Shown here: positions 1-64,000 of the stretch, one piece after another | Layout of the letters: each line of letters starts with the position of its first letter | Numbering within the stretch: position 1 is the first letter of the stretch | Assembly (NCBI GenBank): GCA_903848955.1 | Contig: CAINHS010000051.1 | Coordinates: 1-64,000 of the forward strand | Source: an uncultured beta proteobacterium | GTDB taxonomy: Bacteria > Pseudomonadota > Gammaproteobacteria > Burkholderiales > Rhodocyclaceae | Direction of reading: 5' to 3' | DNA: 64,000 nucleotides | The notes under the pieces: generated by a model | Seen by the model: the letters and a program-made list of their open reading frames with translations, nothing else | Databases searched by the model: none | What the model was told of the DNA's origin: nothing | Translations under genes and position numbers: made by a program

Positions 1-32
1 AGGTTCGCGGCAAAGCGTGGCATGCGTTGATT

Positions 33-61
33 ATATGTCTCGGATGCGCTGCATCCGAGAC
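33..61. repeat. Hairpin repeat unit 1 (ATATGTC + stem-loop)
   Basis: ATAT is followed by an exact inverted repeat, GTCTCGGATGC / GCATCCGAGAC, around a 3-base GCT loop. It is the first of three local units that begin ATATGTC and run straight into a stem. It resembles unit 3 almost base for base. The function is unknown; REP-like palindromes and transcription-stop hairpins are both possible. Confidence 0.6.
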
Positions 62-71
62 GGATCTCTGC

Positions 72-102
72 ACACCTGGAACGCCGCTTCGCGGCCAGGT
101 GT
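72..102. repeat. Inverted repeat between hairpin units
   Basis: ACACCTGG and CCAGGTGT form a perfect 8-bp stem around a 15-base loop. It lies between repeat units 1 and 2 and lacks the ATATGTC lead, so it is listed on its own. Confidence 0.45.
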
Positions 103-109
103 CCCAGCG

Positions 110-138
110 ATATGTCCCCGCCCCTCCGGGGCGGGGAC
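110..138. repeat. Hairpin repeat unit 2 (ATATGTC + stem-loop)
   Basis: ATATGTCCCCG opens the second unit. GTCCCCGCCC and GGGCGGGGAC form a perfect 10-bp stem around a 5-base CTCCG loop. The lead sequence matches the other units while the stem interior differs. Confidence 0.55.
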
Positions 139-154
139 GGTATCCCCGTGTGGG

Positions 155-182
155 ATATGTCCCGGATGCGCTGCCTCCGGGA
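155..182. repeat. Hairpin repeat unit 3 (ATATGTC + stem-loop)
   Basis: This unit matches unit 1 at all but three positions over 28 bases. Two of the changes (T to C in the left arm, A to G in the right arm) sit opposite each other, so the outer stem TCCCGGA / TCCGGGA is kept. The third change opens one inner pair. Confidence 0.55.
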
Positions 183-325
183 TGGTATGGGTCAGGGCCG
201 GGAGCCACGCCGCATTGTTGCCTCACTTGCACCAATGATTTGTGGCTACCCGTCTTGGTTATGGGCCGGCGGATGCGTAAAGTACGGCCTTCGCCTAACG
301 ACCGTCTCGGACGAAACCAACCGGA

Positions 326-910
326 ATGAATCGCAACCTCAGCACAGCTTCCGCTCCGCGCTATTCGGGCCTGGCCATCGGCCTGCACTGGCTGATTGCC
401 GTCGCCATCCTCGCCACCTTTGCAGTCGGCCTGTACATGCACGATCTGCCGCTGTCGCCGCAGAAACTCAGGATCTACTCCTGGCACAAGTGGGCCGGTG
501 TCACGGTCTTCCTCTTCGTCGTGCTACGCCTGGGCTGGCGCCTCCGGCACCGGCCGCCCGAACTCCCCGCGGCAATGCCGGCCTGGCAGCGCAACATCGC
601 CACCGCGACCCACGTGCTGCTCTATCTGCTGATGTTCGCCGTGCCCCTTTCCGGCTGGCTGATGAGCTCGGCCAAGGGCTTCCAGACCGTCTGGTTCGGC
701 CTGCTGCCGCTGCCCGACCTGCTGTCGAAGAATGTCGAACTGGGAAAACTGCTGGCGGAGGTTCATGAACTGCTCAACTTCACCATGGCGGCCCTGGTGA
801 TCGCCCACCTCGGCGCCGCGCTCAAACACCATTTCATCGACCGCGACGACGTGCTCACCCGCATGCTGCCCGCGCCCGGCAGCACAACCTTGTCCGGAGA
901 CGGAAAATGA
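326..910 (+). CDS. Cytochrome b561 family protein
   Basis: This 194-aa integral membrane protein is a cytochrome b561 of the bacterial (YceJ-like) type, which passes electrons between the quinone pool and periplasmic partners. Four hydrophobic helices are visible, with candidate haem-ligand histidines at H21 (GLHWL), H54 (WHKWAG), H96 (ATHVLL) and H147/H161 (EVHELL, IAHLG). The length is typical of the family. Its stop overlaps the start of the next gene (ATGA), so it is translationally coupled to the YceI genes, a common pairing. No strong ribosome-binding site precedes the ATG. The physiological donor and acceptor cannot be told from sequence. Confidence 0.93.
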   Translation: MNRNLSTASAPRYSGLAIGLHWLIAVAILATFAVGLYMHDLPLSPQKLRIYSWHKWAGVTVFLFVVLRLGWRLRHRPPELPAAMPAWQRNIATATHVLLYLLMFAVPLSGWLMSSAKGFQTVWFGLLPLPDLLSKNVELGKLLAEVHELLNFTMAALVIAHLGAALKHHFIDRDDVLTRMLPAPGSTTLSGDGK

Positions 911-1485
911 AATCCTCATTGCGTGACGTCGCGTTTGGCTGCGCCCTGCTCATCAGCCTGCCGGCCGCAGCCGTCGAGTACTCCCAGGTGCAGATCAACA
1001 AGAGCGCCCTGTCCTTCGTCTCGAAGCAGATGAACGTGCCGGTCGAAGGCCAGTTCAAGAACTTCCGCAGCAAGCTGGCGTTTGACCCGGCGCGGCCGGC
1101 TGCGGCGAAGGCCGAACTGGAGATCGACCTGGCCAGCATCGACGCCGGCTCGAAAGACGCCAACGATGAAGTCGTGAGCAAGGCCTGGTTCAACACCAGG
1201 GAATTCCCCGTCGCCAAATTTGTATCCACGACAGTCAAACCCCTGGGCGCCAACCGCTTCGAGGTTGCCGGCAGGATGACCATCAAGGGGCGCACACTGG
1301 ACCTGGTCACGCCCGTCACGCTGCGCCAGGAAGGCAACAGCGCCAGCTTCGATGGCAGCCTGGTGCTGAAGCGCGCCGACTATGGCATCGGCGACGGCGT
1401 CTGGGCCGACTTCGGCACCGTCGCCAACGAAGTGCAAATCAAATTCCGTCTGGTGGCCACCGCAGCTGCGACCACCGCCAGGTAA
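907..1485 (+). CDS. YceI family periplasmic protein (copy 1)
   Basis: A 192-aa protein with an N-terminal signal peptide (hydrophobic stretch ending ..PAAA before VEYSQ), followed by a YceI domain, the lipocalin-like barrel that binds long isoprenoids in the solved family members. Family features include the N-terminal strand pattern and the later MTIKGRTLDLVTPVTL block. The start ATG overlaps the stop of the cytochrome b561 gene. A second YceI gene follows 35 bp later, so the operon codes for one b561 and two different YceI proteins. A role in handling quinone-like lipids is plausible but not shown. Confidence 0.92.
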   Translation: MKSSLRDVAFGCALLISLPAAAVEYSQVQINKSALSFVSKQMNVPVEGQFKNFRSKLAFDPARPAAAKAELEIDLASIDAGSKDANDEVVSKAWFNTREFPVAKFVSTTVKPLGANRFEVAGRMTIKGRTLDLVTPVTLRQEGNSASFDGSLVLKRADYGIGDGVWADFGTVANEVQIKFRLVATAAATTAR

Positions 1486-1520
1486 GCCCCGCAGCAAACC
1501 CCTTCCCCAGGAGAAAACCC

Positions 1521-2087
1521 ATGAAAAAATTCACTCTCGCCCTTGCCCTTTCCGCCTTCTCGGCCGCCACCCTGGCGGCGCCGGAAACCTTCAACATCGA
1601 GGCGACGCACACCGCGCCGCGCTTCGAATACAACCACTTCGGCTACTCCAACCAGTTGCACCGCTTCGACAAGACCAGCGGCAAGATCGTCTTCGATGCC
1701 GCCGCCAAAACAGGATCGGTAGACGTGACCATCGATGCCACCTCGGTCAATACCGGATATGCGCTGTTCAACCAGCACATCCAGGGCGAAGACTATTTCG
1801 ACACGGCCAGGTACCCGGTCATCACCTTCAAGTCGACCAGGGTGAAGTTCGAAGGCGACAAGCCCGTGGCCGTCGAGGGCAACCTGACCATCAAGGGCGT
1901 CACCAAGGCGATCACCCTGACCCTGACTTCCTTCCACGCCATGCCGCACCCGATGGCCAAGAAAGATGCGATCGGCGCCAACGCAATAACCAGAGTCAAG
2001 CGTTCGGAATTCAACATGGGCAAGAACGCGCCTTACGTCAGCGACGAGGTCACCCTCTCCATCGCCGTCGAAGCCATCAAGGAATAA
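1521..2087 (+). CDS. YceI family periplasmic protein (copy 2)
   Basis: A 188-aa protein with a clear signal peptide (MKKFTLALALSAFSAATLAA, then PETFNIE) and a complete YceI domain. The motif LTIKGVTKAITL is the family block also seen in copy 1. The YceI hallmark pattern, histidine plus FxYNHFGYSN near the start, is more canonical here than in copy 1. A good ribosome-binding site (AGGAGAAA) lies 8-10 bases before the ATG. It ends the operon; a small GC-rich inverted repeat follows the stop (2092-2105) without a T-run. Confidence 0.94.
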   Translation: MKKFTLALALSAFSAATLAAPETFNIEATHTAPRFEYNHFGYSNQLHRFDKTSGKIVFDAAAKTGSVDVTIDATSVNTGYALFNQHIQGEDYFDTARYPVITFKSTRVKFEGDKPVAVEGNLTIKGVTKAITLTLTSFHAMPHPMAKKDAIGANAITRVKRSEFNMGKNAPYVSDEVTLSIAVEAIKE

Positions 2088-2113
2088 TCGTCGCCGGAAC
2101 CGGCGCGAACCTG

Positions 2114-3145
2114 CTACAGCGCGATCGTGGTGACCTGGTGCGACAGTGCCTCGATGCCGCCTTCGTCGAGTTGCAGCAGGCGCCGGCCGAGGGCGACGAA
2201 ATGCAGGCTGCCGGCCGCGGCGGCCTCCGGCAGCAACTCGCCGCCACCGGCACTGGCGCTCGCCGCATAGGCGACGATGAGACGCGGAAACAGTTCGCGG
2301 CGCATGCCATCGAAGGTCGAGAACCAGAAATGCAGCGAGTCCTGTGCGCCCCGCTGCAGCAGAGCGGGCAAGGTCACCAGGCAATCGGCGAGGTTGTCAC
2401 GCACGGCGCGGGACAGCAGTTCGGCGCGTTTGCCGCGAAAGCCCGCAAGCAGCCCTGACCAGTCGTCGCCCAGCAGGCGTCCGGCAGCCCTTTCGCCTTC
2501 CTCGTGCAGCACCAGAGTTTCGACTTCGCCGTCGGTCATGCGCTCGATGGCGCCCTGCGGATCAACGTCGAAGCCGTAGCCGAGCAAGGCGGCTTCCAGC
2601 GCACCGCGCTGCTGCCTGACACTCCAGCCTTCCGCCAGCTCCCACAACCACTGCCGCAGCGCCTCGCGGCGCACGATCAGCGTGCTGCCCTGCGATGCCG
2701 CCGGGATAGCCGAAACATCACGCGCATATTCATAACCGCAGACCAGCAGGCGGGCATCGCCGCGCCGTTCGTCGCGAGCGAGTTTGCCGAGGAAAAAGTG
2801 CGGCTTGTGGAAGCGCCCCACCCCGGCGCCATACATCAGGCCGCTGCCGGCCAGCGCAGCGTTGACCTGCTCGGCGGCGAAGGGATCAAAGTCGCGACCG
2901 GCCACCGGCACGGCAACGAAATCCGCTTCCATCATCTCCTCCCAACGCCGCTCGCGCTCGGCGATCCAGCGTCCCACGTCGTCACGCGGCGGCGCCACGC
3001 CGCAGGGCAGTCGATGCTGCCAGCGATAGAACTCGCGCATCGCCAGCAGGTAACTGCACAGGCTGACATCGCGCGCATGACGCGCATCGGCAATGTCGCA
3101 GTTGGTCTGTACCGCATCAACCAGCGCTGCCATGCCGGCGATCAT
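2114..3145 (-). CDS. Conserved hypothetical protein, 343 aa
   Basis: I do not recognise this protein with confidence. The track extends it to 3181, but the ATG at 3145 overlaps the TGA of the upstream gene (ATGA), which fits the tight operon, so that start is preferred. It is soluble, with no signal peptide or membrane segments and a mixed, mostly helical composition. A conserved-looking stretch, RWEEMMEADF then GRDFDPFAAEQVN, sits near residues 75-105. It ends the five-gene minus-strand run that begins with the HTH/ferredoxin-reductase fusion. Coding potential is supported by length, codon pattern and translational coupling. Function unknown. Confidence 0.8.
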   Translation of the reverse strand: MIAGMAALVDAVQTNCDIADARHARDVSLCSYLLAMREFYRWQHRLPCGVAPPRDDVGRWIAERERRWEEMMEADFVAVPVAGRDFDPFAAEQVNAALAGSGLMYGAGVGRFHKPHFFLGKLARDERRGDARLLVCGYEYARDVSAIPAASQGSTLIVRREALRQWLWELAEGWSVRQQRGALEAALLGYGFDVDPQGAIERMTDGEVETLVLHEEGERAAGRLLGDDWSGLLAGFRGKRAELLSRAVRDNLADCLVTLPALLQRGAQDSLHFWFSTFDGMRRELFPRLIVAYAASASAGGGELLPEAAAAGSLHFVALGRRLLQLDEGGIEALSHQVTTIAL

Positions 3146-3594
3146 CGCGGCCCTCCGGCACCGCGGCGCCGCCCCTTCCACGCCGCCACGCCCTGCACGA
3201 TCTCGGAAAAAGGCAGCTCGCCGAGTTCGCCGTAGCGCTCCTGGGCGAGGCGCACCAGGCGTCGCACATCAGGCGCCACCGCATCGGCATCGAGCAGGGC
3301 CTTCAGGCCGTCGAGTCCGCCGCACTGCAGCTTCATCAGCATCGCGTGCGGCAGGATGCGCTGCGGGCCGCTGAGGCCAAGCGCAAAAGCCGACTTGTCG
3401 CGCAGCAGGGCCGCCATCTGTGCGCACAGAGCGCGCGCCACCGGCTGGGCGCAGGCCACCGTTTCCCGTTCGGCGATCTGGTGCCGCACCGCCAGTTCGC
3501 ACGCGGCATGGCGCGCCAGCAAGGCGCGCTCGAAGACGCAGGGCAAGCGGTTGATCTCGCCCCGGGCGTGGCGGAAGGCCGCTTCGTCGACCAC
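3142..3594 (-). CDS. Conserved hypothetical protein, 150 aa
   Basis: A 150-aa soluble, helical protein with no motif I can name. It starts at a GTG five bases after the TAG of the 77-aa gene, with a possible GAGG ribosome-binding site inside that upstream gene. Its stop overlaps the next start (ATGA). Five cysteines are spread along it (near 19, 32, 48, 57 and 91) but do not form a CxxC cluster. The paired coupling with the 343-aa protein suggests that the two act together. Confidence 0.75.
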   Translation of the reverse strand: MVDEAAFRHARGEINRLPCVFERALLARHAACELAVRHQIAERETVACAQPVARALCAQMAALLRDKSAFALGLSGPQRILPHAMLMKLQCGGLDGLKALLDADAVAPDVRRLVRLAQERYGELGELPFSEIVQGVAAWKGRRRGAGGPR

Positions 3595-3598
3595 GGAA

Positions 3599-3832
3599 CT
3601 AGTTGTCCTCCCCCGTCACCGGCTGTTCGCCGCGCGGCGTATTGAGCAGGTCTTCCGCTTGCAGTTCGTTGTCGGCAAACATGGTCTTGATGGTCTCGCC
3701 CGGCGCCAGGCCGGCATCGCGACGCAGGCGCTTGGCTTCGTCTGAGGCCTCCTTGAAGCTGTCGAACCGGCTGATTTTTGCGAGCTGACGAATCGGCCCG
3801 ACGGGTGTCACCCTGTAGATGTAGTACGGCAT
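3599..3832 (-). CDS. Small conserved protein, 77 aa
   Basis: The track starts this ORF at 4003, inside the S24-like gene. The real start is most likely the ATG at 3832 (MPYYIYRVTPVGP), six bases after the S24-like stop. The 77-aa product is hydrophilic, with a basic helix (EASDEAKRLRRDAG) followed by APGETIKTMFADNE and an acidic tail. No known domain is recognised. It sits between the S24-like gene and the two uncharacterised genes, all closely spaced. Confidence 0.75.
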   Translation of the reverse strand: MPYYIYRVTPVGPIRQLAKISRFDSFKEASDEAKRLRRDAGLAPGETIKTMFADNELQAEDLLNTPRGEQPVTGEDN

Positions 3833-3837
3833 CCGGC

Positions 3838-4209
3838 TTACTCCACGTAACGTTTGCTGGCCCGGCGACGGCCCGGCTTCGATTTTTGAACAATGACGCC
3901 CCTGATGGCGCCGAGGTCGGCAATATCTGCAGCGGGATAGGCCGGATTCAGCGCCTGCAGGCGCCAAGCCTCTCCATGCCGGACCAGCTGGCGGAAAGTC
4001 CACTCGCCCTCAAGTCGGGCGAGAACATACGAACCGTCGCCGGCCAGACCTTCAGGCTCGATCAGGATCACCTCGCCCTCGACAAACTCCGGTTCCATGC
4101 TGTCGCCGAGAACCATCAGGACGAAGGGTTCGGCCGCGGAACAGGCGTCGAGTTCAGGGGCGATGCCCTGCGCCTGAATGGGAATGATGCGTCGCGGTTT
4201 CTCGGCCAT
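3838..4209 (-). CDS. S24/LexA-like protein without HTH, catalytic Lys apparently replaced
   Basis: A 123-aa protein that is mainly a peptidase S24 (LexA/UmuD-like) fold. The serine motif GDSMEPEF is present (S37). In the region matching LexA's TVKRL, which carries the catalytic lysine, this protein reads TFRQL, so the lysine position is arginine (R73). There is no N-terminal DNA-binding domain. Self-cleavage is therefore doubtful, and it may be a structural or sensory relic of the fold. The start at 4209 (MAEKPRR) lies 5 bp after the stop of the fusion gene; the longer track start lies inside that gene. Confidence 0.82.
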   Translation of the reverse strand: MAEKPRRIIPIQAQGIAPELDACSAAEPFVLMVLGDSMEPEFVEGEVILIEPEGLAGDGSYVLARLEGEWTFRQLVRHGEAWRLQALNPAYPAADIADLGAIRGVIVQKSKPGRRRASKRYVE

Positions 4210-4213
4210 GGTA

Positions 4214-5689
4214 TCAAAGCGCCTCAACATGCAATTGGCCGGGCGGTACGCCTGAAGCCAGCAGCATGGCGGCCAGTGGCTCCACGCATCCGGCGGCGCC
4301 GGCAAGATAAATATCGCTCAGCGGCAGGGTAGCATTCGCCGCCAGCAAGGGCGACAGCTCGTCAATCGTCAGCGGCAGGTAGTCGAATTCGTCGAGCGCC
4401 GCGGCCCATGCCCGGCACTGCCCGGGAAGATACTGGCCGCCAGGCCGCGCACTGGCCCAGTAGAGCGAAATCGACTCGGCGGCGTCCAGCGCAATGGCAT
4501 GTTCGATCAGGCTGCTCACGGGGGCAAAGCCGAGGTCGATGGCAATGAAGACCAGCGGACGCGGCGAGCCCTGCTGCAGTATGAAGCTGCCCCATGGCCC
4601 CCATACCGAGATGTCGTCGCCGGCCTTGATCCTGCCGTCGAACAGGCATTGCGAAAAGACATGTGACGGGGCTTGGCCCTCGGTGCGACCGACGTGAAAG
4701 AGCAGGTTGCGGTCATCGCAGGGACAGCTCGCCACCGGGTATTCCCCGTGAAGATCGCTGCCGCTCACCTTGCCGGCGCTGAGTCCCAGCGTGACCCGTT
4801 GCCCGGCGAGAAAGCGCAGGCGGTTGCTGCGCGGCATTTGCAGGTGCAGGCGCATCACCTCGTCGCTCAGCCGATCGACGCTGCGTACCCTGGCGACGAT
4901 GCGCTGCTCGGGGATGTCCTCCGGCACGCCCGCTTCCAGCACTTCCAGCACGAGAGCGGAACTGAGCGCCGTGCAAGAGCACATCAGGATATGGTTCTGA
5001 GCCTTCTCGGCCTCCGAGAAACGGTAGTCATAGGGCGTCACGGAGCGTGCCTCGCCGGCTACCACACGCGCCTTGCACAGGCCGCAGATGCCGTTGCCGC
5101 AACCATAGTTGGGCGCCAGTCCGGCGCGCAGAGCCGCCTGCAGCAGGGTCTCCGAACCCTCGACAAAGAATTCCCGACCCGATGGCTTGACCGTGACGTG
5201 CGCCGACATGACGCTCAGCATAGCATCTAGTGCGGCCACGTCCCGGGCTGGCGCCGGAACGGCCAGAGCCTCTGCCAGTCCGTCGTCCAGCAGCCGGATC
5301 AGTTCGGTCGCGGAGGGCGGCGATGTCGCCGCAAGCCTCGCCTGCAGGGATTCGAACAGGGTGTGGTAGCGCATCAGCGTGCGCTGCAATTCGGTGAGTT
5401 CCTGCCCCTGTGCAAACAGGCGTTGGGCCAGCGCTTCCTGCGTCGGCAGGATGCGCTCGCGCAGCCGCCTGGCAAACGCATCTTCGCGAATCGCCCGGGT
5501 CTTCTCGAAACTGCCCGACTCCTCCAGATCGAGTTCCGGCCGGGTCCGCAGCAAGTCATCCGTTGCCACCATGCCATCGAAGGACTGCAGTTCGCCGTCG
5601 CGGATCTGCTTCTGCAAAGCAATGCGCGAAATGCCGAGCAGGTGTGCGGCGCGGGAAATGGTCAGCCATTGCGACATGCCGTCAAGCAT
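4214..5689 (-). CDS. HTH - coiled-coil - [2Fe-2S] ferredoxin - FNR-like reductase fusion
   Basis: A 491-aa protein with an unusual domain order. Residues 5-50 resemble an excisionase/MerR-type helix-turn-helix (TISRAAHLLGISRIALQK). Residues 60-125 are charged and likely coiled. Residues 165-245 form a plant-type [2Fe-2S] ferredoxin domain with C197, C202, C205 (CGNGICGLC) and a fourth cysteine at C237 or C239. Residues 250-490 look like a ferredoxin-NADP reductase module (FAD then NAD(P) domain). The C-terminal half resembles class IB reductases such as those serving oxygenases. No oxygenase is nearby. Start ATG 5689 or ATG 5677; neither has a clear ribosome-binding site. It heads the five-gene operon. 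Confidence 0.85.
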   Translation of the reverse strand: MLDGMSQWLTISRAAHLLGISRIALQKQIRDGELQSFDGMVATDDLLRTRPELDLEESGSFEKTRAIREDAFARRLRERILPTQEALAQRLFAQGQELTELQRTLMRYHTLFESLQARLAATSPPSATELIRLLDDGLAEALAVPAPARDVAALDAMLSVMSAHVTVKPSGREFFVEGSETLLQAALRAGLAPNYGCGNGICGLCKARVVAGEARSVTPYDYRFSEAEKAQNHILMCSCTALSSALVLEVLEAGVPEDIPEQRIVARVRSVDRLSDEVMRLHLQMPRSNRLRFLAGQRVTLGLSAGKVSGSDLHGEYPVASCPCDDRNLLFHVGRTEGQAPSHVFSQCLFDGRIKAGDDISVWGPWGSFILQQGSPRPLVFIAIDLGFAPVSSLIEHAIALDAAESISLYWASARPGGQYLPGQCRAWAAALDEFDYLPLTIDELSPLLAANATLPLSDIYLAGAAGCVEPLAAMLLASGVPPGQLHVEAL

Positions 5690-5759
5690 AGCGAAGCGGC
5701 GGCGCGTGGCGATTTCAATTTCTTATGGCCGCCTGCAGCGTTCCGGCAGTGCCACCTTG

Positions 5760-6212
5760 TCAGTTGCCGGTCATGCGTTCGATGTCCGGTCCCTTGTGGC
5801 AGGCGGCGCAGTCGGCCAGGCTCTTGAGCTTGCCCTTGCGCCAGAGACGGATCGCACCCTGATGCTTGCGCACAAACCAGTCGGCGCTGGTGATGCGCGG
5901 CACGTCGTCGCGGCTGGTAAGGGAACGATTGGCGGCGGCATTGCGTTCCAGGAAGGCTCCGATCTGCTGCCGCAGCGTCGTCTCAAGACTGGCGTCGACG
6001 CCGTAATGCTTGTCCAGCCGCGACATGATGTCGAGCCAGTCGTCCGCCGGCAGCAACGCCGGCGGAAAGGCGATGTGGCAGGCGCTGCATTCGGCGCGCC
6101 AGGCGGCATTGTCCTCGCGCGGCTGCCAGGCGTCGTCGCGCGCGGCGGCGGAAAACGGCACGGCGATGAGCAGCACAAACACCAGTTGTGCGGCCGATGG
6201 CAAATTGATCAT
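5760..6212 (-). CDS. Diheme cytochrome c (DHC-like), periplasmic
   Basis: A 150-aa exported protein. The signal peptide starts at MINLPSAAQLVFVLL, which favours the ATG at 6212 over the longer track start. There are two haem-binding motifs, CSACH near the N-terminus and CAACH near the C-terminus, with the middle of the protein (WLDIMSRLDKHYG, then LERNAA) matching the pattern of the DHC family. DHC proteins usually work with cytochrome b561 and the oxygen-binding SHP cytochrome. Here it follows the MtrAB/c4 genes, although a strong hairpin (6281-6311) separates it from them. Confidence 0.88.
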   Translation of the reverse strand: MINLPSAAQLVFVLLIAVPFSAAARDDAWQPREDNAAWRAECSACHIAFPPALLPADDWLDIMSRLDKHYGVDASLETTLRQQIGAFLERNAAANRSLTSRDDVPRITSADWFVRKHQGAIRLWRKGKLKSLADCAACHKGPDIERMTGN

Positions 6213-6280
6213 GAAGCATTCCGATGTCGAGTCTGCGCCGGCATCGACGCAGCGAACCAAATCACGCCTGCCGATGAAAG

Positions 6281-6311
6281 CACAAGCGCCCCGGCAGGCG
6301 GGGCGCTTGTG
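6281..6311 (-). terminator. Strong hairpin, probable terminator after the c4-like gene
   Basis: A perfect 13-bp stem, CACAAGCGCCCCG / CGGGGCGCTTGTG, with a 5-base loop. It begins 19 bp past the stop of the cytochrome gene at 6330 on the minus strand. The following tract (CTTTCATC) is only weakly T-rich, so termination may be partial and the diheme cytochrome gene could still receive read-through. Confidence 0.6.
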
Positions 6312-6329
6312 TCGCGAACGCGGGGACGC

Positions 6330-6986
6330 CTATTTCTTCGGTGGTGCGAGCTGTGCCATGTAGTCGGCCAGCGCTTCCAGATCGGCGGTCGAGTAGGGCT
6401 TGATCGCCTTCACCATGTCGGGATTCGCGTTGCGACGGTCGCCGTCACGGATGAACTTCAATTCCCGCAGCAGATAGTTGTAGTGCTGGGCCGCCACCAT
6501 GGGATAGAACTTCTCGGCGTTGCCCTCGCCCTTGCCGCCATGGCAACTGGCGCAGTCCCTGTCGTAGATCTGCCGCCCGGCCGCGACGCCGGTGCCGGGA
6601 CCCTTGCCGTTTTCGCTCGAAATCGGCAGCCCCTGCACATAAATCGCAAGATCGGCGATCTCGAAGGCGGTCAGCGCATGGTCGTCGAGGTAAGGCTCCA
6701 TCTTCGGATTGCTACGGCGGCCGGCGCGAATGTCGGCGATCTGCTTGATCAGCACCGTCGCATGCTGACCGGACAGGCGCGGATAGGCACCGCTGGTGCG
6801 GCCCGACGCATCCTTGCGGTGACAGCCGACGCAGGAATCGAAAGCCTTCTCGCCGCGGACCGGATCACCCTTGCTTTCCAGGGCGGCCTTCAACTCCCCT
6901 TTCAATTCGTTCCAGGCCGGCGTCTGTGCCACGGCCGCCAGGGGCAGGGACAGCACTACCATCATCGTTGTCAGAAACTTGTTCAC
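6330..6986 (-). CDS. Diheme c-type cytochrome, c4-like
   Basis: A 218-aa periplasmic cytochrome with signal peptide (MNKFLTTMMVVLSLPLAAVAQ) and two tandem class I haem domains. The haem motifs are CVGCH near residue 52 and CASCH near residue 145; distal methionines are likely in the SNPKMEPY and NPDMVKAI stretches. The GAYPRLSGQHATVLIKQ block is typical of the c4/c553 group. It probably carries electrons in the periplasm between the decaheme conduit and inner-membrane or terminal enzymes. It is 27 bp downstream of a second, different c4-like gene. Confidence 0.92.
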   Translation of the reverse strand: MNKFLTTMMVVLSLPLAAVAQTPAWNELKGELKAALESKGDPVRGEKAFDSCVGCHRKDASGRTSGAYPRLSGQHATVLIKQIADIRAGRRSNPKMEPYLDDHALTAFEIADLAIYVQGLPISSENGKGPGTGVAAGRQIYDRDCASCHGGKGEGNAEKFYPMVAAQHYNYLLRELKFIRDGDRRNANPDMVKAIKPYSTADLEALADYMAQLAPPKK

Positions 6987-7013
6987 GAGTATTTCTCCTG
7001 ATTTCGCAGCATT

Positions 7014-7655
7014 TTACTTTGCGCCAAGGCCGGCAATGTACTGTGCCACGGCGTTGATTTCTTCTTCGCTCAGGCGCTTGGCGGTGACGCGCATGTAGCG
7101 GCTGACGTCGTTGTTGCGCTCGCCGGCCGCAAAGTTTTTCAGTTGCTGGGCCACGTAGGTGGCATGCTGACCGCCGATGCGCGGGTAAATGACATGGCCG
7201 ACGCCTTCCGGCTGGTGACAGCCGACGCAGGCCGGCACGCCGGTTTCTTCGTTGCCATCATGGAAGATCAATTTGCCCAGGGCGACGGCCTTCTTGTCTT
7301 CGGCCTCTCCCGCCTTCATCTTCTGGCTGCTGAAATACGTGGCCAGTGGTGCCACATCTTCCGCCTTTAGCGCAGCGACGACCGGAGCCATGATGTCGCT
7401 CTTGCGTCGCCCGGACATGAAGTCCTTCAACTGCTTGACGATGTACTCCTCCTGCAGACCGGCGATCTTGGGGAACATGGGAATGACGCTGTTGCCATCC
7501 CCGGCGTGGCAAGCGACGCAGACCGTGGCGGCGATGGTCTTGGCATCCTCTGCCGCCGCCGGCCCTGCCAGCATCGCCGCCAGCACCGCGGCAATGACGA
7601 CGACGGCGCGGCCCGGCCCGGCCTTGTGACTGCGATCTCGATCAACTTTGTTCAA
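7014..7655 (-). CDS. Diheme c-type cytochrome, c4-like
   Basis: A 213-aa exported cytochrome with a basic N-terminus, a hydrophobic signal segment ending PAAAEDA, and two class I haem domains. The motifs are CVACH (VCVACHAGDGNS) and CVGCH (PACVGCHQPEG). The second domain has the YPRIGGQHATYVAQQL block of cytochrome c4. It lies 37 bp after the barrel gene in the same direction and ahead of another c4-like gene. The two are clearly diverged, so they may have different potentials or partners. Confidence 0.92.
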   Translation of the reverse strand: MNKVDRDRSHKAGPGRAVVVIAAVLAAMLAGPAAAEDAKTIAATVCVACHAGDGNSVIPMFPKIAGLQEEYIVKQLKDFMSGRRKSDIMAPVVAALKAEDVAPLATYFSSQKMKAGEAEDKKAVALGKLIFHDGNEETGVPACVGCHQPEGVGHVIYPRIGGQHATYVAQQLKNFAAGERNNDVSRYMRVTAKRLSEEEINAVAQYIAGLGAK

Positions 7656-7692
7656 TTTTCAGCTCCTCCGGCAGGATATGGCAACGTCAGTC

Positions 7693-10662
7693 TCACAGCT
7701 TGTAGTGGATGAACACGCCGATGACATTGGCGCGATAGCTCTGGGGCCCGGCATCGAGCAACAGGGTGCCGCTGTCGTAATTGGCGACGGCCCCCGTGAT
7801 CACGCCGTCGTAATGCCAGTCCTTGACCTTGCCGATCTCATAGCGGTCGAACAGGCGTATCGACAGCTTCTTGTCGATCGGGATGAGGAGGTTGAGGTTC
7901 AGGGTGTGCTGGACGTAGGTCATGTTGGGCAGGGCACTGCCGGCGATCACGGCCGCTGCCGCTTGTGTCGCGGCGACGTTGCTTATCGCCGTGCCGCCGT
8001 AGGCATAGTCGATCCGGGTCGTGCTGTTCGAGTAGGTGTAGTCGAGGCCGAACCGCAGACTGCCGAGATCCTTCTGCATGCCGAAGCCGAACACGTCGTT
8101 GCGGTCGTCATTGGTCGATGACCAGGCCGACGACAGCGGACGCCCGCCGTTGGTGCCGCCGATGTTGTCGGCACAGGCCGAGTAGCCGTACAAAGCCAGA
8201 TTGGCGGCGGTGCAGGCCGTATTGACGAGGGAGGCCTGGCCCGAGTTCAGATTCATCGCCTTCTTGCCTTGCTGGTAGGTGTAGAAGGCGTAGAAATTCT
8301 CAGAGGTCGAGGGCTGGTAATTGAGATCCAGGCTCAATGAATTCTGCGTGTCCTTCTCGAGACCGTAGAAGGAATCGGGATACTTCACGTCCTTCATCTG
8401 CAAGGTGGCGCCCAGATCCAGGTCTTCCCGCGCCAGGAAGTTCAGGCGGGCATTGAGGATGTTCTGGTCGCGATCGGCCTGATCGTACTTGCGGAAGTAG
8501 TACGAGTAGCGGTTGAAGAAATTGGCATTGAGGTTCGGATATTGACCGATGCCGGCACCGGTGGCGGCCGTGATATTGGCAAGCAGCGTGGCGATATCGA
8601 GCCCCGGCAACCCTTGGCCGAGATCCTCGAAAGTCCGGTAGCGATACTCTCCACCGCGCTTGCGGTCGGTCTCTGCAGAAAGACGCAATGTGGTGTCCCC
8701 GAGGGCGCGGTTGACATAGCCCAGCTTGAACTTGTCTTCCCAGGTCTTTTCGCGTTCGCGGAAGTTGCGCTTGAAGTCCTCCCGTTCCAGGGCGGCATTG
8801 ATGCTGCTGGTCCGGGTCAGATCGTAGTCCGCGGTCACGCCGTAATTGTCCTGCTTGGTCGATCGCGCCTGGCCGAACACGGGAATGTTGACACCCGAGG
8901 CCACCGTATTGGCGCCTGTCCCGAACTGACAAGTAGCGATCAAAGCATTGCCGGCGAGCCCGGGAGGGACGTAGCAGCTTCCCGCCGTACCCGGCGTCGC
9001 GCCGGGCCGCAGGCCGACTACGCCGTCAAAGCCGCCGAGACCGTTGCCTTCCGCGATGCCCCTGCCGAACTGGCCGGTGAGGGGGTTGTAGGCGATGTAG
9101 CCGCCCTTGTTAACCGTCTCGTAACTGCGGAAACTGCCCTTGACGCTGAGGTCCTCGACCGGCTTGAGAGACAGGCCCAGATCCAGCAGCTTGTTGTCGA
9201 TGCGCTGCCTGGAGGTCGCCTGGCTCAAGGCGGCGGTGGTATTCCAGTTTGACACCAGGCCGCTGTTTGCAGCGTAGCCGATGTTGTTGCTGGTCAGGTT
9301 GGTGATGCCGGCCGCCGCATACTGGGCGCTCTGGGCTGCCGAGATCGGCGCCAGGAGGTCGTCGTTCTGCCGGTTGCTGCCCCAGGACACCGCCGCGGTG
9401 AAGCGCCCCTTGTAGAAGTCGGGTAGCTGGCGTGCAAATTCGCCCTTCAGATTAAAGGCGTGGTTGTCCGGATACAGGTCGTAGGTGGCCGCCTGCACCA
9501 CGCCGTTGCCGCCGGCAACGCCGAGCAGCGGATACTGCACGTTCAGCGTGCTGATGTTGTTGCGGAACATCGACATGGAGGCGCGCAGATTGGCCTGGGT
9601 GAGCGAGTCGGCATACTGCAGACCCGCCAGAAGTTCGTGGGTATCGTAGTCGATGGGTTCGGCGATTTCGCTCGAGATATTGGCCTCGTTCATGGCGAAC
9701 GGCCGGCTGCCCTTGCGCTTCTCGCTGCTGTAGCTGGCATAGCCTTTCCAGAAGTTGTCCAGCGTCGCTTCGAGGCGCAGCCCGCCCTTCTTGCGCACCA
9801 GGGACAGTTCGCTGTCCGCAGTTGCCGCCGCCTTGTTGCTGAGGGCCAGCGCCATGTTGGACTGTTCCGAGCCGGCAACCAGCGCACCTGCGGCGTTATA
9901 GGTGCCGACAATGCCGTTGATGCCGGCGAGCGCCGTGCCGTTGGCGTAGAGTTTGCCGTTGTAGGCCCAGCATGGAGCAATCGCAGTACAAGCACCGGCG
10001 GCACCATAGGCGGCGAGACCGAGCGTGGTCGCCTGGGCGGCGAGCGTGCCTGATGTCACTGCCCTCGGCGCGGCAAGCCCGGTCGTCAGATCGCCCGACC
10101 CCTCGCCGTTGTAGATCGACTTCCAGTTGTCGCTGAAAACGTGGATGGTCTCGCTGTAGAACAGTTTGGCCTTCCAGTCGTTGTAGCGCCCGAATTGCAT
10201 GCCGTAAAACTGGTCCTGCCGCCCGGCGCCGCCGCCGAAAGCCTGGATGAAGTTGGCGCTGTCGGGCTTTTCCGCTTCAATCTCGAAGTAGTCGAGATAG
10301 GCGCCGTTCTTCAAGTCCTTGTACTTGCGGAACAGCGCGTTCTTCCTGCCGGCGTCGCCGCCGATCACGCCGACCTCGACGCCGCCGGAATATTCCCAGC
10401 CGCCCGCGGTCTTGTTGCCGCCTTCAGCGGCGCGGTCGTAGGGGATGCCGTAAAGCTGGCCTGACGGCGAGTGGCGCACGGTATCGAGCCCGTCGTCCGC
10501 CAGGGGGCGCGGCACGGCCGAGCGGCCGGGCGGATTAAGGGCGTTGCCGAGGGCGGTGTCGACGCCGACGGCCGAGTCGGCGCGGGCGGAACCGGCACCC
10601 CACTGGGCAAGGGCGACGCCGACGCAGGCGGCGATTATTTTCAAGCGGGGACGAGTCGTCAT
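7693..10662 (-). CDS. mtrB: MtrB/PioB-family decaheme-associated outer membrane protein
   Basis: A 989-aa outer-membrane beta-barrel that in this family sheathes a decaheme cytochrome across the outer membrane. The start at 10662 (MTTRPRLKIIAACVGVALAQ) gives a good signal peptide and has GGGAG about 7 bases upstream; the track start at 10695 adds 11 unlikely residues. The mature part is rich in alternating aromatic/charged strands, such as YLDYFEIEAEKP, and ends in an aromatic-rich strand (GVFIHYKL). No N-terminal CxxC like that of Shewanella MtrB is seen. At nearly 1000 aa it is larger than Shewanella MtrB. Several cysteine pairs sit in predicted loops. The decaheme gene lies just upstream. 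Confidence 0.93.
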   Translation of the reverse strand: MTTRPRLKIIAACVGVALAQWGAGSARADSAVGVDTALGNALNPPGRSAVPRPLADDGLDTVRHSPSGQLYGIPYDRAAEGGNKTAGGWEYSGGVEVGVIGGDAGRKNALFRKYKDLKNGAYLDYFEIEAEKPDSANFIQAFGGGAGRQDQFYGMQFGRYNDWKAKLFYSETIHVFSDNWKSIYNGEGSGDLTTGLAAPRAVTSGTLAAQATTLGLAAYGAAGACTAIAPCWAYNGKLYANGTALAGINGIVGTYNAAGALVAGSEQSNMALALSNKAAATADSELSLVRKKGGLRLEATLDNFWKGYASYSSEKRKGSRPFAMNEANISSEIAEPIDYDTHELLAGLQYADSLTQANLRASMSMFRNNISTLNVQYPLLGVAGGNGVVQAATYDLYPDNHAFNLKGEFARQLPDFYKGRFTAAVSWGSNRQNDDLLAPISAAQSAQYAAAGITNLTSNNIGYAANSGLVSNWNTTAALSQATSRQRIDNKLLDLGLSLKPVEDLSVKGSFRSYETVNKGGYIAYNPLTGQFGRGIAEGNGLGGFDGVVGLRPGATPGTAGSCYVPPGLAGNALIATCQFGTGANTVASGVNIPVFGQARSTKQDNYGVTADYDLTRTSSINAALEREDFKRNFREREKTWEDKFKLGYVNRALGDTTLRLSAETDRKRGGEYRYRTFEDLGQGLPGLDIATLLANITAATGAGIGQYPNLNANFFNRYSYYFRKYDQADRDQNILNARLNFLAREDLDLGATLQMKDVKYPDSFYGLEKDTQNSLSLDLNYQPSTSENFYAFYTYQQGKKAMNLNSGQASLVNTACTAANLALYGYSACADNIGGTNGGRPLSSAWSSTNDDRNDVFGFGMQKDLGSLRFGLDYTYSNSTTRIDYAYGGTAISNVAATQAAAAVIAGSALPNMTYVQHTLNLNLLIPIDKKLSIRLFDRYEIGKVKDWHYDGVITGAVANYDSGTLLLDAGPQSYRANVIGVFIHYKL

Positions 10663-10716
10663 GCAAGAACTCCCGGAGGTATTGAACTGAGCCATTTAGC
10701 AGTCTCCCGTATCAGG

Positions 10717-11724
10717 TCAGCGCTGGAAGCGGGCGCCGGAAGGACTGTTGCTGCCGTGGATCGCCGAATGGCATTCCTGGCAGGAACGACCGGTCATGCG
10801 CTTGGTCGGGAGATTGCCCAGTGCGCCACCCATCTGGTTGGTGGTGGCAATCGCCGACGCGGTATTGCCCAGCGTATTGTTGCCCCACACGGCGTGGCCC
10901 ATGGTGCCGGTGGTGCTGTGGCAGCCGGAACAGAGGAAGGGCCGCGTCTGCACCAGCAGCTTGTCGGCGTTGGAGCCGTGCGCATAGTGGCAGTTCAGGC
11001 AATTCTCGCGCACCGGCGCATGCTCCCAGAGGAAGGGACCGCGCTTCTCCATGTGACAGGTGTAGCAGAGTTCATTGACGCTGTCGGCCTTGAGCAGTCG
11101 CTTCGAACTGCTGCCGTGGGGGTTGTGGCAATCCTCGCAGGTCATCTTGCCTTCGGGCACCGGCATGTGCGACTTCTTGCGGAACTCGGCGCGCTGCTGC
11201 TGATGGCAGGTCTGGCAGGTTTCCGTGATGCCGGCCTTCTTCATCAGGCCGTTGGCGGAAAACCGCGCCATCGGATTGTGGCAGTCGGAGCAGGCAAGCT
11301 TGTTGGTGGCGTGGATCGAACCCGGCCAGTGCAGACGCTGACCGCCGGAATGGCAGTTGAGGCACTGCCCGTTCTGGCGCTCGATGGCGGTACCCCACTC
11401 CTTGGAAAAGCCGATGATCTTGTTCTTGTCCTTGGTGTCGACGGCATGCAGCGAACCGGGGCCGTGACAGGCTTCGCAGACCGCCTTCTCGGTTTCGTTG
11501 CGCGGGTTTTCGCGGAACACCTTGGCGTGCTGGGTGTGGCCGAAAAGGCTCTTCTCGGTGTCGTGGCACTCACCGCAGCGCTTTTCGCCGACGATCCGGG
11601 CATTGGCCATCGGATCGCCTTCGGCCGAGGCTGAGGCCGCGTGGGCAGGCGCCAGGCCGAACAGCAGTGCCGCAGCGGCAAGCGCGCAGGACCTGAGGAA
11701 CGTGACTGTATGATTTGTTGCCAT
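10717..11724 (-). CDS. mtrA: Decaheme c-type cytochrome, MtrA/MtoA/PioA (DmsE) family
   Basis: A 335-aa periplasmic decaheme cytochrome. After a signal peptide (..GLAPAHAAS) exactly ten CxxCH motifs occur, in order CGECH, CEACH, CLNCH, CSDCH, CQTCH, CEDCH, CYTCH, CLNCH, CSGCH and CQECH. Repeated HxPVPEGKMTCEDCHNPHG-like blocks are typical of MtrA. It should plug the barrel encoded next and conduct electrons through the outer membrane, either outward (metal reduction) or inward (Fe(II) oxidation, as proposed for MtoAB and PioAB). No MtrC-like surface cytochrome is present in the window. It starts the operon, divergent from a two-component system. An AAGGGGA ribosome-binding site lies upstream. 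Confidence 0.95.
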   Translation of the reverse strand: MATNHTVTFLRSCALAAAALLFGLAPAHAASASAEGDPMANARIVGEKRCGECHDTEKSLFGHTQHAKVFRENPRNETEKAVCEACHGPGSLHAVDTKDKNKIIGFSKEWGTAIERQNGQCLNCHSGGQRLHWPGSIHATNKLACSDCHNPMARFSANGLMKKAGITETCQTCHQQQRAEFRKKSHMPVPEGKMTCEDCHNPHGSSSKRLLKADSVNELCYTCHMEKRGPFLWEHAPVRENCLNCHYAHGSNADKLLVQTRPFLCSGCHSTTGTMGHAVWGNNTLGNTASAIATTNQMGGALGNLPTKRMTGRSCQECHSAIHGSNSPSGARFQR

Positions 11725-12109
11725 GCGTGAATATCCCCTTTTGCCTTGGTACCGGGCGACCTGTGGGCGCGCGGTTTGCTGCGGTTACAAGCAAGGTGCT
11801 GCTGCACACTGAAACGGACGCGTCGTCGAGGGGAGACACGATGGCACGTCTGGCGACGGCCTGATTCCGGATCCTCCCTTGATGTCGGGTTGCCGTCGCC
11901 GGCTCCACCTGGAGGGGAACACGGTCGCAGCAACCTCACTGTTGAAACCTGGACAACTAGGAAACCACTTTAGCAAGCAGGTCTGAAGGCAGGCTTAGGC
12001 AAGGGCCTGAATACTTAAGGCGTGTTAAGATTTTCCCAGAGTCGTGAAATCTGCTTACGGCCGGAAGCCGCTCGCGGCTTGGACGCGATTCGAATGAGAT
12101 CCGAGGCCC
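11725..12109. other. Divergent intergenic region between decaheme operon and regulator
   Basis: This 385-bp region separates two divergently transcribed units and should hold promoters for both. It is less GC-rich near 11940-12050. A PmrA/QseB-type box (separate entry) lies 80 bp before the regulator gene. I see no gene; the ORFs on the track here are overlapping frames without a recognisable product. No convincing promoter hexamers are seen on the cytochrome side. Confidence 0.55.
12015..12029 (-). promoter_or_regulatory. PmrA/QseB-type regulator box
   Basis: On the minus strand the sequence reads CTTAA-CACGC-CTTAA, an exact match to the direct-repeat pattern YTTAA-N5-YTTAA bound by PmrA/QseB-family regulators. 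It lies 80 bp upstream of the start codon of a regulator of that family, so autoregulation is likely. It is about 290 bp from the decaheme gene on the other side. Confidence 0.6.
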
Positions 12110-12775
12110 ATGAAACTGCTGCTTGTCGAGGATGACCCCCTGCTCGGGGATGGCTTGCGCGCCGCTCTCGGCAAGGCGGGCTTCGCCGTCACCTGGGTAA
12201 GAGACGGCAAGGCGGCACTGGACGTTCTTGGCGCCACCGAGTTCGCCGCCATGGTGCTGGACATCGGCCTGCCGGTGATGAACGGACTGGAAGTGCTGCG
12301 CGAACTGCGCAGCACGAACAACGCCCTGCCCGTGCTCATGCTCACGGCGCGCGACACCACGCGCGACAAGGTGATCAGCCTGGACCGCGGCGCCGACGAC
12401 CATCTGGTCAAGACCGCGGACATGGAGGAGTTGATTGCGCGCGTGCGCGCCCTCATCCGCCGCTCCGGCCGCAGCACCGGCGGCTCCCTCAGCGTCGGCG
12501 AACTGACGCTGGACCTGGTGGCGCATACCGTCAGCCGGAACGGCAAGGCGGTAGCCGCTTCCGCTCGCGAACTGGCCCTCTTGCGCGCACTCATGGAAGG
12601 CGTCGGACGCGTCCTCACCCGCAGCCAGCTGGAGACGTCTCTGTATGGCTGGGGCCGGAATGTGGAGAGCAATGCCGTCGAGGTGCATATCCACAATTTG
12701 CGCCTCAAGCTCGGCGCGGACAGCATCAAGACGGTGCGCGGCGTCGGCTACACCCTCGCCAGGCCCGCGGCGTGA
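12110..12775 (+). CDS. OmpR-type response regulator, QseB/PmrA-like
   Basis: A 221-aa two-component response regulator. The receiver domain covers residues 1-115, with acidic pocket E8/D9/D10 region, phospho-acceptor D51 (VLDIGLP) and conserved K101. K101 is followed by Thr rather than the almost invariant Pro (LVKTADMEEL instead of LxKPFDxxEL). The winged-helix DNA-binding domain covers about 125-220 and ends VRGVGYTLARP. The stop overlaps the kinase start (GTGA). A QseB/PmrA-type box lies upstream. Divergence from the decaheme operon makes that operon a candidate target. Confidence 0.92.
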   Translation: MKLLLVEDDPLLGDGLRAALGKAGFAVTWVRDGKAALDVLGATEFAAMVLDIGLPVMNGLEVLRELRSTNNALPVLMLTARDTTRDKVISLDRGADDHLVKTADMEELIARVRALIRRSGRSTGGSLSVGELTLDLVAHTVSRNGKAVAASARELALLRALMEGVGRVLTRSQLETSLYGWGRNVESNAVEVHIHNLRLKLGADSIKTVRGVGYTLARPAA

Positions 12776-14265
12776 TCGCCCGCCTGTCGCTGAGCCGGCG
12801 CCTGCTGCTTACGCTGCTCTTCGGCACGTTCGCCTACTGGGCCGGCGTCGCCTGGTTCACCCTGCGCGACAGCGTCGATGAAGTATATGAACTGTTCGAC
12901 GCTCATCTGGCCCAGACCGCGCTGGCCTTGCTGCGGGTCACCGATCCGGACGACAAAGATCCGATCGCAATCCCCGGCAACCGGGAATCGCCCGCGCTGG
13001 CCGAGATTTTCACGCAATGGCCGGACTTGCCCGAACGTCTGGTGAAAAGCCGCTCGCTAGCCGCGAATACTGCCGGTCAGGGCGTGCCGCCGCTGCCGGT
13101 CGTCGCCGGCCCGACCGGGCAGGGACCGAATCACCTGCTCTACGCCGAGTACGAAAAGAGGCTGCGCTACCAGATCTGGAACGGGGTAGATCATTTGCTG
13201 CTGAAGTCGGCCAACGCGCCGGCCACGGTGATGACCGGGCAGGACGGTTTTTCCGAAACCACCGACAGCCAGGGCCAGATCTGGCGACACTATGCCGTCT
13301 GGGACATGCATCATGACTTCCGCATCGTGGTGAGCGAGGCCCACGATCTGCGCAACAGCCTGGTGCGCCGCATCGCCCTGCGCCTGGTCAGCCCGCTGGC
13401 GCTGGGCTTGCCGCTGCTGATTTTCCTGCTCTGGCTTGCGATCGGCCGCGGTCTGGTCCCGCTCGGCACTCTGGCGCGCGAGATGGCGAACAGGCAGCCC
13501 GACAACCTGGTGCCGCTGGATGCCGCGAGCGCCCCCGAGGAAGTGCGCCCCATGGTGCTGGCGCTGAACGAGTTGCTGCAGCGCATGAACCATACCCTGG
13601 ACAACGAACGGCGCTTCACCGCCAACGCCGCCCATGAGTTGCGCACTCCGCTGGCCGCCATCCAGGCGCATTTGCACGCCGCGCGCGCCGCCGACGGCGA
13701 AGCCGAGCGAATGCATGCCATGGACCAGTTGCAGCGCAGCGTTGAACGGGGCATACGCCTGCTCGGACAACTGCTGACGCTGGCCCGTCTCGACCCCGAA
13801 CAGGCCTTGCCCGATGCACAGCCGGTAAGCCTGGGCGAAGTGGCGCAAACGGCGTGTGCGGAACTGGCGCCGCTGGCACTGCAACGCGAGCAGGTGATGG
13901 AACTCGATGTCGAGCCCGGCTTGCCGCCGCTGCTCGGCAATGCCGACATGCTGTCGATGCTGATCGGCAATCTGGTGGATAACGCGATCCGCTACACGCA
14001 GCGCGGCGGCCACATCGGCGTCAGCATCCGGCGCGAGGCCGCCGGCCTGGTGGTCGAGGTCAGCGACGACGGTCCGGGCATTCCCGAGGCGCAACGCGAG
14101 CGGGTATTCGAGCGCTTCTATCGCATTGCCGGCCATGAAAAACCGGGGACCGGACTCGGACTCGCAATCTGCCGCCGCGTCGCCGAACTTCACGACGCCC
14201 GTATCGCCATCACGGGCGGGCCCGGCGGCCTCGGCGTAAGCGCCAGGGTAATGCTGGCAGGGTAG
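12772..14265 (+). CDS. Sensor histidine kinase, QseC/PmrB-like
   Basis: A 497-aa membrane sensor kinase. It begins with GTG overlapping the regulator stop. A transmembrane helix near residues 8-28 and another near 200-222 flank a periplasmic domain of about 170 residues. A HAMP-like linker follows, then the phosphorylation helix with HELRTP and an HATPase domain with NLVDNAIRYT, DDGPGIP and GTGLGLAICRR. The periplasmic part is of the QseC type and longer than PmrB's; its signal cannot be read from sequence. A stem-loop directly follows the stop. Confidence 0.92.
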   Translation: MIARLSLSRRLLLTLLFGTFAYWAGVAWFTLRDSVDEVYELFDAHLAQTALALLRVTDPDDKDPIAIPGNRESPALAEIFTQWPDLPERLVKSRSLAANTAGQGVPPLPVVAGPTGQGPNHLLYAEYEKRLRYQIWNGVDHLLLKSANAPATVMTGQDGFSETTDSQGQIWRHYAVWDMHHDFRIVVSEAHDLRNSLVRRIALRLVSPLALGLPLLIFLLWLAIGRGLVPLGTLAREMANRQPDNLVPLDAASAPEEVRPMVLALNELLQRMNHTLDNERRFTANAAHELRTPLAAIQAHLHAARAADGEAERMHAMDQLQRSVERGIRLLGQLLTLARLDPEQALPDAQPVSLGEVAQTACAELAPLALQREQVMELDVEPGLPPLLGNADMLSMLIGNLVDNAIRYTQRGGHIGVSIRREAAGLVVEVSDDGPGIPEAQRERVFERFYRIAGHEKPGTGLGLAICRRVAELHDARIAITGGPGGLGVSARVMLAG

Positions 14266-14293
14266 CCAAGGGCGTGGCATCACGCCGCTTGGC
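14265..14293. terminator. Stem-loop after the histidine kinase gene
   Basis: GCCAAGGGCGTG pairs with CACGCC-G-CTTGGC, a 12-bp stem with one bulged G and a GCAT loop, starting at the last base of the stop codon. There is no T-run. It separates convergent genes and may end transcription of the two-component operon. Confidence 0.4.
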
Positions 14294-14377
14294 ACGGCAA
14301 GAGCCGGCAAGTCTGCGCAGGACAAAGGAATCAGCGGACCCGGTCTTGCCCCGACTCCCGGCGGCGACGGCAGCGGG

Positions 14378-14890
14378 CTACTTTGACTTGCGCACCGCCG
14401 CCAGAATCCCCTGCATCAGCGCCAGCGGTGCAGGCGGGCAGCCGGGGATGCGCAGATCGACGCCGACCACGTTCTCGATCGCACCGCAGCTGGCATAGCT
14501 CTCGCCGAAAACACCGCCGTTGCAGCCACAGTCGCCCACCGCGATGACCAGCTTGGGGTCGGGCGTACAGTCGTAGGCGATGCGCAGCGCATTCTCCATG
14601 TTCTTGGTCACCGGTCCGGTCACCAGCAGCATGTCTGCATGGCGCGGACTGGCAACGAACCTGATGCCGCGGCCCTCGAGGTTGTAGTAGGGATTGTTGA
14701 GGGCGTGGATCTCAAGTTCGCAGCCGTTGCAGGAACCGGCATCAACCTCGCGGATGGTCAGGGCCCGGCCGAGGATATGCAGAATCTCGTCGTGCAGCCG
14801 GTCGATCTCGCGCTGCGGCCCTTCCCCGGCGTCGGGCGTCGGCTCGGTAAGGATGCCGGTGCGGAAGATGTGGCGCAGCAGGCGGATCAC
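14378..14890 (-). CDS. hyfI: Hydrogenase-4 subunit I / NuoB-like subunit
   Basis: A 171-aa subunit homologous to NuoB/HycG/HyfI, the small subunit that holds the [4Fe-4S] cluster nearest the quinone or active site. The cysteines are present: CNGC (C54, C57), VGDC and PGCPP. The GTG start at 14890 overlaps the stop of the large-subunit gene (GTGA); the track start at 14995 lies inside that gene. It is the last gene of the six-gene complex. With a large subunit lacking [NiFe] ligands, this is a complex I-like electron-transfer module rather than a hydrogenase. Confidence 0.9.
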   Translation of the reverse strand: MIRLLRHIFRTGILTEPTPDAGEGPQREIDRLHDEILHILGRALTIREVDAGSCNGCELEIHALNNPYYNLEGRGIRFVASPRHADMLLVTGPVTKNMENALRIAYDCTPDPKLVIAVGDCGCNGGVFGESYASCGAIENVVGVDLRIPGCPPAPLALMQGILAAVRKSK

Positions 14891-16461
14891 AGATCGGCTC
14901 CTGAATAGGACAGATTGAAGGACTTGTTTATGAGCGGGAAGTCGGGGACGATGTCCTTCATTACCGCATGTTCCAGGGCCGGCCAGGCCTGCCACGACGG
15001 GTCGTGCGGATGCACGCGGGCGAACTTGCCGTCGCTGTCGAACTGAACGCCGACCAGCACCTCGCCGCGCCAGCCTTCGATCACGCCAAGCCCGCCGGCG
15101 TCGGCGACCGGCGCGACATCGGCGCGCGTTTCGCCCAAGCGCATGGCGGCGGCAATTTCGCGCAGCAAGCGCAGCGATTCGGAAACTTCGTCGAAGCGGA
15201 CGGCAACCCGCGCGGCGACGTCACCGCGCTCGTCGATGGCGGGGCGCACCCCCAGTTCGGCATAGGGCGGCGGCGGCGTATATCCCTGCCGGTGCGCCCG
15301 GCCGTCGAGCAGAATGCCGCTGGCGCGGGCGCCCATCCCGGTCAGCGACAGTTCGCGCGCCAGGGCGGCGCCGACCACGCCGGTAGTCACGAAACGGTCC
15401 TGCAGGCCGGAGTGCTCGTCATACAACGCACGCAATTCCTTCACCTGCCGGCCGACGTTATCGCACTGCAAGACAATGGCATCGAGCGCAGGGCGATCGA
15501 CATCCGCGGCGACGCCGCCGGGTACGATGCAATCCATCATGAAACGGTGGCCGAACACCTGATGATTCAGGCGCAGCCAGTCTTCCTTCAGGCGCAGGAA
15601 CTGGGTCAGGCCAAACGCGAAGGCGGCGTCATTGCCTAGCGCGCCGAGATCGCCCAGATGATTGGCGATGCGCTCGCGCTCCAGCATCAGTGCCCGCAGC
15701 AGCAGCGCCCGCCGCGGTGCCGCGACCCGGCACGCCGCCTCGACCGCCGCGGCGAATGCCCAGGCGAAGGCACAGGTGGAGTCGCCGGAGACACGGCCAA
15801 CCAGTCGCGCACCGCGGGCGATATCCGCGCCGATGAACAGTTTCTCGACGCCCTTGTGCTGGTAACCCAGCCGCTGCTCCAGGCGCAGCACGCGCTCGCC
15901 GACCACCGAAAAGCGGAAATGACCGGGCTCTATGATTCCGGCATGGATCGGGCCGACCGGAATTTCGTGCGCGCCCTCGCCGCCAACCTGGACGAAATCG
16001 TAGTCGCTGGGGAAATTCTGGAAACCGAGCCCCATGCCGACCTCGTGCACGGCATCGTGGCGCAATGGATACCAGTCCGCCGGCCAGGCGCCGTGGCGCA
16101 ACCAGGGCCTCTGGTCGCCGCCTTCGGTGGCGATGCCGACCAGGTCGCGCGTGGCGCGCTGCATCCGGTTGGCTGCCGGGAAAATGCCCGACAGGTCGGG
16201 ATAGGCCGGTTCATCGGCCGGCAGAGCGAGGCTCAGCCAGGCATGGCCGGTGTCGAGGCCGAACACGCAATGCAGGTGAAAGCCGCCGCCACGCCGGCGC
16301 GAGTCCGAACCCCACATCGCGGCCAGGCGACCGCCGGCCAGGTGCGCGGCCGCGGCGAAGTCCTTGAGTTCCTCGCCGCTCGACACGCGCCCGCGCCAGA
16401 CCGGCGCGCCGGCACCGGGCTGCGGCATGAATTCGATGGTCGAATCGTCGCAGAGAATCAT
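14887..16461 (-). CDS. hyfG: HyfG/NuoCD-like large subunit lacking [NiFe] ligands
   Basis: A 524-aa fusion of a NuoC-like N-terminal part (about 1-150) and a NuoD/hydrogenase large-subunit-like part (GPIHAGIIEPGHFRF, LEQRLGYQHKGVEKL). In [NiFe] hydrogenases of this family the first ligand motif is RVCGIC; here it reads RVSGDS, with both cysteines changed to serine. The C-terminal DPCxxC motif is also absent (tail NKSFNLSYSGADL). It therefore cannot bind a NiFe centre in the normal way. This matches Ehr (energy-converting hydrogenase-related) complexes described in the literature. It lies between hyfF-like and hyfI-like genes with 2-bp spacing or overlap. Confidence 0.92.
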   Translation of the reverse strand: MILCDDSTIEFMPQPGAGAPVWRGRVSSGEELKDFAAAAHLAGGRLAAMWGSDSRRRGGGFHLHCVFGLDTGHAWLSLALPADEPAYPDLSGIFPAANRMQRATRDLVGIATEGGDQRPWLRHGAWPADWYPLRHDAVHEVGMGLGFQNFPSDYDFVQVGGEGAHEIPVGPIHAGIIEPGHFRFSVVGERVLRLEQRLGYQHKGVEKLFIGADIARGARLVGRVSGDSTCAFAWAFAAAVEAACRVAAPRRALLLRALMLERERIANHLGDLGALGNDAAFAFGLTQFLRLKEDWLRLNHQVFGHRFMMDCIVPGGVAADVDRPALDAIVLQCDNVGRQVKELRALYDEHSGLQDRFVTTGVVGAALARELSLTGMGARASGILLDGRAHRQGYTPPPPYAELGVRPAIDERGDVAARVAVRFDEVSESLRLLREIAAAMRLGETRADVAPVADAGGLGVIEGWRGEVLVGVQFDSDGKFARVHPHDPSWQAWPALEHAVMKDIVPDFPLINKSFNLSYSGADL

Positions 16462-16463
16462 GG

Positions 16464-17915
16464 CTAGCCCAGCATGCGCGCGGCTTCATGGAACCAGCGC
16501 GTCAGGTAAGGCGGAATGTAGAGACCCAGCATCAGCACGATGCCGAGATGGAGGAACACCGGCGTGATGGCGGGAGCATGCGGCAGACGCTTGGCCTCGG
16601 TTTCGCCGAACACCATGGGCTGCACCTTGCCGAAGATGGCGGCGAAGGCCACGCCCAGCGCCAGCAGCAGCACCGGCGTCGCCCACGGGTGATGCTTCAT
16701 GGCGTAGGTGAGAATCATGAACTCGCTGGCGAAGACGCCGAACGGCGGCATGCCGAGGATCGCCAGCGTGCCGAGCATCAGCCCCCAGCCGATCAGCGGG
16801 TTGATGCGGATCAGGCCGCGGATGTCTTCCATCAGCTGGGTTCCGGTCTTTTGCGTGGCATGGCCGACAGCGAAAAAGATGGCGGACTTGGTCAGCGAGT
16901 GCATGGTCATGTGCAGCAGGCCGGCGAAGTTGGCCACCGCACCGCCCATGCCGAAGGCGAAGGTGATCAGCCCCATGTGCTCGATCGACGAGTAGGCGAA
17001 CATGCGCTTGACATCCTTCTGCCGCGACAGGAAGAAGGCGGCGACGAGCAGCGTGAACAGGCCGAAGCCCATCATCAGATTGCCGGCGAACTCGCCTGGA
17101 ATGGCGCCGTCGGCCAGCACCTTGCAGCGCAGGATGGCGTACAGCGCGACGTTGAGGAGCAGGCCGGAAAGCACCGCCGACACCGGCGTCGGGCCTTCGG
17201 CATGGGCGTCGGGCAGCCAGTTGTGCAGCGGCGCCAGGCCCACCTTGGTGCCGTAGCCGACCAGCAGAAAGATGAAGGACAAGGCCATGATGGCCGGTTC
17301 GAGCTGACCCTTGACCTCGACCAGATGAGTCCACAGCAGCGCGTTGCCGGTCTGGCCCAGCACACGTTCGGCGGCGAAGTAAAGCAGGATGGTGCCGAAC
17401 AGGGCCTGGGCAATACCGACGCCGCAAAGGATGAAATACTTCCACGCCGCTTCGAGGCTGGCCGGTGTGCGGTAGAGCGAAACGAGCAGGACGGTGGTCA
17501 GCGTCGCCGCCTCCATCGCCACCCAGAGAATGCCGAGGTTATTGGTGGTCAGCGCCACCAGCATGGTGAACATGAAGAGCTGGTACATGCTCTTGTAGAG
17601 ACGCAGGCGCGCTGCCGTGAGCTTGCCGTGCTCGCGCTCGTTCCTCATGTAGGGGCCGGAAAAGATGCTGGTGGTGAGCCCGACGAAGGCGGTCAGCGCG
17701 ACGAAGAAGACGTTTAGAGAGTCGATGAAGAAATGTTCGCCGAAGGCGAAGCGCGGGCCGTTGGCGACGATTTCGACGGTGAGGCCGGCGGCGGCGAGGA
17801 AGGTGCCGAAGCTGGCGATGATGTTGAGGTTGGGCGCCCATTCGCGCTCGCCGACCACCGTCAGCAGCGCGCCGCTGACGAGGGGGATAAACAGCATGAT
17901 GACGAAGAAATCCAT
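16464..17915 (-). CDS. hyfF: Hydrogenase-4 subunit F-like antiporter-type membrane protein
   Basis: A 483-aa polytopic membrane protein of the NuoL/M/N-Mrp antiporter family, closest in pattern to HyfF. About 14 hydrophobic segments are visible. Family motifs include the NWLPDAHAEGPTPVSA loop with conserved charges, the lysine-containing KDVKRMFAYSSIEHMG segment and HSLTKSAIFFAVGH. These residues form the proton/cation path in relatives. It starts 5 bp after the hyfE-like stop and ends 2 bp before the large subunit. Confidence 0.94.
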   Translation of the reverse strand: MDFFVIMLFIPLVSGALLTVVGEREWAPNLNIIASFGTFLAAAGLTVEIVANGPRFAFGEHFFIDSLNVFFVALTAFVGLTTSIFSGPYMRNEREHGKLTAARLRLYKSMYQLFMFTMLVALTTNNLGILWVAMEAATLTTVLLVSLYRTPASLEAAWKYFILCGVGIAQALFGTILLYFAAERVLGQTGNALLWTHLVEVKGQLEPAIMALSFIFLLVGYGTKVGLAPLHNWLPDAHAEGPTPVSAVLSGLLLNVALYAILRCKVLADGAIPGEFAGNLMMGFGLFTLLVAAFFLSRQKDVKRMFAYSSIEHMGLITFAFGMGGAVANFAGLLHMTMHSLTKSAIFFAVGHATQKTGTQLMEDIRGLIRINPLIGWGLMLGTLAILGMPPFGVFASEFMILTYAMKHHPWATPVLLLALGVAFAAIFGKVQPMVFGETEAKRLPHAPAITPVFLHLGIVLMLGLYIPPYLTRWFHEAARMLG

Positions 17916-17920
17916 GGCCG

Positions 17921-18589
17921 TCAGCTGTCCTTGAGGCGTTCCATGTGGCGGATATCGAGACTGTCGAACTGGTCGCGAATCTGGAAGAAGAACACGCCGA
18001 GGATGATGACGCCGACCAGCACGTCAAGCGCAATGCCCAGTTCCACCACCATCGGCATGCCGTAGGTGGCGCTGGTGGCGGCGAGGAAGAGGCCGTTTTC
18101 CATGGCCAGGAAACCGACCACCTGGGTGATGGCCTTCTGCCGCGTGATCATCATCAGGAAGGCCAGCATCACGGTGGCCAGGGCGATGCCCAGGGTGCCG
18201 CGCGTGATGGTGTGCGACAACTGCGAGATCGGCAGGGCGACGTTGAAGGCGATGATGACCAGTCCGATGCCGACCAGCATGGTAGTCGGAATGTTGATCA
18301 GGGACTCGACCTCGCCCTTGACTTGCAGGCGGCGCACCAGACGGTGAAGAATCCACGGCAGCAGGATCGCCTTCAGCACCAGCGTCAGGGCGGCCGACCA
18401 GTACAGATGCGACTGCCCGGTGGTCACTGCCGCCACCACGGTCGACAGGCACAGCGTCAGCCCCTGCAGGGCGAACAGGTTGATCAGCTGCAGCACGCGC
18501 CGCTGCGCCAGCATGGCGAAACCCAGCAGCAGGATCACCGAGGCGAAAAGATTGATGAGCTGCGCCGAAAATGGAATTGCCACGTTCAT
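17921..18589 (-). CDS. hyfE: Hydrogenase-4 subunit E-like membrane protein
   Basis: A 222-aa membrane protein resembling HyfE, whose C-terminal part corresponds to NuoK. The track merges it with a long upstream shadow frame (to 19465). The true start is the ATG at 18589, which overlaps the stop of the hyfC-like gene (ATGA). Six or more hydrophobic helices are present, with polar/charged residues inside the membrane such as the glutamates in AMENGLFLA and VVELGIALD, which match NuoK's conserved glutamates. Confidence 0.92.
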   Translation of the reverse strand: MNVAIPFSAQLINLFASVILLLGFAMLAQRRVLQLINLFALQGLTLCLSTVVAAVTTGQSHLYWSAALTLVLKAILLPWILHRLVRRLQVKGEVESLINIPTTMLVGIGLVIIAFNVALPISQLSHTITRGTLGIALATVMLAFLMMITRQKAITQVVGFLAMENGLFLAATSATYGMPMVVELGIALDVLVGVIILGVFFFQIRDQFDSLDIRHMERLKDS

Positions 18590-19542
18590 ACCCGGCTCTC
18601 CAGCAACAGGCGCACCAGGAGGCCGAGCACGGCCAACAGGAAAGCGGTGCCGAGAAACTCGGGAGCGCGGAAGATACGCATCTTGGCATTGATGGTCTCG
18701 ATCACGGCCAGCAGGAAACCGCCGATGGCGAGCTTGAACAGCAGCAGCGGGATCGCCGCCACCAGCGCGGCAAAACTGTCGCCGGCGGCGATGCCCCAGG
18801 GAAAGAACAGCGCCAGGCCGAGGCAGGAATAGGCGTACATCTTGAGGCTCGCCGCCCATTCGATCAGCGCCAGATGGCGACCGGAGTATTCGAGGATCAT
18901 CGCCTCGTGGATCATGGTGAGTTCGAGGTGGGTGGCCGGATTGTCGACCGGCACCCGCGCGTTCTCGGCGAGGGAGACGAAGGTGAAGGCGATACCGGCA
19001 AAGGCAAGGCTGGGGTAGATGACGAAATCGCGGCGGGCCATGGTCTCGACGATGGTGGCGACGGAGGTCGACTGGGCGGTCAGGGCGAGAGTGAAAATCA
19101 CCATCAGCAGGGCCGGCTCGGCGAGGAAACCGACCAACATTTCGCGCCGGCCGCCGAGGCTGCCGAAGGAGGTGCCGACATCCATCGCCGCCAGCGAAAT
19201 GAAGATGCGCGCCAGGCCGAAAACGCCGACCAGCGCCAGGGCGTCGGCAGCGGGAGCGAGCGGCAGATCGGTCGACAGGCTGGGAATGATGGCGCAGGCC
19301 AGCACCATGCAGCCGAAGATGACGAAGGGTGCGGCGCGGAACAGCGACGAAGCGCCATTGGCCAGCACCACATCCTTGTGGAACAGCTTGTGCAGCATGT
19401 AGTAAGGCAGCAGCAGGGGCGGCGCGCTGCGGCTCTGCAGCCAGGCACGGCACTGCCCCACCCAACCCGACAGCAGCGGCGCCAGCAGCAGCGCCAGCAG
19501 GATCGCGAAGGTCTGCCCCAGCAGTCCGGAAACGCTGATCAC
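18586..19542 (-). CDS. hyfC: Hydrogenase-4 subunit C / NuoH-like membrane subunit
   Basis: A 318-aa membrane protein of the NuoH/HyfC/HycD family, which links the peripheral electron-transfer arm to the pumping subunits. The loop LAENARVPVDNPATHLELTMIHEAMILEYSG is a family signature, with conserved acidic residues. Eight hydrophobic segments are seen, as expected. It overlaps the hyfE-like gene and lies 130 bp after the hyfB-like gene, a spacer that holds two hairpins. Confidence 0.94.
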   Translation of the reverse strand: MISVSGLLGQTFAILLALLLAPLLSGWVGQCRAWLQSRSAPPLLLPYYMLHKLFHKDVVLANGASSLFRAAPFVIFGCMVLACAIIPSLSTDLPLAPAADALALVGVFGLARIFISLAAMDVGTSFGSLGGRREMLVGFLAEPALLMVIFTLALTAQSTSVATIVETMARRDFVIYPSLAFAGIAFTFVSLAENARVPVDNPATHLELTMIHEAMILEYSGRHLALIEWAASLKMYAYSCLGLALFFPWGIAAGDSFAALVAAIPLLLFKLAIGGFLLAVIETINAKMRIFRAPEFLGTAFLLAVLGLLVRLLLESRV

Positions 19543-19560
19543 AGCCGCATCCTCAATCTC

Positions 19561-19611
19561 CTGCCCATCGGGCAGGGCTGAGCAGTCACCTCCCCCGCCT
19601 GGCGGGGGAGG
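19561..19611. repeat. Two hairpins in the hyfB-hyfC spacer
   Basis: The spacer holds CTGCCC-ATC-GGGCAG (19561-19575) and a perfect 10-bp stem CCTCCCCCGC / GCGGGGGAGG with a CTG loop (19589-19611). There is no T-run. They may tune mRNA stability or expression between the first gene and the rest of the complex. Confidence 0.5.
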
Positions 19612-19672
19612 TCGGGCGGGGGTGCCCAGATTTGCGCCGGCAAGGCGCGGCCGGCAGGGCGCGCTTTGCTTA

Positions 19673-21682
19673 TCACGGCCGGGCCACCAGCAGGAGTACG
19701 AGCAGGGTCACGAAGCTGTACATCAGATAGACGGCGATGCGCCCTCCCTGCAGGATCGTGACGAGTGTGGACACGCGGCCGACCAGTTTTGCCAGCGGCA
19801 GATAGAGCCAGTACCAGAAATGATCCTCGACCTTGACGGTGTAATACGGCGCGGTGTCGCGGGCCGTCGGCAGATGCCGCTGCATGCGGAACATGGGTCC
19901 GAAAATGCGCCGGATCGGCTGGCTGAAGCCCTCCGCCGTATCCTGCGCCCGCGGTCCCTGGAAGTAGTAGCCGCAGTCCCAGGCCGTGGTGCGGCGGACG
20001 CGGCCATGATAGAGATGGCGCACCAGCCAGCGCCCGAGCAGCAGCGCGACGGCGATGGTGACCAGAAAGATCACCGGTTCGTAGCTGGCGCGCTCCGGCG
20101 AGATCGGCGCCAGCATCCACCAGCCCTGCTGCTCCAGCTTGTCGGCCAGGCCGGTGCCGAGGAGCTGGCGCGTCGCGGCATCGATGCGCGAAATCACCGT
20201 GGACGGCAGGATCCCCAGCAGCAGGGTAATCAGCGCCAGCCAGACCAGGCCGGACTTCTCCCACGGACCCGCATCCTTGGCGTCCTTCAGCCCCGGCTCG
20301 CGCATCTGGCCGAGAAAGATGATGCCGTAGAACTTGACCATGGCGAAGCCGGCCAGCGCGGCGACGAGAGCGACCAGCGCCGCCGCCACCGGCACCACCA
20401 TGTTGAGCCACGGGTGCGGCAGACCGGGCGAGAAGAGGAAACTTTGCAGCAGCAGCCACTCCGAAACAAATCCGGACAGGGGCGGCAAGCCGGCGCTGGC
20501 GATCACTCCGGCGAGCGCCAGCCAGGCCACCCAGGGCATGCGATGAATCAGGCCGCCGAGCTTGCCGAGGCTGCGTTCCCTGGTCGCATGCAGCACCGAT
20601 CCGGTACAGAGAAACAGCAGGCTCTTGAAGCCGGCATGGGCCAGGCAGTGGTACAGCACTGCGGTCATGGCCAGCGCCGCCAGCGCCTCCATGCGATAGG
20701 CATGAAAAATCTGCGTCAGGCCTATGCCGACGGCAATGAGCCCGATGTTTTCGATCGAGGAATAGGCCAGCAGCCGCTTCATGTCGTTTTGCACCGTGCT
20801 GTAGAGCACGCCGAACAGCGCCGTGACCAGTCCGACGGCGAGCGCGACCACACCCCACCACCAGATCGTCTCGTGCAGCAGGTCGAAGCTCACCCGCAGC
20901 AGGCCGTAGATGGCGGTTTTGAGCATCACGCCGCTCATCATCGCCGACACCGGCGAGGGTGCTGCCGGGTGCGCCTCCGGCAGCCAGACGTGAAGCGGCA
21001 CCAGGCCGGCCTTGGCGCCGAAGCCGGCGAGCGCCAGCAGATAAGCCGCCGAGGCCCAGAACGGCGACAGGCCCTGGCTGCGCATGCCGGCGAAGCTGTA
21101 GTCACCGGCGCCGCCGGTCATCACGGCGAAGGAGAGCAGGATGGCGATGGCGCCGATATGGGCGATCAGCAGATAGAGAAAGCCGGCACGGCGGATTTCC
21201 TCGTGGCGATGATCGGTGGTGACGAGGAAGAAGGACGACAGGGCCATGGTCTCCCACGCCACCATGAAGGCGTAGGCGTCGTCGGCCAGCAGCACCAGCA
21301 GCATGCTGGCGAGGAAGACGTGGTATTCGAGGCACAGCACCCCGGGCGCGGTGCCTTCACCCTTCCTGAAATAGCCGGCGGCAAAGATGGAAATGCCGGC
21401 CGAGACGAAGCCCAGCAGCAGTGCGAACACCGCCGAAAGATTGTCCAGACGCATGTGGAAGGGCAGATCCGGCAGGCCGATGACCAGCACTGCGGTTTGC
21501 GCCGGCCCGCCGAGCGAGCCCAGCGCCACCAGGCCGACCAGCACGCCGACGAGGGCGCCGAGCGGAAACAGGGTCTTGCTGATGAAGCGCGTGTTGCGCG
21601 GCGCCACCAACCCCAGCAGACCGATTGCCAGCCAGGTGCAGGCGGCTGTCAGCAGGGTATCGATGGGGAGAAGGCTGGTCAT
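19673..21682 (-). CDS. hyfB: Hydrogenase-4 subunit B-like antiporter-type membrane protein
   Basis: A 669-aa polytopic membrane protein of the NuoL/HyfB family, the size of HyfB. Motifs include the HVWLPEAHPAAPSPVSAMMSG loop, KRLLAYSSIENIGLI and HAGFKSLLFLCTGS, the regions that form the proton channel in relatives. The C-terminal extension (TTAWDCGYYFQGPRAQDTAEGFSQP) is characteristic of HyfB/HycC. It is the first gene of the complex. Upstream by 72 bp, in the same direction, is a SulP transporter. No typical ribosome-binding site is visible before the ATG. Confidence 0.94.
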   Translation of the reverse strand: MTSLLPIDTLLTAACTWLAIGLLGLVAPRNTRFISKTLFPLGALVGVLVGLVALGSLGGPAQTAVLVIGLPDLPFHMRLDNLSAVFALLLGFVSAGISIFAAGYFRKGEGTAPGVLCLEYHVFLASMLLVLLADDAYAFMVAWETMALSSFFLVTTDHRHEEIRRAGFLYLLIAHIGAIAILLSFAVMTGGAGDYSFAGMRSQGLSPFWASAAYLLALAGFGAKAGLVPLHVWLPEAHPAAPSPVSAMMSGVMLKTAIYGLLRVSFDLLHETIWWWGVVALAVGLVTALFGVLYSTVQNDMKRLLAYSSIENIGLIAVGIGLTQIFHAYRMEALAALAMTAVLYHCLAHAGFKSLLFLCTGSVLHATRERSLGKLGGLIHRMPWVAWLALAGVIASAGLPPLSGFVSEWLLLQSFLFSPGLPHPWLNMVVPVAAALVALVAALAGFAMVKFYGIIFLGQMREPGLKDAKDAGPWEKSGLVWLALITLLLGILPSTVISRIDAATRQLLGTGLADKLEQQGWWMLAPISPERASYEPVIFLVTIAVALLLGRWLVRHLYHGRVRRTTAWDCGYYFQGPRAQDTAEGFSQPIRRIFGPMFRMQRHLPTARDTAPYYTVKVEDHFWYWLYLPLAKLVGRVSTLVTILQGGRIAVYLMYSFVTLLVLLLVARP

Positions 21683-21714
21683 GTCGGCGGCAATAATGAT
21701 GGCGGATTCTATCA

Positions 21715-21736
21715 GCGGCGCGGCAAGCCGCGCCGC
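21715..21736 (-). terminator. Stem-loop between SulP gene and hyfB-like gene
   Basis: A perfect 9-bp GC stem, GCGGCGCGG / CCGCGCCGC, with a CAAG loop, 19 bp after the SulP stop. No T-run follows, so it may only attenuate read-through into the complex genes. Confidence 0.35.
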
Positions 21737-21754
21737 CTTGCCGCCGCTGGCGGC

Positions 21755-23905
21755 TCAGCCAAAACGCTGCTCCGGCACAGGCGCCGGTGCCGGGACCGGG
21801 CGCAGGCCATCGGCGGCGCCGAGCTTCCCCTCGCGCGAAAAGATTTTTTCCAGGGCTCGCTCGGTCGTGGCGAAAAAGCTCTTTTCACCGATCGCGGCGT
21901 ACAGGCCGGTGGCCTGCATGACATCAACCACCTGCTTTTTCAAGCCGGCGAAGAGCACGACGATGCCGTTGTCGCGCAAGCGCTCGACGATGTGGTGGAT
22001 CACTTCCTCGCCCGAGGCGTCAAGCTCGTTGATGCCGTCGCCGACGATCAGCAGGTAGGGTGCCTGGGGATTGTTGGCCACCGCCTCGAGGATGGCGTCC
22101 TCGAAAAAGGCGACGTTGGCGAAATAGAGCCGGCCGTCGAAGCGTACGGCGGTGACGACTTGCGACGGCGGCAGATTGTGTACCCGGGTATCGCGCAGCG
22201 TGCCGTCCGCAAGACGCCCGAGAATGACCACGCGCGGCGACATGGTGCGATAAAGGTAGAGGCCGATGGCCAGGCCGGCTCCGGTCATGATGCCGCTGTC
22301 GAGATGCGGCGCGAACCCCAGGGTGGCGACGAAGGTGGCCACGGCGGCGATGCCGTCATGCCGGCTGGCCTTCCAGGCATGCTTGACGGCATCGACATTG
22401 ATGAGGCCGATCACGGCCATGATGATTACCGCCGCCAGCACCGCCTGCGGCAGATGGTAAAGCAGCGGCGTCAGGAACAGCAGCGTCAGCAGCACGAACA
22501 GGCCGGTGAACACCGAGGACATTCCGGTCACCGCCCCGGCGTTGATGTTCACCGCCGAGCGTGAGAAGGAACCCGAAACCGGGAACGCCTGAGTCAGGCA
22601 ACCGGCGATGTTGGCCAGGCCCTGACCGATCAGTTCCTGGTTCGGATCGATCTTCTGCTTGGTCTTGGCGGCGATGGCCTTGGCGATGGAAATGGCTTCC
22701 ATGAAGCCCACCAGCGAAATCACCATGGCGGCCGAAAGCAGGCTGCCCAGCATCTCCCATGAAACGGCCGGCAGACCTGCGGAGGGCAGGCCTTGCGGGA
22801 CATTGCCGACCACTTCGCCGCCGCCCGTGAGCTTCATGTTGCCCTGAGCCGCCCGGGCGATACGCCAACGGTGGCCATCTGCCGTCTTCCCGGCCGGCAC
22901 CCGGCCCTCGGCATAGAGTTCCGCCGCCTGGCCTTCGGCGGCAACGACGCGTTCAAAGGCAAAGTTGCGGATGACGCGGTTGCGGCGACGATTCTCGTCC
23001 TCACGGTCCTTGAGCTGAAGGCGGAGCAGGTCCACCTCATAGTTGAGGGTCACCGCCTCATGGGAAAGTCCGCCGCGATCCTTGCGCACGGCCTTCAGAT
23101 CGTTGGCCCGGACAACGATCTGGTCGTTGATCTCCTTGATGCGCACCTCGGTGCGGACGAACTCGGTCAGCAGGGCCCGGGCTTCCGGCTCCGCCACCTG
23201 GTCGATGGTGGCCGTGGCGTTGCGCTCGAAGCCGATCAGCCACGATGCCGCGGTGGTCACCGCCACGGCGATGAGGACACCCGGCAGTTTCGGCGCCTTT
23301 TTGCGGATCAGCCACATGATGGCGATGGCCGTCGCGCCCATGGCCAGGGTCGGCAGATGCGTATCGCCCACCAGCTTGGCGACACCCCAGATGTCGTTGA
23401 TGAAGTGTTCGGAGCGGCCCATCGGCACGCCGATCAGCTTGTTGACCTGAGACAGGCCGATGATCATGGCGGCGGCGTTGGTAAAACCGACGATGACCGG
23501 GTGGGAGAGGAAGTTCACGATGACGCCAAGCTTGAACACCCCGAGAAACAGCTGGACGACCCCGACCAGCAGGGCCAGCATGATGGCCAGCGCAACGTAC
23601 TGCTCCGAGCCGGATGCGGCCAGCGGTGTCAGCGCCGAAGCGGTCAGCAGCGAGACCACCGCCACCGGGCCGGTGCCGAGCTGGTGCGACGACCCCCACA
23701 GCGCCGCCACCATCACCGGCAGGAAGGCGGCGTAGAGCCCGTAGTAGGCGGGCATGCCTGCCAGCTGGGCATAGGCCATCGACTGCGGTACCAGTACCAG
23801 GGCGACGGTCAGGCCGGCAAGGAAGTCGGCCCGGAGAGTGCGTGCCGAGAAGGGGAACCAGCGCAGAAAAGGGAAAAAGCGGCGTAGCATCGAATGGGCA
23901 GGCAT
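21755..23905 (-). CDS. SulP family anion transporter with large hydrophilic insert
   Basis: A SulP/SLC26-type anion transporter of 716 aa from the ATG at 23905 (MPAHSMLRRF); the track start at 23971 adds 22 residues. The early block LTVALVLVPQSMAYAQLAGMP is the family signature, and the C-terminus is a STAS domain (about the last 140 residues). Unusually, a hydrophilic, coiled-coil-like insert of about 135 residues sits between WLIGFER and GEVVGNVPQGLP, where relatives have a short loop. Substrate (sulfate, bicarbonate or other) cannot be told. It is co-directional with the Hyf-like complex downstream. Confidence 0.92.
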   Translation of the reverse strand: MPAHSMLRRFFPFLRWFPFSARTLRADFLAGLTVALVLVPQSMAYAQLAGMPAYYGLYAAFLPVMVAALWGSSHQLGTGPVAVVSLLTASALTPLAASGSEQYVALAIMLALLVGVVQLFLGVFKLGVIVNFLSHPVIVGFTNAAAMIIGLSQVNKLIGVPMGRSEHFINDIWGVAKLVGDTHLPTLAMGATAIAIMWLIRKKAPKLPGVLIAVAVTTAASWLIGFERNATATIDQVAEPEARALLTEFVRTEVRIKEINDQIVVRANDLKAVRKDRGGLSHEAVTLNYEVDLLRLQLKDREDENRRRNRVIRNFAFERVVAAEGQAAELYAEGRVPAGKTADGHRWRIARAAQGNMKLTGGGEVVGNVPQGLPSAGLPAVSWEMLGSLLSAAMVISLVGFMEAISIAKAIAAKTKQKIDPNQELIGQGLANIAGCLTQAFPVSGSFSRSAVNINAGAVTGMSSVFTGLFVLLTLLFLTPLLYHLPQAVLAAVIIMAVIGLINVDAVKHAWKASRHDGIAAVATFVATLGFAPHLDSGIMTGAGLAIGLYLYRTMSPRVVILGRLADGTLRDTRVHNLPPSQVVTAVRFDGRLYFANVAFFEDAILEAVANNPQAPYLLIVGDGINELDASGEEVIHHIVERLRDNGIVVLFAGLKKQVVDVMQATGLYAAIGEKSFFATTERALEKIFSREGKLGAADGLRPVPAPAPVPEQRFG

Positions 23906-24046
23906 CGTAGTAACGGTGGGGTTGCTCAGCCGCCATCCGGCGGCGGGCGCCGGCAGCGGTAAGATGCTCAATCATAGACGCCCGACCTGCCGCCGGACGG
24001 ATACATTTTTTATATTTCAATCAGCCGCGCATATTGACCGTTCGCC

Positions 24047-24598
24047 ATGGGACACAGACTCTCGAAAATTTACACCCGTACCGGCGACGCCGGCACTACC
24101 GGCCTCGGCGACGGTTCGCGCGTCGCCAAGGATGCCCGCCGCGTCGCCGCCATGGGCGACGTCGATGAGCTCAACTCGCTGATCGGCGTCATTCTCTGCG
24201 AGGAGCTGCCCACCGACGTGCGTGAACTGTTCACCGGCATCCAGCACGATCTGTTCGATCTCGGCGGCGAACTGTCGATCCCTGGCGCAACGCTGCTGAA
24301 AGCCACGCAACCGGCACGACTGGAAGCCGCGATCGACCGCTACAACGCAGATCTGGGACCGCTCAAGGAATTCATTCTGCCCGGCGGCAACCGGGCCGCC
24401 GCCCTGACCCATCTGGCACGTACCGTCTGCCGCCGCGCCGAACGCGTCACGGTTGCGCTTGCCGCCGGGGAAGCGGTGTCGGACGCCGCAAGGCAATACC
24501 TCAACCGCCTCTCCGATCTGCTCTTCGTCCTCGGGCGCTGGCTGAACCGGGCCGCCGGCGGCGGCGATGTCTTGTGGCAGAAGGGCAGGAACGCCTGA
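24047..24598 (+). CDS. Cob(I)yrinic acid a,c-diamide adenosyltransferase (PduO type)
   Basis: A 183-aa ATP:corrinoid adenosyltransferase of the PduO family, which makes adenosylcobalamin from cob(I)alamin in the cytoplasm. The N-terminal KIYTRTGDAGTTGLGDGSRV forms the ATP loop, and RTVCRRAERVT and LNRLSDLLFVLGRWLN are the conserved helices. The length is normal. It is divergent from the SulP gene and convergent with the cNMP-binding gene. No other cobalamin gene or B12 riboswitch is seen nearby. Confidence 0.94.
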   Translation: MGHRLSKIYTRTGDAGTTGLGDGSRVAKDARRVAAMGDVDELNSLIGVILCEELPTDVRELFTGIQHDLFDLGGELSIPGATLLKATQPARLEAAIDRYNADLGPLKEFILPGGNRAAALTHLARTVCRRAERVTVALAAGEAVSDAARQYLNRLSDLLFVLGRWLNRAAGGGDVLWQKGRNA

Positions 24599-24640
24599 GA
24601 GCAAGGCGAAGGCGCAACAACCGGCGCCGCGGTGAAGCGT

Positions 24641-25171
24641 CTAGCGAATGCGCGAACGCCGGGCTTCCATGCACTCGAGGAGTTGCGCGCTGACGCCGCG
24701 CAGGCGCTGATTCAGCAGCATCAGCAATTCCATCATCAGTTTGACGCCGATGCGCGGCTCGTCGGCAATGATGCGCGAAAGACTTTCCCGGTCGAGCACC
24801 GCCACTTCGACCTTGTCCAGCGCAATGCAACTGGCAAAGCGCGGCTCGCCGTCTATCAGCGACATCTCGCCCAGGGTCTTGCCCGGACCGGCCGTGCCCA
24901 TGATCTGCGGCAAGCCGCGCACGTCCTTCTTGACGATCTCGATGCTGCCGTCGAGCACCAGCATCATGAAATCGCCTTCGTCACCCTCGCGGATGATTTC
25001 CGTGCCCAGCGGCGCGCGGTAGCAGCGCATGTAGCGGGCGAGGCCTTCCAGCTCATCGGGTTCGAAGTCCTCGAACAACTGGATGACCTCGATGATCTCG
25101 CTGATGCGGCCGACGAACGGCATGGCATCACCGAGAAACTCGACGCTGGGGATTCTCTCTATCGAAATCAT
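24641..25171 (-). CDS. Cyclic nucleotide-binding domain protein
   Basis: A 176-aa soluble protein. The track merges it with a long shadow frame; the real start is the ATG at 25171, overlapping the stop of the UbiA-like gene (ATGA). A cyclic-nucleotide-binding domain fills residues 33-150, with the phosphate-binding cassette GEMSLIDGEPRFASC. The short C-terminal helix is followed by a basic tail (EARRSRIR). There is no HTH, so it is not a CRP-type regulator. It may sense cAMP or c-di-GMP and modulate the neighbouring enzymes, but this is inference. Confidence 0.88.
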   Translation of the reverse strand: MISIERIPSVEFLGDAMPFVGRISEIIEVIQLFEDFEPDELEGLARYMRCYRAPLGTEIIREGDEGDFMMLVLDGSIEIVKKDVRGLPQIMGTAGPGKTLGEMSLIDGEPRFASCIALDKVEVAVLDRESLSRIIADEPRIGVKLMMELLMLLNQRLRGVSAQLLECMEARRSRIR

Positions 25172-26169
25172 GGCTTTGGCATTATAGCGCCGCCCAGCAG
25201 GGCAAGCACCAGCAGCAGCCAGCCGAGCGTCGCGGCCAGCAGATGCGGATCGGCCAGCAGTTCCTGCGCCGGATCGCCGCCGCCGCCGCGGGCATGCAGC
25301 CGCCACAGGTAACGCAGCATGCCGTAGAGGACGAAGGGCACCGTCGCGATCAGGCCACGCGTGCCGTGCAAGGCCACGGTCTCGGCGCTGACCGTGTAGA
25401 GGGCGTAGGAAATCACCGTGCCGGCCGCCGCGACGCCGATGAACTGGTCGAGCATGGGCGCCGTGTAGTGTTCCAGCACGCGGCGGTGACCGGCGCTGTC
25501 GGCCTGCAGGGCGTTGAGTTCGGCACGGCGCTTGGCGAAGCCGAGGAACAGCGTCAGCATCAGGCCGCACAGCAGCAGCCACTGCGACGGCGCGATGCCG
25601 ATGCCCAGCGTCCCGGCCAGGATGCGCAGCATGAAGCCTGCCGCGATGATGAAGACATCGAGAATGACGACGTGCTTGAGGCCCAGGCTGTAGCCGACGT
25701 TGAGCACCACATAGACCAGAAATATCCAGGGCGCCGAACCGGCAAACTTCCAGACGATGACGCCACCGAGAAGCAGGCATGCCGCGCCCAGCGCGACGGC
25801 CGCCGCAACGCTCACGGTTGCCGCTGCCAGCGGCCGGTGCTTCTTTTTCGGATGCAGCCGGTCCTGCTCGCGATCGATCAGATCGTTCATCACGTAAACG
25901 GCAGACGCCAGCAGGCAGAAGGCGGCAAAGGCAGCCAGCGCCTGTCCCAGTTTGGCCGGATCGCTCCAGGCATGGCCGAACAGCAGGCCGACAAAGACGA
26001 AGCCGTTCTTGAGCCACTGGTGGGGGCGCAGCAACCTGAAATACGCGCCCCACCCCCCGTCCCCCGCCCCGGGGGCGGCGGTGACGGGTGTTCGTCCGCT
26101 GGCGCGGACTCCCTTGTGTTGGCTTGCCCCGACTCGGGGCGGCCCTTCGTCGGGGCTCAACGGCGGCAT
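25168..26169 (-). CDS. UbiA-family decaprenyl-phosphate phosphoribosyltransferase-like enzyme
   Basis: A 333-aa membrane enzyme of the UbiA superfamily. The first aspartate motif NDLIDREQDRLHPKKKHRPLA and the second, YSLGLKHVVILDVFIIAAGFMLRILAG, match decaprenyl-phosphate 5-phosphoribosyltransferases (Rv3806c type), which join phosphoribosyl pyrophosphate to polyprenyl phosphate. The first 40 residues are a low-complexity extension, so the true start may lie later; ATG 26169 overlaps the end of the GT39 gene by 13 bp. The neighbour is a lipid-linked-sugar glycosyltransferase, which fits a pentose-lipid pathway, but no DprE1/DprE2 epimerase is present here. Confidence 0.88.
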   Translation of the reverse strand: MPPLSPDEGPPRVGASQHKGVRASGRTPVTAAPGAGDGGWGAYFRLLRPHQWLKNGFVFVGLLFGHAWSDPAKLGQALAAFAAFCLLASAVYVMNDLIDREQDRLHPKKKHRPLAAATVSVAAAVALGAACLLLGGVIVWKFAGSAPWIFLVYVVLNVGYSLGLKHVVILDVFIIAAGFMLRILAGTLGIGIAPSQWLLLCGLMLTLFLGFAKRRAELNALQADSAGHRRVLEHYTAPMLDQFIGVAAAGTVISYALYTVSAETVALHGTRGLIATVPFVLYGMLRYLWRLHARGGGGDPAQELLADPHLLAATLGWLLLVLALLGGAIMPKP

Positions 26170-27686
26170 GTCTCCCCCGGAAAATATCTATCGCACATGT
26201 AACACGCAGTTTGCGGCAACCACGCCGGAAGTGCATAGTACTTCTGCCTGACGCCGGCCAGCACCCCGTCGCGGTAGGCGGCGTAGTCGAAGCCCTCGCC
26301 CTTCACCCGCCAGAAGCGCGCGCCGCGCAGTTCGAAGCTGTCGCTGCTGACCTGGCGGAAATACTTGCGATAGTCGTCCAGGTTCGGCGCGGACTTCCTC
26401 AGGATCAGGATGTTGCGGCCCGCCAGCAAGCGGAAGTCGGTCACCAGGTCGTCGTGCCGGGCATGGCTCGACGCCGCGCCGAAAACCATGACGTAGCGGC
26501 GCAGGTTGTAGCCCAGAGTTACCGCATTCGAATAGCCGTCCATCGCCAGCACCCAGTCGCCGCTCCCGGCCGTGTAATACGGCGGCAACTCCTGCGCCAA
26601 CCCGCGGGGCTCGAAGCTGAGCACGATGCCGTCATACAGGCGGGTTTTCTGCCAGGTTTCCAGCGGCAGGCGGGAGACAATCAGTACGACGGCGATGTGC
26701 AGCAGCGCAAAGCCGGCGAAGAACAGGCCGAGACGGCGCAGGCCGCCGGGATCCAGGCGCAGCGCCAGCCAGATCATGACAAACGGCACGAAGGAAAGCA
26801 GCCAGTGCAGGCCGATCTGCTTGACCGGCGAGAGCAGGGCAAACAGCAGAAACGGCACCCAGGCCAGGGTGCCCAGTGTTGCCGGCAGCGCAGATCCGGC
26901 ACCCGGGTCGGCGGCCGCAGTCCGGCGCCGGCGCCATGCCAGCCACAGCACCGGCGGGCCGAGGACATAGAGCAGCGTGAGCGCATACAGCAGCGGCGTC
27001 TGCAGCGACCAGCCGGCATCGTCGTGACGGTTGACGAAGTTGAACATATAGTTCGGCCAGCAATGGCCGCTGTTCCACCACGCCATCAGGGCCAGCGCCG
27101 GCAGGGTGCAGGCATAGGCGACGGCGAGGCCGGCAAAGGCACCGGGCGTGCGCCGGCGCAGGACATCGACCAGATAGGCAAAACCGAGAATCGCCGCGAA
27201 ATACTTGGAGAGCACCGCCCCGGCCAGCAGCACACCGGCCGCCAGATACCAGCGCGGCGCGTCGTCGCGGGAGGCGCGAATCCATGCCAGGCCGGAAAAT
27301 ACGCTGAAATAGACTAGCGGCGTGTCGGTGGTGATGAACACGTTCCAGACATTCACCGGCGCCAGCAGCACCAACAGGGCCGTCCACAGCCGGCGCTCCT
27401 GGCCGATGCCGGCAACCAGCCGCGGCAAGGCGAAGTAGGCCGCCAATGCCAGCACTGCCGGTTGCAGGATGGCCGGCAAGCGCAGCCACCATTCGACATC
27501 GCTGATGCGCAGCAAGGCCGCCAGCCACCAGCCGATCATCGGCGGGTGATCGTAGAAACCCCAGTCCGGCTTCCAGCCCCACCAGATGAAATAGGCCTCG
27601 TCGCCGGTAATCGGAAAGGCGGCCGCCAGCCAGAAACGGAATATCAGCGTCAGAACCAGCAGCGCGGCGAAAAGGCGGCCGGTCAT
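26157..27686 (-). CDS. GT39/ArnT-like membrane glycosyltransferase
   Basis: A 509-aa membrane protein with about a dozen hydrophobic segments. The first periplasmic loop carries the acidic motif ITGDEAYFIWWGW, as in PMT/ArnT-type (GT39/GT83) enzymes that use polyprenyl-phosphate sugars. The hydrophilic C-terminal region contains YDGIVLSFEPRGLAQELPPYY, then a cysteine pair near the end (CYMC). It probably transfers a sugar from a lipid carrier to a periplasmic acceptor. It lies between the DAHP synthase gene and the UbiA-like gene. Confidence 0.88.
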   Translation of the reverse strand: MTGRLFAALLVLTLIFRFWLAAAFPITGDEAYFIWWGWKPDWGFYDHPPMIGWWLAALLRISDVEWWLRLPAILQPAVLALAAYFALPRLVAGIGQERRLWTALLVLLAPVNVWNVFITTDTPLVYFSVFSGLAWIRASRDDAPRWYLAAGVLLAGAVLSKYFAAILGFAYLVDVLRRRTPGAFAGLAVAYACTLPALALMAWWNSGHCWPNYMFNFVNRHDDAGWSLQTPLLYALTLLYVLGPPVLWLAWRRRRTAAADPGAGSALPATLGTLAWVPFLLFALLSPVKQIGLHWLLSFVPFVMIWLALRLDPGGLRRLGLFFAGFALLHIAVVLIVSRLPLETWQKTRLYDGIVLSFEPRGLAQELPPYYTAGSGDWVLAMDGYSNAVTLGYNLRRYVMVFGAASSHARHDDLVTDFRLLAGRNILILRKSAPNLDDYRKYFRQVSSDSFELRGARFWRVKGEGFDYAAYRDGVLAGVRQKYYALPAWLPQTACYMCDRYFPGETCRR

Positions 27687-27698
27687 GGCGCCGGCTTG

Positions 27699-28766
27699 TC
27701 AGTGATCGGCCAGGGCCAGACGGCGAGCCTTCACCGCAGCGGCGAGGATGTCCAGCGCGGCCAGGGTGTCCTCCCAGCCGATACAGGCATCGGTAACGGA
27801 AACGCCGTACTCGAGCGCTTGGCCGGGCGTCAGGTCCTGACGGCCCTCCTTCAGGTGCGACTCGATCATCACGCCGAAGATGCGGTCTTCGCCGGCCGCC
27901 ATCTGCGCCGCGACATCCCGCGCCACGTCGATCTGGCGCTTGAACTGCTTGCTGCTGTTGGCATGCGAGAAATCGATCATGACGCGCGCGGCGAGGCCGG
28001 CTTTGCCGAGTTCGGCGCAGGCGGCTTCCACCGCCGCCGCCTCGTAGTTCGGCGCTTTGCCGCCGCGCAGGATGACATGGCAATCCTCGTTGCCGTTGGT
28101 GGAAACGATGGCCGAGTGGCCGGCCTTGGTCACCGAAAGAAAATGATGCGGGCTGGCCGCGGCCTTGATCGCATCCACGGCGATGCGGATGTTGCCGTCG
28201 GTGCCGTTCTTGAACCCGACCGGACAGGACAGGCCGGAAGCCAGTTCGCGGTGAACCTGCGATTCGGTGGTGCGCGCACCGATGGCGCCCCAGCTGATCA
28301 GGTCCGCCGTGTATTGCGGCGTGATGGTGTCGAGAAACTCCGTTGCCGCCGGCAGGCCGAGTTCGTTGACCTCCCACAACAGCTTGCGCGCCAGACGCAA
28401 GCCTTCGTTGATCCTGAAGCTGCCGTCCATCCGCGGATCGTTGATCAGCCCCTTCCAGCCGACCGTGGTACGCGGCTTTTCGAAATAAACCCGCATCAGG
28501 ATCAGCAGGTCGCCGGCAAAGCGCTCCGCCGCCTGCTGCAGCAGGCGCGCGTATTCCATCGCCGCCTCATAGTCATGGATCGAGCAGGGGCCGACCACCG
28601 CCACCAGCCGGTCGTCGGCGCCGTGCAGTACGCGATGCACCGCCTGACGCGCCTCGTAGGTCGTCTCCGCCGCCGCATCGGTGGTGGGAAACTCCCGCGC
28701 AAGATGGGCGGGGGGCGAGAGTTCCTTGATCTCGCGAATGCGGACGTCGTCGGTGATGTGTTTCAT
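27699..28766 (-). CDS. aroG: 3-deoxy-7-phosphoheptulonate synthase (class I)
   Basis: A 355-aa cytoplasmic enzyme that condenses phosphoenolpyruvate and erythrose 4-phosphate, the first step of aromatic amino acid synthesis. Class I AroFGH motifs are clear: VGPCSIHD, MRVYFEKPRTTVGWKGLINDP, GARTTESQVHRELASG, NGTDGN and IDFSHANSSK. The start is the ATG at 28766 (MKHITDDVR), not the track's 28895. The isozyme type (Phe-, Tyr- or Trp-sensitive) cannot be told. It is divergent from the 2-oxoacid oxidoreductase genes. Confidence 0.95.
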   Translation of the reverse strand: MKHITDDVRIREIKELSPPAHLAREFPTTDAAAETTYEARQAVHRVLHGADDRLVAVVGPCSIHDYEAAMEYARLLQQAAERFAGDLLILMRVYFEKPRTTVGWKGLINDPRMDGSFRINEGLRLARKLLWEVNELGLPAATEFLDTITPQYTADLISWGAIGARTTESQVHRELASGLSCPVGFKNGTDGNIRIAVDAIKAAASPHHFLSVTKAGHSAIVSTNGNEDCHVILRGGKAPNYEAAAVEAACAELGKAGLAARVMIDFSHANSSKQFKRQIDVARDVAAQMAAGEDRIFGVMIESHLKEGRQDLTPGQALEYGVSVTDACIGWEDTLAALDILAAAVKARRLALADH

Positions 28767-28909
28767 GCTTCGACCTGAAGGCGGGTAAAGGCGTGATTCT
28801 ACCGGTCGGGCGCGTGCCGGACTGCGACGTTGTGGTTTTCCCTGATTCCCATTCCGCGCGCCAGGGGGTAAAGTCCATCTCCGTTGCCAAAACAAGCCAG
28901 GGGGATCAC

Positions 28910-29506
28910 ATGTTCCAGGTTCGCATTCACGGCCGTGGCGGTCAGGGCGTCGTAACGGCCGCGGAAATGCTCTCGATTGCCGCGTTCGAAGAGGGTCGTC
29001 ACGCGCAGGCCTTCCCCAGTTTCGGCTCCGAGCGCATGGGGGCGCCGGTGGTGGCCTTCTGTCGCATCGCCGACAGGGAGATCCGTTTGCGCGAACCGAT
29101 CATGGAGCCGGATGCGCTGATCATCCAGGATCCGACCCTGCTGCATCAGGTGGACGTATTCGCCGGACTGAAGAAAGGCGGCTATATCCTGATCAACACC
29201 AACAAGAGCTTTGAAGAACTGGGCCTGAGCGAGTTCATTCGCGACTGGCCTCACGAACGCCTGTGCACGGTGGCGGCCACCGAACTGAGCAAGAAGCATG
29301 TCGGCCGGCCGATGCCGAACGTGCCCCTGCTGGGAGGCTTCGCCGCCGTGGCCGGCGTGATCAAGCTCGAGTCCGTGATCATGGCCATCAACAGCAGGTT
29401 CTCGGGCAAGGTGGCAGCCGGCAACATCGCCGGCGCGACCGAAGCCTACGACATCGTTCGCGCCGAGATGGAAGAAGCGCGCCGCGAGGAGGCTGCCCAT
29501 GCTTAA
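28910..29506 (+). CDS. 2-oxoacid:acceptor oxidoreductase gamma subunit (PadE/PorC-like)
   Basis: A 198-aa gamma subunit of a CoA-acylating 2-oxoacid oxidoreductase. The start ATG at 28910 has GGGGGA just upstream; the track start at 28793 is too early. The N-terminal motif RIHGRGGQGVVTAAEML and QAFPSFGSERMGAPV are family signatures. Together with the next three genes it resembles both pyruvate:ferredoxin oxidoreductase and the NADH-linked phenylglyoxylate dehydrogenase of denitrifying aromatic degraders. The last codons overlap the alpha gene by 8 bp. Confidence 0.92.
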   Translation: MFQVRIHGRGGQGVVTAAEMLSIAAFEEGRHAQAFPSFGSERMGAPVVAFCRIADREIRLREPIMEPDALIIQDPTLLHQVDVFAGLKKGGYILINTNKSFEELGLSEFIRDWPHERLCTVAATELSKKHVGRPMPNVPLLGGFAAVAGVIKLESVIMAINSRFSGKVAAGNIAGATEAYDIVRAEMEEARREEAAHA

Positions 29507-30752
29507 GCAGTGTGAAGGTTCCCACGCCGTCGCCGAGGCGGTTGCCCTGTGCCGGCCGGAAGTGATCTGCGCCTACCCGATTTCGCCGCAGACGCACATC
29601 GTCGAGGGCCTCGGCGAAATGGTCAAGTCGGGAGATCTGACCGATTGCGAGTTCATCAACGTCGAATCCGAATTCGCCGCCATGAGCGTCGCCATCGGTT
29701 CTTCCGCCACCGGCGCGCGCACTTACACGGCCACCGCCTCGCAGGGCCTGCTGTTCATGGTCGAAGCCGTCTACAACGCGTCGGGCCTGGGCCTGCCGAT
29801 AGTCATGACGGTGGCCAACCGCGCCATCGGGGCGCCGATCAACATCTGGAACGACCATTCGGATTCGCTCTCGCAGCGCGACTGCGGCTGGATACAACTG
29901 TTCGCCGAGAGCAACCAGGAGGCGCTCGACCTGCACATCCAGGCCTTCAAGCTGGCGGAAGAGCTGTCGCTGCCGGTGATGGTGTGCATGGACGGCTTCA
30001 TCCTCACCCACGCCTACGAGCGCGTGGATATGCCGACCCAGGCCCAGGTCGACGCCTTCCTGCCGCCCTACGAGCCGCGTCAGGTGCTGGATCCCGCCGA
30101 TCCGGTGTCGATCGGCGCCATGGTCGGCCCGGAAGCCTTCATGGAAGTGCGCTATCTCGCCCACGCCAAGCAGATGCAGGCACTGGAGCGCATTCCGCAA
30201 CTGGCCGAAGAGTTCAAGCAGGTGTTCGGCCGCGAATGCGGCGGCCTGGTCCGCACCTACTGCACCGAGGATGCGGAAACCATCGTCATCGCCATGGGTT
30301 CGGTACTCGGCACGATCAAGGACACCGTGGATGAAATGCGCGCCGCCGGCCACAAGATAGGCGTACTCGGCATCACCAGCTTCCGTCCCTTCCCGCTGCT
30401 GGCGGTAGCCGCAGCACTGAAGAACTGCAAGCGCTTCGTGGTGTTGGAAAAGAGCCTTGCCGTCGGCATCGGCGGCATCGTCGCGACCAACGTGCGCATG
30501 GCCGTCACCGGCATGGGTCTGAAAGGCTATACGGTGGTGGCCGGACTTGGCGGCCGCGCGATCACCGTGAAGGCGCTCACCGGCTTGTTCGACAAAGCGG
30601 GCCGCGACGAACTCGAGTTGCTGACCTTTCTCGACCTCGACTGGAATGCGGTCAACAAGCAGTTGGAGCGCGAAAAACAGACCCGGCGCTCGGGACCGGC
30701 TGCGGAAGCCATGCTGCGCGACCTCGGTACGGTCGCTTCGAAAATCGCCTAG
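29499..30752 (+). CDS. 2-oxoacid:acceptor oxidoreductase alpha subunit (PadG/PorA-like)
   Basis: A 417-aa alpha subunit, which with beta forms the thiamine-diphosphate catalytic core. Motifs include AYPISPQTHIVE near residue 25 and FINVESEFAAMSVAIGSSATGARTYTATASQGL, followed by the C-terminal transketolase-like domain with GITSFRPFP and EKSLAVGIGG. The protein size fits the 2-oxoacid oxidoreductase group with separate alpha, beta and gamma chains. The substrate is unresolved; arylglyoxylate or pyruvate are the best guesses. Confidence 0.92.
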   Translation: MLKQCEGSHAVAEAVALCRPEVICAYPISPQTHIVEGLGEMVKSGDLTDCEFINVESEFAAMSVAIGSSATGARTYTATASQGLLFMVEAVYNASGLGLPIVMTVANRAIGAPINIWNDHSDSLSQRDCGWIQLFAESNQEALDLHIQAFKLAEELSLPVMVCMDGFILTHAYERVDMPTQAQVDAFLPPYEPRQVLDPADPVSIGAMVGPEAFMEVRYLAHAKQMQALERIPQLAEEFKQVFGRECGGLVRTYCTEDAETIVIAMGSVLGTIKDTVDEMRAAGHKIGVLGITSFRPFPLLAVAAALKNCKRFVVLEKSLAVGIGGIVATNVRMAVTGMGLKGYTVVAGLGGRAITVKALTGLFDKAGRDELELLTFLDLDWNAVNKQLEREKQTRRSGPAAEAMLRDLGTVASKIA

Positions 30753-30763
30753 GAGCCGCCGCA

Positions 30764-31777
30764 ATGCCACTGCAACCCGTCAAGTTCTACCAGACCGGCA
30801 CCTTCACCGTCGGCAACCGCCTGCTCGCGCCGGAAGATCGCAGCGTGCAGGCCAACATGCAGCGTACCAACTCGCTCAATTCGGGGCATCGCGCCTGCCA
30901 GGGCTGCGGCGAGGCGCTCGGCGCCCGCTACGCGATCGACGCGGCGATGAACGCCAGCAACCGCCAGTTGATCGCCGCCAACGCCACCGGCTGCCTCGAA
31001 GTGTTCTCCACGCCCTACCCGGAAACCTCATGGCAGATTCCGTGGATACACTCGCTGTTCGGCAATGCGGCCGCGGTCGCCACCGGCATCGCCGCGGCAA
31101 TCAAGGTGAAAAGGCAAAAGGGCCAAAGCGGCGATGTCCGCGTCGTCGCGCAGGGCGGTGACGGTGGCACCACCGACATCGGCTTCGGCTGCCTGTCGGG
31201 CATGTTCGAGCGCAACGACGACGTGCTCTACATCTGTTACGACAATGGCGGCTACATGAACACCGGGGTGCAGCGCAGTTCCGCCACGCCGCCGGCGGCA
31301 CGCACCGCGACCACCATGCCGCTCGGCCCCGAGCCGGGAAATCCCTTCGGCCAGGGCAAGTTCGTCCCGGCCATCGCCATGGCTCACGAGATCCCCTACG
31401 TCGCCACGGCCACGGTGGCCGACCTGCGCGACCTGGAGCACAAGGTGACCAAGGCCATGGGTCTGCGCGGCGCGCGCTATATCCACATTCTGGTGCCCTG
31501 CCCGCTGGGTTGGGGCACGGCGTCGCACGACACCATCCGCATGGCTCGCCTGGCCAAGGAAACCGGCATCTTCCCGGTGTTCTCGGCTGAATATGGCGAA
31601 ATCAAGTCGGCGTTGGCGATACGGCGACCGCTGCCGGTCGAGGAGTACCTGCGGCCGCAGAAGCGCTACGCCCACCTGTTCGGCAAGAGTCCCGCCGTGG
31701 CGACGATTGCGCGAATACAGGCGCAGGCAGACAAGAACATCCGCAAGTACGGCTTGCTCGAAAAGGAGGTTCGCTGA
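30764..31777 (+). CDS. 2-oxoacid:acceptor oxidoreductase beta subunit (PadI/PorB-like)
   Basis: A 337-aa beta subunit that binds thiamine diphosphate and a proximal [4Fe-4S] cluster. Motifs are RACQGCGEALGARYA and ATGCLEVFSTPYPET (cluster cysteines), GGDGGTTDIGFG and YDNGGYMNTGVQRS (ThDP-Mg binding). The gene lies 11 bp after the alpha gene, and its stop is separated by a single base from the flavoprotein start, so all four subunits are made from one message. Confidence 0.93.
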   Translation: MPLQPVKFYQTGTFTVGNRLLAPEDRSVQANMQRTNSLNSGHRACQGCGEALGARYAIDAAMNASNRQLIAANATGCLEVFSTPYPETSWQIPWIHSLFGNAAAVATGIAAAIKVKRQKGQSGDVRVVAQGGDGGTTDIGFGCLSGMFERNDDVLYICYDNGGYMNTGVQRSSATPPAARTATTMPLGPEPGNPFGQGKFVPAIAMAHEIPYVATATVADLRDLEHKVTKAMGLRGARYIHILVPCPLGWGTASHDTIRMARLAKETGIFPVFSAEYGEIKSALAIRRPLPVEEYLRPQKRYAHLFGKSPAVATIARIQAQADKNIRKYGLLEKEVR

Positions 31778-31778
31778 A

Positions 31779-33404
31779 ATGGACAAGCCCTTTGCCATCA
31801 CCCTCAATCCGGGCTCCTCGCTGGCCAATCACACCGGCTCCTGGCGCACTTCGCGTCCGCTCTATCTCGACCGCCTGCCACCCTGCAACGCCGCCTGTCC
31901 GGCCGGCGAGGACATCCAGGGCTGGCTGTTCCATGCCGAAAGCGGCGACTACGAGAAAGCCTGGCGTGTGCTGACCGAGAACAACCCGATGCCCGCAATC
32001 ATGGGCCGCGTCTGTTACCACCCCTGCGAAGGCGGCTGCAACCGGCAACATCTCGACGAGTCCGTCGGCATCAACTCGGTCGAGCGCTTCCTCGGCGACG
32101 AGGCGATCAAGCGCGGCTGGAAGTTCGACAAGCCGGCGCATTCGACCGGGAAACGCGTGCTGGTGGTCGGCGCCGGGCCCTCGGGCTTGTCTGCCGCCTA
32201 TCATCTGGCGCGGTTGGGACACGCCGTGGAAATTCACGAGGCCGGGCCGCTGGCCGGCGGCATGATGCGCTTCGGCATACCCAAATACCGCCTGCCGCGC
32301 GAAGTGCTCGATGCCGAAGTCGGACGCATTCTCGAAACCGGCGTCGTACTGCGGCTCGACACCAAGGTTGCCAACATCGCCGAGAGCATGAAGGCCGGCA
32401 AGTTCGACGCCGCTTTCCTCGCCGTCGGCGCGCATATCGGCAAGCGCGCCTACATTCCGGCCGGCGACGCGACCAAGATCATCGATGCGGTGTCGGTGCT
32501 GCGCAGCATGGAGGGCGAGGACAAGCCCCTGCTCGGCCGCCGTGTGGTGATCTACGGCGGCGGCAATACGGCCATCGATGTGGCGCGCACCGCCAAGCGG
32601 CTTGGCGCTTCCGAATCGATCATTGTCTATCGCCGCACCCGCGAAAAAATGCCCGCCCACGACTTCGAGGTCGAGGAGGCCCTGCAGGAGGGTGTGATGA
32701 TGAAGTGGCTGTCCACCATCAAGCAGGCCGGCGAGGGCAACATCACCATTGAAAAAATGGAGCTCGACGAAAAGGGCTTCCCGCAATCCACCGGCGAATT
32801 CGAGACGCTCGAAGCCGACTCGGTGGTGCTGGCGCTGGGCCAGGACGTGGATCTGTCGCTGCTCGAAGGCGTGCCCGGCCTCGAAATCAATGACGGTGTG
32901 GTGCGCGTCGGCGACAACATGATGACCGGCGCCGCCGGCATTTTTGCCGGTGGCGACATGGTGCCTTCCGAACGTACCGTCACCGTCGGTGTCGGTCACG
33001 GCAAAAAGGCCGCGCGCCACATCGACGCCTGGCTGCGCGGCGAAACCCATGTGCCGCCCGCCAAGCACGAGATCGCCGGATTCGACCGGCTCAACACCTG
33101 GTATTACTCGGAAGCGCCGCACACCATCAGGCCGATGCTCAACATCATCCGCCGCCAGTCGACCTTCGATGAAGTGCTCGGCGGCCTTGACGAAACCAAT
33201 GCCCAGTTCGAGGCACGACGCTGCCTCTCCTGCGGCAACTGCTTCGAATGCGACAACTGCTACGGCGTCTGTCCCGACAATGCCGTCATCAAGCTCGGCC
33301 CCGGCAAGCGCTTCGAGTTCAACTACGACTACTGCAAGGGCTGCGGCATGTGCGTCACCGAGTGTCCCTGCGGTGCCATCAAGATGGAGGCGGAGGAAAT
33401 CTGA
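31779..33404 (+). CDS. FAD/[4Fe-4S] oxidoreductase with C-terminal ferredoxin (PadH+PadF-like)
   Basis: A 541-aa protein that probably links the 2-oxoacid core to NAD(P)H. Residues 30-110 carry the cysteines of a GltD/PreT-type [4Fe-4S] domain (PPCNAACPAGEDIQGW, CYHPCEGGCNR). Residues 125-430 are a pyridine-nucleotide disulfide oxidoreductase fold with FAD motif VLVVGAGPSGLSAAYHLA and NAD motif VIYGGGNTAIDVART. Residues 480-541 are a 2x[4Fe-4S] ferredoxin (CLSCGNCFECDNCYGVCP and CKGCGMCVTECP). In phenylglyoxylate dehydrogenase these are separate epsilon and delta subunits; here they appear fused. AAGGAGG precedes the ATG at 31779. Confidence 0.92.
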   Translation: MDKPFAITLNPGSSLANHTGSWRTSRPLYLDRLPPCNAACPAGEDIQGWLFHAESGDYEKAWRVLTENNPMPAIMGRVCYHPCEGGCNRQHLDESVGINSVERFLGDEAIKRGWKFDKPAHSTGKRVLVVGAGPSGLSAAYHLARLGHAVEIHEAGPLAGGMMRFGIPKYRLPREVLDAEVGRILETGVVLRLDTKVANIAESMKAGKFDAAFLAVGAHIGKRAYIPAGDATKIIDAVSVLRSMEGEDKPLLGRRVVIYGGGNTAIDVARTAKRLGASESIIVYRRTREKMPAHDFEVEEALQEGVMMKWLSTIKQAGEGNITIEKMELDEKGFPQSTGEFETLEADSVVLALGQDVDLSLLEGVPGLEINDGVVRVGDNMMTGAAGIFAGGDMVPSERTVTVGVGHGKKAARHIDAWLRGETHVPPAKHEIAGFDRLNTWYYSEAPHTIRPMLNIIRRQSTFDEVLGGLDETNAQFEARRCLSCGNCFECDNCYGVCPDNAVIKLGPGKRFEFNYDYCKGCGMCVTECPCGAIKMEAEEI

Positions 33405-33728
33405 CGCGAGCCGGCACCAGGCCGGCGATGTAGCGGCGGCTCGCTGCCGCTACACGACAGACACTCCCGCGGCGCGGCGCCTCCGGCGCACGACAACGCA
33501 GACGATGCGGGCGGTGGTCCGCGGCCGCGGCAAACGGCTTAGCGTTCTGCCGCCTTTCCGCTTGCAGCGCGCCGTCACAAGAACGCACACCATCCACGCT
33601 CCGGGCGTGGCCACGCCAGGTCGGACCCGGCAGCCTATGCCTTTAGTCATACATCATCTTTTCATCTTGACATTCATACCCTTGCGCAGATAATTCTCAA
33701 TATCTGGAATCAATAAGGGGGCAGTTTT
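33405..33728. other. Intergenic region before the TPR/barrel gene
   Basis: A 324-bp spacer. No gene is seen; track ORFs here are shadows. The first part holds a 9-bp stem-loop (separate entry). The stretch 33640-33728 is AT-richer and probably contains the promoter of the next gene. A GGGGG ribosome-binding site precedes its GTG. Confidence 0.5.
33429..33454 (+). terminator. Stem-loop downstream of the oxidoreductase operon
   Basis: TGTAGCGGC and GCCGCTACA form a perfect 9-bp stem around an 8-base loop, 25 bp after the operon's last stop codon. No T-run follows, so this is a possible Rho-dependent or processing site. Confidence 0.4.
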
Positions 33729-35093
33729 GTGAGCAAGATCGAGACCTGTAGCATCGTCCGTCCGGTTGCCGTTACGGCGCACAAGGGCACGCGCCGCAAG
33801 CTGTTTGCGGCAGCCATCGGCAGCATGTTCGCCGCGACAATGGCAGTGGCGGCGCCTGCGGACGACATCAAATCCCTGCTCGATCAGGGCAAGCCGGAGG
33901 AAGCCTACGCACTCGGGAAATCGGCGCAGCAAGAGCTCGGGGTTGCGGCTTTCGATTTGTATTTCGGTATCGCCGCGATTGACTCCGGGCATGTCGGCGA
34001 AGGCGTCCTGGCGCTGGAACGGCACGGCTACGCCCAACCGGAAAACCTGCGCGCCCGGTTGGAACTGGCGCGGGGCTATTTCCTCCTGAACGAGGATGAG
34101 CGGGCCCGCGAAGAGTTCCTGCAGGTCAAGGCGCAGAACATCCCGGCCGATGTCAGCGCGGCGGTCGACCATTACCTGGAAAGCATTGCCGATCGTGCCG
34201 ACCGGCGTATGCCCCGGGCCCGCTTCTTTGTCGAGGCGGGCATCGGTACCGATTCCAATGTAAACGGCGGTGTCGGCAATTCCCTGGTCAGCGTGCCGGT
34301 ATTCGGCACTATCAATTTGTCATCCCAGGCGACGCGCACCGGTTCCGGTTTCAGCCACCTTGCCGCGGGGGGGCTGTGGACGCAGCCGCTGTCGGCGCGG
34401 ACGACACTGGTCGGCGGGCTGGACGCCGAATTGAAGGGTTATTGGCAGGACGACAAATACGATCAGACGACGATAGCTGCTCAGGCCGGGATCGTGCATC
34501 GCGACGACGCCTGGACTTACCGCGGCAGTCTGGTGTATTCGACGCTGTGGCTGGAGAGCGATCGCTACCGTTCCATCAGCGGGCTGGCCGTCGAGGCGAG
34601 CCGCACGCTTTCCGCCACTCAGTCGCTGAGCGCCAACGGCAGCGTCTTCCGTCTCGATTACGGCGGCGCCAGTTCCTTCCGCACCGGTGACCTGACCAGT
34701 CTGGGAGTCGGCTACCGGCAAGCTTTCAGCGGCGAATGGGCCCCGCTCCTCGCTGTTTCGGCGTCCTACGCGGAGGAAGACAACAAGCGCGGACGCGGCG
34801 AGTATTCGCGGGACATCTACGGCTTGCGCGCCGCCGTGACGGTCGCGCCCGCAGCGCAGTGGATGGTTACGGCGGGCATCTCCTATCAGGACCACCGCTA
34901 CCGTGACGACGATCCCTTCTTCGCGCTGCGCCGCGCCGACACCTATCAGGCCATCGACCTGACGGCGATTCACGCCCTGAGCAAGCAACTCTCGCTGCGC
35001 GGAGAACTGTCCTACGCCGAGAATCGTTCGAATATTGCACTCAACGCCTATTCACGGACCGTCGCCGGCATCAAGCTGCGCTACGATTTCTGA
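33729..35093 (+). CDS. TPR protein with C-terminal outer-membrane barrel (SLAM-like)
   Basis: A 454-aa exported protein beginning at GTG with GGGGG about 8 bases upstream. A signal region (KLFAAAIGSMFAATMAVAAPA) is followed by TPR-like helices (residues 45-150: LLDQGKPEEAYALGKSA, LARGYFLLNEDERAREEFLQVK) and a beta-barrel of about 290 residues that ends in phenylalanine (GIKLRYDF). The barrel opens with ARFFVEAGIGTDSNVNGG. This layout matches surface lipoprotein assembly modifier (SLAM, DUF560) proteins, which move cargo to the cell surface. It lies 11 bp before a FecR-domain gene, its probable partner. Confidence 0.78.
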   Translation: MSKIETCSIVRPVAVTAHKGTRRKLFAAAIGSMFAATMAVAAPADDIKSLLDQGKPEEAYALGKSAQQELGVAAFDLYFGIAAIDSGHVGEGVLALERHGYAQPENLRARLELARGYFLLNEDERAREEFLQVKAQNIPADVSAAVDHYLESIADRADRRMPRARFFVEAGIGTDSNVNGGVGNSLVSVPVFGTINLSSQATRTGSGFSHLAAGGLWTQPLSARTTLVGGLDAELKGYWQDDKYDQTTIAAQAGIVHRDDAWTYRGSLVYSTLWLESDRYRSISGLAVEASRTLSATQSLSANGSVFRLDYGGASSFRTGDLTSLGVGYRQAFSGEWAPLLAVSASYAEEDNKRGRGEYSRDIYGLRAAVTVAPAAQWMVTAGISYQDHRYRDDDPFFALRRADTYQAIDLTAIHALSKQLSLRGELSYAENRSNIALNAYSRTVAGIKLRYDF

Positions 35094-35104
35094 GGAACAC
35101 CGCC

Positions 35105-37108
35105 ATGTCATTGAATCTGTTGAATCGCTGCATGTCCCGCAAGATGCTGGTGCTGCTGATGCTCGCGGTCGCCGCGGCACAGGCATGGGCTGCGGTACCC
35201 ATCGGCCGGGTACTGGCCGTTACCGGTCAGTTGCAGGCGCAACGCGAAGGCAAGGCTGTGGAACTCCTGCCCGGCGCCGAAGTATTCGTCGGCGATGCCT
35301 TGACGACGGCATCAAACTCGCAGGCCCAGGTCCGCTTTGACGACCAGTCGATCGTCGCGCTGCGACCCGACACCCAGTTCCGGGTCGATGCCTATTCTTT
35401 CAAGGACCCGCGGCAGAACGAAGCGGGATTCTTCAGCCTGCTCAAGGGCGGATTCAGAACCATCACCGGACTGATAGGCAAGACCAACCGGGATGCCTAC
35501 AAGGTGGCCACGCCCACCTCGACCATCGGCATCCGCGGCACGCATTATCTGGTGCGCCTGTGCGACAAGGATTGCAAGCAGGATGACGGCACAGCGGCGG
35601 CGGCCGGACTGTATGGCGGCGTCGTCGAGGGTCGCATCGCCGTCGGCAACGAGGCGGGCACCCATGAGTTGGGCGGCGGCGAATATTTCTACGTCGCCGA
35701 TCTCAAGTCACTGCCCCTGCCGCTGGCGGCCCCACCCGCATTTCTGCGCGAAAAGCCCGCGTCGATAGGCAAGGCGCAGGGCGCCGCCGGAGGTGCCGAT
35801 GCCTCGGCGCGCGTTGCGCCGGCGCCGCAGACTGATGCTGCGACCGGCGCGCCGGTCTCCGCCGTGGCGAGCAGCCTGCTGCCGGCCTTGCGCGTAGCCG
35901 ATCTGAGCACGGCTTCGTCGTCACTCGCACACGTTGCGCCCGTTACCATCGACAACGGCGGCGGGAGTACTGGCGGTGGCGGCTTCGTCAATGTCGGCGG
36001 CAGCGGAACACTGCGCGGTCAGGTGATCTGGATGACCACGGCCGACCTCGACTTGCACCTGAAAACCCCCGGCGGCGCCGAAGTCTATTTCGCCAATTCT
36101 CAGGTGACGCTGCCCGGCGGCGCCATCGCCAAGCTTGATCATGACAATACCGGCGGCGTGATCGACGTCGCCCCGGATCAGAGGGTCGAGAACATCGTGG
36201 TAAACGGCACGGCCATTCAGGTCGGAACCTATACCTACTTTGTGTACAATTTTTCCGGCAACAATGGCGGCGCCCCGACCACGGCGCTGGTGAAAGTCTC
36301 GGGTGCGGACGGCACAACCACGCAATACTCGACCACTCTGGCGGATCACGCCACCTCGCCCGACTATGTGGTCAGCTACAGCGGATCCGCCGGCAGCACG
36401 GCCGGCGCTTCGGCCTACAGTGCGGCCTGGGCACACGCCGCCACTTCGCCATCGACCTATACCAACTCTAATGCCAGCGGGAATTTTTCCGGCACCGGCC
36501 TCACCGCTACTTCGCTGCAGGCATTGGGCGGCGGCACCACGGCAATCGGAGGCGTCAGCCGCAATGGTTCTGCGCTGGTGGATGCCGGCTCCAGTCTTGA
36601 GGCCGGCAACGTGACCTGGGGTCGCTGGTCGAGCGGACTGGCCAACTACCCGTCTTCGAATACGCCGGCCGGCGGCATTCATCTGGCGATCGGTGACGCC
36701 ACTCCCGCCTCGGCGATTCCCGTCACCGGCACGGTGCCCTACAGCCGGGTAGGAGGAACCCTGCCCACCGATAGCGGCGGCAATGTCGGGACATGGAACG
36801 GCGGCAGCCTGGTGCTGAACTTCAGCGACCGCAGCGTTACCACCGGTACCCCTCTGTCATGGAGCGTCGCCAACCATAATTATTCCGCCACCTTCAGTGC
36901 TGTTGCCATCGGCAGCGGCAACACCGTTCTGACCAGCGCCGGTACCTGCACGGGTGGCGGATGCGGCACGGGATCTCCGATCAACTACCTCAATCTGAAC
37001 GGCACGCTTGCCGGATCGAGCGCCCAGGGAGCCATCCTGAGCATAACGTCGCAGACCAGCGCGGCAACATTCCCGACCACCTCGTCGGTCCAGGTCTTCA
37101 AGCGATAG
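35105..37108 (+). CDS. FecR-domain protein with YfaP/DUF2135-like module, exported
   Basis: A 667-aa exported protein. A signal peptide covers residues 1-29. Residues 45-150 form a FecR-type domain (GDALTTASNSQAQVRFDDQS, ..TPTSTIGIRGTHY), which in many secreted proteins binds peptidoglycan or carbohydrate. Residues 300-400 resemble the YfaP/DUF2135 metal-binding sandwich (TTADLDLHLKTPGG, KLDHDNTGG). The remainder is Gly/Ser/Thr-rich with repeat-like spacing, typical of surface proteins. It follows the TPR-barrel gene and may be its exported cargo. The exact function is unknown. Confidence 0.75.
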   Translation: MSLNLLNRCMSRKMLVLLMLAVAAAQAWAAVPIGRVLAVTGQLQAQREGKAVELLPGAEVFVGDALTTASNSQAQVRFDDQSIVALRPDTQFRVDAYSFKDPRQNEAGFFSLLKGGFRTITGLIGKTNRDAYKVATPTSTIGIRGTHYLVRLCDKDCKQDDGTAAAAGLYGGVVEGRIAVGNEAGTHELGGGEYFYVADLKSLPLPLAAPPAFLREKPASIGKAQGAAGGADASARVAPAPQTDAATGAPVSAVASSLLPALRVADLSTASSSLAHVAPVTIDNGGGSTGGGGFVNVGGSGTLRGQVIWMTTADLDLHLKTPGGAEVYFANSQVTLPGGAIAKLDHDNTGGVIDVAPDQRVENIVVNGTAIQVGTYTYFVYNFSGNNGGAPTTALVKVSGADGTTTQYSTTLADHATSPDYVVSYSGSAGSTAGASAYSAAWAHAATSPSTYTNSNASGNFSGTGLTATSLQALGGGTTAIGGVSRNGSALVDAGSSLEAGNVTWGRWSSGLANYPSSNTPAGGIHLAIGDATPASAIPVTGTVPYSRVGGTLPTDSGGNVGTWNGGSLVLNFSDRSVTTGTPLSWSVANHNYSATFSAVAIGSGNTVLTSAGTCTGGGCGTGSPINYLNLNGTLAGSSAQGAILSITSQTSAATFPTTSSVQVFKR

Positions 37109-37129
37109 GCCGGCAGTACCGGCACGGCA

Positions 37130-37152
37130 ACCGCCCTCGCGCAGAGGGCGGT
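37130..37152. terminator. Stem-loop between convergent genes
   Basis: ACCGCCCTC and GAGGGCGGT form a perfect 9-bp stem around a GCGCA loop, midway between the FecR-protein stop and the convergent DsrC/TusE-like stop. It lacks T-runs on both sides but is well placed to act on both strands. Confidence 0.5.
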
Positions 37153-37172
37153 GCCACCCGGGCACTCGTGCG

Positions 37173-37502
37173 TCAGACGCAGCCGGTGGGCTTGGGCATT
37201 CCGGCGTAGCGGGCCGCCTGCTTGGCCGGACCGTAGGGGAACAGGTCGAACAGGTATTTCTTGTCGCCGAATCGATCTCCCAGCGCAGCGCCGATAAGTT
37301 TCGACATGACGCGAAGATTGGGCGCAGTGCCGTTGTCCGCGTAGTACTCGCGAATCCAGCGCACCACCTGCCAGTGCTCGTCGGCGAGTGCAAGCTGGTC
37401 ACGCTCGGCGAGGCATTTCGCCACGTCCTCGCTCCAGTCGTCGAGCGTGGCCAGATAGCCCTCGGCGTCGGTTTCAATCTCGCGGCCATTGACGTTGATC
37501 AT
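37173..37502 (-). CDS. DsrC/TusE-family sulfur-carrier-like protein lacking CysA
   Basis: A 109-aa cytoplasmic protein of the DsrC/TusE family. The start is the ATG at 37502 (MINVNGREIET), with GGAG 9 bases upstream; the track start is too long. Family motifs include WSEDVAKCLAERD, HWQVVRWIREYY and LFPYGPAKQAARYAGMPKPTGCV. The penultimate cysteine (C108, CysB) is present. CysA, ten residues before it in DsrC, is alanine here, so this is TusE/RspA-type rather than a true DsrC. No dsrAB or tusBCD genes are nearby. A possible -10 element lies upstream. Confidence 0.92.
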   Translation of the reverse strand: MINVNGREIETDAEGYLATLDDWSEDVAKCLAERDQLALADEHWQVVRWIREYYADNGTAPNLRVMSKLIGAALGDRFGDKKYLFDLFPYGPAKQAARYAGMPKPTGCV

Positions 37503-37803
37503 GTTTTGTTTCTCCGTAGAAGAGGTTGGAAGGAAGTAATACCTGACTATTTTTGTCGGATTATAAAGACGCTCGCCTGCCGGCCCATAGAGTCTTTTGC
37601 ATCGGCCATCGCAAGCATTTATCGCCAGGTAGCAACTATCGGCCGCGCCCCGGTGTTGGCCGCGCGGTTCAAGCCACGGCAACACGTCGCTGTGGACGCA
37701 AGGCCCGCAAATCCGGATAATTCGTCCGGTTGCAATTGCTGATGACCTGCGCAAGGGTGCATCCCGGCGCGGGTCAATTTTTTCCACTGTCCGAGAGAGC
37801 ACA
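37503..37803. other. Divergent intergenic region, dsrC-like gene and iorA
   Basis: This 301-bp region holds the promoters of both neighbours. On the minus strand a TATAAT at 37560-37565 would place the transcription start about 50 bases before the dsrC-like ATG. No matching -35 element is convincing. Nothing else, such as a small gene or riboswitch, is recognised. Confidence 0.45.
37560..37565 (-). promoter_or_regulatory. Possible -10 element for the DsrC/TusE-like gene
   Basis: A perfect TATAAT on the minus strand, 58 bp before the start codon. The hexamer 17 bases further upstream does not resemble TTGACA, so the assignment is tentative and an activator would be needed. Confidence 0.3.
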
Positions 37804-39672
37804 ATGGCCGCCGTCATGCCCGCCCCCGCCGCCAGCCGGCTTCTACTTTCCGGCAACGAAGCCGTTGCCCGTGGCGTCTGGGAGTCCGGCGCGCGCGTCG
37901 CCGCCGCCTATCCAGGAACCCCCGCTACCGAGATCATCGAGTCGCTCGCGCGTTACCCGGATCTGCACACCGAGTGGTCGGTGAATGAAAAGGTTTCCAT
38001 GGAGGTCGCCCTCGGCGCTTCCATGACCGGCGCCCGCGCCTTCTGCGCCATGAAGCATGTCGGTCTCAACGTCGCCAGCGACTGCCTGATGACCATGACC
38101 ATCACCGGCGCCTATGGCGGCCTGGTGATCGCCGTCGCCGACGACGTCGGCATGTCGTCGTCGCAGAACGAGCAGGACTCGCGCTTCTGGGGCCGCTTCG
38201 CGCACATACCGGTGCTCGAGCCGGCGGACTCGCAGGAAGCCTATGAGATGACGCAATACGCCTTTGCGCTCTCCGAACAGCACCAGACGCCGGTGCTGCT
38301 GCGCCTCACAACGCGCATCTGCCACGTCAAGGGGCTGGTCAGCGTAGGCGAACGCGAAGCCCACGAACCGGCCGGCTTCGTCAAGAACCCGGAACGCTGG
38401 GTGATGGTTCCGGCCTTCGCCAAGATGCGCATTCCCGGACTGTTTCAGCGCGACGAGACGCTGCGTGCCGTTTCCGAAGCCTCGCCGCTCAACGTAATCG
38501 AGCCGGGCAGCGACCGTCGTGTCGGCTTCGTCGCCTCGGGCCCCGCCTACATGCACGTCAAGGAAGCCTTCCCCGATGCCCCGGTGCTGAAGCTGGGATT
38601 CTCCTATCCCTGGCCACCGGAAAAAGTCCGCGCCCTGGCGGCAATGTGCGACCTGATGGTGGTGGTCGAGGAAACCGAATTGTTGCTCGAAACGGAAATC
38701 AAGGCGGCCGGCATTGCCTGCCACGGCAAGGACGTGCTGCCGAGAATCGGCGAACTGTCGCCGCAAGTGCTGGGCCCCGCCGTCGATCGTCTGCTCGGCA
38801 AGGCAGCGGTGGCGCCGGAAGCCGCCGCCACCCCGATGAAGGTATTCCCGCGACCGCCCACGCTGTGCGCTTCCTGCCCGCACATGGGCATCTACTACAC
38901 GCTGTCGCAGTTGAAGAACATCATCGTCACCGGCGACATCGGCTGCTACACGCTCGGCGCCGGCCATCCCTGGAATGCGCTGGACAGCACCATCTGCATG
39001 GGCGCGACGATGGGCGTCGCACTCGGCATCGACAAGGGCCGCGGCGAGGCCGACAGGAACAAGCGCATCCTGGCCGTGATCGGCGATTCCACCTTCATGC
39101 ACATGGGCATGCAGGGTCTGCTCAACATCACCTACAACAAGGGCAACATCACCGTCCTGCTGCTCGACAACAACACCACCGGCATGACCGGCGGCCAGGC
39201 CACGCCGGCCTCCGGCCGCGACATCCACGGCCAGGAAGCGCCGCGTATTGACCTGGCCAAGGTGGTCGAGGCGCTCGGCGTGGCCAACGAGCACATCAAG
39301 ATAGTCGATCCCTACGAACTGCCGACGCTGTTCAAGACCATCCGCGAAGAGGTCAAGCACGAGGGTCCCTCGGTGATCATCGCCCGCCGGCCCTGCGTGC
39401 TGACCGACGGCTTCAAGCCCTTCCGCCCCTACCTGGTCGACACGGACAAGTGCACCGGTTGCAGCAACTGCCTCGAGGTCGGCTGTCCGGCGATCCATGT
39501 CACGCGCCGCGAAAAGGTGATCAAGAACTCGGGCAAGGAAGTCGAACTGGCTTTCGTCAATATCGACAATCAGGCCTGCACCGGCTGCGGCCTCTGCGTC
39601 CAGCCCTGCGCACCCGATGCCATCCAGCATGTGGCACGGCACGACATCCCGATCCACATCGTCAAGACATGA
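37804..39672 (+). CDS. iorA: Indolepyruvate ferredoxin oxidoreductase alpha subunit
   Basis: A 622-aa subunit that, with IorB, oxidatively decarboxylates aryl pyruvates to aryl-acetyl-CoA with ferredoxin as acceptor. The N-terminal half is a pyrimidine-binding domain (AYPGTPATEIIE, FCAMKHVGLNVASD), and the middle is the ThDP domain (GDIGCYTLGAGHPWNALDS, GDSTFMHMG, LLDNNTTGMTGGQ). The C-terminus holds a 2x[4Fe-4S] ferredoxin (CTGCSNCLEVGCP, CTGCGLCVQPC). Length and order match IorA. iorB follows after 112 bp. The pair is used in anaerobic use of aromatic amino acids. Confidence 0.95.
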   Translation: MAAVMPAPAASRLLLSGNEAVARGVWESGARVAAAYPGTPATEIIESLARYPDLHTEWSVNEKVSMEVALGASMTGARAFCAMKHVGLNVASDCLMTMTITGAYGGLVIAVADDVGMSSSQNEQDSRFWGRFAHIPVLEPADSQEAYEMTQYAFALSEQHQTPVLLRLTTRICHVKGLVSVGEREAHEPAGFVKNPERWVMVPAFAKMRIPGLFQRDETLRAVSEASPLNVIEPGSDRRVGFVASGPAYMHVKEAFPDAPVLKLGFSYPWPPEKVRALAAMCDLMVVVEETELLLETEIKAAGIACHGKDVLPRIGELSPQVLGPAVDRLLGKAAVAPEAAATPMKVFPRPPTLCASCPHMGIYYTLSQLKNIIVTGDIGCYTLGAGHPWNALDSTICMGATMGVALGIDKGRGEADRNKRILAVIGDSTFMHMGMQGLLNITYNKGNITVLLLDNNTTGMTGGQATPASGRDIHGQEAPRIDLAKVVEALGVANEHIKIVDPYELPTLFKTIREEVKHEGPSVIIARRPCVLTDGFKPFRPYLVDTDKCTGCSNCLEVGCPAIHVTRREKVIKNSGKEVELAFVNIDNQACTGCGLCVQPCAPDAIQHVARHDIPIHIVKT

Positions 39673-39784
39673 GCGCACTCCGCAGGGCCGCCCCAAGGAT
39701 GGCGCATTCATCACATGAAGCCGCGCAGCGGCGCACCGCAGTCGCCCCCTTCCAAGGGAATGGGGTCGGGGGGAGAGTCGTACC

Positions 39785-40414
39785 ATGAACCAGGACCAGA
39801 TCACCAATATTCTCGTCTGCGGCATCGGCGGCCAGGGTGTCATGACCGCCACCGAGATTCTTGCCGAAGCCGCCATCGCCGAAGGGCACGATGTCAAGAA
39901 GACCGAAGTCGCCGGCATGGCGCAGCGCGGCGGGGTGGTCACCTCGCATCTGCGCTTCGGCCGCAAGGTACTCTCGCCGCAGATCGCACCGGGCACCGTT
40001 CAGGTCCTGCTCGGCTTCGAGGGCGCCGAGGCCCTGCGCTGGTCGCACTATCTGCGGTCCGACGGTCTGGCGCTGGTGAACAACGCCCGGCTGGTGCCGC
40101 CGGTGGTCGACCTCGGCCTGTTCGACTACCCCGACGATCCGCCGGGGCAGATGCGCGCCGCGGGCCATCGCGTGGTGTCCTTCGATGCCATGTCGATTGC
40201 CAACCAGTTGGGCGAAGTCAGGCTCGGCAACACGGTCATGCTCGGCGCCATTGCCGACTACCTGCCGTTTGCACCGGACATCCTGCTGGCCTGCATCGTC
40301 AAGCGTTTCGCGCGCAAGGGCGATCAGGTGGTCGACGCCAATCGCCGCGCGTTTGCGGCAGGACGCGAGGCCGTCGCCAGGCAACTCGGTGCGAACGAGC
40401 CGGCACCGGCCTGA
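39785..40414 (+). CDS. iorB: Indolepyruvate ferredoxin oxidoreductase beta subunit
   Basis: A 209-aa partner of IorA, homologous to the gamma domain of 2-oxoacid oxidoreductases. It shows NILVCGIGGQGVMTATEILAEAA at the N-terminus and KKTEVAGMAQRGGVVTSHLRFG, both family signatures. GGGGGAGAG lies just upstream of the start. The C-terminal region is helical and polar. The 112-bp gap from iorA has no gene. Confidence 0.94.
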   Translation: MNQDQITNILVCGIGGQGVMTATEILAEAAIAEGHDVKKTEVAGMAQRGGVVTSHLRFGRKVLSPQIAPGTVQVLLGFEGAEALRWSHYLRSDGLALVNNARLVPPVVDLGLFDYPDDPPGQMRAAGHRVVSFDAMSIANQLGEVRLGNTVMLGAIADYLPFAPDILLACIVKRFARKGDQVVDANRRAFAAGREAVARQLGANEPAPA

Positions 40415-40548
40415 CCGCCGGGCCGATGAAGCGCTATCGACAACGCCTGATAGCCGGATGATCACCACGGCCGGCAGCGCGTGAGGCAACTCGCCGTGCC
40501 CGCCGCGGCCAGGCTTCTCAACTTTTACGGCTGGCGGAGAAAGACACC

Positions 40549-41412
40549 ATGACTGCAAAAATTATTGACGGCAACGCGCTGTCCACAGAAATCCGCGGCG
40601 AGCTGGCCGCACGCGCCGCAGCGCTCAAGGACAAAGGCATAACGCCCTGCCTCGCCGTGATTCTGGTCGGCGAAGACCCGGCGTCGGCCGTCTATGTGCG
40701 CAACAAGGTCGCCGCCTGCGAAAAGGCCGGCATGCTTTCCCTGCGCGACGTTTATGCCGTCGACATCGATCCGGCAACGGTTTTCGCGCGCATCGCCGCG
40801 CTCAATGCCGACCCTTCGGTGCACGGCATACTGGTGCAGTTGCCGCTGCCGAAACACTTCGATGCCGAGGCAGTACTTGAATCCATCTCGCCGGCAAAGG
40901 ACGTAGACGGCTTCCACGCCGAAAATGTCGGCGCCCTGATGCAGGGCAATCCGCGCTTCATTCCCTGCACCCCTTACGGCGTCATGAAGATGCTGGAAAG
41001 TGCCAACGTGCCGCTGAAGGGCGCCGAGGTGGTCATCGTCGGCCGCAGCAACATCGTCGGCAAGCCCATGGCCATGCTGCTGCTGGCCAAGAGCTGCACC
41101 GTCACCATCTGCCATTCGCAGTCGAAGGATCTCGCCTTCCACACCCGCCGCGCCGACATCCTGGTCGCCGCCGTCGGCCGTGCCCGGATGATTACCGGCG
41201 ACATGATCAAGCCCGGCGCCACAGTGATCGACGTCGGCATCAACCGCACCGCCGAAGGCAAGCTGTGCGGCGACGTCGATTTTGAAAGTGCCAAGGAAGT
41301 CGCCGGTGCCATCACTCCGGTGCCCGGCGGCGTCGGTCCGATGACCATCACCATGCTTCTGGCCAACACCCTCGAGGCGGCAGAACGCGTTGCCGCCGGG
41401 GTCGCCCGATGA
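40549..41412 (+). CDS. folD: Bifunctional methylenetetrahydrofolate dehydrogenase/cyclohydrolase
   Basis: A 287-aa cytoplasmic enzyme that interconverts 5,10-methylene-, methenyl- and 10-formyl-tetrahydrofolate. Signatures are [22 protein letters not shown] (with the catalytic lysine region), [37 protein letters not shown] and [18 protein letters not shown]. Length and motifs are standard. GGAG lies 10 bases before the ATG. It is followed 31 bp later by hemF. Confidence 0.97.
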
Positions 41413-41443
41413 ACGCATACGAACCGAAGCGGCCCCGCGCCTG

Positions 41444-42352
41444 ATGGACGTTTCTTCGATCCGGGACTACTTCACCGGCCTGCAGCAGCGCATCGTCGGC
41501 GAACTTGAAGCCATCGAAGGTTCGCCCTTCCTGCGCGATGTCTGGGACCGGCCGCAGGGTGGCGGCGGCATCTCCCGCCTGATTGAAGACGGCAAGGTGT
41601 TCGAACGCGGCGGCGTCAATTTCTCGCACGTCACCGGCGATCAGATGCCCGCCTCGGCCACTGCGCATCGCCCCGAACTGGCGGGTCGCCGCTGGCAGGC
41701 CATGGGCGTGTCGCTGGTACTGCATCCGCGCAACCCGTATTGCCCGACCTCGCACATGAACGTGCGCTTCTTCGTTGCCGAGAAGGACGGCGAGGAACCG
41801 GCCTGGTGGTTCGGCGGCGGCATGGACCTGACCCCCTACTACGGCTTCGAGCAGGACGCGGTGCATTTTCATCAGACCTGCTCCGATGCGCTGCAGCCCT
41901 TCGGCACAGATGTCCATCAGCAGTTCAAGGACTGGTGCGACCGTTACTTTTTCCTCAAGCACCGCAACGAAGCCCGCGGCATCGGCGGCATCTTCTTCGA
42001 CGATCTCAACCAGGGAGGCTTCGAGCGTTGCCTGGCGCTGACGCAAAGCGTCGGCGACCATTTCACCGCCGCCTACCTGCCGCTCATCGAGCGCCGCCGC
42101 GACACCCCCTATGGCGAGCGCGAACGCGACTTCCAGGCCTACCGGCGCGGACGCTACGTCGAGTTCAACCTGGTGTGGGATCGCGGCACGCTGTTCGGCC
42201 TGCAATCGGGCGGCCGCACCGAATCCATCCTGATGTCGCTGCCACCCATCGTCAAGTGGCGCTACGACTGGCATCCTGAAGAAGGCAGCGAGGAAGCCCG
42301 CCTCTACAGCGATTTCCTGCCGCCGCGCGACTGGATCGGGAAAACTCCCTAA
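41444..42352 (+). CDS. hemF: Oxygen-dependent coproporphyrinogen III oxidase
   Basis: A 302-aa enzyme that converts coproporphyrinogen III to protoporphyrinogen IX using oxygen. Motifs include [59 protein letters not shown] and [31 protein letters not shown]. The start is taken as the ATG at 41444 ([10 protein letters not shown]); the longer track ORF begins in folD. Its stop codon overlaps that of the convergent hemY gene (CTAA), so transcripts meet end to end. Presence of HemF shows aerobic haem synthesis. Confidence 0.97.
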
Positions 42353-43533
42353 AGCACCGCCGCCGCGCGATAGTGGCGTGCCGCCAGCGCCGGATCTTCG
42401 AGCTGGTCGAGCAGTTGTGCCAGTTCGACATGCGCGGCGCGTGAAGGCGCGATGGCCAGCGACGCTTCCAGATAGCTGCGCGCCTTGCCCCAGAGTTGCT
42501 GCTGACGGCACAGCCGGCCCAGAGTAAGCAGCAGGGCGTCGTCGCGCGGCATGCCTGCCAGCCACTTTTCGGCCTGCGCAATGCGGCCCAGAACATCGCC
42601 GGCGGGCTCTCCGCCGACGCCGCATTCCCCGTAGGTCAGCACCAGCGAAGCATCCCAGTACTCATCCAGCGCGTCTTCGATCACGCGCTGGGCTTCACGG
42701 CAATCGCCTGCTGCGGCCAGTGCGCGCGCCGTCTCCAGCGCCAGCGACGCCTGGCCGCGATCGACGTCATCCAGTTCGCGCCAATAACGCATCAGCCCCG
42801 CCGGATCTTCGCGCAAGGCACGCAGGGCTTCACGCACCGCGCGACTGCGGATCGGCGCTGCCTGTTCAGCGGTCAGCGCCTGATGTTTTTCCAGCTGACG
42901 GACAAGGCGCGCCACTTCGCGCCAGTTGCCCAGGCCCTGTTCGGCGCGCAGGCTGAGACGCAAGGCGGCGATATGCCGCCCCTGATGTGCAGCGAGTTGT
43001 TGCAGGGCGCCGCGGGCGTCGTCGAAGCGGCGTTCTTGGACAGCAAATTCGGCTTCGGTCATCAAGCGTGCCGCCTGCAAGCCGGCGCCATCGTGCTCGC
43101 GTACTCGCGCCGCCCATTCCGCCGTGCGCTCCGCGTCTCGCAGGGCGTGTGCCGCACGCCAGCCGGCGAGTGCCAGCATGCCGGACGCGGCGTGATCCGG
43201 ACGGGCGTTTTCGGCACAGCGCATGGCGTGCCCGTAACGCCCTTCCTGCAACAGCCGCCAGGTATCGCGCAGCGCCAGCGCGGCTTTTTCCTGCTGTCGG
43301 CGGCGGCGGAACTCGGCCACCGCGCGCGGCAGAGCGAGGGTATGGCTGACGGCCCGCGCCATCAGGTAAATCACCAGGAAAGCGGCGCTGCCTGCCAGCA
43401 GAAACAGGTTGAGCGACACTTCTGCCCGCCACGGCGGCAGCACCAGCAATACGTAGCCGTCGTTGTAGTAGGCGACGAGAGCGAACCCCACCGCCAGCCC
43501 GGCGAGAAGCAGCAGCCAGAACAGGGCACGCAT
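42349..43533 (-). CDS. hemY: HemY protein (haem-biosynthesis-associated TPR protein)
   Basis: A 394-aa inner-membrane protein with two N-terminal hydrophobic helices ([38 protein letters not shown]) followed by a TPR-rich cytoplasmic/periplasmic region. It matches HemY of beta- and gammaproteobacteria, encoded at the end of the hemCDXY cluster; its exact role in haem synthesis is not settled. It ends by sharing the CTAA overlap with hemF and starts 12 bp after hemX. Confidence 0.94.
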
Positions 43534-43545
43534 GGCTGTCCCCGC

Positions 43546-44604
43546 TTACCTGGCAGCGCCGCCGGCGCTGCGCTCGCGGAGGAATCTGAGATTGCGCAGG
43601 GCCGTCAAGGTTTCCGCCAGGCCCGGCAGATCAAAGCTGACATCGGTGGCCGCCAGCGACGTCAGGGTCGCCTGTGCCGCCTGCACTGCCTTGGCGCGGG
43701 TGTCGAAGTAGCGATCGAGCTGCTCGCGCGACTGGCGTATCTCTTCGCGAAAAGTCTTGCCGTCACGCTGCAGCAGTGCCAGGCGCGCGTTGAGCAGACG
43801 CAGCTTGAGGTTCTCGCGCAGGAAGAAACTCTGGTTGGGTGAAAGCAGCGCCGGATCGCTCTGGTCGATGCGCTCGATGCGCACCAGTTGCTTCATTTCG
43901 CGCCACAGCTCGGCGCCCAGTTCGCGCCAGTAATCGGCGCTCGCCGGCTTCGACGGCACCGGCGGCCTGGCGGCATCGGCTTTCGGCCGCTGCTCGTAGG
44001 CCAGCGGCAGAGCGTCGGCCGCGGCCACCACGCTTTCGATCTTCGCCGAGAGGCCGGTGACATTGGCGCCCGGCGTTGCCCTGAGACGTTCGATGTCGCG
44101 CGCAAGGAGCTTCCTGGCCGGCACAAACTGCGGCTGCACGGAGCGTGCGAGGCGGGCGTCAGCGGCTTGCAGCGCACTTAACGCAGCCTCCACATTGCCG
44201 GCGAACTGAAGCTGCTGCATGGCGATCACCACGGCTTGCTCGACTTCGGCCAGCACGCGCTCATCGCGGCTACTGGAGAGTTCCTGATACATGGCCTCCA
44301 GCGCCACCGCCTGGCTCTGTGTTTCGGCCAGCCTGGCTTCCAGCACGCCGACCTTGGCCTGCAGGGCCGCCAGCGCTTCCTGGCTTTGCCGGGCCAGGGT
44401 GCGACCTTCCCTGGCCAGCGAGTCGCCGTCGGCAAGGCGCCGCGCGAGCTCCTGCTGCAGACCGGTGACCTGCATGCGCATGTCGACCCATTGCGCCGCA
44501 ACCAGCACCATGGCGACCGCTACGATGCGCAGCGCCGGCCGGCGCCAGAGATTCCGCCACCCGTTGGCGGCCGGAGTCGAATCAGTTTGAGGAGGAGTTT
44601 CCAT
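43546..44604 (-). CDS. hemX: HemX-like membrane protein
   Basis: A 352-aa protein with one N-terminal transmembrane helix (ALRIVAVAMVLVAAQWVDM) and a long coiled-coil-like region (QELARRLADGDSLAREGRTLARQSQEALAALQAKV), then a helical C-terminal domain. This is the HemX layout, often labelled uroporphyrinogen-III C-methyltransferase although it lacks methyltransferase motifs. The ATG at 44604 lies inside the end of hemD (23-bp overlap). It is followed closely by hemY. Confidence 0.93.
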   Translation of the reverse strand: METPPQTDSTPAANGWRNLWRRPALRIVAVAMVLVAAQWVDMRMQVTGLQQELARRLADGDSLAREGRTLARQSQEALAALQAKVGVLEARLAETQSQAVALEAMYQELSSSRDERVLAEVEQAVVIAMQQLQFAGNVEAALSALQAADARLARSVQPQFVPARKLLARDIERLRATPGANVTGLSAKIESVVAAADALPLAYEQRPKADAARPPVPSKPASADYWRELGAELWREMKQLVRIERIDQSDPALLSPNQSFFLRENLKLRLLNARLALLQRDGKTFREEIRQSREQLDRYFDTRAKAVQAAQATLTSLAATDVSFDLPGLAETLTALRNLRFLRERSAGGAAR

Positions 44605-45364
44605 GGGAGCCAAAGTATTGCATGAGTCCGGCCAGCAAACCGTCATCGCCGGGGCCGGTAGGTATCACCCGGGTCAAGCCCAGCGCCTGCGCCTGGGCTG
44701 CGATGCGGGCGTGAGGAACAAAGGCCGGCGTTTTTTTCAGCCACGCCTGGCCGAGGCGGCCGACCATGTCGTGGAAATTGCGCAGGCCTTCGCTGCTGGT
44801 CAGGGTCACGGCGTCGAGCCTCCCCTCCTCCCATAACTTGAGCAGGGGAGCCGGGTCGAGTTGCGGCTTGGCGCGACGGTAGCAGGTGACATAGTCGACG
44901 GCGGCGCCGCGTGCCTTGAGCGTTTCACCCAGCAGTTCGCGCCCGCCGTCACCGCGGAAAATGATCACGCGACGGCCGGCTACGTCGATCAGTTCGGGGA
45001 GTTCGAGCAGTGCTTCCGAATCAAAGCGCAGCGGCGGCGAGATGACCTCATGGATGCCGTGGCCGGCCAACGCCCTTTCGCTGCTCTTGCCCAAAGCGGC
45101 CACGCGCAGCGCGGCGGGCCAGGAGCGGCGCGGCAGAATCACGGCCAGCGCCCTTTCTATCGCATTCGGGCTGACGAAAACGGCAAGGTCGTAAGTGTCG
45201 AGACGGATCGCGACATCGAGCAGCGGCGAAATATCCGCAAGGTCGGAAATCTCCAGCACCGGGTAGAACACCGGCATGGCCCCCTGCCCGGCCAGCGCCG
45301 TGGCCAGATGCGCGGCCTGACCCGCCGGGCGCGTCACCACGACATGGCGGCCGGCCAAAGACAC
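44582..45364 (-). CDS. hemD: Uroporphyrinogen-III synthase
   Basis: A 260-aa cytoplasmic enzyme that closes and rearranges hydroxymethylbilane to uroporphyrinogen III. The two-lobed HemD fold shows VTRPAGQAAHLATAL at the start, FVSPNAIERAL, IFRGDGGRELL in the first half and VTLTSSEGLRNFHDMV in the second. Translation starts at GTG, two bases after the hemC TGA. It overlaps hemX at its end. Confidence 0.95.
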   Translation of the reverse strand: MSLAGRHVVVTRPAGQAAHLATALAGQGAMPVFYPVLEISDLADISPLLDVAIRLDTYDLAVFVSPNAIERALAVILPRRSWPAALRVAALGKSSERALAGHGIHEVISPPLRFDSEALLELPELIDVAGRRVIIFRGDGGRELLGETLKARGAAVDYVTCYRRAKPQLDPAPLLKLWEEGRLDAVTLTSSEGLRNFHDMVGRLGQAWLKKTPAFVPHARIAAQAQALGLTRVIPTGPGDDGLLAGLMQYFGSHGNSSSN

Positions 45365-45366
45365 CG

Positions 45367-46317
45367 TCAGCTTCCGAGCGCTGCCAGGATTTCGGCGGCG
45401 CCCTGGCGGCGCAGTTCGGCAGCCAACTGCAGACCAAGCGCTTCCGGATCGGCAGCCGCGCCGACGAGTTCGGCATGCGCCATGCGCGTGCCGTCGGGCG
45501 ATGCAACGAAGCCGCGCAGATAGACACTGCCGTCACGCATTTCGGCAAAGGCTCCCAACGGGACTTCGCAACTGCCCGCCAACGCCCGCGACACCGCGCG
45601 CTCGGCACGCACGCAGGCGGCGGTAAGCGGGTCATTCAAGGGCGCCACCCAGGCCGCCACTTCCGGCCTCGAGGTTAGCGCTTCGATTCCCAGCGCGCCC
45701 TGCCCGGCTGCGGGCAGGGAGTCCTCGGCCGGCAGCACGGCGCGGATACGGTCAGCCAGACCCAGGCGCGTCAGGCCTGCAGCCGCAAGGATGATGGCAT
45801 CAAACTGGCCCTCGTCGAGCTTGCGCAAACGGGTATCGAGATTGCCACGCAGGGGAGTCACGGCAAGATAGGGATAGCGTGCATGCAACTGGGCTTCGCG
45901 ACGCAGACTGGAGGTGCCGACCACCGCGCCCGGCGGCATGTCGGCGAGGCTGGCGTACTTGCTCGAGACCAGCGCATCGAGCGGCACTTCACGCGGACCG
46001 ATGGCGACCAGGGAAAACTCCGGTTCCATCTGCATCGGCACGTCTTTCATGGAATGCACGGCAAAATCCGCGGCGCCCTCGAGCAGAGCCGCCTCCAGTT
46101 CCTTGACGAACAGCCCCTTGCCGCCGACCTTGGACAGCGGCCGGTCGAGAATCTGGTCGCCGCGCGTGGTCATGCCGAGCAACTCGACGCGACACGCCGG
46201 ATACAGTTGCTGCAACAGGCTGCGCACGTGCTCGGCCTGCCACAGGGCCAGCCTGGATTCGCGCGTGGCGATGACGATGCGTTGCGGGGGAAATTGAGGG
46301 GAAGGTACTGGGCTCAC
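45367..46317 (-). CDS. hemC: Hydroxymethylbilane synthase (porphobilinogen deaminase)
   Basis: A 316-aa enzyme that polymerises four porphobilinogens. Signatures include [77 protein letters not shown] and [12 protein letters not shown], whose cysteine carries the dipyrromethane cofactor. The start is GTG. It heads the hemCDXY operon. Confidence 0.97.
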
Positions 46318-46481
46318 TGGACGACCGATCGAGGGAAAAAGGAAGATTGGCTTGCACTGCCCGCTGGCCGCTTGCGGCGATCCTGCAGCAGCATGATTTT
46401 GCTGGCGATTCTAGCAGTCCGGCGGGCTTTCCGCGCAGCCGGCCAAGGCAAAAAGGATAGCGCTTCCGGCCGCGGCCGGCG

Positions 46482-46514
46482 ACACAAAAACAATGGCCGC
46501 CCGCAGGCGGCCAT
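46482..46514 (-). terminator. Intrinsic terminator after the PBP7-type gene
   Basis: On the minus strand ATGGCCGCC / GGCGGCCAT form a perfect 9-bp stem with a 4-base loop, followed by TTGTTTTTGTG. It lies 21 bp past the stop of the gene at 46535. Confidence 0.75.
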
Positions 46515-46534
46515 GGATCCGGCTGCGGAACAAA

Positions 46535-47491
46535 TCACCCGGCATTGTGACGCGGCGCCAGCGACGCGCTCTCGATCCAGCGCTTGATGCGATTGGCATC
46601 GCCGATGCGGGTCATCTTGCCCGCCGAATCGAGCAGCACGATGATGGTCGGCTTGTTGTTGAGCCAGGCCTGCATCACCAGGCACTTGCCGGCCTCGCTG
46701 ATGTAGCCGGTCTTGGACAGGCCGATCTCCCACGCCGGATTCCTCACCAGCGTATTGGTGTTGTGGAACTGCTGGGTCCGGCCGGCGATACTGAACTCGC
46801 CATCGGATGTCGTGGAAAACTCACGGATCAGAGGGTACTGATGCGCGGCATCGACCATCTTCGCCAGATCCCGCGGACTCGATACATTGGCCGCCGTCAA
46901 GCCTGTCGGATCCTGAAAACGCGTGTCGATCAGACCCAGCGTCTGCGCCTTCTGGTTCATGGCGGCGACGAACGCCTCGCGGCCTCCTGCATAGTGGCGT
47001 GACAAGGCTGCGGCCGCACGATTTTCGGAAGACATCAGGGCCAGGCGCAGCATTTCCTCGCGCGCCAGACGGGTGCCGACCTTGAGGCGCGAACGGGTAC
47101 CCTTGAGCATATCCACATCTTCCTCGCCGACGGTCAGGGTCTCGGTCAGGTCGGGCCTGGCGTCGAGCACTACCATCGCCGTCATCAGCTTGGTGATCGA
47201 TGCTATCGGCAAGACGGCGCCGGGGTTCTTTTCAAACAGGATGGCACCGGTGGCCTGATCCTGCACCAGAACAGCCGATGACTGCAACGCAAGATGCCGG
47301 GCGTCATCCAGTGACACGCCGCGCTGTGCGGATTTGGCGTGAACCCCGTGCCGGCTCTTGATCTGCCTCGTTATGCGAGTCTGCTTTTTTGCAGCAACCG
47401 CTTTCTTGTTGGTGGCGGCCTCGACCTCAACCGGCGCCACAGCCGCGCCGATCACTGCGGTAACCAACAACATCAGTAGCGTTCTGTTCAT
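46535..47491 (-). CDS. pbpG: D-alanyl-D-alanine endopeptidase (PBP7/8 type)
   Basis: A 318-aa periplasmic low-molecular-weight penicillin-binding protein. It has a signal peptide, a basic linker rich in lysine (residues 27-55), and the serine peptidase motifs SxxK (S98-K101, SITK), SEN (155-157) and KTG (260-262). PbpG-type enzymes cut peptidoglycan cross-links. The basic N-terminal segment (KKAVAAKKQTRITRQIKSRHG) is longer than in E. coli PbpG. An intrinsic terminator follows the gene. Confidence 0.92.
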   Translation of the reverse strand: MNRTLLMLLVTAVIGAAVAPVEVEAATNKKAVAAKKQTRITRQIKSRHGVHAKSAQRGVSLDDARHLALQSSAVLVQDQATGAILFEKNPGAVLPIASITKLMTAMVVLDARPDLTETLTVGEEDVDMLKGTRSRLKVGTRLAREEMLRLALMSSENRAAAALSRHYAGGREAFVAAMNQKAQTLGLIDTRFQDPTGLTAANVSSPRDLAKMVDAAHQYPLIREFSTTSDGEFSIAGRTQQFHNTNTLVRNPAWEIGLSKTGYISEAGKCLVMQAWLNNKPTIIVLLDSAGKMTRIGDANRIKRWIESASLAPRHNAG

Positions 47492-47608
47492 GGAGATGCC
47501 CCTCCTGCGATTATTTCATTCTAGCAGAGGATGTCCCCTCCGCAATTAACGGTATCGGCATTTATCTTTCAAAATAAAGGAGTTGGCACTTGCATCTAAA
47601 CAATGACA

Positions 47609-48745
47609 TTAGGTCAATTCGAGAAACCGGCGCACCTCGTCCCGGCGCGCCAGAGTATCTGCGTAGCCAAGGTCTATCAGGGCCCGGGTATAGGGCCGCT
47701 CGAACAACAGATAACTGGTCAGTGCGCCGCCGTTGCGATTCATGGCGCCGATGCCGCGCAGCATCACCCGCACCGGCCACGGCAGGGCCATGGCATGACT
47801 TGCGGCAAGGTGATCCAGGCGCTGCGACGGCGCAATGGTCAGCACTTCAATCGGGCGCAGGCTCACACCTTTCTCGCGCCGGACATCCTGCGGAATCAGC
47901 GACAGCGTGTTGTTGATGCGGCTCATCCGTTCCAGATCGACCGACATGCTGTCGAGAAAGATGCTGGACAGCGCATGGCCGGCGATTTGCGCCAGCGAGG
48001 GATAGACCGCGGCACGCGGCCTCTCGTTCTCGTCGGCCATGCGCCCGGCGCCGATCACCAGTATCTTGTCGGCGCCGAGGTGGATCGCCGGCGAGACCGG
48101 CGCCACCTGCCGCATCGAACCATCGCCAAACCATTCCCGGTTGATGCGTACTGCCGGAAAAATGAAGGGGATGGCACTGGAAGCCATCAGATGATCGAGG
48201 GATAGCTCGGTTGCCGCCCCGACCCGTTGGCTGCGCCGCCAGGGCTCGATGTCGGGACGTCCCTGAAAAAAACTGACACTCTGCCCCGTCGAGTAACCCG
48301 AACAGGTGATGCTGACGGAATGCAGAGCCTGACTGTCAATGGCTTTGGCGATGCGACTGAAGTCGAGACTGTCGCGCAGCAAGCCGCGCAGCGGCGCGTT
48401 GTCCAGCAGCGAGCGCGGCGAATGCCTGGTCAGCCAGCCGACCGCCAGGGTCGATATCCAGCGCGCGCTGGAGACGCCCATGCTGACCGGGTCGGCGCGA
48501 TAAACCTGGTGGGCACGGAAGTTTTCCCAGATTTTGACCAGATTGTCCACGCCGGCACCGAAATCCTCGGCCGACACCGCCATCGACGCGGCGTTGAGGG
48601 CGCCGGCCGATGTCCCGCACAGAATCGGAAACGGGTTGCGGCGCGGTTCCGGCAGGAGTTCGCGGATCGCCTTCAGCACGCCGACCTGATAGCCGGCGCG
48701 GGCCCCGCCGCCCGTGAGAATCAGTGCGGTGCGGGACCCCGTCAT
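47609..48745 (-). CDS. Patatin-like phospholipase
   Basis: A 378-aa patatin-family lipase. The oxyanion motif GGGARAGYQVG, the nucleophile motif GTSAG and the catalytic-aspartate motif DGSM are all present. The track start at 48751 is a TTG; the ATG at 48745 (MTGSRTALILTGGG) is better and lies 7 bp after the maeB stop. The central and C-terminal parts contain a repeated helical pattern. Substrate unknown; similar genes are common next to maeB-like genes in betaproteobacteria, but this is from memory. Confidence 0.9.
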   Translation of the reverse strand: MTGSRTALILTGGGARAGYQVGVLKAIRELLPEPRRNPFPILCGTSAGALNAASMAVSAEDFGAGVDNLVKIWENFRAHQVYRADPVSMGVSSARWISTLAVGWLTRHSPRSLLDNAPLRGLLRDSLDFSRIAKAIDSQALHSVSITCSGYSTGQSVSFFQGRPDIEPWRRSQRVGAATELSLDHLMASSAIPFIFPAVRINREWFGDGSMRQVAPVSPAIHLGADKILVIGAGRMADENERPRAAVYPSLAQIAGHALSSIFLDSMSVDLERMSRINNTLSLIPQDVRREKGVSLRPIEVLTIAPSQRLDHLAASHAMALPWPVRVMLRGIGAMNRNGGALTSYLLFERPYTRALIDLGYADTLARRDEVRRFLELT

Positions 48746-48752
48746 GGGCAAT

Positions 48753-51035
48753 TCAACTGCCGCCCTTGGCCTGCTGCTGCACCTCCACCGACAGCAAAGC
48801 GGTTACGTTGACAATGCGCCTGACGGTTGCGGTCGGGGTCAGGATATGCGCCGGACGCGCCGCACCGAGCAGCAGCGGACCTACCGTCAGTCCGTCGCCG
48901 GCCGTGGTCTTGATCAGGTTGAAGGCGATATTGGCGGCGTCCAGCGTCGGCATGATCAGCAGGTTGGCCTGGCCCTTCAGGCTCGAGTCGGGAAACACCT
49001 GCCGCCGCACATCTTCGGAGAGTGCGGCATCGCCGTGCATCTCGCCATCGACTTCGAGTTGCGGCGCGATTCTGCGCAGAATTTGCAGCGCACGGCGCAT
49101 CTTGATCGCGGTCGGCGTGTCCTCGGTACCGAAACTTGAATGCGACAGCAGTGCCGCCTTGGGCGTCAGGCCGAAGCGCGAAACCTCATCGGCGGCGAGC
49201 AGCGTCATCTCCGCCAACTGCTCGGCGGTCGGGTCGTAATTGACATAGGTATCGCCGATGAACAGGGTACGGCTGGGCAGGATCAGCATGTTCATGGCGT
49301 AGAAGTGCTCAATCCCGGGCTTCCTGCCAATCACCCGGTCGATGTAACGCAGATGCAGGGAATGCTTGCCGTAGGTGCCGCAGACAAGCGCATCGGCATA
49401 ATTGTTCCGTACCAGCATGGCGCCGATCAGGGTCGTGCGCCTTCTCACCTCGAGCTTGGCGTACTCGACACTGACGCCCTTGCGCGACATCAGGCCGTGA
49501 TAGTCCTTCCAGAGTTCCTTGTAACGCGGATCGGCATCCGGGCTGATCAGTTCGAAATGCTCACCGGCGCGGATCCTCAATCCATAGCGGGTAATGCTAT
49601 TTTCCACCACTTCGGGACGACCGATCAGTATGGGCTTGGCCAGGCCTTCGTCGCAGACCGCTTGCACGGCGCGCAGGACGCGTTCGTCCTCGCCTTCGCA
49701 GAACACCACGCGCGCCGGATTCTTCTTGGCGGCCATGAACACCGGACGCATCAGCAAACCAGTTGAATAAACGAAGTCATTCAACTGGTGCACATAGGCC
49801 TCCATGTCGGCAATGGGCCGCGTGGCAACGCCCGAATCCATCGCCGCCTGAGCGACTGCCGGGGCAACCATGAGGATAAGGCGGGGATCGAACGGTTTTG
49901 GAATCAGGTATTCGGGGCCGAAGGACAGATCCTCCGTGCCGTAGGCCGCCGTCACTACCTCCGACTGCTCGGCGTGGGCCAGCTCCGCAATCGCCCTCAC
50001 AGCCGCCAGTTTCATGGCCTCGTTGATGGTGGTTGCGCCGACGTCAAGCGCACCTCTGAACATGTAAGGAAAACACAGGACGTTGTTGACCTGGTTCGGG
50101 TAGTCCGAACGGCCGGTACCGATGATGGCGTCCGGGCGCACGGCCTTGGCGTCTTCCGGACGGATTTCCGGATCGGGATTGGCCATGGCCAGGATCAGGG
50201 GATCACGCGCCATGGTCTTGACCATATCGGGCTTGAGTACCCCACCCGTGGACAAGCCCATGAAGATGTCGGCGCCATGCATTGCATCGCCCAGCGTACG
50301 CGCGTCGGTCTTCTGCGCATAGCGCGCCTTCGAAGGATCAAGCCCCTCGCGGCCGGTGTGAATCACGCCCTTGCTGTCAACCGCAAAAACATTCTTCGGA
50401 TCGAGACCGAGACTGACCAGCAGATCGAGGCAGGCGATCGCCGCCGCCCCTGCCCCGGAACAGACCAGCTTGACCTTGGCAATGTCCTTGTTCACGACGC
50501 GCATGCCGTTCAGCACGGCGGCACTGGCAATGATGGCCGTGCCATGCTGGTCGTCGTGGAAGACCGGGATCTTCATCCGCTCGCGCAGCTTGGACTCGAT
50601 GTAGAAGCACTCTGGCGCCTTGATGTCTTCCAGATTGATGCCGCCAAAGGTGGGCTCCAGCGAAGCGATGATGTCGACCAGTTTGTCCGGGTCGTTCTCA
50701 TCGATCTCGATGTCGAATACGTCGACGCCGGCGAACTTCTTGAACAACACCCCCTTGCCTTCCATTACCGGCTTGCCGGCCAGCGGCCCGATGTTGCCCA
50801 GTCCCAATACCGCCGTGCCGTTGCTGACCACTGCCACCAGATTGGCGCGCGATGTGTACAAGGCCGCCGTCGCCGGATCGCGCACGATCTCGTCACAGGC
50901 AGCCGCCACGCCGGGCGAATAGGCCAGCGAGAGATCGGTCTGACTGGTCAGCGCCTTGGTCGGAGTGACGGCGATCTTGCCGGGTTTGGGATTGCGGTGA
51001 TACTCCAGCGCCGCAGCGCGAATGACTTCGTCCAT
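48753..51035 (-). CDS. maeB: NADP-dependent malic enzyme with phosphotransacetylase-like domain
   Basis: A 760-aa protein, the size of E. coli MaeB. The N-terminal part (about 1-425) is the malic enzyme that decarboxylates malate to pyruvate ([51 protein letters not shown]). The C-terminal part (about 430-760) resembles phosphate acetyltransferase and serves as a regulatory domain in known MaeB. The start is the ATG at 51035 ([20 protein letters not shown]), with GGAG 9 bases before; the track start is too early. Possible promoter TACAAT at 51066-51071 upstream. Confidence 0.96.
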
Positions 51036-51362
51036 TAGAGTCTTCTCCATTTTGTTCGAACTGCAATTGTATCGCTGCGTCGCCCGCAGGACTCGCCTCG
51101 GAACGACAACATCGGTGCGACATCGACGACACGGGCATGGGCATGGGGGAATTTCTGCAGTGCAATTGCCGCCGGCGATCTGACGCTGATTGTAGGACAA
51201 TCATGGGCGGGGTCTGAGCAGACGGTGGTTCCTCAAACGCAGGACGCATATGCCGCACTGGCTGACTCTCAAGCGCGAGTGCTTGAACCGGCGCCCGTCA
51301 ATCGGCGTCGCTGCGGATTGCCAGGCCGGCGTCGGGCACGGCAGCCTTTGTTGGAGACATGA
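51036..51362. other. Divergent intergenic region, maeB and aminotransferase gene
   Basis: A 327-bp region with no convincing gene. A TACAAT on the minus strand (51066-51071) is the only promoter-like hexamer near maeB. The track ORFs here are in shadow frames. GGAG lies 8 bases before the aminotransferase ATG. Confidence 0.5.
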
Positions 51363-52523
51363 ATGAACATCGCCGCACGGATGGCCCAGATCGCGCCATT
51401 TCACGTCATGGAGTTGATGGCGCGAGCGCAAGCGCTCGAAGCCGAAGGCAGGTCGATCGTCCATCTCGAGGTCGGCGAACCCGACTTCGCGACGGCCGAC
51501 CCGATTCTTGAAGCAGCCCGGCGCTTCCTCGGCGGCGGCCACGTGCATTACACGGCGGCTCTTGGCCTGCACCAGTTGCGCGAAGCAATCAGCGGCTTCT
51601 ATCACACCCGCTACGGACTCGACATCTCACCGGCAAGAATCGTGGTCACGGCCGGTGCGTCGGGTGCCTTGCTGCTGGCGCTCGGCGTGCTGGTCAATCC
51701 CGGCGACGAATGGCTGCTGCCCGATCCCGGCTATCCCTGCAACAGGCATATCGTGCGCCTGCTCGAAGGCAAGCCGGTTTCGCTCGCAGTGGGAGCTGGA
51801 GCCAACTACCAACCCACGGCGCGACAGGTTGAGCTTGCCTGGGCGGAAAGGACGCGAGGGCTGCTGGTGGCCTCTCCGGCCAACCCCACCGGAACTGTGC
51901 TCGACCCCGACAGCATGACGGCACTGGCCACGCTTGTCGCGGCCCGCGGCGGCGCGCTGCTGGTCGACGAGATCTATCACGGGCTGACCTACGGCATCGA
52001 TGCCGGAACCGCGCTGGCGATCAGCGACGAAGTATTTGTCATCAACAGCTTCTCCAAGTACTTCGGCATGACCGGTTGGCGCCTGGGCTGGCTGGTAGCA
52101 CCACAACGTCATGTGCGGGAGATCGAGAAGCTGGCGCAGAACCTTTACATAGCGCCGTCGACCGTGGCCCAGCACGCCGCCCTGGCGGCTTTTCAGGCCG
52201 ACAGCCTGACGATCCTCGAAGGCCGGCGCCATGAATTTTCCCTGCGACGGGATGCTCTGTTGCCAGGCCTGCGCGAGCTCGGTTTCAAGATCGCCGCCGA
52301 ACCGCAGGGCGCCTTCTACGTGTATGCCGACAGCAGCGGACTGGCCGCAGACAGTTTCAGCCTGGCCGGGCAAATCCTCAACGGAGCTGGCGTGGCGGCA
52401 ACGCCCGGACTGGACTTCGGCAGCAATGCGCCGCAAGACCACATGCGATTCGCCTACACCGTCGGCAGAGACCGGATTGAGGAAGGCCTCGGCCGCATGG
52501 CGGCATTCCTCAATTCCAGATAG
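51363..52523 (+). CDS. PLP-dependent aminotransferase, class I/II
   Basis: A 386-aa fold-type I aminotransferase. The PLP lysine sits in INSFSKYFGMTGWRLGW, and SPANPTGTVLDP and the aspartate motif LLVDEIYHGL are typical. The N-terminus (VMELMARAQALEAEGRSIVHLEVGEPDF) resembles the aspartate/alanine/aromatic class. Substrate preference cannot be told. The neighbour maeB is divergent. Two hairpins follow the stop. Confidence 0.93.
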   Translation: MNIAARMAQIAPFHVMELMARAQALEAEGRSIVHLEVGEPDFATADPILEAARRFLGGGHVHYTAALGLHQLREAISGFYHTRYGLDISPARIVVTAGASGALLLALGVLVNPGDEWLLPDPGYPCNRHIVRLLEGKPVSLAVGAGANYQPTARQVELAWAERTRGLLVASPANPTGTVLDPDSMTALATLVAARGGALLVDEIYHGLTYGIDAGTALAISDEVFVINSFSKYFGMTGWRLGWLVAPQRHVREIEKLAQNLYIAPSTVAQHAALAAFQADSLTILEGRRHEFSLRRDALLPGLRELGFKIAAEPQGAFYVYADSSGLAADSFSLAGQILNGAGVAATPGLDFGSNAPQDHMRFAYTVGRDRIEEGLGRMAAFLNSR

Positions 52524-52641
52524 GCCGCAACGCGGCGTCAGCCCGCAGAGCCGGGGGTTTGCCCGCCATGGCTTTGCATTCCCGGGACACCCCTTCGGGG
52601 GCAGGCTGTGCCGGTCTCAGACAATCCGCTCCGGGGATACC

Positions 52642-52662
52642 GTCTCCGCGTCCCGCGGAGAC
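52642..52662. terminator. Stem-loop between convergent aminotransferase and histone-like genes
   Basis: GTCTCCGCG and CGCGGAGAC form a perfect 9-bp stem with a TCC loop, followed on the plus strand by ATAAAAAG. It may stop transcripts coming from the aminotransferase side; the neighbouring stem (52672-52701) serves the other direction. Confidence 0.5.
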
Positions 52663-52663
52663 A

Positions 52664-52701
52664 TAAAAAGAAAGCGCGTGCCGAATTAACAGCACGCGCT
52701 T
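52664..52701 (-). terminator. Intrinsic terminator after the histone H1-like gene
   Basis: AAGCGCGTGC and GCACGCGCTT form a perfect 10-bp stem with a 10-base loop. On the minus strand it is followed by TCTTTTTAT, a clear T-rich tail, 59 bp after the histone-like stop. Confidence 0.75.
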
Positions 52702-52759
52702 GCTATCCACTGGGCGCCGCGATCAGTCCCGCAGGACTAAACGCAGGCCGATGCTACCG

Positions 52760-53404
52760 TCAGGGACGGGAACCGGTGGGAAACGGCCAGGCCGCAGCAG
52801 GATTCAGCGACGACTTGATGCCGGGAGCAGCCGCCGTTGAAGGCGCCGCAGCAGCAGCGGGCTTCGCGGCAGGCTTTGCAGCAGCCTTCTTCGGTGCAGC
52901 CTTCTTCGCAGCAGGCTTGGCAGCAGGCTTCGCAGCAGGCTTTTTGGCAGCAGGCTTCTTCGCAGCAGGCTTCTTGGCAGCAGCCTTCTTCGGTGCAGCC
53001 TTTTTCGCAGCAGGCTTCTTCGCAGCAGCCTTCTTCGGTGCAGCCTTTTTCGCAGCAGGCTTCTTCGCAGCAGGCTTCTTCGCAGCAGCCTTCTTCGGTG
53101 CAGCCTTTTTCGCAGCCGGCTTCTTGGCAACAGCCTTCTTCGCGGCGGGTTTGGCAGCAGCCTTCTTCGGCGCAGCTTTCTTCGCAGCGGGCTTGGCAGC
53201 CGGCTTCTTGGCAACAGCCTTCTTCGCGGCGGGTTTGGCAGCAGCCTTCTTCGGCGCAGCTTTCTTCGCAGCGGGCTTGGCAGCCGCCTTCTTTACAGCC
53301 GGCTTTTTGGCAGCTGGCTTCTTCGGGGCCGCAGACTTCTTAGCGGCGGGCTTAGCCGCAGCCTTCTTTGCGGCCGGCTTCTTGGCTTTCTTCTCATCAG
53401 CCAT
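52760..53404 (-). CDS. Histone H1-like, lysine/alanine/proline repeat protein
   Basis: A 214-aa basic, low-complexity protein made of KPAAKK / AAPKKAAAK-like units over residues 10-190, then a short hydrophobic tail. It belongs to the AlgP/Hc1-like group that binds DNA; betaproteobacteria commonly carry such a gene. The start is the ATG at 53404 (MADEKKAKKPAAKK), with a perfect AAGGAGG ribosome-binding site; the track start is five residues earlier. The repeats in the DNA make length changes between strains likely. An intrinsic terminator follows. Confidence 0.85.
   Translation of the reverse strand: MADEKKAKKPAAKKAAAKPAAKKSAAPKKPAAKKPAVKKAAAKPAAKKAAPKKAAAKPAAKKAVAKKPAAKPAAKKAAPKKAAAKPAAKKAVAKKPAAKKAAPKKAAAKKPAAKKPAAKKAAPKKAAAKKPAAKKAAPKKAAAKKPAAKKPAAKKPAAKPAAKPAAKKAAPKKAAAKPAAKPAAAAAPSTAAAPGIKSSLNPAAAWPFPTGSRP
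52850..53395 (-). repeat. Internal tandem-type repeats of the histone-like gene
   Basis: The coding DNA is built from variations of GCAGCAGGCTTCTTCGC-like units (plus strand). Several 15-20 base blocks recur almost unchanged, so recombination between units is likely and assembly here could collapse. Confidence 0.8.
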
Positions 53405-54005
53405 GTTGAACCTCCTTAACAAATTAACAGGAAAGAACCACCACTACTTTTTTACTGCAACCCGTCTGGGCTAGCACGGATTATCCAACGCTCCGATGCA
53501 ATCGAAAGCGACGAATTCCTCACGTTTATCCGCCTATCACTTGGTTTTGAAACCGCAGACGACAAACGCACAACAAACCATATATCATATTCCGGCAATC
53601 ACAAACCGGCGCATTGCCTGATCAACACTCGCTCGGACGCTTGAGCGCGGGCAGCATGCCGCGCCGCGCACCGGCCTGATGCGGCTAATCGATGAAGCGG
53701 AAGAAATGCGCGGTGAGGAACGATGCGGGCGACTCTGGCACGGATCATTTGCAGACGGTCGGGCGGACCAGTTGAGGTCGGAGGAATCGGCGCCCAAGGC
53801 ATCCTGCATTCAGATCTCCCGTCTTTATCGTTATGAAGCCGGAGGTGGTCGGGACGCTGCGACAGTACATCATCCCTTTTGCAACGACGACCTACTATAT
53901 CTAGTGGGTCATTGTCGATCTCGCACTAATTGTAGTGGTTGCTTTTTTTAACCGCAAGAGTTTTCTGCTGTCAAGCAAAAAAAAAGCGTTGCCGCTTTGC
54001 CACAG
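53405..54005. other. Gene-poor region between histone-like gene and ampD
   Basis: About 600 bp without a convincing gene. The longest ORFs (53679-53951 on +, 53585-53809 on -) have no recognisable domain and no good ribosome-binding site. The part 53860-53960 is clearly AT-richer than the rest of the window. The ampD terminator lies at its end. Promoter(s) of the histone-like gene should lie at 53420-53620 on the minus strand; no strong hexamer pair is seen. Confidence 0.5.
53976..53998 (-). terminator. Intrinsic terminator after ampD
   Basis: On the minus strand AAAGCG-GCAA-CGCTTT forms a stem with a stable GCAA tetraloop, followed by a run of T residues. It begins 8 bp after the ampD stop, a textbook intrinsic terminator for the pilS-pilR-ampD operon. 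Confidence 0.85.
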
Positions 54006-54557
54006 TCATCGGCCTGCGTCTTGCACCCGAAGCCAATCAAAGCAGGGACCGGGATCAGTCTTGCGTCCCGGTGCGACATCGCTGTGACCCACCACCGCGG
54101 CAATCGGATAACGCCGGCGAAGTTCCGTGAGCAGGCTGTTGAGGCCCTGATACTGGGCCTCTTCGAATGGACGCCGGTCACAGCCTTCGAGTTCAATGCC
54201 GATGGAGAAGTTGTTGCAGTTCTCGCGGCCCAGCCAATTCGATGCGCCGGCATGCCAGGCCCGCTTGGAACACGGCACGAACTGGATCAGTTCGCCGTCA
54301 CGCCGCAGAAGAAAATGCGCCGAGACCTGCAGGCCCCGTATCTGGCTGAAGTACGGGTGCGCCGCGGGATCAAGGCAATTGGTAAACAGCTGGATGATTC
54401 CCGGTCCGCCGAATTCGTCGGGGGGCAGGCTGATGGCATGGATGACGATCAGGCGCACCTGTTCGTCCTCGGGCCGCTCATCGCAATTTGGTGACGGCAC
54501 ACGACGCGCGGCGGACAACCAACCCGCGTCGTCCTCCCCGGCCTGCCCCTGCTTCAC
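54006..54557 (-). CDS. ampD: 1,6-anhydro-N-acetylmuramyl-L-alanine amidase
   Basis: A 183-aa cytoplasmic zinc amidase that recycles peptidoglycan fragments. The family motifs are RLIVIHAISLPP (zinc histidine), VSAHFLLRRDG, NNFSIGIELEG and the C-terminal VGHSDVAPGRKTDPGPCFDW (second zinc histidine and aspartate). The length equals that of E. coli AmpD. It begins at GTG overlapping the pilR stop (GTGA), so it is translated with the pilin regulators. Confidence 0.96.
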   Translation of the reverse strand: MKQGQAGEDDAGWLSAARRVPSPNCDERPEDEQVRLIVIHAISLPPDEFGGPGIIQLFTNCLDPAAHPYFSQIRGLQVSAHFLLRRDGELIQFVPCSKRAWHAGASNWLGRENCNNFSIGIELEGCDRRPFEEAQYQGLNSLLTELRRRYPIAAVVGHSDVAPGRKTDPGPCFDWLRVQDAGR

Positions 54558-55924
54558 TCGTTCATTCCCAGTCGCGCCATTCGATAGCGCAGGGAACGGA
54601 AAGTGACGCCGAGCAGCCGGGCGGCAGCGGTTCGATTGTTGTTCGACTGTTTGAGGGCATCCAGAACCGCCTGCCGCTCGACCTGGTCGAGATGGTCCTG
54701 CAGGGACCCGCCGGCCGTTGCGGCGACAACTCCAGGCAGCGGCGAAGGCGCCAGATTGAGATCAACCACGTCGATGCGGTCGCCTGCCATCAGCGCCAGG
54801 GCACGCTCCAGCACGTTCTCGAGTTCGCGCACGTTGCCCGGAAAAGGGTAGTCCTGCAGCGCCTCAAGAGCGGCAGCAGCCAGCGGTGGCGGGGTCACAT
54901 CAGCGGCCCGCGCCAAGCGTTCCAGGATGTGCTGCGCCAGCATCGGGATGTCATCACGGCACTCGCGCAAGGCCGGCATCCTCAGCTCGATGACATTCAG
55001 CCGGTAGAACAAATCCTGACGGAACCGTCCCTGCTCGACCAGCGTCTTGAGGTCCTGATGCGTGGCGCAGATGATGCGTACGTCTGCAATTTCCTCGCTG
55101 GCGGCGCCGAGCTTGCGCACACGCTTTTCCTGGATCGCCCGCAACAGTTTGACCTGCATCGGCAGGGGCAGGTCCGCAACCTCGTCCAGAAACAGGGTGC
55201 CGCCGTCGGCCATCTGGAAAAAACCTTCGCGATCGTCATTGGCGCCGGTAAATGCTCCCTTGCGGTAGCCGAAGAACTCGCTCTCCATCAGACTTTCCGG
55301 AATTGCGCCGCAGTTGACCGGCACAAAGGCGCGGTCGCGGCGGGCGCCCAGAGAGTGGATCAACCGCGCCGCGAGTTCCTTGCCGCTGCCCGACTCGCCG
55401 GTAATATGCACCGGGGCCTGGCTGCGCGCCACGCGATCGATCAGTGCGCGCACCTGCCCTATTGCCGGCGAGTCGCCGAGCAAGCCCGAGCCGCCGGCTG
55501 CGTCGCCCGCCGGATCGGAACCGGGCAACTCCAGCGCGGACTTGACCATACCCCGCAACTGGTCAAGCGACACAGGTTTGGCGATGTAATCAAAAGCTCC
55601 GGCCTTGAGCGCCGACACTGCATTTTCGGCACTGCCATAGGCGGTTATTACCGCCACCGGCAGATCGACCACGGTATCGGCGATATGGCGCACCAGTTCC
55701 AGGCCCTCGCCGTCGGGCAGGCGCATGTCGGTGAGACACAGCTGGTAGCGCTGACCGGCGAGCATGCGCCGCGCCTCGGCGATGGAGCCGACGCAATCCG
55801 CCAGCAAACCCATGCGCGCCAGGGTGAGATCCAGCAACTCGCGGATGTCCGCTTCATCGTCGACCACCAGGACGCGCTTGGCTTCGCCGCGGTTGCGGGC
55901 ACGGCTTTCATTCTTCAGCGGCAT
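54554..55924 (-). CDS. pilR: Sigma-54-dependent response regulator, PilR type
   Basis: A 456-aa NtrC-family regulator. The receiver domain has D66 as phospho-acceptor (LTDMRLPDG) and K of AKPVS. The AAA+ domain has the Walker A GESGSGKE, the sigma-54-contacting GAFTGA loop and Walker B GTLFLDEV. A Fis-type HTH is at the C-terminus (NNNRTAAARLLGVTFRSLRYRM). It overlaps pilS by 10 bp and should activate type IV pilin (pilA) transcription from a sigma-54 promoter. No pilus genes are in this window. Confidence 0.93.
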   Translation of the reverse strand: MPLKNESRARNRGEAKRVLVVDDEADIRELLDLTLARMGLLADCVGSIAEARRMLAGQRYQLCLTDMRLPDGEGLELVRHIADTVVDLPVAVITAYGSAENAVSALKAGAFDYIAKPVSLDQLRGMVKSALELPGSDPAGDAAGGSGLLGDSPAIGQVRALIDRVARSQAPVHITGESGSGKELAARLIHSLGARRDRAFVPVNCGAIPESLMESEFFGYRKGAFTGANDDREGFFQMADGGTLFLDEVADLPLPMQVKLLRAIQEKRVRKLGAASEEIADVRIICATHQDLKTLVEQGRFRQDLFYRLNVIELRMPALRECRDDIPMLAQHILERLARAADVTPPPLAAAALEALQDYPFPGNVRELENVLERALALMAGDRIDVVDLNLAPSPLPGVVAATAGGSLQDHLDQVERQAVLDALKQSNNNRTAAARLLGVTFRSLRYRMARLGMNE

Positions 55925-57486
55925 ACCAGACCCTCTGCGGCTACACGGAAATGGGCGCCCGGTGCGTCGTCCAGCAGTTCGAGGCGGGCGCCACTAGCCT
56001 CGCACAGTTCCCGCGCAATGTAGAGTCCGAGCCCGGTACCCGCGCCGTGTGTCGTAAAAAATGGCTCGAACACCTGATTGCGCTGCGCTTCATCGACACC
56101 CGGGCCATCGTCGATGACATGCAGTTCGACGCGGTTCGCGGTAGCCCCCGCCCTCGCCTCCAGACGCACGGCGCCGTCTGCCGCGCTGGCATGGCGCAAG
56201 GCATTCCCCAGCAGGTTCCACAACACGCGATAGAGGTGGCCGCGGTCGAAACGCAGTTCGACATCGCCCTCGCCGACATATACCCGCCTGCGCGCCGATT
56301 CGTCGTGCAACACCAGCTCTTCCAGGAAGCCGGAGAGAAAGGCTTGCCAGCGCAGTGTTTCCGGTTGCGCACGGTCGCGGCGGCCGAGTTCCAGCACATC
56401 GGTGACTAGCCGATTTAGGCGGAGGGTGTTGTCATGAATGATGCGGGCGAGCCGCTGCCGCAGCGGATCGGTATCTTCCTCGGCCAGCAGTTCCGCGGCG
56501 TGGCTGATGGCGGCCAATGGATTGCGGATTTCATGCGCCATGTTGGCGGTGAGCCGTCCCAGCGCGGCGAGCTTTATCTGCTGTGCCTGGGACTGCACCC
56601 GTTCCATGTCCTCCAGGTAGATCAGCGCATGCCCCCCGGATTCGGCGGCGGGCAGATAGCGAACGCGCAACAGGCGGCCGCTTTTCTGCGGCAGCATCTC
56701 CACCATTTCGATGGACTGCGTGCTCCACGCCGCGCGGCGATCAGCCAGTCCGGCGGAAAGCGCCGCCAGTTCGGCGCCGTCGGCGGCCCGCACATCGAGC
56801 AATACTTCGGCGCGCGGGTTGAGCAGCCGTACCCGCCCGTCGCCATCGACCACCAGTACGCCGTCATCCATATCGCGGATGATCCGCTCGCTGATCCGCA
56901 ACTGGTCATTGAGTTCCCGCCCCCGCTGCCTGGCCAGCGTTTCGTTGGAGACCACCCGCTGCGCCAGCAGCCGGGCCACTATCGCCGTGCCGAAAAAGGC
57001 GATGCTGATGATCCCGGTACGGACGAAGTCGGCGGGGTCGGCTTCCCGGGTCAGGGCACGCCAGCTTTCTTCCAGCAGCATCGCCACCGAGGCCAGCGCT
57101 GCGTAAAACAATGTCATCCGCCCCTGCCCGACCAGAGCGGCACCGGCAACTACCACCAGCAGCAGGATGGCAATTCCACTCTTCTGTCCGCCGCTGGCGA
57201 ACATCATCAGGGTCAGGGCTGCAATGTCGGCAGCCACCTGCACGGAAAGCTGCAGGCTGAAGCGGCGCGGCCTGCGCAGCAACGCAACAAGAAACGCCAC
57301 CGCCAACAGGACATAGACTGCGGCGACACGGTCAAACAGTCCGGGGTCCTGCGTGCCGAGGCTCACCGTATCGCCGAAAACCAGCGCCGCTACCAGAAAC
57401 ATCAGAGCGATCGACAAGCGGTAAATCGAGAAGAAGCGCAGCGAGCGCCAGAAGGATTCGATTGCGTCGGCTTCCTGCGGCGCCAT
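55915..57486 (-). CDS. pilS: Sensor histidine kinase, PilS type
   Basis: A 523-aa polytopic sensor kinase with about six N-terminal transmembrane helices (residues 15-175), a PAS domain (about 200-310), a phosphorylation helix with MAHEIRNPLAAISHAAELL and an ATPase domain with DDGPGVDEAQRNQVFEPFFTT and GTGLGLYIAREL. This is the PilS layout. The start is ATG 57486 (MAPQEADAIESF) or the GTG at 57495; the track start at 57600 lies in the previous gene. It precedes pilR with a 10-bp overlap. Confidence 0.92.
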   Translation of the reverse strand: MAPQEADAIESFWRSLRFFSIYRLSIALMFLVAALVFGDTVSLGTQDPGLFDRVAAVYVLLAVAFLVALLRRPRRFSLQLSVQVAADIAALTLMMFASGGQKSGIAILLLVVVAGAALVGQGRMTLFYAALASVAMLLEESWRALTREADPADFVRTGIISIAFFGTAIVARLLAQRVVSNETLARQRGRELNDQLRISERIIRDMDDGVLVVDGDGRVRLLNPRAEVLLDVRAADGAELAALSAGLADRRAAWSTQSIEMVEMLPQKSGRLLRVRYLPAAESGGHALIYLEDMERVQSQAQQIKLAALGRLTANMAHEIRNPLAAISHAAELLAEEDTDPLRQRLARIIHDNTLRLNRLVTDVLELGRRDRAQPETLRWQAFLSGFLEELVLHDESARRRVYVGEGDVELRFDRGHLYRVLWNLLGNALRHASAADGAVRLEARAGATANRVELHVIDDGPGVDEAQRNQVFEPFFTTHGAGTGLGLYIARELCEASGARLELLDDAPGAHFRVAAEGLVCR

Positions 57487-57497
57487 CGTCTGCACGC

Positions 57498-57716
57498 TCA
57501 AGAACGGACTCCCAGCCTGCGGTGATCTTCGCTGCAGTAGTCCCGCCCGCCTTCGCTCAAGGACTCGTCGCGGGGGAAATTCACCCCGCAATGCGCGCAT
57601 CGCGCCATCGCTGCCGGCGCGTGCTCTGCGGCAGGCGGCCGGCTGCGTCGCTTTGATGCCCGCACCAGAGCATAGACTGCGGCGAGCACGACAATGAAGA
57701 GGAAAAATTTCGCCAC
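57498..57716 (-). CDS. PP0621-type small membrane protein
   Basis: A 72-aa protein starting at GTG 57716, which has GGGAGG 9 bases upstream; the track's TTG at 57725 is too close to that site. One N-terminal helix ([15 protein letters not shown]) is followed by a basic segment and a small cysteine motif ([12 protein letters not shown], then RDYCSEDH) that may bind zinc. It is of the PP0621 type by pattern, of unknown function. It is 11 bp before pilS. Confidence 0.8.
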
Positions 57717-57740
57717 GACTGTCAACCTCCCGCAGCAGGT

Positions 57741-57817
<77 letters not shown>

Positions 57818-57903
57818 ACGGCAAGTTGGTGGCAAGGAGAATCGTTGCGGGAACGGGCCCGGAAATTCAGCCCGAGAGATACTCCTTGCATACATCGCGG
57901 CAG

Positions 57904-58881
57904 TCAAAAACTTCTTTGCACCGCAAAGTCGGCCAATTGTAGCAGCGTTTCCCTGAACTTTGAATTCGCCAGTGGCGCCAGAGCCGCCTTGGCCATCTCC
58001 GCTTCGTCGACGCCATGCCGGCGCGCGGCATCAAGAGCCCCGCTGGACCGCACCGCCGCAAGAACTTCGGCGAAGCTGCCACTGTCGGCGTTTTCGATCG
58101 CGGCGCGCACCAAAGCCGCCTGCTGCGGGCTGCCGTGCTGAATGACGTGGATCAGCGGCAGGGTCGGCTTGCCTTCGGCCAGGTCGTCGCCGAGATGCTT
58201 GCCGGTTTCGGCCTCCTGCCCCGAGTAATCGAGCACATCGTCAATCAACTGGAATGCCGTGCCGATGTGCGTGCCGTAGGCCGCCATCGCTTCCTCGATC
58301 TCCGGGCTCGCCGCGCCGAGGATGGCACCGAGCCGCCCCGCGGCTTCAAACAGTTTGGCAGTCTTGTAGCGGATCACCCGCAGATAGTCCGCCACCTCGA
58401 CGTCGGCGTTGCGACAGTTCATCAACTGCAGGACTTCTCCCTCGGCGATTATGTTGGTCGCATCCGCCAGCACCTGCATCACGCGCATGCTGCCGACCCC
58501 GACCATGATCTGGAAAGCCCGCGAATACAGGAAATCGCCGACCAGTACGCTGGCCGGGTTGCCGAACACCGCGTTGGCGGTATCGCGTCCGCGACGCAAG
58601 GACGACTCATCGACGACATCGTCGTGCAGCAACGTGGCGGTATGAATGAACTCGACCACGGCAGCCAACTCGTGATGGCGGGTTCCCGAATAACCACAGG
58701 CACCGGCGGAAAGCAGCACCAGCGCCGGGCGCATGCGCTTGCCTCCGGCCGAGATGATGTATTCGGCGACCTGGCGAACCAGCACCACTTCGGAATGCAG
58801 TCGCTGCCGGACGACGGCGTCAACCGCGCGCATGTCGGCGTCAATGGGGGCATACAGACTGGCGAAATCCACGGCAACCAT
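57904..58881 (-). CDS. ispB: Octaprenyl diphosphate synthase / polyprenyl synthetase
   Basis: A 325-aa trans-prenyltransferase, the length of E. coli IspB, that makes the long isoprenoid tail of quinones. The first aspartate motif LLHDDVVDESSLRRG and the second LIDDVLDYSG are intact, with KRMRPALVLLSAGA before. The start is the ATG at 58881 (MVAVDFASLYAPI), not the track's 58974. The chain length cannot be read securely; octaprenyl is usual in this clade. Confidence 0.95.
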   Translation of the reverse strand: MVAVDFASLYAPIDADMRAVDAVVRQRLHSEVVLVRQVAEYIISAGGKRMRPALVLLSAGACGYSGTRHHELAAVVEFIHTATLLHDDVVDESSLRRGRDTANAVFGNPASVLVGDFLYSRAFQIMVGVGSMRVMQVLADATNIIAEGEVLQLMNCRNADVEVADYLRVIRYKTAKLFEAAGRLGAILGAASPEIEEAMAAYGTHIGTAFQLIDDVLDYSGQEAETGKHLGDDLAEGKPTLPLIHVIQHGSPQQAALVRAAIENADSGSFAEVLAAVRSSGALDAARRHGVDEAEMAKAALAPLANSKFRETLLQLADFAVQRSF

Positions 58882-58948
58882 AGCCTTGTATAAGCAAAGC
58901 CGCGATGCTATCAGAGGACGGTATGTTGCCGCCGCCCGCGCCAGGCAT

Positions 58949-59740
58949 TTATTGCGGCCGGCCCTCCTCCGCAATCTGCCCTCTGGTTCTGAGCAGTGCC
59001 TTGAGCTGCGGCCATTGCCGGCGACTGACCGGCAATCGTTCCGCAGTTCCGTCCAGAATCACCTGCCAGTGCGCCTCTGCATCGCCTGCGTCGGCGGCGC
59101 GCTCCACTCCCGTCACGGCGCCGCGGGCAACGAGGCAGTTGCGGTGAATGCGCAGGAAGCACTCGCTGAATTCGGCCTCAAGCTGCACCAGCGATTCCTC
59201 GAGAAGATACTCGCGCTCTGCGGTGCGCGCGGTGACATATTTTTGTTCCGCCTTGAGATACAGGATTTCCGCCACCGGCACCAGCAGGATGCGGCCGCGC
59301 TCCAGGCAGGACAGGTTTTGCCGGATAGTCAGCGCCGATTTTTCGAGACGGACCGCTTCATCGGCGCGCCGCCTGGCTTTGCGCAAGGCATCTGCCAGAC
59401 GCGCAGCGCGCACCGGCTTGACCAGATAGTCGAGTGCCGCCAATTCAAAAGCCTGCACCGCATATTGATCAAAGGCGGTGACAAATATGACGACTGGAGC
59501 GCCCGGCAGTCGTGCCAGATGGCGGGCCAGTTCGACACCGTCCATGCCCGGCATTCGAATGTCGATCAACGCAACGTCAAGCACGGTGGCTTGCGCCCGT
59601 TCCAGCGCCGCAAAACCGTCAGCCGCCTCGGCCGCAACAATGCTGGGGACTTCGGCGGCGATGTCGCCGAGCACGTCGCGCAGGCGGGCGCGCGCCGGAG
59701 CCTCGTCATCGACCAGCAGGATGCGCAGCACATCGCTCAT
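58949..59740 (-). CDS. algR: LytTR-type response regulator, AlgR-like
   Basis: A 263-aa regulator with a receiver domain (D60, ALIDIRMPGMDG; K near LVKPV) and a C-terminal LytTR DNA-binding domain (residues about 155-255, LRIHRNCLVARGAVTGVE). The start is the ATG at 59740 (MSDVLRILL), whose ATGA overlaps the algZ stop. In pseudomonads AlgR/AlgZ(FimS) control alginate and type IV pili; here the targets are unknown. Confidence 0.9.
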   Translation of the reverse strand: MSDVLRILLVDDEAPARARLRDVLGDIAAEVPSIVAAEAADGFAALERAQATVLDVALIDIRMPGMDGVELARHLARLPGAPVVIFVTAFDQYAVQAFELAALDYLVKPVRAARLADALRKARRRADEAVRLEKSALTIRQNLSCLERGRILLVPVAEILYLKAEQKYVTARTAEREYLLEESLVQLEAEFSECFLRIHRNCLVARGAVTGVERAADAGDAEAHWQVILDGTAERLPVSRRQWPQLKALLRTRGQIAEEGRPQ

Positions 59741-60768
59741 CTTTCCGTCACCGGGCGATAGGGAAACTCGATGGAAACATGAAAGCGGCCGGCGCAAATC
59801 TGCGTGGTCAAGGTTGCCTCGAGATCGAAAAACAGCATCAGGCGCTCGCGGATATTTGTCAGAGCCATCTGATTGCCGTGGCTATGCCTGTCGGCGGCGG
59901 CCATCGGGTTGGAAAGTTCCACCCGCAGCCGGGAATCCTTGCGCTCGAAACGGATGGTGATTTCACCGGGCTCGGTCGCCGGTTCGATGCCGTGATAGAC
60001 GGCGTTTTCCAGCAGGGGTTGCAGCATCAGGGGCGGCACCAGCGGATCCGGCGGGCAGGCCGCCATGTCCCACACCACGCGTACGCGCTCGCCCAGTCGC
60101 AGACGTTCGAGATTGATGTACTGCCGCGCCACCAGAATTTCCTCCGACAGCGGAACCAGATCCGCATTCTCGCGCATCAGCACGCGAAACAGGTCTGCCA
60201 GTTCCTCCAGTGCCGTCTCTGCCCGATGCGGATCGGAACGCATCACGCCCAGCACGGCGTTCAGGGCATTGAACAGGAAATGCGGCCGGATGCGCGCCGT
60301 CAGTGCCAGCAAACGCGCCTCCGCCAGAGCGGGTGAGCGCGCCCGTGCGCTCATCCCGAACCATGCCAGCAACAAGGCGACAGCAATCACCACCCATAGT
60401 GAAATTCGACTGAATCCCGCCGCGTCCGGCTCTATCAGATGCATCGCCGCAAAAAAACTGCGCACGGCCGCCGTTACCAGCAGTGTCAGGAGGACCACCA
60501 GCACGGCACCCAGCCAGCGCGGCAGGCGCGCCAGCCAGGTGCTGGCCAGACTCAGAAAGGCCAGGCTGACCAGCGTCACCGGCTCTATGACAGCAGCAAG
60601 TTCAACGAATTCGGCGAAGAACAATCGCCACTGGTGATTGGCCGCCAGCGTGCCAAGCAAGGCACCCAAATTCACGATGACCAACACCCGCAACCAGACA
60701 TCAGGTTTGCGCAAGTCCGGCGGGCCGGCGAGCGGCGGGTTTTCCTTTATACTTCGCACTTGATTCAA
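59737..60768 (-). CDS. algZ: LytS-type sensor kinase, AlgZ/FimS-like
   Basis: A membrane sensor kinase of the LytS/AlgZ group. The best start is a TTG at 60768: AAAGGTGACGGGCAATTG gives a ribosome-binding site at good spacing, and a promoter-like CTGCCA-17 bp-TACAAT lies just upstream, leaving no room for the track's longer version (343 aa by this start). Four hydrophobic helices occupy residues about 30-150. The kinase part has IRPHFLFNALNAVLGVM (His box) and a degenerate C-terminal ATPase with TNIRERLMLFF. Paired with algR by overlap. Confidence 0.82.
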   Translation of the reverse strand: MNQVRSIKENPPLAGPPDLRKPDVWLRVLVIVNLGALLGTLAANHQWRLFFAEFVELAAVIEPVTLVSLAFLSLASTWLARLPRWLGAVLVVLLTLLVTAAVRSFFAAMHLIEPDAAGFSRISLWVVIAVALLLAWFGMSARARSPALAEARLLALTARIRPHFLFNALNAVLGVMRSDPHRAETALEELADLFRVLMRENADLVPLSEEILVARQYINLERLRLGERVRVVWDMAACPPDPLVPPLMLQPLLENAVYHGIEPATEPGEITIRFERKDSRLRVELSNPMAAADRHSHGNQMALTNIRERLMLFFDLEATLTTQICAGRFHVSIEFPYRPVTER

Positions 60769-60801
60769 TTGCCCGTCACCTTTGATTTTCCAGTGTTTTT
60801 T

Positions 60802-60825
60802 ATTGTACACATTGCCTGCTGACAT
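60802..60825 (-). promoter_or_regulatory. Candidate promoter of algZR
   Basis: On the minus strand a -10 hexamer TACAAT (60802-60807) lies 17 bp after CTGCCA, which matches four of six -35 bases. Transcription would start near 60795, about 27 bases before the TTG at 60768. This overlaps the leader of argH. Confidence 0.35.
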
Positions 60826-60837
60826 GGCAGCCCGATT

Positions 60838-62241
60838 ATGACAGAACCGCAACATCCGGCCTCTCCGGAAATCCAGACAGCGTGGTCCGGCCGCTTTTCC
60901 GAGCCTGTTTCCGATCTCGTCAAGCGTTACACCGCTTCGGTGTTTTTTGACCGGCGCATGTGGCGTCAGGACATCCGCGCTTCGCTGGCGCATGCGCGAA
61001 TGCTGGCGCGCCAGGGAATAATCGCCGCCGCAGATCTGGCGGCCATCGAGCAGGGTATGGCCAGCATCACCAGCGAGATCGAAGCCGGCAGCTTCAACTG
61101 GAATCTTGACGACGAGGATGTGCATCTCAACATCGAGAAGCGTCTCACGGCTCTGGTTGGCGATGCCGGCAAGCGCCTGCACACGGGCCGCTCGCGCAAC
61201 GACCAGGTGGCCACCGACATCCGGCTCTGGCTGCGCGATGCCATAGACGACATCGACGGCCTGCTGCGCAACTTCCAGAAGGCCCTGCTTGACGCTGCTG
61301 ACGCCCACGTCAATACGCCGCTGCCCGGCTTCACGCATTTGCAGGTGGCACAACCGGTGACCTTCGGCCACCACCTGTTGGCCTATTTCGAGATGCTGCG
61401 CCGCGACCGCGAGCGCTTTGCCGACTGCCGCCGCCGCGTCAACCGGCTGCCGCTGGGCGCGGCTGCCCTGGCCGGCACCACCTTCCCGATCGACCGCGAG
61501 GCGGTGGCGCGCGAACTCGGCTTCGATGACATCTGCGAGAACTCGCTGGACGCCGTTTCCGATCGCGATTTCGCCATCGAATTCTGCGCCGCTGCGTCAT
61601 TGGTGATGACCCATGTCTCGCGCTTCGCCGAAGAACTGATTCTGTGGATGAGTCCGCGCATGGGCTTCATCGATCTCGCCGACCGCTTTTGCACCGGCTC
61701 GTCGATCATGCCGCAGAAGAAAAATCCGGATGTGCCGGAACTGGCGCGGGGCAAGACCGGACGCGTGTTCGGTCACCTGATGGGCCTGCTCACCCTCATG
61801 AAGGGCCAGCCGCTGGCCTACAACAAGGACAACCAGGAAGACAAGGAACCCCTGTTCGACACAGCCGACACGCTGATCGACACACTGCGCATTTTCGCCG
61901 ATCTGGTGCCGGGGATCCGGGTCAAGCCGGAAGCCATGACCGCCGCATTGCGTCAGGGTTACGCCACCGCCACCGATCTCGCCGATTACCTGGTGAAGAA
62001 GGGGCTGCCTTTCCGCGACGCGCATGAAGCGGTCGCCCGCGCCGTGCGCGCCTGCGAGGCACGGTCTTGTGACTTGCCGGATCTGACGCTCGAGGAGTTG
62101 CGCTCCTTCTCGCCGCTGGTGGACGCTGACGCTTTCGCGGCATTGACCGTGGCCGGTTCGCTGGCCGCCCGCGACCACCTCGGCGGCACCGCGCCGTCTC
62201 AGGTAAGCGCCGCAATTGCACGTTCCCGCGCACGACTCTGA
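60838..62241 (+). CDS. argH: Argininosuccinate lyase
   Basis: A 467-aa enzyme that splits argininosuccinate to arginine and fumarate, the last arginine-synthesis step. The fumarase/aspartase-superfamily motif [15 protein letters not shown] is intact; [20 protein letters not shown] and [19 protein letters not shown] are family features. Length and motifs are standard. It is divergent from algZ and is followed by a kinase gene 4 bp after its stop. Confidence 0.97.
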
Positions 62242-62245
62242 CCGC

Positions 62246-63565
62246 ATGTCGATGCCAATTCCGGAGCGGATCGGCAAGTACCATATTCGAAAGAAGCTCG
62301 GCGAGGGCGCCACCGCCAGCGTCTACCTTGGCTTCGATCCTTTTGCCGAACGGGAAGTTGCGGTCAAGGTCATCTTCCCCGAGGTGCTGCGCGACAAGCA
62401 ACGCGGCCGGCTTTATCGTCATCTGCTGATGACCGAGGCTTCGCTGGCGGGAAAACTCATGCATCCGCACATCGTGCAGATTTTCGATGCGGTCCTGGCT
62501 GAAGACCAAAGCTACATTGTGATGGAGTACGTGCCGGGCGGCACGCTGGAACCCTTTTGCACCCCGAGCACGCTGTTGCCTGTAGACCGCCTGGTAGAGA
62601 TGATTTTCAAATGCACCCGGGCCCTCGACTACGCCTTTCGCGCCGGCATTATCCATCGCGATATCAAGCCGGCCAACATCCTTCTGGCAAACGCCGCCGA
62701 CAGCATCGAGCGGGACAGCGGCGACATCAAGATCTCCGACTTCGGCGCCGCCATCCTGAGCAGCGGCGACCAGTCACGCACCCAGGTCTCGGGCGTCGGC
62801 TCGCCGGCCTACATGTCGCCGCAACAAGTGCGCGACATTACGCTCAATCACCAGACCGACATCTATTCTCTGGGTGTGGTGATGTACCAGTTGCTCACCG
62901 GGCGCTTGCCGTTCCACTCCACTTCCAACTACGGCATGATTTATCAGATCTGCAATGGCGATCCGCCGCCGCCTTCGACCTTGCGTGCCGACATGCCGCC
63001 CGGTCTCGACGCGGTGGTCGCCCGCGCCATGGAAAAGGAAATCGAGGAGCGCTATCAGACGTGGGAGGAGTTTTCCCACGATCTCGCCCAGTCCTTCCGC
63101 AACAGACAGATTTCGACGCAGCGCATGGCATTCCCGGACAGCGAGAAATTCGAGGCCCTGCGCTCCCTGCGTTTCTTCGCCGGGTTTTCCGATGTCGAAC
63201 TTTGGGAAGTGGTGCGCTTCTCGCGCTGGAAGGAGGTGGCGGCAAGCACCGCGATCATGAGCGATGGCGAGCGCGGCGATTTTTTTGCTTTCCTGCTTGA
63301 CGGCGAACTGGCGGTTTCAAAGGACGGCCATTGCCTCGGGGTTCTGGCGGCAGGTGAATGTTTTGGTGAAATGGCGATCATCCGGCGCGGCGGACACGTC
63401 CGTGGTGCCGACGTGATCGCGCTGACTGCAACCCGCGTTGTGGCCATTTCGGCGCAAGCGCTGCAGCATGCGTCGGAGGTCTGCCGGATGCACTTTTATC
63501 AGGGCTTTCTCGACGTCATTGCCGGTCGTCTGGCGGATGCCAATACCCGGCTGGCATCGCTTTGA
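62246..63565 (+). CDS. Ser/Thr protein kinase with C-terminal cyclic-nucleotide-binding domain
   Basis: A 439-aa eukaryotic-like kinase. Start ATG 62246 (MSMPIPERIGKYHI), 4 bp after argH; the track start overlaps argH. The kinase domain spans about residues 10-280: Gly-loop KKLGEGATASVYLG, K41 (VAVKV), HRDIKPANILL (D139), DFG 165-167 and GSPAYMSPQQV. Residues 300-425 are a cyclic-nucleotide-binding domain with GECFGEMAIIRRGGHVRGADV. There is no transmembrane segment. It overlaps the next gene (TTGA). Fusion of these two domains on a soluble kinase is uncommon. Confidence 0.9.
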   Translation: MSMPIPERIGKYHIRKKLGEGATASVYLGFDPFAEREVAVKVIFPEVLRDKQRGRLYRHLLMTEASLAGKLMHPHIVQIFDAVLAEDQSYIVMEYVPGGTLEPFCTPSTLLPVDRLVEMIFKCTRALDYAFRAGIIHRDIKPANILLANAADSIERDSGDIKISDFGAAILSSGDQSRTQVSGVGSPAYMSPQQVRDITLNHQTDIYSLGVVMYQLLTGRLPFHSTSNYGMIYQICNGDPPPPSTLRADMPPGLDAVVARAMEKEIEERYQTWEEFSHDLAQSFRNRQISTQRMAFPDSEKFEALRSLRFFAGFSDVELWEVVRFSRWKEVAASTAIMSDGERGDFFAFLLDGELAVSKDGHCLGVLAAGECFGEMAIIRRGGHVRGADVIALTATRVVAISAQALQHASEVCRMHFYQGFLDVIAGRLADANTRLASL

Positions 63566-64000
63566 CAGGCGGGTTCGGCGACGGCCTGGATGCAATTGCG
63601 GCGGCGATTGCCGGGCGCACAGCAACCCCCTTCACCACGTCTTCGGTCAGACCCGTCAGCGGCGGATCGATTCATCGGGCCTGGCACATTGCCGACGGCG
63701 CCCGCAGCTATTTCGTCAAGACCAATGGCATTGCCGCGGCGCCGATGTTCGCTGCGGAGGCGCAAGGACTGCAGGCACTGGCGGCAACCGGGGGCGTGCG
63801 GACGCCGGCTGTGGTCGCGCTGGGCCGGACCGCAACGCAGGCCTTTCTTGTCCTCGAGCATCTTGATCTGACGACACTTGAAGCGGACGCCGGCGCCCGC
63901 CTCGGCGCCGCGCTGGCACTGCTGCATCGCGTCAGCGGCGAGTCTTTCGGCTGGCCCGACGACAACTTCATCGGCGCCACACCGCAGTGCAATGCACCGC
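63562..64000 (+). CDS. Fructosamine kinase family protein, truncated by window end
   Basis: This gene is missing from the ORF track because it starts at TTG (63562, overlapping the kinase stop as TTGA) and runs off the end of the window. The 146 visible residues begin LTGGFGDGLDAIAAAIAGRT and include VRPVSGGSIHRAWHI, YFVKTNG with its ATP-binding lysine and LGAALALLHR, then GWPDDNFIGATPQ, the fructosamine-kinase signature. Such enzymes phosphorylate ketosamines formed by glycation and mark them for repair. The true start could be later, though no ATG lies near the beginning. Confidence 0.85.
   Translation, partial: MTGGFGDGLDAIAAAIAGRTATPFTTSSVRPVSGGSIHRAWHIADGARSYFVKTNGIAAAPMFAAEAQGLQALAATGGVRTPAVVALGRTATQAFLVLEHLDLTTLEADAGARLGAALALLHRVSGESFGWPDDNFIGATPQCNAP

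Follow-up and report, generated by a model that had tools for sequence, protein, structure and literature searches.

The locus studied here raises the question of what role may be played by a single protein in which a DNA-binding fold is joined to a ferredoxin and to a module resembling a flavin reductase. It lies in the window, i.e., the whole 64,000-nucleotide stretch of contig CAINHS010000051.1 that was analysed, which derives from an uncultured beta proteobacterium of the Rhodocyclaceae. The initial annotation recognized in one 491-aa chain an excisionase-like helix-turn-helix (HTH), a charged coiled region, a ferredoxin, and an FNR-like module, and results of our analysis confirm this layout. 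We named the protein HFF, for a fusion of winged HTH (wHTH), helical stalk, [2Fe-2S] ferredoxin, and FNR fold. No published description of such a fusion was found in the accessible parts of the open-licence literature.

Domain organization of HFF

The sequence of HFF matches Fer2 (E-value 1.2e-12) and FAD_binding_6 (1.3e-4), both over the Pfam cut-off, and its AlphaFold model (mean pLDDT 88.9) comprises a winged HTH, helices, a ferredoxin, and an FNR fold (Table 1). The charged coiled region is modelled as a stalk of four helices (residues 60-77, 84-121, 126-142, and 148-161). Judging from the alignment, the occurrence of the fusion is far beyond chance, because 70 full-length HFF sequences could be aligned, of which the others are 35-78% identical to the window protein. 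The wHTH is conserved as well as the ferredoxin (mean pairwise identity of 54% vs. 57%), and the corresponding values for the FNR module and the stalk are 43% and 32%. The start common to at least 90% of the aligned homologs is M5 (position 5677), four codons after the ATG at 5689, which may therefore be too early an assignment.

The excisionase-like HTH is modelled at a pLDDT of about 90 and is present in more than 90 homologs. In the window protein, the match to HTH_17 (residues 8-36, E-value 0.0067) is under the Pfam cut-off; 29 of the 70 homologs match HTH_17 (best E-value 2.3e-5), and 29 match HTH_8 (best E-value 1.1e-4). The AlphaFold model assigns to this block (pLDDT 90-94) a strand at residues 8-10, helices at 11-18 and 22-30, a strand at 40-42, and a helix at 43-49, and the same elements were recovered in a separate model of residues 1-125. 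The solved structures nearest to the latter are those of MerR regulators, phage Xis (probability 0.97), BldC on DNA (probability 0.93), and RdfS. Their E-values are weak, which is common with domains of 50 residues, and the top of the list of matches is consistent despite this. CbpM is also among the fold matches, and winged HTHs of the MerR/Xis kind can bind proteins rather than DNA. Two wHTH residues, R22 and G39, are invariant in the alignment. Since an HTH is predicted at the N-terminus and is kept intact in the homologs, neither of the doubts that accompanied the initial annotation applies, namely that this part is not an HTH, or that close homologs lack it because of an upstream frameshift; a frameshift or a mis-annotated start as the origin of the HTH was thus rejected.

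Table 1. Features of HFF and of the genes downstream of it in the window
Feature	Positions	Strand	Basis
HFF: wHTH - helical stalk - [2Fe-2S] ferredoxin - FNR-fold fusion, 491 aa	4214..5689	-	Pfam, alignment, AlphaFold; conserved start M5 at 5677
Winged HTH, MerR/Xis/BldC type, residues 5-52	5534..5677	-	Pfam across homologs, two models, fold matches, 54% mean pairwise identity
Helical stalk, residues 53-161; possible dimerization region	5207..5533	-	AlphaFold secondary structure
Plant-type ferredoxin domain, residues 162-250	4940..5206	-	Pfam; [2Fe-2S] ligands C197, C202, C205, and C237 invariant (70/70)
FNR-fold module, residues 262-491; RxYS replaced by GEYP (315-318), GGTG-type motif degenerate (384-387)	4217..4906	-	Sequence and structure comparison
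Cys-Pro-Cys, C322-P323-C324	4718..4726	-	C322 and C324 in 70/70; also in all HTH-less homologs examined
S24/lambda-CI-C-terminal-like protein without HTH, 123 aa; dyad Ser kept, Lys replaced by Arg (FRQL)	3838..4209	-	Family search, homolog comparison
Conserved 77-aa protein, no family	3599..3832	-	Locus comparison
Conserved 150-aa cysteine-bearing protein, no family	3142..3594	-	Family search, locus comparison
DUF6866/Sfum_1244 family protein	2114..3145	-	Family search

The ferredoxin-FNR core

The Fer2 cysteines are spaced as C-x4-C-x2-C ... C, which is the pattern of plant-type ferredoxins, and a [2Fe-2S] cluster would be expected there. The module that follows is modelled as a full FNR fold at confident pLDDT, and the solved structures nearest to it are those of the two-component reductases T4moF, BenC, and carbazole dioxygenase reductase. 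Against the NCBIfam model of BenC, HFF scores 97.9 bits, with the cut-off at 430. In HFF homologs, the Arg of the flavin motif RxYS is left in 3 of the 70 sequences (lost in 67) and its Ser in 10, and the residues in place of the GGTG-type NAD(P) motif are mostly x-D-x-G, the glycines being largely gone. A canonical paralog encoded elsewhere in the same genome (G000:C116) keeps both motifs, as RRAFS and GGTG. Judged by what is established for enzymes of the FNR family, this erosion speaks against electron flow of the ordinary kind from NAD(P)H through flavin to [2Fe-2S] in HFF, and the electron-input module that the initial annotation attributed to the protein is not borne out in that form. 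The core has gained a Cys-Pro-Cys (CPC) motif directly after the place of RxYS, beside the former flavin site. The redox-sensing role suggested in the same annotation stands as plausible.

Association with dsrA and sulfur oxidation

Reverse-Dsr is one of the main routes of biological sulfur oxidation. HFF is tied to it and is almost confined to bacteria that oxidize stored sulfur by this route. The full fusion is encoded by about 68 of 399 genomes of the order Burkholderiales. In a chosen set of 80 Burkholderiales genomes, dsrA was present in all 47 that encode HFF and in 4 of the 33 that do not (Fisher p = 8e-18, with genomes taken as independent), and two of the four exceptions (G078 and G241) carry HTH-less versions. 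The relation holds within a single genus (g80), where two genomes (G190 and G281) have both HFF and dsr and three (G115, G251, and G365) have neither. General thiosulfate oxidation was rejected as the true correlate of HFF, as the association with soxB in the same set (42/47 vs. 17/33) is weaker than that with dsrA. In the wider class, dsrA was found in 31 of 36 genomes with HFF, in 26 of 27 with the HTH-less form only, and in 2 of 17 with neither, some of the absences being in incomplete or fragmented assemblies; outside the class the fusion is rare.

In a subset of loci, orthologs of HFF adjoin dsrA or dsrAB, dsrJOPN, TusA, or DsrC/TusE genes. HFF and the dsr cluster are on different contigs in the window genome, and the part of the cluster that was read spans dsrA to dsrP. 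In three gammaproteobacterial loci (L122, L124, and L125), an HTH-less gene comes immediately 3' of the gene that occupies the place of dsrS in the order dsrN-R-S; DsrS was named here by position alone, there being no DsrS model in Pfam or NCBIfam. This gene order has been described in a paper in which the functions of DsrR and DsrS were still regarded as unresolved (PMC3368242). A search of the window genome with one query found no DsrS homolog.

Sequences upstream of dsrA

The search of dsrA promoters revealed a palindrome, attACCC-n-ta-n-GGGTaat, roughly 95-260 bp before dsrA, with a score of at least 12 in 38 of 41 promoters (L126:8293-8310 and upstream regions L141-L180). Its motif score is 189 vs. 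42-55 in shuffles, and it is nearly unique in the window genome. The palindrome is also present in two genomes that lack HFF (G037 and G078), its variants occur in gammaproteobacteria with the HTH-less form only, and before HFF itself it was found in 5 of 133 regions. The palindrome was an attractive candidate for the HFF operator, but because its presence is independent of HFF and most HFF genes lack it, we did not assign it as such.

Other genes divergent from dsrA deserve mention. A protein of the Cas6/Cmx6 family (L126:7353-7946, G000:C15; TIGR02807, over the cut-off) is encoded mostly within about 1 kb of dsrA, divergently from it, and the family was found in 30 of 32 dsrA-bearing genomes tested and in 0 of 18 that lack dsrA. 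The link of a Cas6-type protein to sulfur oxidation, not to CRISPR, looks unexplained. Also in the divergent cluster (L126:4801-6308) are genes for a protein of the TauD family and for one of 202 aa that has no family, and other genomes have homologs of both in the vicinity of dsr genes.

Gene neighborhood of HFF

The genes downstream of HFF, encoding the S24-like, 77-aa, 150-aa, and DUF6866 proteins, are retained by close relatives as well as at several loci linked to dsr; in one locus (L058), genes for MoxR, VWA (DUF2201), and a DsrS-like protein lie between HFF and the remainder of the set. The description of the operon partners as mostly uncharacterized agrees with our searches. Nothing on DUF6866/Sfum_1244 was found in open-licence papers. 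This family is represented in 37 of 47 genomes with the fusion vs. 2 of 33 without it, and both of the latter two bear dsrA. The S24-like protein resembles the C-terminal domain of lambda CI. It is probably not self-cleaving, since nearly all homologs have Arg where the catalytic Lys would be expected, and a split-repressor arrangement of HFF and this protein is conceivable.

Directly upstream of HFF, the window (5760-11724) encodes a DmsE-type decahaem cytochrome, an MtrB/PioB-type porin, two di-haem c-type cytochromes, and a dihaem cytochrome. At all 62 homologous loci compared, HFF has no MtrB, DmsE, or cytochrome gene as its neighbor. That this adjacency is unique to the window genome among them suggests that a cluster for extracellular electron transfer was recently inserted upstream of HFF.

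HTH-less homologs and evolution of the fusion

The CPC motif is not limited to the fusion, as it is present in all HTH-less homologs examined. At the flavin site, some of these retain R and S (PRNKS), and for this reason the loss of flavin may be specific to the fusion. In a maximum-likelihood tree, two HTH-less groups are placed outside the clade of all fusions (support 91/98, one value being just under the threshold), and the presence and absence of the HTH require five label changes, with several forks unresolved. Such a number agrees with a single acquisition of the HTH by a Dsr-linked core, followed by about four losses. In two homologs (L092:8317-9507 and L095:8543-9631), an internal deletion took most of the HTH and the stalk and left the core intact; the first HTH residues remain before the deletion. 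Several genomes encode both the HTH-bearing and the HTH-less form. The sharing of the same core by HTH-less homologs shows that the core functions also without DNA binding.

Comparison with known systems

SoxR, a [2Fe-2S] regulator of the MerR family, has a winged HTH, a helical linker, and a [2Fe-2S] cluster on the C-terminal side in a short CX2CXCX5C loop. HFF resembles it in the N-terminal winged HTH of the same superfamily, the helical linker, and the predicted cluster towards the C-terminus. However, the latter belongs in HFF to a complete ferredoxin domain of the plant type, after which comes the CPC-bearing FNR fold, and there is no CX2CXCX5C loop. The operator of SoxR-type regulators is a palindrome within the promoter spacer, and the palindrome before dsrA showed no tie to HFF. 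With reductases of the BenC, T4moF, and carbazole dioxygenase type, which are its best sequence and structure matches, HFF shares the order and fold of ferredoxin and FNR and the four-cysteine Fer2, but it is under the NCBIfam cut-off, lacks the RxYS Arg and the NAD(P) glycines, and has CPC, HTH, and stalk added. The HTH-less homologs, sometimes encoded 3' of dsrS, have the Fer2-FNR core, the CPC, and the dsrA link in common with HFF and differ from it in the lack of HTH and stalk and, in some members, in the R and S of the flavin site. BldC, Xis, and RdfS are similar to HFF in the fold of residues 5-52, but each of them is a separate DNA-binding protein to which no redox domain is attached.

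Proposed function of HFF

We propose, with our confidence evenly divided for and against, that HFF is a DNA-binding regulator in reverse-Dsr sulfur oxidizers, the DNA binding of which would depend on the state of its C-terminal half. The MerR/Xis-type wHTH would bind DNA, and the stalk would probably hold an HFF dimer. The plant-type [2Fe-2S] cluster would sense the redox state or sulfane sulfur, the CPC beside the former flavin site probably sharing in this, and the FNR fold, with its standard NAD(P)H-driven reductase activity gone, would be a scaffold or a docking surface. The targets would be Dsr or sulfur genes. The wHTH fold and its strong conservation, the invariant Fer2 and CPC cysteines, the co-occurrence with dsrA, the dsr-adjacent orthologs, and a tree compatible with a single acquisition of the HTH by a Dsr-linked core argue for this proposal. 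Against it are the lack of an assignable target site, the homologs that lost the HTH and kept the core, and the ability of such wHTHs to bind proteins.

The main alternative is one that we consider possible although rather doubtful: HFF may be primarily an electron carrier or a sulfur-relay accessory of Dsr (acting with DsrAB, DsrC, or in siroheme/Fe-S repair), with the HTH as a protein-docking or minor regulatory add-on. Consistent with it, homologs that have the same Fer2, FNR fold, and CPC but no HTH follow dsrA equally well (26/27), their gene is directly 3' of dsrS in the dsr operon of some gammaproteobacteria, and about four losses of the HTH have occurred, those in L092 and L095 by internal deletion. 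However, where the HTH is present, it is conserved like the ferredoxin, with R22 and G39 invariant, and several genomes have both forms, which points to a role of its own for the one with the HTH. It is improbable, in our opinion, that HFF reports the NADH/NAD+ ratio by means of an FNR module that has kept FAD and NADH binding through altered contacts and actively reduces the [2Fe-2S] cluster. The confidently modelled full FNR fold, its structural proximity to T4moF, BenC, and carbazole dioxygenase reductase, and the R and S of PRNKS in some HTH-less homologs would agree with such a function, but the RxYS Arg (3/70), its Ser (10/70), and most of the GGTG-type glycines have been lost. That HFF controls the cytochrome/MtrB-type genes for extracellular electron transfer that directly precede it has a very slight probability. 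These genes share its strand, and a gap of about 70 bp separates HFF from the dihaem cytochrome gene, but this adjacency is special to the window genome, and such control was rejected by synteny (0/62 loci).

The regulator proposal can be extended, tentatively and with the balance against it, to a view of HFF as the missing transcriptional sensor of reverse-Dsr. A DNA-binding head would have been fused to a Dsr-linked redox protein, sulfane sulfur or the redox state would be read by the CPC and [2Fe-2S] in a repurposed ferredoxin reductase, and the non-cleaving CI-like protein would be a partner. The accessible parts of the open-licence literature examined give no dedicated transcriptional regulator of reverse-Dsr, although DsrR has been linked to regulation (PMC11406059). 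As the fusion is found almost only with dsrA, HFF is a candidate for a redox regulator of reverse-Dsr, and a concrete one, open to deletion and purification. It would extend the Fe-S redox regulators with a layout of which no description was found in the accessible open-licence literature. If our proposal is true, a ferredoxin reductase would have been turned into a sensor.
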